From: a virus | IMG/VR virus record: IMGVR_UViG_3300034374_002473 | Coordinates: 1 to 20,205 of that record | Direction: 5' to 3' (one strand) | DNA length: 20,205 nucleotides | Part shown: positions 1-20,205 of the stretch, in pieces | Layout: the number at the start of each line of letters is the position of its first letter | Position numbering within the stretch: position 1 is the first letter of the stretch | Program-made: the position numbers and the translations under genes | Notes under the pieces: model-generated | The model's database searches: none | What the model was told of the DNA's origin: nothing | What the model saw: the letters and a program-made list of their open reading frames with translations, nothing else

Positions 1-1
1 T

Positions 2-1150
2 CCATTTGTAACTCCTATTAGTTCTGTTACGGTTAGCAAGTATTATAATAATTTTAGTGCTGTATTAGACTTATACATTGAGGGTAGTTTTATTGTAAGA
101 TTAAGAAAGAAACGTAATACAAACGATCAATTTGTATTTGATATATCTAATATATTACAAGAGTATCTAGGGAGTGATTTAAACGACTTAACAGAAACTA
201 GTCATACAGTAGCTACGGATTTAGCTAAAGACTTTTATATTCAATACGCAGAAGAATACGACGAAATAACAGACGGTATAAATAATTTAACATTACAATC
301 ATTTACAGATGATTCTAGTAACACTTTTACAGCAGTTAATAGTACTGTTCCTTACGTATGGCTTAACAATTTCTCTATTGATAGCGTCAATTATAACCTA
401 TCCGACTTTTACAGTGATTCAATTCCTAATACGAGTACTAGGTTTCTTACAAACCAACCTAGCACGATTGAGATAGGTAGTAATGAGAGTTATCAATTAT
501 CATTTATTCAAGGAACAATAAAGGTAAGAGATGACTTAAAACGTAGAGTTATTACTTATGATTCTACAGGGTCGGTAATAGCAACAACGGATACTACTTT
601 AATAATTTCTAGTTCTAGTGAGGTTGTAAATGTTTCATGTGGTACTAATAATTTAGGCGCTATTATTACTGCTGCTACGGCTAAATACGATGTTAAAATA
701 GTTTACGGAACTGATGTTATAAGCGAAACATTAACTTTTAGTATTAATAGTGATTGTAGTAAAGTAGATCGTAGAATAGAGTTTGTAAATAAGTTAGGAG
801 GTTTAGATGCTTTCACTTGCAAAGGTAAGGAATCTAAAGATATGGATATAGAGAAGTCTGTATTCAAGAGAACTTTAAACTCATCTAGGACAATTCCTGA
901 AAGATCTTATACAACAGTATCGGTAGATTCTAAAGAAGTACATACTTTAAACACTGGTATAATATCTAAAGCAGAGCGAGATTGGTTAATAGAAATGATC
1001 GAGAGCCCTGAGTGTTATATAGTTTTAAGTGGGTATAGAATACCAATACAAATAACAGATAAGTTCGGTATTGATAAACTAGCAGAAGATTCTTATAACA
1101 TTCAATTCGAGTATGAATTTGCATTCGATAGAATAACACAGCGTAACTAA
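2..1150 (+). CDS. Tail-associated virion protein, 5' end cut by window
   Basis: The frame that contains ATG 842 is open without a stop back to base 2, so the visible protein is 382 residues and its true start lies before the window. ATG 842 is only an internal methionine. The sequence is rich in Ser, Thr, Asn and Asp with alternating beta-type stretches and no catalytic motif, as expected for a virion protein. The last hundred residues read like a compact domain (residues around ERSYTTV, then a Trp-containing helix and a beta-rich end). It is coupled by a TAATG overlap to the 654-aa tail protein, followed directly by the tape measure, so a distal tail or baseplate role is inferred from context. 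I cannot name a precise family. Confidence 0.85.
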   Translation, partial: PFVTPISSVTVSKYYNNFSAVLDLYIEGSFIVRLRKKRNTNDQFVFDISNILQEYLGSDLNDLTETSHTVATDLAKDFYIQYAEEYDEITDGINNLTLQSFTDDSSNTFTAVNSTVPYVWLNNFSIDSVNYNLSDFYSDSIPNTSTRFLTNQPSTIEIGSNESYQLSFIQGTIKVRDDLKRRVITYDSTGSVIATTDTTLIISSSSEVVNVSCGTNNLGAIITAATAKYDVKIVYGTDVISETLTFSINSDCSKVDRRIEFVNKLGGLDAFTCKGKESKDMDIEKSVFKRTLNSSRTIPERSYTTVSVDSKEVHTLNTGIISKAERDWLIEMIESPECYIVLSGYRIPIQITDKFGIDKLAEDSYNIQFEYEFAFDRITQRN

Positions 1151-3114
1151 TGAGCAGTATTTTAAACATATACGAGTTAGATAAATACGATCCTAACGAC
1201 TTTCTTATACCGTTAAATTTTAGTGTTAATGACTTTAGAAACTTAGATACTCGTAACGGTGTATTCAGTAAAACGATTAAGATACCAGGAACTAAAAAAA
1301 ATGATTCTTTACTAGCTCACTCTTTTAATATATCTGCTGAGGGTTTTTTTGATCGTAACGAAAGAAGTAGAGCGATAGTAGAGAAAGACGGTATAAGATA
1401 TTTAGACGGCTCGGTGCAATTAAAAAAGGTTAATATTACTCAAGGGGTATTTCATGAATACGAGTTAATACTTTACGGAGAGTTAGCCGATTGGGCGGCT
1501 TTATTAAAAGGTCGTAATATTAGAGACTTAAATTACTCTACCGTAACTTACAATTACGCTAATTTAAGAGGCACATGGAGTAATAAAGGAGATAGTAGTG
1601 AGTATGTTTTTCCTTTGGTAGATTATTCAAACTTTATAGACGATGATCCTGCTTCTTATGATGCGCCAGTAGAAACATTTAGACCTGCTGTATTTGTTTA
1701 TTATATCTTTAGAGAAATATTCAAAAGTATTGATTATGAGTTAAAACCTGGTTTCTTCAAGCGTAAAGAGTATAGAGATTTAATATTACCTTATGTTGGA
1801 GAAGCTACGTATGCAAGTCAAGATGAAATTGATAAAAACTCGTTAATAGCGAATAAAATAACTATACAAAATAAAACAGGTACAGGAGAGAGTATTATAC
1901 AGCTTTATGATACAGAAACAGACGAAGGCAATAACTTTAATTTAGTAACGGGTAACTATTCAGCTCCTTTTACTTGTAATTATAATGTAAAGGTATTATT
2001 GGCAATAAGAAATAATCAGTTTTTATTTAGTAACGATGTTACTATAAGAGTTCGAAATATCTCCAATGTGTTTTATGAAGAAGTTAGAACAATATCAAAT
2101 AATTCTGTAGAACAGTTTGAGATTATTGTTAATGATATTGCGCTCACAGCTTCAGATAATTTGTATTTAACTTTTGAAGGCGATAACGCGGGTACTGATA
2201 TAGATGTGCTCCCAGGCGTTAGACTTGATATAATACCTTCTCAAATACCTATACAAGAAGGGATTAATTTTGATATTTTGAACGGTGTATATGATATATC
2301 TCAAGTAGATTTTATTAAGTCTTTTTGTCAGATGTTTAACCTAGTTTGTTTGACTGATTCAAAGCAAAAGAGCGTAGAGTTTATTCATAGAGACGAGTTC
2401 TATAAACCTATTGAGGAAGCAGATGATTGGAGCAGTAAGTTAGATTTAAACAAGCTGCAAGAGTTAGAGCAAATAGAGGACGGTTTAAGTTCTATACTAA
2501 AGTTTGAGTACGCTAAAGACGAGAACGATGATAATTTAGTAGATTTCAGACAAACGTATAATACTTATTACGGAAACAAAGACGTAGAGCTAGATAATCA
2601 ATTTTTACAAGGAGATAAAAATGTAGCTAATTTACCATTCGCTCCGACTTTAATGGGGTGGACTTTTAGCGGTACTATATTCGCTCCGAAATTATTTAAC
2701 GATTACTTCGATAAAGAATTAAACCCTAGAGTTTTGATCTATGATGGAGAGCAGCCAGGAAGTTTTATTTTTGAAGGAAATAATGAAAGTACTTACCCGT
2801 TTGCATATTTTATTAAAAACGTTTCAACTCCTCAAGATATTTCGTTAAGTTTTAGTAATTTAAAAGATATTAGCTTAGGGTTACAGACAAACGACTTAGG
2901 ATTGGTAGATAAGTATTATAAAGAGCAAATAAGACAGATAAATAACGGTAGGCTTTACACGTGTTATTTAAAACTAAACCCAGTTGATATAGTTAACCTA
3001 GATTTTAGAAAGCCTAAGTTAATTAACGGGGTTTATTATTATTTGAATAAGATAGAGGATTATTTAGCAGGTAAAGACGTAAGTACAAAGGTAGAATTAA
3101 TACAAGTAGTATAA
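1150..3114 (+). CDS. Tail/baseplate-type structural protein of Bacteroidetes phages
   Basis: This 654-residue protein starts at the ATG inside TAATG, one base overlapping the upstream stop. Near the N-terminus (residues 35-52) it has RNGVFSKTIKIPGTKKND, a stretch I recognise from a large structural protein family common beside tape measure genes in Bacteroidetes phages and prophages. Next come blocks about a self-label-like strand (residues 70-95) and a YELILYGE-type strand (about 104-111). The remainder is mixed beta and long charged helices, with no membrane segment or signal peptide. A hub or distal tail role is inferred from family memory and position. It lies before the tape measure, whereas distal tail genes usually follow it. 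It could alternatively be a receptor-binding component. Confidence 0.8.
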   Translation: MSSILNIYELDKYDPNDFLIPLNFSVNDFRNLDTRNGVFSKTIKIPGTKKNDSLLAHSFNISAEGFFDRNERSRAIVEKDGIRYLDGSVQLKKVNITQGVFHEYELILYGELADWAALLKGRNIRDLNYSTVTYNYANLRGTWSNKGDSSEYVFPLVDYSNFIDDDPASYDAPVETFRPAVFVYYIFREIFKSIDYELKPGFFKRKEYRDLILPYVGEATYASQDEIDKNSLIANKITIQNKTGTGESIIQLYDTETDEGNNFNLVTGNYSAPFTCNYNVKVLLAIRNNQFLFSNDVTIRVRNISNVFYEEVRTISNNSVEQFEIIVNDIALTASDNLYLTFEGDNAGTDIDVLPGVRLDIIPSQIPIQEGINFDILNGVYDISQVDFIKSFCQMFNLVCLTDSKQKSVEFIHRDEFYKPIEEADDWSSKLDLNKLQELEQIEDGLSSILKFEYAKDENDDNLVDFRQTYNTYYGNKDVELDNQFLQGDKNVANLPFAPTLMGWTFSGTIFAPKLFNDYFDKELNPRVLIYDGEQPGSFIFEGNNESTYPFAYFIKNVSTPQDISLSFSNLKDISLGLQTNDLGLVDKYYKEQIRQINNGRLYTCYLKLNPVDIVNLDFRKPKLINGVYYYLNKIEDYLAGKDVSTKVELIQVV

Positions 3115-5585
3115 TGGCAAGAGAAGAGATATTTTTCGGGGTTAATATAGATACGGGGCAACCTATTAAGAAGTTTGGAGAGTTAAAGGATAGAACTAAA
3201 CTATTAAAGAAAGAACTAGACGGATTAAAGGTAGGTTCTAAGCGTTTTAACGAGATCAAAAAAGAAATAACAGCTAACCAAGCTACTATAAGACGTTTTA
3301 ATCGTGAGTTAAGACAAACAAAATCATTAGCTACTAGAGTAGGTCAAGGAGTAACCAACGCTTTTAAAGGTGCTGGTGTTGCTATTGCTGGAGCTTTTGC
3401 AGTTAGCCAAATAACTAAATTTACTAGTGAGTCAATTAAACTATACGACAAACAAGAGAAAGCAGTAAAGAAAGTAGAACAAGCTATTAAATCAACAGGA
3501 AAAGCAGCTGGTTTATCTTTAGACGAATTGACTAAAAAAGCATCTGAACTACAAAGTAAAACTATTTTCGGAGATGAGGATATACTAAATAACGCTACTG
3601 CTCAATTATTAACATTTACTAATATTACCGAAGAGAATTTTTTAAGAACTCAAGAGGTAGCATTAGATTTAGCTACAGTATTAGACGGAGATTTAAAAAG
3701 TGCTTCAATCCAATTAGGTAAAGCTTTAAACGATCCTGTGGCTAACTTATCAGCGTTATCTAGGTCGGGGATTCAATTCTCTACAGAGCAAAAAGCAGTA
3801 ATTAAAGAATTAGCTACTACTAACAGATTAGCAGAAGCGCAAGGTGTTATATTAAAAGAGTTAGAAAGACAATACGGAGGACAAGCAGAAGCAGCAGCAA
3901 AAGCTGGGGCGGGTGGATTGCAACAATTGTCTAATACTTTTGGAGATATGCAAGAGGCTGTAGGCAAACTGCTTTTCGGAAGTGGTAAACTTGTAGGTTT
4001 CTTGAAAGGTATGGTAGAAGGTTTTACCGATTTAATTACTCCAACTGATGAAGCGTCTCAAGCTTTGATAAAACAAAGGTTAGAACTTAATAGTTTAGCA
4101 TCTCGTTTAAATCAAACTAATCAATCACAAGAGGATAGGGTTAAATTGATTAACGAAATGAATAAGGTTTATCCAGGATTCTTAGATAATTTAGACGCAG
4201 AGAAAGTAACTAACGAACAAATTAGAGATAGATTAAGAGACGTAAACAAAGAGTTAATTAATAAACTAACTTTACAACTACAAGAAGAAGAAGTGTTGCA
4301 GAAAGCTAAAGACGCATCTGAATTAAAGTTAAAATTATTAGACAAACAAAATAAGTTATCTAGTAAGTTAGTAGAGATTAATGAGCAGTTTGGTTATAGT
4401 ATTGATTTAGTCACATTAAGTACTGAGGAGCAAATAGAAGCTTTAAAAACCAGGTTAGATGCTGAGGCTGATATTATACAGGTGCAAGGTGAGAAAGTAG
4501 GTATAGAAAACCAACAGTTAAGACAGTTAAAGGCTTTAAATATAATCACTAACGACTATTTAAGAACCCAAAAAGATTTAATCGAGATAGAGGAAGATGT
4601 ACGCAAAGAGCAAGAGAAGAAACAAACTATTATAGATATACTTTTTGGGGGTAAAGATCCAAACGAAGTACTAGAAGAAGTAAAAGAAGAAGTAGAAAAA
4701 GTAGGAGAAGAAACAGGTAAAGCGTTAGGTAAAGGACTAAAAAAAGGAGTTCAAGAAGAGTTTGATATTAATCAAGCATTATCAGACATTGAAGGAGCTA
4801 CGCCTGAAGGAACAGAACAAGAAGCTTTAAATGCTTTATCTCAAATAAGAACAGACGCTTTATTAGAACAGAGTGATAGAGAAGTACAAATAGAGCTAGA
4901 TAAACAGCAAAAAATAAAAGAAATAGAGATGAAAGCAAATAATGACAGGCTTCAGTCTATGTCTAGTTTATTGCAGGGTACTTTGTCTATTTTATCAAGA
5001 GACGAGGAGGCTCGTAAAAAGAACGCTAAACTTATTAAGGCGGTTGCTATAGCTGACATTATAACTAACACCCAAAGAGCCTTATTAAATGTAGATGCAT
5101 CTGGTAGTTCTCCGCTTTTTTTACCTAACCTTTTAACTGGTGGAGCCGCTGGTATTACTATTGCTCAAGTTCAAAAAGCTGCTATATTAGCCCAGTCAGC
5201 CGCTTCTGTTGTAGCTGTAGCGTCTCAAAAATTCCAAAGAGGAGGAGTATTAAAAGGTGCATCACACGCTAACGGAGGAGTGCCAGTTAAAATGGCTAAT
5301 GGCGGAATGGTAGAAGCTGAAGGTGGCGAAGCTATAATTAACAAAAAGAGTACTGCTATGTTTTCTCCTATATTAAGCGCGATTAATTCATACGGTGGTA
5401 ATGGGGATAAATTCGAGAGGGGTGGATTATTAGGTACACCAAGTACTACTAAGATAGGCGATACTACTAACGCTCAATTACTAGGAGCTTTAAATAACGT
5501 TAATTTTAACCCAACTGTTAGTGTAGTAGAAATAAACGAAGCACAAACAAGAATCACAGAATTAAACACATCATCACAACTATGA
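3114..5585 (+). CDS. Phage tail tape measure protein
   Basis: At 823 residues this is the longest gene in the window, and it sets tail length from inside the tail tube. Residues 1-75 are a charged helical start. Residues 86-99 form a Gly/Ala-rich hydrophobic segment typical of tape measures. Residues 130-290 match the usual tape-measure domain, with the LSRSGIQF and GGLQQLSNTFGDM blocks. Residues 330-640 are long coiled coil. The tail (about 709-770) is the Gly-rich signature of these proteins, with RGG, HANGG and EGGEAIINK. The start shares TAATG with the upstream stop and the stop overlaps the next gene by ATGA. No tail assembly chaperone pair with a frameshift precedes it, which is unlike many siphoviruses. 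The length points to a long non-contractile tail. Confidence 0.93.
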   Translation: MAREEIFFGVNIDTGQPIKKFGELKDRTKLLKKELDGLKVGSKRFNEIKKEITANQATIRRFNRELRQTKSLATRVGQGVTNAFKGAGVAIAGAFAVSQITKFTSESIKLYDKQEKAVKKVEQAIKSTGKAAGLSLDELTKKASELQSKTIFGDEDILNNATAQLLTFTNITEENFLRTQEVALDLATVLDGDLKSASIQLGKALNDPVANLSALSRSGIQFSTEQKAVIKELATTNRLAEAQGVILKELERQYGGQAEAAAKAGAGGLQQLSNTFGDMQEAVGKLLFGSGKLVGFLKGMVEGFTDLITPTDEASQALIKQRLELNSLASRLNQTNQSQEDRVKLINEMNKVYPGFLDNLDAEKVTNEQIRDRLRDVNKELINKLTLQLQEEEVLQKAKDASELKLKLLDKQNKLSSKLVEINEQFGYSIDLVTLSTEEQIEALKTRLDAEADIIQVQGEKVGIENQQLRQLKALNIITNDYLRTQKDLIEIEEDVRKEQEKKQTIIDILFGGKDPNEVLEEVKEEVEKVGEETGKALGKGLKKGVQEEFDINQALSDIEGATPEGTEQEALNALSQIRTDALLEQSDREVQIELDKQQKIKEIEMKANNDRLQSMSSLLQGTLSILSRDEEARKKNAKLIKAVAIADIITNTQRALLNVDASGSSPLFLPNLLTGGAAGITIAQVQKAAILAQSAASVVAVASQKFQRGGVLKGASHANGGVPVKMANGGMVEAEGGEAIINKKSTAMFSPILSAINSYGGNGDKFERGGLLGTPSTTKIGDTTNAQLLGALNNVNFNPTVSVVEINEAQTRITELNTSSQL

Positions 5586-5815
5586 AAAAACAACTAGCTG
5601 AAATACTAGGAATTGATTTAGAAGTAATAAATAAACTAAACGAAAACTATTTAATAGACCCTAGAGCATTAAGTAGGTTTATAATAGTAGAAGAATACAA
5701 GGATATTAAAAAAACTAACCCTAATAGGTCTAATACAGATATTTATATAGAGTTATCTATAAAACATAAAGTATCTGAAAGTGCTATTTATAAATGGGTA
5801 AAATCATACTTGTAA
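5582..5815 (+). CDS. Small helix-turn-helix protein
   Basis: This 77-residue protein overlaps the tape measure stop by ATGA. Its C-terminal third (residues 51-75) reads as a helix-turn-helix of the transposase or homeodomain-like kind: a helix through IYIELSIKH, a turn at VSES, and a recognition helix AIYKWVKSY. The N-terminal half is helical with no metal-binding residues. It sits between the tail and head modules, where a late regulator or a small terminase subunit would be reasonable. It is shorter than usual terminase small subunits and no large terminase is next to it, so neither is proven. DNA binding is an inference from the fold pattern. Confidence 0.75.
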   Translation: MKKQLAEILGIDLEVINKLNENYLIDPRALSRFIIVEEYKDIKKTNPNRSNTDIYIELSIKHKVSESAIYKWVKSYL

Positions 5816-5861
5816 AACGCGTACTTTTTTAAATAAAATATAAATAATATTATTGTTGATT

Positions 5862-6974
5862 ATGTGGTATAAAGCACAAGTTAAAGAGAATAAAGTAGAG
5901 GTAGATATTTTCGACGAGATCGGAGGTTGGGGTGTAACCGCTGATTCTTTTAGAGATGATGTTAAGTATCTATTAGAAGAGAACACTCATGCTAATGAGT
6001 TACATATTAATTTAAATTCTCCAGGCGGTTCGGTATTCGATGGTATAGCTATTCATAACTTTATTAGTAATCTAAACATGAAAACAGTAGTTAAAATTGA
6101 TGCTCTAGCAGCTTCAATAGCTACGGTTATAGCTTTAGGTGCTGATGAGGTACAAATGAATCAAAACGCGTTCTTTATGATTCATAATCCTTGGACTGTA
6201 GTAATGGGAGAGGCTGACGAGATGAGGAAACAAGCCGATGTAATGGATAAGATTAAAGACGTTATAGTAGGTATTTACCTTAGAAAAACACGTATATCTA
6301 GAGCGGAGTTATCAGACTTAATGGATAATGAAACATGGCTAACGGCTGAAGAGGCTAAAAGAATGAATTTTATAGACGTAATTAGCGGCGGTCTTGCTAT
6401 TGCTGCTTGTGCGACAACTGGTTTTATAAATAATTTTAATAACATACCAAAAGGTTTAAAAATGGCAGAAGAATTAGAAAACGTTTCTAATGAGCTAGAG
6501 GTAAACGAGGTTGAAACTACAGAGGTAGAAGAAACTGTTACCAATGAAACTGAGGAGGTAGAAAACGTAGAAGAATCTACGGAGGAAACTAACGAAGTAG
6601 AGGAAGCTCAAGAAGAAACTATTTTAAACAAAGTTAAGACTTACTTATCTGGTTTAATCTCTGAAAAGCAAGAAGAAAAAAACGAGCTTTCAGATAGATA
6701 CGGAGAAGTAACTAACGAACTTAAAGAAGCTAACAACTTGATCGAGGATTTAAAAGCTGAGAGCGTAGAGAAAGACGACGTATTAAACAAGTCTTTAGAT
6801 GCTATCAAGAATTTGGAATCTAAGAACGAGAAATTAGAAAAAGAATTAGAGGAATTAAAGGCTAAATTATCCGAGCCAGTAGGAGAGGAATTAGTAGCTA
6901 CTCCTCAAAATGAAGTGAAGAAAGATCCTAAATCTTTCAAAAATGTATTAGCAGAAATTAAAAAACAAAAATAA
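5862..6974 (+). CDS. Head maturation protease (ClpP/S14 type) with scaffold-like C-terminus
   Basis: This 370-residue protein has a ClpP-like serine protease domain in about residues 1-183. NSPGGSVFDG lies at 52-61, the nucleophile Ser85 in LAAS, His108 in MIHNPW, and a probable catalytic Asp155 just before ETWLTAEEA, the usual spacing in phage head proteases. Residues about 203-252 are a Glu/Val/Thr-rich acidic linker, 255-337 a coiled coil, and the end is Lys-rich, as in scaffold proteins. The start at ATG 5862 is chosen over TTG 5853 because TTG is rarer and would add only three residues. The major capsid gene follows by 8 bases. The protease cuts scaffold and capsid inside the prohead. 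Confidence 0.93.
   Translation: MWYKAQVKENKVEVDIFDEIGGWGVTADSFRDDVKYLLEENTHANELHINLNSPGGSVFDGIAIHNFISNLNMKTVVKIDALAASIATVIALGADEVQMNQNAFFMIHNPWTVVMGEADEMRKQADVMDKIKDVIVGIYLRKTRISRAELSDLMDNETWLTAEEAKRMNFIDVISGGLAIAACATTGFINNFNNIPKGLKMAEELENVSNELEVNEVETTEVEETVTNETEEVENVEESTEETNEVEEAQEETILNKVKTYLSGLISEKQEEKNELSDRYGEVTNELKEANNLIEDLKAESVEKDDVLNKSLDAIKNLESKNEKLEKELEELKAKLSEPVGEELVATPQNEVKKDPKSFKNVLAEIKKQK
6462..6974 (+). CDS. Possible nested scaffold protein from internal in-frame start
   Basis: Met201 of the protease gene sits exactly where the protease domain ends and the acidic/coiled-coil part begins. Its leader, TTTAAAA directly before ATGGCAGAAG, resembles the leader of the major capsid gene (TTTAAAAA before ATGGCATTAG). 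Initiation here would give a separate 170-residue acidic coiled-coil scaffold, like the C/Nu3 arrangement of phage lambda. The start context and domain boundary are visible. Use of this start is inferred. Confidence 0.4.
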   Translation: MAEELENVSNELEVNEVETTEVEETVTNETEEVENVEESTEETNEVEEAQEETILNKVKTYLSGLISEKQEEKNELSDRYGEVTNELKEANNLIEDLKAESVEKDDVLNKSLDAIKNLESKNEKLEKELEELKAKLSEPVGEELVATPQNEVKKDPKSFKNVLAEIKKQK

Positions 6975-6982
6975 TTTAAAAA

Positions 6983-7921
6983 ATGGCATTAGATTTAACG
7001 GCACTAAGTGCATACACAACTGAACACGCGGAGGAGTTTTTCGCTAAATCAGTAATGAAATCAAAGACAGCGGGATTAATGAACGTATTGTCTAACTTTA
7101 AACCAGGTACTCATAAGTTACCAGATTTTTCTCACGATTACGATTTATTTCAAGACGGGTCTTCTTGTGGTTGGAACGCATCAGGAGATTTAACAATCGC
7201 TCAAAGATCAATTACAGTAGAATCTTTAAAGATTAATACTTCTTACTGTATGAGAGATTTAGAGGCTAAATTTACTAGACAAATCATGCCTCAAGGTCAA
7301 GAGTACGATGGTCTTGAGCCAATCGCGGCTGGTCTTTTAGGAGAGCTTGATAAAGCAGTAGGTAAAATGGTAGAGTTAACTTTATGGAACGGTAACAAAG
7401 CTACAGCACCTAACGCGATATCTTCTTATGATTTAGTAAACGGACTTAATAAAGTTATTGCTGACGAAACTGGTAACCTTGCTTATGAAGGTGCTACAGG
7501 TGCATTAACTACTTCTAATATTATCGGAGCTGTTGAGGCTTTATATGATGGTTTAGGTGTAGATGCTTATTCTACTATCAATACTGACCAATGGGTAGTA
7601 TTAATGGGAGATGACAAGACGAAAATGTACGAAAGAGCGTATAGAGATACTCACGGAGCAGTAGTTTACAATCAAGGATTCGAGAAGAGATATGTAGATG
7701 GTACTAACATCGAAATCGTAGGAGTTCCTGGATTGAACGGTACTGATAAATTAGTACTTGCTAAAAGAGATAACTTGATCTTAGCAGTTGATGTAGACGG
7801 AGAAGAAATGGACTTTAAGGTATTCATGGATCAATACGAAGAGAATGTATTAGTTAAGGCTAGATTCGCTTTAGGTATTCAGATTCATTTCCCATCTGAG
7901 GTAGCAGTAGATAACTATTAA
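6983..7921 (+). CDS. Major capsid protein
   Basis: This 312-residue protein follows the head protease directly, the classic position of the capsid gene, and its length suits an HK97-fold capsid subunit. The N-terminus is helical (about 1-45). The middle has long helical and beta blocks, including a Trp-Asn-Gly-Asn segment near residue 135. The C-terminus has the pattern of strands with KARFALGIQIHFPSE that is usual in capsid proteins of this type. No delta domain precedes it; scaffolding is probably supplied by the protease C-terminus. The leader is A-rich (TTTAAAAA before ATG) without a Shine-Dalgarno. A hairpin terminator immediately follows the stop, which may set capsid dosage relative to downstream genes. 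The exact fold is inferred from position and length. Confidence 0.88.
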   Translation: MALDLTALSAYTTEHAEEFFAKSVMKSKTAGLMNVLSNFKPGTHKLPDFSHDYDLFQDGSSCGWNASGDLTIAQRSITVESLKINTSYCMRDLEAKFTRQIMPQGQEYDGLEPIAAGLLGELDKAVGKMVELTLWNGNKATAPNAISSYDLVNGLNKVIADETGNLAYEGATGALTTSNIIGAVEALYDGLGVDAYSTINTDQWVVLMGDDKTKMYERAYRDTHGAVVYNQGFEKRYVDGTNIEIVGVPGLNGTDKLVLAKRDNLILAVDVDGEEMDFKVFMDQYEENVLVKARFALGIQIHFPSEVAVDNY

Positions 7922-7928
7922 TATTAAC

Positions 7929-7950
7929 GGGGAGGTAATACTCCCCTTTT
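7929..7950 (+). terminator. Intrinsic terminator or attenuator after the capsid gene
   Basis: GGGGAG (7929-7934) pairs perfectly with CTCCCC (7941-7946) around a six-base loop and is followed by TTTT. The T run is short, so partial read-through to the next gene is likely. No clear promoter lies between this site and the start at 7964. Confidence 0.7.
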
Positions 7951-7963
7951 AAAAAATTATACA

Positions 7964-8518
7964 ATGGCAGAATGTTTAATAACGGCAGGTTGGGTAGGCC
8001 CAAGTTGTGATGATACTTTTAACGTTCCAGGTATTCAAAAAGATGAGATTTACTTTGCTAACAAGTCAGAGATTTCCGCATACTCTGAATCAGTTACTGG
8101 AGAAATCGACGGTATTACTTTTGATACATACAAAGGATTTTATAAAGTAGTGGTACATAAAGACACAGCTTCTTGGAGTGAGGAGTTACAAGTAGGTACA
8201 AACTCAGGTTATTTTTATAATCAAACTTTTTCTTTTAGAACTATTGATACTTCAACTTCTATTAGAAATGCTATCAATAACATGGTAGGTACTTCTTTAG
8301 TGGCTTTATTCAAGGATAAGAATGACAAATACTATGTTTTAGGAGAAACTGACGGCCTAGAATTGTCAGAGAATGCTAAGAACTCAGGAGCTGCTCCAGG
8401 AGATGATACAGGAGATGTATTAACTTTCTCAGGAGTAAATAGAGGAAAAGCTAAAAAATTCTTTAAAACAGATGCAGCAACAACAGAAACAACGGTAGCG
8501 GGTTACGTAGTTGGATAG
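7964..8518 (+). CDS. Probable major tail tube protein
   Basis: This 184-residue beta-rich protein lies after the capsid gene. It opens with two cysteines (C4 and C15), then a strand pattern, a segment YNQTFSFR near residue 90, a helix with the block NNMVGTSLVALFKDKNDKYYVLG (written here as NNMVGTSLVALF then KDKNDKYYVLG, about 108-129), and GLELSEN followed by a Gly-rich loop. I recognise this arrangement from tail tube proteins of Bacteroidetes phages, where it forms the stacked rings of the tube. It has its own terminators on both sides, as expected for a protein made in many copies. An alternative is a capsid decoration protein. It is far from the tape measure, which lies upstream of the head genes. 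Confidence 0.68.
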   Translation: MAECLITAGWVGPSCDDTFNVPGIQKDEIYFANKSEISAYSESVTGEIDGITFDTYKGFYKVVVHKDTASWSEELQVGTNSGYFYNQTFSFRTIDTSTSIRNAINNMVGTSLVALFKDKNDKYYVLGETDGLELSENAKNSGAAPGDDTGDVLTFSGVNRGKAKKFFKTDAATTETTVAGYVVG

Positions 8519-8538
8519 TGATAGATGTGTGTTTAAAG

Positions 8539-8571
8539 AGGGAGGTGTTTTAAATATCTCCCTTTTTTTTT
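8539..8571 (+). terminator. Strong intrinsic terminator after tail tube gene
   Basis: AGGGAGGT (8539-8546) pairs with ATCTCCCT (8556-8563), with one G-T pair, around a nine-base loop. The stem is followed directly by a run of eight T residues. The stem closely resembles the one after the capsid gene. Confidence 0.8.
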
Positions 8572-8590
8572 ATATTTAAAATAAAAAAAT

Positions 8591-8824
8591 ATGACAAGAA
8601 AGAAAAGACAAAGCGATACGGTAAAAAAAGCAATCGCGGAAAGTAATCAAGAGGTTTATACAGACTTAGAGCCTAATAAAGACCTTAAATGGAAATTTAA
8701 AAACCCTAATAGAAAAGTTTTAATAGGTAGATATACTTATACACAAGAGGACTTAGATAAAAATCAAAAATTAGCAGAATACTTAATAGATAAAGGTTTA
8801 AGTGATTTGCTATGTTACGAGTAA
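8591..8824 (+). CDS. Small charged protein of unknown function
   Basis: This 77-residue protein has a Lys/Arg-rich start (RKKRQ at 3-7) and a compact second half with VLIGRYTYTQEDL followed by a helix and LIDKG. It starts 20 bases after the T run of the preceding terminator, in an A-rich leader (AATAAAAAAAT before the ATG). Its stop lies 13 bases inside the next gene. Its place after the tail tube gene could suit a tail assembly or head-completion factor, but I do not recognise the family and no slippery frameshift site is evident. Confidence 0.65.
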   Translation: MTRKKRQSDTVKKAIAESNQEVYTDLEPNKDLKWKFKNPNRKVLIGRYTYTQEDLDKNQKLAEYLIDKGLSDLLCYE

Positions 8825-9489
8825 GACAAATCTACTATAAGAATACTCAATTACATTTTAATATGAGGGATACTAACGACTTTATCCCTCTTTTTAACCC
8901 TACATCAAATCATCTTTTAGAATCAGGGGTAATAAAAAAAATGTATGAGGAACAAGATTATAATGATTGCGAGTATTACGGTGTAGTATCTCATAAGTTT
9001 TATAAGAAAATCCATAAAACAAGCTCATACGTCAAGTATCAAATAGAAAACTACCAGACTAAACCCGATGTATTTAGCTTTTTTAAAAAGAATCCTAAAC
9101 TTAATTTAGTTAATCAAGGTAATACGTGGCATAGTCTTTTTAGTGATATTTACGTACGACTAGCTAAAGTATTAGAATGGGATATAGATATTACAAACCC
9201 TAGACATAAAATGGAGGGTATCTATTCTAATCATTGGATAGCTAAGAGTGAGGTTTACGAAGAATACTGCAAGAACTATTTAATACCTGTAATAAACGCG
9301 TTAGAAAGCGATAAAAAGCTAAATAGAATGGTTTGGAGCGATTCTAATTACATATCACACGATAGACTAAACGCTGAACAATGTAAAAAGATATTTAATC
9401 GTCCTTATTATACTTATCATTGCTTTATTTTAGAAAGATTATTCCCTATATTTTGCTATTTGGAAGAAAAAACAGTTTGCCATATATGA
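8812..9489 (+). CDS. Possible sugar transferase, first gene of glycan cassette
   Basis: This 225-residue protein starts 13 bases inside the preceding gene and shares ATGA with the glycosyltransferase-like gene after it. Visible blocks are YYGVVSHKFYKKI (about 55-67), NHWIAKSEVYEEY (about 146-158) and FILERLFPIF near the end. These recall proteins in capsule and phage sugar loci, where a conserved Glu-Arg-Leu-Phe lies near the C-terminus. No DxD motif is clear and I cannot assign a family with certainty. Position in the cassette supports a role in glycan transfer. ATG 8863 is another possible start, but the residues before it read as continuous protein. Confidence 0.6.
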   Translation: MLRVRQIYYKNTQLHFNMRDTNDFIPLFNPTSNHLLESGVIKKMYEEQDYNDCEYYGVVSHKFYKKIHKTSSYVKYQIENYQTKPDVFSFFKKNPKLNLVNQGNTWHSLFSDIYVRLAKVLEWDIDITNPRHKMEGIYSNHWIAKSEVYEEYCKNYLIPVINALESDKKLNRMVWSDSNYISHDRLNAEQCKKIFNRPYYTYHCFILERLFPIFCYLEEKTVCHI

Positions 9490-10187
9490 AGTTTACTATA
9501 TTAGTTCCCGTATGGGGTAGATATGACACGTTAAAGTTGTTTAATGACTGTGTTATAAGATTACAAGAAGAGTATGATATTAACGTAGTTGCGGTAGGTA
9601 GTAGTGAAGCAGATAAAAAAGTATGCGAATCTTACGGTTATCATTATACTCAAGCTCCAAACAAACCATTAGGAGGTAAGTTAAATAATGGTTTAAAGGT
9701 TTGTAAGGATTTAGATAGCGATGCTTTTATAATGTTAGGTAGTGATGATATACTATCTAGTAACTTGTTAAATTATTATGCTCAACAAATTAATAAAGGG
9801 TTTGATTTTGTAGGCTTTTTAGATTGTTACTTTTATGATTTAAACTCTAAAAATATGATCTATTGGAAAGGTTATAGAGGTGAGCGATCAGGAGAACCTA
9901 TAGGAGCGTGGAGATGCTTATCTAGAGGGTTATTAGAGTCATTAAATTGGGAAGCTTGGGATAATCAACATCACTCTATAGATTATACTATGTGGAATAA
10001 GCTTAAAAACGTTAAAAAGCACGTTACTACATCAAAGAATAAGTTTTTAATAGTTGATCTAAAAAACGAAGATAACGTTACTAAATTTCGTAAATTCGAT
10101 AACAGTGAAATAGTACACGCTAAAACTATATTTAACCAATATTTACCTAAAATAGAAACGCTTAAAATATTAGAATATGGAAAGTAA
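9486..10187 (+). CDS. Family 2-like glycosyltransferase
   Basis: This 233-residue protein begins with a Rossmann-type nucleotide-sugar start, FTILVPVWGRYDTLK (residues 3-17), followed by a strand NVVAVGSS. It has GGKLNNGL at 63-70 and the metal-binding position GSDDIL at 85-90, equivalent to DxD of GT-A enzymes. It also has a later His/Asp-rich stretch near 160-167. It probably transfers a sugar from a nucleotide donor; donor and acceptor are unknown. ATG 9486 is chosen over the earlier ATG 9420, because it gives the standard ATGA overlap with the upstream stop and starts at the core strand. The next gene overlaps it by 11 bases. Confidence 0.82.
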   Translation: MKFTILVPVWGRYDTLKLFNDCVIRLQEEYDINVVAVGSSEADKKVCESYGYHYTQAPNKPLGGKLNNGLKVCKDLDSDAFIMLGSDDILSSNLLNYYAQQINKGFDFVGFLDCYFYDLNSKNMIYWKGYRGERSGEPIGAWRCLSRGLLESLNWEAWDNQHHSIDYTMWNKLKNVKKHVTTSKNKFLIVDLKNEDNVTKFRKFDNSEIVHAKTIFNQYLPKIETLKILEYGK

Positions 10188-10791
10188 TATTTACCATAAC
10201 GGAGTTCATAATACGGCTATAGTACACCCTAGTGTAATAATAGGAGAAGGAACTACTGTAGGAGCTTATACAGTAATTAATGAAGGAGTAGTAATAGGAA
10301 AAAACAATATTATAGGTTCTCATATAGTTATAGGTGGTGATGGAGAAATAAGAGGAGCTAAAAAGTTTGAAGGTAAAATAAAAATAGGTGATAACAATTT
10401 AATAAATCATCATGTAACTATTGATAAGCCTTTAAAAGGTTATACTATAATAGGTAATGATAATTTCATTATGACTAAATCGCATATCGGTCACGATGTA
10501 GTAATAAGTAATAATGTAACTATATCAAGTGGAGCTAACATTGGAGGTCATACACAGATTCATAACTACGCTACAATAGGATTAAACGCTGAGATACACC
10601 AAAGAAAAATTATAGGACAAGGCTCTATGGTTGGAATGGGATCAAGTATTACTAAAAATGTTTATCCGTTTATTAAAGTAGTAGGAGTAAATAAAGTAAT
10701 AGGTTATAACAAAAAGAAGATAGCAGATTTAGATTTATCTATGCGTGATGTAATGATATTAGGTAGAGAATTTGAAAAAGATTTTTTATGA
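10177..10791 (+). CDS. LpxA-like left-handed beta-helix acyltransferase
   Basis: This 204-residue protein is made of hexapeptide repeats ([IV]-G-x4 pattern) from about residue 12 to 170, building a left-handed beta helix. It resembles UDP-GlcNAc acyltransferase (LpxA), including the catalytic motif HIGHD at 103-107 (His106 in the position of E. coli His125), a GGDGEIRG block at 53-60 and IGDNNLINHHVTI at 70-82. The helical C-terminal domain of LpxA (about 262 residues in all) is cut to some 35 residues. In phage context it more likely acylates a sugar nucleotide or glycan than serves lipid A synthesis. It overlaps both flanking genes, so it is part of the translated cassette. Confidence 0.82.
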   Translation: MESNIYHNGVHNTAIVHPSVIIGEGTTVGAYTVINEGVVIGKNNIIGSHIVIGGDGEIRGAKKFEGKIKIGDNNLINHHVTIDKPLKGYTIIGNDNFIMTKSHIGHDVVISNNVTISSGANIGGHTQIHNYATIGLNAEIHQRKIIGQGSMVGMGSSITKNVYPFIKVVGVNKVIGYNKKKIADLDLSMRDVMILGREFEKDFL

Positions 10792-11549
10792 AGTTAGCGG
10801 TATGTTATACGGTGTTTAATGGTATTGAGTTGTTAGAAGATGCTATCGAATCAGTAAAAAGCGAAGTAGACGAGATTATTATTAGTTATCAATTAGTAAG
10901 TAACTACGGTAATATAAGCGATGAGTTTTTATATTGGAAAGATAAGAACCCACAATACAATTACATAGAGTTTAATCCAGATTTAAGCGTAGACTCTAAG
11001 ACTAATGAAAAAAACAAGCATCAAGGATTGATAAATAAAGCTCGTGAGTTAGGGTGTACTCATTTCTTTTTAAGTGCTACGGATCATCTATATGTAACCA
11101 AAGAGGTACAATACGCTAAAAAACAAGTAGAAAGTAACGGTTATTTAACAACTTATACTAAAATGGTAACGTATTTCAAAGAGAATAATCTTTGTTTAAT
11201 GCCTTACGAGAGTTATTATATGCCTTTTATTTGCTCTGTTAGGGTTAATATGGGTAATAAAGCTCCGGTAGTAGTTGATCCGTCTTGTATGTTTAAACCT
11301 TTTAACCCTTCTAGGGTGTTTGATGCTAATGAGGTTTTAATGCATCATTTTAGTTGGTTAAGATATGATATAGATTCCAAGTTAGATAATGCAGCTGCTA
11401 GGGTTAATTTTTTAGATAAAATTGATTTATTTAAAGAAAAGTATCATAATTTTAAATTAGGAGATGATTTTCCTTATTATCCTAATCATAAGATAATAGA
11501 GTGTAAACCTCTTTTTAAATTGCGTACTTTTTATAAAAACAAACAATAA
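10788..11549 (+). CDS. Glycosyltransferase-like protein, second
   Basis: This 253-residue protein shares ATGA with the acyltransferase gene. It starts with a Rossmann-type strand and loop (KLAVCYTVFNGIELLEDAI, residues 2-20), then VDEIIISY. It contains NKARELGCTHFFLSATDHLY at 83-102, where the TDH at 98-100 takes the place of the DxD metal site, and later a Ser/Pro/Tyr-rich region and His-rich HHFSWLRYD. It resembles GT-A family enzymes and differs enough from the first transferase to use a different donor or acceptor. Twenty-five bases separate it from the portal gene, ending the overlap chain. The exact family is uncertain. Confidence 0.72.
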   Translation: MKLAVCYTVFNGIELLEDAIESVKSEVDEIIISYQLVSNYGNISDEFLYWKDKNPQYNYIEFNPDLSVDSKTNEKNKHQGLINKARELGCTHFFLSATDHLYVTKEVQYAKKQVESNGYLTTYTKMVTYFKENNLCLMPYESYYMPFICSVRVNMGNKAPVVVDPSCMFKPFNPSRVFDANEVLMHHFSWLRYDIDSKLDNAAARVNFLDKIDLFKEKYHNFKLGDDFPYYPNHKIIECKPLFKLRTFYKNKQ

Positions 11550-11574
11550 CTATATTTAATTATATTCGCGAAAA

Positions 11575-12840
11575 ATGGAAGAAAACAAGGATAAAAGTAA
11601 TATTTTCTTTGTCAATTTAACTACTGAAACTGTAGCACCTAGTATAAACACTAGACTACATAAGAAAAAAGACTGGGTTTTCTTTGGTAAAGATAACTTA
11701 TTCCCTCAGTATTTAATTGATTTAGCAGATAATTGTGCTATTCATAATGCTTTATTAGAAACTAAACATAAATTCATTCAAGGTCAAGGGTTTATATTTG
11801 ATGGAAATAGAAACCAAGTTAAGAAAGCTGAGGCTTTTGTAGAGTCTTTAGGTAAAGATTTTTTAAAGAAAACGGCTGTAGATTGTGCTTATTTTGATGG
11901 TTTTTATTGGCAAAGTATATTTGAGAGAGGTGGGAATGTAGCGAAATTAAAACATATAGACTTTTCTTATATTCGTTCGGGTAAAATGGACGAAATGGGA
12001 GAAGTAAACGAGTTCTTTTTCTCTCCTGATTGGGAGTACGCTACTACTAAAGTAAACTACAAACCAGAGGAGGAAATATACAGACCTAAGCCTATAGCAA
12101 TATGGGGTACAAACGATATTGAATTAAAACGAAAAAGAGGTCAATTAATACAAGGTAAGTTCTATAAACCTGGGAAACTATTCTATGCTGAACCTAGTTA
12201 TATAGGAGCATTAAATTATATAGAGATATCGGCACAAATAGCAGAACTACACAAGAATAATATAGATAATGGCATGGTAGGTTCTATGCATATTCATTTA
12301 TTCGAGGATTTAAGCGATGCAGGTAAACGTAAAAAAGTAGAGAAAGCAATTAACGATAAATTCGTAGGGAGTGAAAACGCGGGTAAGGTAGTTGTAACAT
12401 GGTCTACTAATCCCGATATGAAAACTCAAGTAGATGCTATTCCTGTTAATGACTCTCACGATATGTACGCTCATTTAAGTGGTAAAATAAACGAGGAGAT
12501 AGTAGCTGCTCATAGAGTACCTTTAGCTTTAGCGGGTGTTAAGGTTGCTACAGGTTTACAATCCGATCAAAGTATTAATAGAGTATCTATGGAGTATTTT
12601 CAAAATACTGTTATTAAACCTTTTCAAATGCTTATTTGTGATAAATTACAAGATGTATTAAAGTTTAACGGTATAGATGTAGAATGTAGTATTAAACCTT
12701 CTCAACCTATTGATTTATTAGCTAGTGATGAATTAATGCTTCAAACAATGACTAAAAACGAAATAAGAACTAAAGTATTAGGACTTGATGAGTTAGAGAG
12801 TATGGATAACATACAAGATAACGTACAAAAAGAAGAGTAA
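11575..12840 (+). CDS. Portal protein
   Basis: This 421-residue protein matches the portal family of Bacteroidetes phages. Near the N-terminus is FFGKDNLFPQYLIDL followed by an Asn-Cys-Ala-Ile-His block that begins a helix and FIQGQGF (about residues 37-75). The middle has a conserved crown region (YAEPSYIGALNYIEIS, about 203-218). The C-terminal part has HRVPLALAGVKVATG (about 313-327) ahead of a helix QSDQSINR. The portal forms the ring at one head vertex, through which DNA enters and leaves. It follows the glycan cassette after a 25-base gap and overlaps the spike gene by TAATG. It is unusual in being far downstream of the capsid gene. Confidence 0.9.
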   Translation: MEENKDKSNIFFVNLTTETVAPSINTRLHKKKDWVFFGKDNLFPQYLIDLADNCAIHNALLETKHKFIQGQGFIFDGNRNQVKKAEAFVESLGKDFLKKTAVDCAYFDGFYWQSIFERGGNVAKLKHIDFSYIRSGKMDEMGEVNEFFFSPDWEYATTKVNYKPEEEIYRPKPIAIWGTNDIELKRKRGQLIQGKFYKPGKLFYAEPSYIGALNYIEISAQIAELHKNNIDNGMVGSMHIHLFEDLSDAGKRKKVEKAINDKFVGSENAGKVVVTWSTNPDMKTQVDAIPVNDSHDMYAHLSGKINEEIVAAHRVPLALAGVKVATGLQSDQSINRVSMEYFQNTVIKPFQMLICDKLQDVLKFNGIDVECSIKPSQPIDLLASDELMLQTMTKNEIRTKVLGLDELESMDNIQDNVQKEE

Positions 12841-14585
12841 TGGCATTAGATTTAGGTATATTTTTAGAGGGTGCGGAAAGTACTAATAAGGTTAAGGTAT
12901 CCGATAACGATACTCAACCAGATTATTTGATTAATAAATTTACTTCTAGTGATGCATCGGTAACTATAACGGAGACTAATGACGGAGGAGTAGAAACTAT
13001 TGATTTAACAGTCGGAGGAAGTAGTGATACGAATATAGCTAATACTGACTTAACTTCGGACGGTAATAGGACTTACGACTTAAACGGTAATACTCAAACT
13101 TTTAGTAATGGAAAAGTAATATTCTCATCAACTGATAACGGTATTTTAATAAACCGTGTCACAACGGCACAAATGAACGCTATATCATCTCCATCAACCA
13201 ACGAATTAGTTTTTAATACGGACTTAGAAGGTCTTTATCGTTATGATGGTTCTAATTGGGTGGCTTTGAGTGCTGGTTATGGTGTATTTGAATTATTTTC
13301 AGAGGGAGGAAGTGGAATACCAACTTACTTTGCTACATTTGAAAGTGCATTAAATGAAACTAAAGTAGGAGATTTGCATCACACGATAAAGTTTTATGAT
13401 AACTACGAAGCTACAAGTCAAATTGATATAACTGCTACGAATGGTTATGATTTTAAGAGTTTAACGATTGATTTAAACGGTTTTAAGTTGTATAACCACC
13501 AAGCCAATGGAGATGACTTGTTGACTTTTAATTTTGAAAATAACAGCGCAGAAAAACAAGAATTAGTTATTATTAATGGGTATCTTGAAAGATTAAACGC
13601 TACGGCAAATGCCTACACTTTATACGGATATGCTACTTTTTATGGTGCTATTAAAATGTCAAATGTAACTGTGTATAATGATACTTATAATGCTGGTTAT
13701 TTATATATTTCCTCTCCTAGTAACGAATACGGATTGTTTAATGATTTAGGAGGAAGTAAGTTTATTTGTGGTGGTAATAATAATGGTATTTGGTTAAGTG
13801 GAAATTACAAGAATTTTACTGGAATATCTTTAGGAAATAGTAACGGTGTATATATACTTACTGGAAATATTACAAACTTCTATGGCGAAAGCAAAGGAAG
13901 CGGTCATGGTGTATTTATTAGTGGTGCGACAATAGCAAGTCATTTTACAGGAATCTCTAATAGCGGTATAGGTTTAATGTTAGATAATGATAATCATTCA
14001 AGACAATGCAGTCATTTTGTAGCTAGAAGTCAGAGTAATTACGCTATTAACGCTAGTTATAATAATGATAAATTAAGTCATTTTGACGCTTATTCTGCGT
14101 CAGGTATTTATGCGGCGGGTTTTAACAATTCAGTCAAATGTTCTTTTGGCGAAATAGTAGCAGGTAGTGGAATTGGAGCTTTTGTTCTTGGAAGTGAGTT
14201 AAGTAACTGTAATATAACTTCCTTGTCAGGGAATTACGCTTTAATAGTAAGAGAAAATAATAAATTTACTAATTGCACATTTACAGCTGAATCTGGAATG
14301 GGTGCTGATATTATTAATTTTGGGGGTGTTAATAACTCCAAGTTCAGTAACTGTTCTTTTATTTCCGATTACAATAACGCATTAGGTCACGCTTTAGACG
14401 TTGATAGTTTAGGAGGAGCTAGTGTTTATCTTATGAATTGCACTTTTTCAGTAGTTAACGCATCGGCTAACGCTATTTATTCGGGTACAGCACAAACAGT
14501 TAACGCTGATAATTGTAGTCATAACCAAGTAGCTACAACGCCAGTAAACGCAAATGTAACAGTAAACTCAACGGGAGGTATATAA
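12840..14585 (+). CDS. Tail spike or fibre protein with beta-helix
   Basis: This 581-residue protein has a short virion-binding-like N-terminus (1-100), then a segment typical of Bacteroidetes phage fibres: QMNAISSPSTNELVFNTD at 111-128 followed by YRYDGSNWVAL. From about 205 to 570 it is built of repeated rungs of roughly 20-24 residues (for example near 315, 335, 357, 422, 446 and 466) with Gly, Asn and Ser turns, which suits a right-handed parallel beta helix like pectate-lyase type spikes. No catalytic motif is obvious. It probably binds, or possibly degrades, host surface glycan. It is coupled to the portal gene by TAATG. A structural rather than enzymatic role is possible. Confidence 0.82.
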   Translation: MALDLGIFLEGAESTNKVKVSDNDTQPDYLINKFTSSDASVTITETNDGGVETIDLTVGGSSDTNIANTDLTSDGNRTYDLNGNTQTFSNGKVIFSSTDNGILINRVTTAQMNAISSPSTNELVFNTDLEGLYRYDGSNWVALSAGYGVFELFSEGGSGIPTYFATFESALNETKVGDLHHTIKFYDNYEATSQIDITATNGYDFKSLTIDLNGFKLYNHQANGDDLLTFNFENNSAEKQELVIINGYLERLNATANAYTLYGYATFYGAIKMSNVTVYNDTYNAGYLYISSPSNEYGLFNDLGGSKFICGGNNNGIWLSGNYKNFTGISLGNSNGVYILTGNITNFYGESKGSGHGVFISGATIASHFTGISNSGIGLMLDNDNHSRQCSHFVARSQSNYAINASYNNDKLSHFDAYSASGIYAAGFNNSVKCSFGEIVAGSGIGAFVLGSELSNCNITSLSGNYALIVRENNKFTNCTFTAESGMGADIINFGGVNNSKFSNCSFISDYNNALGHALDVDSLGGASVYLMNCTFSVVNASANAIYSGTAQTVNADNCSHNQVATTPVNANVTVNSTGGI

Positions 14586-14596
14586 AATAATAAATT

Positions 14597-15190
14597 ATGA
14601 GTATAGCAGAAACGAAGCTGATAACGGAACAGGAAGTAAAAAACTGGACTGATATACCTAATAACGTACAAACGTCTAATGTATCATGGAATATAACTAT
14701 ATCTCAGGATTTATATATTAGAGGTGCTTTAGGCGAGGATTTGTATAGTGAGTTATTAGATCAGGTAGAAAACGACACTTTAACAGCTTTAAATACTACT
14801 CTATTAAATGGAGATGATAGATTATTTAGAGGACTTAAACCTGCTTTAGCTTGGTGGGTTGCTTATGAGATTTATCCTTACTTACATTCTAAAATTAGCC
14901 CTACGGGTATTCAATCTAAATCTACTGAGGACGCAGTAGCAATAGATTCACGTTCTTTAGAAATTCGTAGAAACATGGCTAAAAAGAAAGCTGAATATTA
15001 TTTAGATCAGTTAATAAAATATTTATGCGACAAAGATACCGACTATCCATTATTTAGAGATAATTCTTTACATAATACAGATTTATTATACGATGGATAT
15101 GGGCAAAGTGGTATCGTTTTAGACGATGAGGATAATTGGGACGAGTGGAAAAGAAGCAAAGGAATAACTAGAGAAGATTTAGAGGGATAA
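14597..15190 (+). CDS. Head-tail adaptor-like protein
   Basis: This 197-residue mostly helical protein starts LITEQEVKNWT and has DLYIRGALGEDLYSELL near residues 38-54, then a Trp-rich helix (PALAWWVAYEIYPYL, about 77-91) and a C-terminal helix with AKKKAEYYLDQLIKYL. I recognise the overall pattern from proteins beside portal genes in Bacteroidetes phages that are thought to act as connectors or head-completion proteins. It follows the spike gene after 11 bases and precedes the next gene by one base. The acidic end (about 175-197) has DDEDNWDEW. The adaptor role is inferred. Confidence 0.7.
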   Translation: MSIAETKLITEQEVKNWTDIPNNVQTSNVSWNITISQDLYIRGALGEDLYSELLDQVENDTLTALNTTLLNGDDRLFRGLKPALAWWVAYEIYPYLHSKISPTGIQSKSTEDAVAIDSRSLEIRRNMAKKKAEYYLDQLIKYLCDKDTDYPLFRDNSLHNTDLLYDGYGQSGIVLDDEDNWDEWKRSKGITREDLEG

Positions 15191-15191
15191 T

Positions 15192-15722
15192 ATGGCTAGT
15201 TTTGTTCAAAACGGAGATAAAGTAAGAATAACTATAGGTACTTCTATTTATGATTATAATTTAAGAGAAGTAGACTATACACATAACGGTACTACAATAA
15301 CGGTAGAAACCGACGGCTATACTCGTCATAATATAGCTTACTTAGACGTAACATCTCCAAGTAGTACAAACATACAAGACTTAGTTAACCAGTTAAACGC
15401 TTATAAACTATCTATAAACGCAAACGTAGACACTACTGGACTAGCTACACAATCAAAACAAGACGATATAATAACAGAGCTTACAGGTTCTCAAAGAAAC
15501 ATAAGTGCCGTTGAGGCAACTACAGCAGGTAGTACAACAGCAGGAGTACAAAGCGTTAGTCTTTTGTTTGAAGGTAATGGAGGTACTTTAAACGGTGTGT
15601 CAGTACCTAATAAATACTTTGCAGGTTTTAGTCCTAACGGAACAAACGACACTGTAAACGCTATAAGCTACACACCTCCTACAACAAGTGGCGGTAGAAT
15701 CATAATAACATACGTATTATAA
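15192..15722 (+). CDS. Virion protein of unknown role, beta-rich
   Basis: This 176-residue protein has a beta-rich start (residues 1-52), a helix at NIQDLVNQLNAYKL, and the stretch VDTTGLATQSKQDDI (about 79-93). I have seen that stretch in several phage structural proteins as a helix linker. It is followed by a Gly/Ser/Thr-rich, beta-type domain to the end. No signal or membrane segment is present. It sits one base after the adaptor-like gene and overlaps the next by TAATG. A decoration, neck or fibre-associated role is possible. Confidence 0.65.
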   Translation: MASFVQNGDKVRITIGTSIYDYNLREVDYTHNGTTITVETDGYTRHNIAYLDVTSPSSTNIQDLVNQLNAYKLSINANVDTTGLATQSKQDDIITELTGSQRNISAVEATTAGSTTAGVQSVSLLFEGNGGTLNGVSVPNKYFAGFSPNGTNDTVNAISYTPPTTSGGRIIITYVL

Positions 15723-16741
15723 TGGGAGCTTATCAAGGCATATTAAATGGAGGGGAGGCTACATCTTCGGGTTTTTTAAATCTAGAGAATGTATCGGGAA
15801 CTAATAACAAGGTAAACTTAACAAGTGTTACAAGTCAAGATTTAATAGGTACAGGTATAAGTTTTACAGCAGGTAACAATATCCAATGTGGACAACCAGT
15901 ATTTTATAACTATAGTTCTACAGGTGTAGTTACAGCAGTATCAGTAGGTACTTTACCATTACAACACGATTACATAGGAATAGCTTTAAATACAGTTACA
16001 ACAGGTCAAACAGTAAACGTACTAACAAAAGGTTTAGTAACAGCAAGAAGAGATACAACGTACTTAACTTCAGCAGAAACTGTAATTTTAAACAATATAT
16101 CGAACAATACTACAAGGAACTTGACTAACTCTACAACTTTTGTTGATAGTGGAGATACTGGTGGTGATTACACAAGTAATGAAAACTATAGTATAACTTT
16201 TGATGCACAAGCAGGTTATACAGTAGATATGATAGTTAATAGTTTTCAGTTTGAGCATTCAACATATAGAATGTACGATAGGTTAGGTATTCAAGGTTCT
16301 AATGATGGTGTTAACTTTAATAATTTAAGTGTCCAATGGTTACAAAAATCAACTACTTCTACACCTACTTGGAGTGATAGTTTTTTTGGTAGTAATGCTT
16401 GGAATAGTACAGGTGCTGATAATGGTTATATTTTACCTAAAGATACAGCGAGAGCAATTTTATTATCAAGTGGTACATTTCCTGTAACAGTTAATACAGG
16501 TTATAGATACATAAGATTTTATTTTAGGTCAGATAGTAGTGTTAATGATGACGGGTGGAATATTACGTTACAACCTAACACGCCTTATCCTTCAAACGTA
16601 GAATCAGTTGCAGAGGGAACTACTTTATATTTAGATAATTCTGATTACACAAAAATCACAACATATGATACGTCACAAATAATTATCGGTTATTGTGTTT
16701 ACAATAATACTGAAAACAATAGTATATTTATAAGGGTGTAA
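15722..16741 (+). CDS. Beta-rich virion protein with inserted discoidin-like domain
   Basis: This 339-residue protein appears to have a split domain. Residues 1-125 and 293-339 have similar units. The first runs through GQPVFYNYSSTGVV, YIGIALNTV, GQTVNVLTKG; the second has GTTLYLDNSD then IIIGYCVYN and ends NNSIFIRV. This recalls small phage head-decoration proteins. Between them (about 126-292) lies a beta domain with DRLGIQGSNDGVNFNNL (187-203) and YRYIRFYF (261-268), similar to galactose-binding, discoidin-type folds. A glycan-binding capsid decoration or fibre protein is plausible. It starts in TAATG and is followed by a 51-base gap. Family names rest on pattern recognition only. Confidence 0.68.
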   Translation: MGAYQGILNGGEATSSGFLNLENVSGTNNKVNLTSVTSQDLIGTGISFTAGNNIQCGQPVFYNYSSTGVVTAVSVGTLPLQHDYIGIALNTVTTGQTVNVLTKGLVTARRDTTYLTSAETVILNNISNNTTRNLTNSTTFVDSGDTGGDYTSNENYSITFDAQAGYTVDMIVNSFQFEHSTYRMYDRLGIQGSNDGVNFNNLSVQWLQKSTTSTPTWSDSFFGSNAWNSTGADNGYILPKDTARAILLSSGTFPVTVNTGYRYIRFYFRSDSSVNDDGWNITLQPNTPYPSNVESVAEGTTLYLDNSDYTKITTYDTSQIIIGYCVYNNTENNSIFIRV

Positions 16742-16792
16742 TTTTAATATTCAAGCTATAGGACTAACTAATAATGTTAAAAAAGACTAATT

Positions 16793-17146
16793 ATGACAAT
16801 CACGCAAAACCAAACAAACGATTTAATATTTTACGTTAGTAGTTCATTAGCTAATCCGTATTATCTTGTAAGAATGGTAAACCAAACTACATATAAAGAG
16901 TTTGCTTATATTGTTACCGATTTAGCTAGTTGTTCTTTTGTAGTGGCTCAAATGACAGAGCCAGGTGTAGCGGGTGTAGATGATCCTGTAAATGGAACTA
17001 TTAAACTAGACTCTGGCTATTATTACTTTTATCTATACGATCAATCATCATCAACTAATCTAGACTACACTCTATCGAATGAATTATTATTAACCGAGTC
17101 TTGCTACGTATTTAGTGATGAGGACTTAAATAGAGTATTTTTCTAA
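16793..17146 (+). CDS. Small beta-rich virion candidate
   Basis: This 117-residue protein has a beta-type composition with many aromatic residues (YYLVRMV near 23-29, GYYYFYLYDQSS near 75-86) and no membrane segment or signal. It sits after a 51-base gap and overlaps the holin-like gene by TAATG. A neck, tail-tip or fibre-assembly role is possible from location. I do not recognise a family. The gap before it (16742-16792) shows no convincing hairpin. Confidence 0.62.
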   Translation: MTITQNQTNDLIFYVSSSLANPYYLVRMVNQTTYKEFAYIVTDLASCSFVVAQMTEPGVAGVDDPVNGTIKLDSGYYYFYLYDQSSSTNLDYTLSNELLLTESCYVFSDEDLNRVFF

Positions 17147-17352
17147 TGGAGCAACAGATTAAAGATTTGAATGACAAGGTAGATAAAATTTACTCAGCAT
17201 TAGTGGGTAATGATGATCTAAAAATAGACGGTTTAGTAGATAAAGTAGATAAGAATACTAAATACATTGAGAATGACAAGAAAATGAAATGGACAGCTGC
17301 TGGAATAATTACAGCGGTTAGTTCATTTATTAATTATCTTTTAAGGGATTGA
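17146..17352 (+). CDS. XhlA-like holin candidate
   Basis: This 68-residue protein has a charged helical coiled-coil N-terminus (residues 1-45, with repeated Asp-Lys-Val-Asp-Lys pairs) and one hydrophobic segment near the end (about 49-66, ITAVSSFINYLL), closing with Arg-Asp. This plan matches XhlA-type hemolysin/holin proteins, in which the helix lies outside the membrane and the end anchors it. It lies just before the endolysin, with a 21-base gap that has an oligo-T run. It probably helps form membrane lesions during lysis. Confidence 0.65.
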   Translation: MEQQIKDLNDKVDKIYSALVGNDDLKIDGLVDKVDKNTKYIENDKKMKWTAAGIITAVSSFINYLLRD

Positions 17353-17373
17353 TTTTTTTTGTATATTTAATAT

Positions 17374-17823
17374 ATGGAATGGTTAGATAAAGTAATAGAA
17401 TTAGAGGGCGGTTATGTAGATGATCCTACCGATAGAGGAGGGGAAACTAAATACGGTATTTCTAAAAAAGCGTATCCTAACGAGGATATTAAGAATCTTA
17501 CAATAGAAAGAGCTAAACAGTTATATATTCAGGATTATGTAAAGCCTTGTAAAGCCGATTTATTGAATAAAGATATACAGTATGCTCATTTTGACGCTGC
17601 GGTTAATCATGGTGTAAAAGGAGCGGCTAAAATACTTCAAAGAGCATCAGGAGTTAAAGATGATGGTATTATAGGTAAAATAACATTAAAAGCGTGTGAA
17701 AATTTAAGCTTAGAGCGTTATTTACTTTTTAGAGCGTTTTATTACATGGAAATAGTAGGTAATAACCCAAGTCAATACAAATATATTAAAGGTTGGGCAA
17801 ATAGATTAAAACATATATTATAA
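17374..17823 (+). CDS. Endolysin, GH108 family
   Basis: This 149-residue protein shows the motif of glycoside hydrolase family 108 (N-acetylmuramidase): ELEGGYVDDPTDRGGETKYG at residues 9-28, with catalytic Glu11. This is followed by GISKKAYP, a helical block, FDAAVNHGVKGAAKILQ (about 73-89), and a C-terminal helix-loop region with GVKDDGIIG that resembles a peptidoglycan-binding segment. It should cut glycan strands of peptidoglycan. There is no signal peptide, so it needs a holin. It is a little shorter than most members. It lies between two small membrane proteins and overlaps the next gene by TAATG. Confidence 0.92.
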   Translation: MEWLDKVIELEGGYVDDPTDRGGETKYGISKKAYPNEDIKNLTIERAKQLYIQDYVKPCKADLLNKDIQYAHFDAAVNHGVKGAAKILQRASGVKDDGIIGKITLKACENLSLERYLLFRAFYYMEIVGNNPSQYKYIKGWANRLKHIL

Positions 17824-18083
17824 TGAAATTGAAAAGTATTTTAAAAGGTTTATTTACTGGAGCTTTAAAAGCTGTACCAGTAGTTGGTAACATAGCAACG
17901 GAGATTAAAGAACAAGTAGAAACAGACACGGAACACGCACCTAAAGGCAAGATTGACTACGCTAGGTTATTTGGATATGCTATCATGTCTATTATAATTA
18001 TATCCGTAATAGCGGGTTGGTTAGATTTAGAAGATGCTGAAACATTAATTAAGAAGTTAAATATATTTTCTTTTATTTCATAG
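17823..18083 (+). CDS. Small membrane protein, possible second holin or spanin
   Basis: This 86-residue protein starts at TAATG after the endolysin. Residues 8-24 are amphipathic (a Gly/Ala/Val-rich helix), followed by an acidic region (28-43), a transmembrane segment about 47-66 (YAIMSIIIISVIAG), and an acidic then hydrophobic end. It is the last gene before the terminator that closes the late operon. A holin, antiholin or spanin-like role is inferred from its place. No lipobox is visible, so it is not an obvious o-spanin. Confidence 0.68.
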   Translation: MKLKSILKGLFTGALKAVPVVGNIATEIKEQVETDTEHAPKGKIDYARLFGYAIMSIIIISVIAGWLDLEDAETLIKKLNIFSFIS

Positions 18084-18103
18084 GTTTTTTTCATAGTTTA
18101 AAG

Positions 18104-18134
18104 GGGGTCTACTAATTTAGTAGGCTCTTTTTTT
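18104..18134 (+). terminator. Terminator closing the late operon
   Basis: GGGGTCTACT (18104-18113) pairs with AGTAGGCTCT (18119-18128) around a five-base loop, with G-T pairs in the outer part. It is followed by a T run ending near 18134. It lies 20 bases after the last lysis gene and before the next operon's promoter. Confidence 0.85.
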
Positions 18135-18150
18135 GTTAAAATTAATCGCA

Positions 18151-18180
18151 TTAGTTATCAGTTAGTTATGAATTAATTGT
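18151..18180 (+). repeat. Three direct repeats, 11-bp period, upstream of promoter
   Basis: TTAGTTAT occurs at 18151-18158 and 18162-18169, and a two-mismatch copy TTAATTGT at 18173-18180. All three starts are exactly 11 bases apart, close to one helical turn, so a bound protein would contact one DNA face. The block ends about 20 bases before the -33 element. An operator is inferred. The DNA is AT-rich, so chance is not excluded. Confidence 0.45.
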
Positions 18181-18199
18181 AAAAAAATACGTTAAAAAG

Positions 18200-18230
18200 T
18201 TTTGTAATTAAAAAGTTGTTAGTATATTTG
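18200..18230 (+). promoter_or_regulatory. Bacteroidetes-type promoter for second operon
   Basis: TTTTG at 18200-18204 and TATATTTG at 18223-18230 are 18 bases apart and fit the known Bacteroidetes sigma consensus (TTG at -33, TAnnTTTG at -7). The first gene starts 30 bases after the -7 box, and a terminator and phased repeats lie upstream. This is the best promoter match in the window. Confidence 0.8.
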
Positions 18231-18260
18231 AACTATACAAACGAATAAAAAACACGAATA

Positions 18261-18590
18261 ATGAAAACAATCCCACAAAATTTAGATCGAAAAGTTAAGA
18301 AGTTTATTTTTGACCAAGTAGAAGTTAATCCAGAAGATCTTATTGATAATTCTAGTAATTCAGTTTATATTGAAGCTTATAAGGGTGATATAGACTTAGG
18401 TTTCACACTTGATATTGAATACAATCATAACTTGGAATTAGAGTACACTAGTGGTAATTACTTTGATGAAGATGAGTATAATTACACTGGTTCTGCAGAA
18501 GTTGTGGAAATCAGAGTTTACACTGAAGATGAAGAGTACGAATTAGAATTAACTGATAAACTAAAAAGAGAATTAAACTTTAAATTTTAA
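18261..18590 (+). CDS. Acidic small protein of unknown function
   Basis: This 109-residue protein is the first gene after the promoter and has a leader of about 25 bases. It is strongly acidic, especially residues 65-100 (clusters of Asp, Glu and Tyr), and contains no cysteine. It ends with a short Lys/Arg helix (TDKLKRELNFKF). This profile is common in phage early proteins that bind a host protein or mimic DNA, but nothing identifies a target. Three bases separate its stop from the next start. I do not recognise a family. Confidence 0.72.
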   Translation: MKTIPQNLDRKVKKFIFDQVEVNPEDLIDNSSNSVYIEAYKGDIDLGFTLDIEYNHNLELEYTSGNYFDEDEYNYTGSAEVVEIRVYTEDEEYELELTDKLKRELNFKF

Positions 18591-18622
18591 ACTATGAAAA
18601 ACACATTTAAAGGATTAGCAAA
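18586..18622 (+). repeat. Duplicated start region, copy 1
   Basis: This 37-base block spans the leader TTTAAACT, the ATG and the first codons of the 51-residue gene. It matches the block at 18962-18998 at 34 of 37 positions. The copies sit at the start codons of two different genes. Confidence 0.7.
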
Positions 18623-18749
18623 GGGAGTACAGTCAAGTGTATTCCCTGACGGATCGAGAACTATTCATCAATGGAGAGAAAAACAAACTGTAGGAAGTTT
18701 TAGCGAGTGGTGTAAACAATTTAAAGTATCTAATAAATATGCAAAGTAA
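18594..18749 (+). CDS. Short 51-residue protein of unknown function
   Basis: ATG 18594 opens a 51-residue frame (starts MKNTFKGLAK, ends SNKYAK) with stop at 18747-18749. It follows the upstream stop by three bases and overlaps the next gene by 11 bases, the same spacing style as its neighbours, which supports translation. It is Lys- and Ser-rich with one Cys. Its first ten residues resemble those of the ERF protein 376 bases downstream. Function is unknown. Confidence 0.6.
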   Translation: MKNTFKGLAKGVQSSVFPDGSRTIHQWREKQTVGSFSEWCKQFKVSNKYAK

Positions 18750-18921
18750 ACAAGAAATTATTGACTACTACCAAAACGAGATTAACAAAGTAGAAAGTAA
18801 ACTAGAAAAATCAGCTTTAGAATATCAATGTAAACAACATTTAGAAGCTTATGAAAAAGGGGAAGAATACAAAATGGAGAACGATCAAGGAGGGTTTGAG
18901 TGCTTTGGTTGTGGGTCTTGA
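18739..18921 (+). CDS. Small protein with possible metal-binding cysteines
   Basis: This 60-residue protein starts 11 bases inside the preceding gene. A helical charged N-terminus (1-30) is followed by C31-x2-H34 and, near the end, C55-x2-C58 in the sequence FECFGCG. The four ligands could make a zinc site, with a 20-residue loop between the pairs. The role is unknown; small zinc proteins in phage early regions often bind nucleic acid or protein. A 48-base gap separates it from the ERF gene. Confidence 0.62.
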   Translation: MQSKQEIIDYYQNEINKVESKLEKSALEYQCKQHLEAYEKGEEYKMENDQGGFECFGCGS

Positions 18922-18961
18922 GAATTTAATTATTTTAGCAGTAATATATTTAACGAATAAA

Positions 18962-18998
18962 TTTAAACTATGAAAAACTTATTTAAAGCATTAGCAAA
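18962..18998 (+). repeat. Duplicated start region, copy 2
   Basis: Second copy of the block at 18586-18622, here spanning the leader and first codons of the ERF gene. Three mismatches separate the copies, all within the coding part. The upstream AACGAATAAA (18952-18961) is also found in the leader of the first gene of this operon at 18240-18249. Confidence 0.7.
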
Positions 18999-19494
18999 TT
19001 TTCAGCAAGAAGTACCAACGATCCATAAAGGTACTGAGGGGTACGGGTATAGTTACGCGGATTTACCTACTATTTTTGAGAAGATAAACCCATTATTAAA
19101 AGAAAACGGATTAGGGTTTACTCAATTATTAGAAAACGACTCAATTAAAACTATTATCTTCCACGCGGAAAGCGGAGAAACTTTAGAAAGCACAATGACT
19201 ATACCTACAGACGTACAGTTAAAAGGTATGAACTTCTTCCAAGTTATGGGTTCAGCTATTACTTACTATCGTAGATACGCTTTATCAAGTGCTTTAGGAC
19301 TTGTAACGGATAAAGATACCGATGCGTCAGGAGAACAGGTTAAAGATGATAAAACATGGTTAAATCCAGGCGATGCTAACTGGAATAAAGTAGTTAAAGC
19401 TATGAAAGACGGTTATACTATCGAGCAAGTATTAAAGAAGTACAAAGTAAGTAAGGACACTCAAAAGAAGCTAGAAGATGAAATTCAAAATTAG
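18970..19494 (+). CDS. ERF-family single-strand annealing protein
   Basis: This 174-residue protein shows the ERF family signature: a helical N-terminus with LANFQQEVPTI, GYGYSYADLPTIFEKINPLL (24-43), then the strand region and the conserved GSAITYYRRYALSSALGL block (about 92-109) ending with TDKDTDA. ERF proteins anneal complementary single strands in phage recombination, acting with a nuclease. The next gene, overlapping by 17 bases, is a YqaJ-type nuclease, so the two form a likely exonuclease/annealase pair. The C-terminal 50 residues are a charged helix that may contact a partner. Confidence 0.93.
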   Translation: MKNLFKALANFQQEVPTIHKGTEGYGYSYADLPTIFEKINPLLKENGLGFTQLLENDSIKTIIFHAESGETLESTMTIPTDVQLKGMNFFQVMGSAITYYRRYALSSALGLVTDKDTDASGEQVKDDKTWLNPGDANWNKVVKAMKDGYTIEQVLKKYKVSKDTQKKLEDEIQN

Positions 19495-20089
19495 AGCGTC
19501 AGCAGTCGGTAAGATTATGACTAACTCAAAAAAAGAGGGAGAGTTAAGTAAAACAACTCTCTCTTATGTAGACGAGTGGTTAAAATCAAAAATATACGGA
19601 GTTAATAAAGATATATCTTCTAAGTACACCGAGAAAGGTCATAGATGTGAAGATAATGCTATAGATTTCGTAAGCGATCAATTTGGTGAGTTTATGATTA
19701 AAAACGAAGAATATTTTCAAAACGATTTTTTAACTGGTACTCCTGACATTATTACAAAAGATGAAATTATCGATATTAAAAATAGTTGGGATTGTTTTAC
19801 TTTTCCGTTATTTGAAAAAGAGTTACCTAACAAAGATTACTACTATCAATTACAAGCTTATATGTACTTAACTGGCAAACGAAAAGCTAAAGTAGTTTAT
19901 GTATTAATGGATACACCAGAGGACTTATTAGGATATTATAATAAAGTTGTAAGCTATCAAAACATCGATTCTAAGTATCGTATAAAAGTTTTTGAGGTAG
20001 AGTATTCAGAGGAAGTGATTAAAGCTATTAGAGAGCGTGTAAATGAGATTCAAGAGTATATTAATAAACTATTAAATAAAGTAAAATGA
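19478..20089 (+). CDS. YqaJ-like PD-(D/E)xK nuclease
   Basis: This 203-residue protein has the features of YqaJ/lambda-exonuclease-like nucleases. RASAVGKIM at 6-14 is a common start for the family. A probable motif-I Glu58 lies in HRCEDNAIDFV. The core acidic motif is GTPD with Asp90, then Asp99-Ile-Lys101 in the D-x-K position of PD-(D/E)xK enzymes. A Gln-rich helix YYYQLQAYMYLTG follows (about 120-132). It should digest double-stranded DNA ends and feed the ERF protein. It starts 17 bases inside the ERF gene and ends in an ATGA overlap. Confidence 0.88.
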   Translation: MKFKIRASAVGKIMTNSKKEGELSKTTLSYVDEWLKSKIYGVNKDISSKYTEKGHRCEDNAIDFVSDQFGEFMIKNEEYFQNDFLTGTPDIITKDEIIDIKNSWDCFTFPLFEKELPNKDYYYQLQAYMYLTGKRKAKVVYVLMDTPEDLLGYYNKVVSYQNIDSKYRIKVFEVEYSEEVIKAIRERVNEIQEYINKLLNKVK

Positions 20090-20205
20090 ATAAAAAAACA
20101 CAAAAACAGTTAATGATGACCGTAGCTATATGGGATTTATTTGACGAATCATTATCTTTAATTGATGAAAGGACTTTAAGACAAGGTATGAAGTATAGAT
20201 TTAAA
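20086..20205 (+). CDS. Early-region gene, 3' end cut by window
   Basis: The ATG shares ATGA with the stop of the nuclease gene, and the frame stays open for 40 codons to the window edge. The visible part is helical and charged (starts MNKKTQKQLMM, then WDLFDESLSLIDE). Too little is present to assign a family. It is very likely co-transcribed with the recombination genes. Confidence 0.6.
   Translation, partial: MNKKTQKQLMMTVAIWDLFDESLSLIDERTLRQGMKYRFK

Follow-up and report, generated by a model that had tools for sequence, protein, structure and literature searches.

A conserved cassette of predicted glycosyltransferase and acyltransferase genes between capsid and portal genes of a probably flavobacterial phage

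Introduction

Glycosylation of phage virions by transferases of the phage itself is already known, and the gene cassette described here does not represent a new kind of system. According to what PMC12363180 relates of Freeman et al. (2023), mycobacteriophages encode glycosyltransferases that attach glycans to their capsid and tail tube, and capsid and tail-tube glycans are the proposed target in Che8 (gp110), Corndog (gp38) and Myrna. The transferases of Maravista are located toward the 3' genome end (PMC11256854), whereas the cassette lies between capsid and portal genes. The mycobacteriophage systems also differ from the cassette in host phylum and in enzyme set, and the cassette is known here from genes alone. 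To our knowledge, direct demonstrations of glycosylated particles are limited to a few phages, most of them mycobacteriophages, and we know of no acyltransferase in mycobacteriophage virion glycosylation.

A related arrangement is found in Cellulophaga phage phi18:1 (Helsingorvirus, KC821619), a flavobacterial siphophage that has a glycosyltransferase and a methyltransferase-like gene (gp40-gp41) inside its head block; the glycosyltransferase between the head genes is conserved in its genus (PMC11946311). However, phi18:1 gp41 was not detectably related to any of the three glycosyltransferase-like proteins of the cassette (designated gA, gB and gD), nor were its capsid and portal detectably related to those of our phage. 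Serotype conversion systems, such as GtrABC of P22 and Oac of D3, share phage-encoded sugar transfer and acylation with the cassette, but the latter has no membrane flippase or bactoprenol transferase and is not beside an integrase in this clade.

The virus record and its relatives

The analyzed DNA (hereafter the window) spans all 20,205 bases of the IMG/VR virus record IMGVR_UViG_3300034374_002473. A nucleotide search found no close sequenced phage for it. Homologs of its major capsid protein (positions 6983-7921, + strand; P12024S gp02, E value 1e-17), of the post-capsid protein (7964-8518, + strand; S03, 2e-22) and of the portal (25% identity, 2e-35) were detected, in the same gene order, in Nonlabens phage P12024S, which was isolated from seawater. 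The capsid protein was also 25% identical to the annotated major capsid protein of Microcystis phage Mea-Yong924-1. The P12024S homologs and a GC content of 32% suggest that marine flavobacteria are the likely hosts. One relative, G001, is complete (37 kb) and has an exact 250-base terminal repeat. Such an exact 250-base repeat was also present at the ends of record 3300014775_000501 (L018/L019), and this contig therefore most likely represents a circularly mapping genome in full length, cut inside gB.

Organization of the cassette

Four overlapping genes at positions 8812-11549 had been proposed in a preliminary description of the window, and four + strand open reading frames with exactly these outer coordinates were recovered: gA (8812-9489, 225 amino acids), gB (9486-10187, 233 amino acids), gC (10177-10791, 204 amino acids) and gD (10788-11549, 253 amino acids). 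They overlap end to end, including two 4-bp ATGA overlaps, and the predicted order of products is glycosyltransferase, glycosyltransferase, left-handed beta-helix acyltransferase and glycosyltransferase. On the left, the cassette is bordered by a small gene (8591-8824, + strand, 77 amino acids) that overlaps the start of gA; it belongs to no family and is conserved across all clade members. On the right, it is followed by the portal gene (11575-12840, + strand). Prohead protease and major capsid genes lie upstream, and all of these genes are on the + strand.

The same description had placed the cassette between tail tube and portal genes. The portal was supported by a match to phrog_11226 (E value 2.9e-39), whereas the tail tube was not established: the post-capsid gene is conserved but tail-tube-like by position only, and its PHROG matches are all of unknown function. 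A profile search of PDB did not support a tail-tube identity of this gene either, giving just ribosomal S5 noise and no PDB relative. As the genes overlap and lack an obvious promoter, the cassette is probably co-transcribed with the virion genes, and its late expression together with them is plausible. The Bacteroidota promoter motif occurred three times in the window (0.97 expected), with no occurrence in or just before the cassette. A perfect promoter of this type (TTTG-N18-TANNTTTG) was located at 18201-18230, in the gap that precedes the recombination genes, an observation that is suggestive at best.

Predicted functions of the cassette proteins

The gA gene, previously listed as a possible transferase, could be assigned more precisely. 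Its AF2 model (pLDDT 82, pTM 0.84) best matched the N-terminal domain of WbbM of the Klebsiella O2a O-antigen (6u4b; Z 13.7 over 186 residues, 3.1 Å), with the next group of folds below 10, and gA is predicted to be a GT-A-fold glycosyltransferase. This WbbM domain is classified as GT111 (PMC12269835). Although alike in fold, gA is shorter, consists of a single domain and has only 15% identity to WbbM; the DUF4422 signature was not above the cut-off, with one of 10 members reaching an E value of 0.054. Relatives of gA in BFVD were of phage and giant-virus origin. Pattern scans of bacterial and archaeal species genomes found none, although distant relatives would be missed by such scans.

The glycosyltransferase and LpxA-like classes proposed for the other genes were upheld. 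For gB itself, the Pfam Glyco_tranf_2_3 match (E value 0.14) was well below the cut-off; its relatives matched PF00535 with E values of 8e-5 to 6e-4 and up to 23.0 bits (cut-off 23.3), and the best match of the gB profile in PDB was TagF (E value 0.0047). An acidic DXD-like motif (GSDD/SDD) was kept in 12 of 13 homologs, and gB would thus appear to be a divergent GT2-like glycosyltransferase. The remaining homolog, in L013 (L013:1554-2126), is shortened to 190 amino acids and has lost the SDD motif, while gA, gC and gD of this locus appear intact; either decay or a change of function may account for this. In three other loci, gB homologs have an N-terminal extension of approximately 60 residues without a family (L054:6602-6790, L055:4682-4861 and L058:5151-5330). 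A relationship of this extension to the small gene at 8591 was rejected (hhalign probability 0.2%).

The gC protein matched Pfam Hexapep (5e-20) and LpxA chains in PDB (E value 2.5e-25). It scored 122.9 bits against the NCBIfam LpxA equivalog (cut-off 231.05) and 96.9 bits against NeuD TIGR03570 (cut-off 160.8), reaching neither cut-off. It shares with acyltransferases of the LpxA/NeuD type the left-handed beta-helix, LpxA-like HIGHD, GGH and HQ motifs, and a catalytic-type His (His106, invariant in 14 of 14 sequences). The closest family was LpxA, but gC lacks most of the long LpxA C-terminal domain. These features suggest that gC is an LpxA/NeuD-type left-handed beta-helix acyltransferase. 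Enzymes of this type act on lipid A and amino sugars.

The AF2 model of gD (pLDDT 93.6) had ThuS (Z 14.6, 186 amino acids), WrtF (13.4, 2.6 Å), SunS (13.3) and SpsA (12.4) as its nearest folds, and gD is predicted to be a GT-A/GT2-like glycosyltransferase. The Pfam GT2 model was not above the cut-off, with one of 19 members at an E value of 0.095. The residues D99-H100, K71, E74, K77, H187, R192 and K198 were invariant in 19 homologs. Both gA and gD appear to represent phage-rich glycosyltransferase families that are not recognized by Pfam.

Selection, inheritance and partial loss

All near relatives that covered the region carried gA, and most of them carried gA-gD in unchanged order. Between the window and G001, the cassette proteins were 74-84% identical, compared to 83% for the portal and 85% for the capsid protein, and dN/dS values of the cassette genes (0.10-0.14; 0.11 for gA) were similar to those of the portal and capsid genes. 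The gene order shared by near relatives and these dN/dS values make the cassette more than a chance arrangement; the four open reading frames are real and under purifying selection.

One lineage of five contigs (L025-L029) had the portal gene immediately downstream of gA, without gB, gC and gD, and no gD was detected in the whole 40.5-kb record of this lineage (G005). In the portal tree, the gA-only lineage was nested within the four-gene clade (support 99/100 and 100/99), and a single loss of gB-gC-gD with retention of gA is thus the simplest explanation. Apart from this lineage, the cassette has been kept vertically. The nested lineage (gA directly before the portal in L025, L027, L028 and L029), the absence of gD from G005 and a distant locus, L052, in which gA and gD are kept without gB or gC, also fit a mixed role, in which gA by itself would serve a conserved function in the virion or the host, with gB-gC-gD as a separable addition that elongates or caps its product. 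However, the ATGA overlap of gA and gB and the similar rates of all four genes fit one pathway, and the loss lineage may simply tolerate a truncated product. We consider such a division of roles unlikely.

The slot between post-capsid and portal genes in wider relatives

The same slot was surveyed in 37 wider relatives (portal approximately 28-34% identical, near-copies included) in which the interval from the post-capsid gene to the portal was covered. Small genes only were present in 29 of these, and a phosphoesterase-like gene (judged by eye) with very large proteins in four; the other four (L130-L133, two near-identical pairs) had sugar enzymes. These loci form one group with L077 and L129. 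In this group, the sugar enzymes between the capsid/post-capsid homologs and the portal had GT2, GT7C, GT11 or GT25 domains and were accompanied by methyltransferases, all of them unrelated to gA-gD. The presence of unrelated sugar enzymes in the L077/L130-L133 clade suggests that sugar cassettes entered the slot at least twice. No sugar gene was found in this slot of P12024S, and the capsid protein of the L077 clade had no match in the phage collection that was searched. Homology between the small slot gene of the wider relatives (110-158 amino acids) and the gene at 8591 was not supported.

The view that insertions of this kind inside head genes are uncommon, which had also been put forward from the window, is consistent with the empty slot of most wider relatives, but it has to be narrowed: a second clade has a glyco-cassette at the same place, and the head genes of the cultured phage phi18:1 also enclose a glycosyltransferase. 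A broader and rather doubtful possibility is that Bacteroidota phages reserve the gap between post-capsid and portal genes as a "glyco-slot", in which complete sets of enzymes for building glycans and for decorating them (acyl, amido, sulfo and methyl) would be exchanged, the coats of related virions would become chemically different and the phage-only gD family would be common to some of the sets.

gD and its neighbors in other phages

Homologs of gD were detected in 30 viral loci and also in Lak megaphages, and its relatives were found in phages only; a pattern scan of bacterial and archaeal species genomes, which would miss distant relatives, identified none. The family is thus common to phages with unrelated virions, including siphophages, myophages and Lak megaphages. 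In the Lak megaphages, gD forms the N-terminal part of a protein of 630-680 amino acids (L134:7971-9863 and L135:7914-9962, with TAG read as Gln), and no Pfam family was found for the C-terminal part of this fusion.

In L007, L049, L051 and L054-L059, gD homologs adjoined gC-like genes, and in L007, L051, L055, L057, L058 and L059 they were beside an AsnB-like amidotransferase. Full-length asparagine-synthase-like amidotransferases were located directly before the LpxA-like gene at L055:5608-6948, L057:6108-7511 and L051:828-2195. A sulfotransferase was present beside the gD homolog in L057, and the neighbors in L048, L050 and L053 were a methyltransferase and other transferases. These neighborhoods indicate that acyl, amido, sulfo and methyl decorating enzymes travel with a phage glycosyltransferase. 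In three distant myophage-like loci (L054, L055 and L058), the gC-gD(-AsnB) module formed an island in antisense orientation, flanked by sheath and terminase genes (both named by eye in these records), and in L049 the module adjoined an integrase. The antisense islands and the integrase neighbor show that the gC-gD module is not necessarily transcribed together with virion genes.

Possible targets of the cassette

We tentatively propose, with a little less than even confidence, that a short acylated glycan is made by soluble late enzymes, with a virion protein as its most likely carrier. The gA-gD proteins would be made late, as soluble cytoplasmic enzymes, together with the head proteins. A short glycan would be built from host sugar nucleotides, with gA, gB and gD transferring sugars and gC acylating an amino-sugar nucleotide or a transferred sugar. 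The most likely acceptor would be a capsid, tail or fiber protein exposed at the virion surface, the major capsid protein being one candidate, and particles would leave the cell decorated. We infer the enzyme activities, their order of action, the identity of the sugars, co-expression and the virion as target. Transmembrane segments were not detected in gA-gD, in which no 19-residue segment had a mean hydropathy above 0.97. Sugar-nucleotide families PF00483 and PF01370 (nucleotidyltransferase and epimerase) were not found in seven records, which suggests that host sugar nucleotides would be used. No acceptor site for the glycan was found.

The preliminary description had suggested late action on either the virion or the host surface, and evidence was obtained on both sides. 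The unrelated glyco-cassette in the same slot favors the virion, as does the constancy of the cassette while a putative fiber was exchanged: between the window and L005, the cassette was 99% identical, whereas the putative fiber gene (12840-14585) was just 44% identical over an N-terminal match. Among approximately 99% identical phages (the window versus L005/L023, L004 and L012), this gene kept its N-terminus and had most of its C-terminal part exchanged; it is probably a swapped fiber or receptor-binding protein. The target of the cassette would therefore not be tied to fiber type. On the other hand, the antisense modules of the myophages, the integrase neighbor in L049 and the L013 gB homolog without SDD count against a virion target, and the occurrence of gD across unrelated virions fits a non-protein or host acceptor at least equally well.

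The main rival explanation, which we regard as possible but somewhat unlikely, is a modification of a glycan at the host surface (LPS, O-antigen or capsule) by the cassette, which would block superinfection or re-adsorption of progeny during release, in the manner of Gtr/Oac systems. The fold of gA is nearest to an O-antigen transferase (WbbM), gC is LpxA-like, and relatives of both act on LPS precursors. The spread of gD, the antisense islands and the L049 module also agree with this explanation, and lysogenic-conversion genes often lie beside an integrase. Phage genes for O-antigen glucosylation and acetylation are well known (PMC11436027). However, the cassette contains no membrane protein; GtrA/GtrB-like flippase or bactoprenol transferase genes do not adjoin it, its operon neighbors being virion genes, and no flippase or polymerase was seen in G001. 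Integrase or resolvase genes were not found in the complete 37-kb G001 and three other large records of the clade, so lysogenic conversion is unsupported in these records. The late position of the cassette and the failure of its enzymes to co-vary with the putative fiber also argue against host surface modification. Sequence alone does not decide between the virion and the host surface.

Other acceptors appear less probable. A small molecule, defense signal or host protein might be modified, the place among virion genes being incidental; the variable position of gD homologs across phage groups agrees with this, and acceptors of these enzyme folds are not readable from sequence, but two unrelated sugar cassettes in one slot argue that the place matters, and we consider this explanation quite improbable. 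Glycosylation and acylation of phage DNA bases, which would protect the genome from restriction, is very improbable. Glycan hypermodification of DNA by phage transferases is on record (Pyle 2024, as cited in PMC12619734). Nevertheless, the cassette genes are located among virion rather than DNA-metabolism genes, and the thymidylate-synthase-type base hydroxymethylase family was absent in 12 of 13 records, including the complete G001. A TET/JBP search, in which the control found no match, does not bear on this.

The virion reading thus remains the one that we favor. The cassette would be a compact acylating glycosyltransferase set with a fixed place among head genes of environmental phages, probably those of flavobacteria. 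Relatives without all or part of it, together with a clade that carries a different set at the same place, would make it possible to test by direct comparison if marine phages decorate their particles and for what reason.
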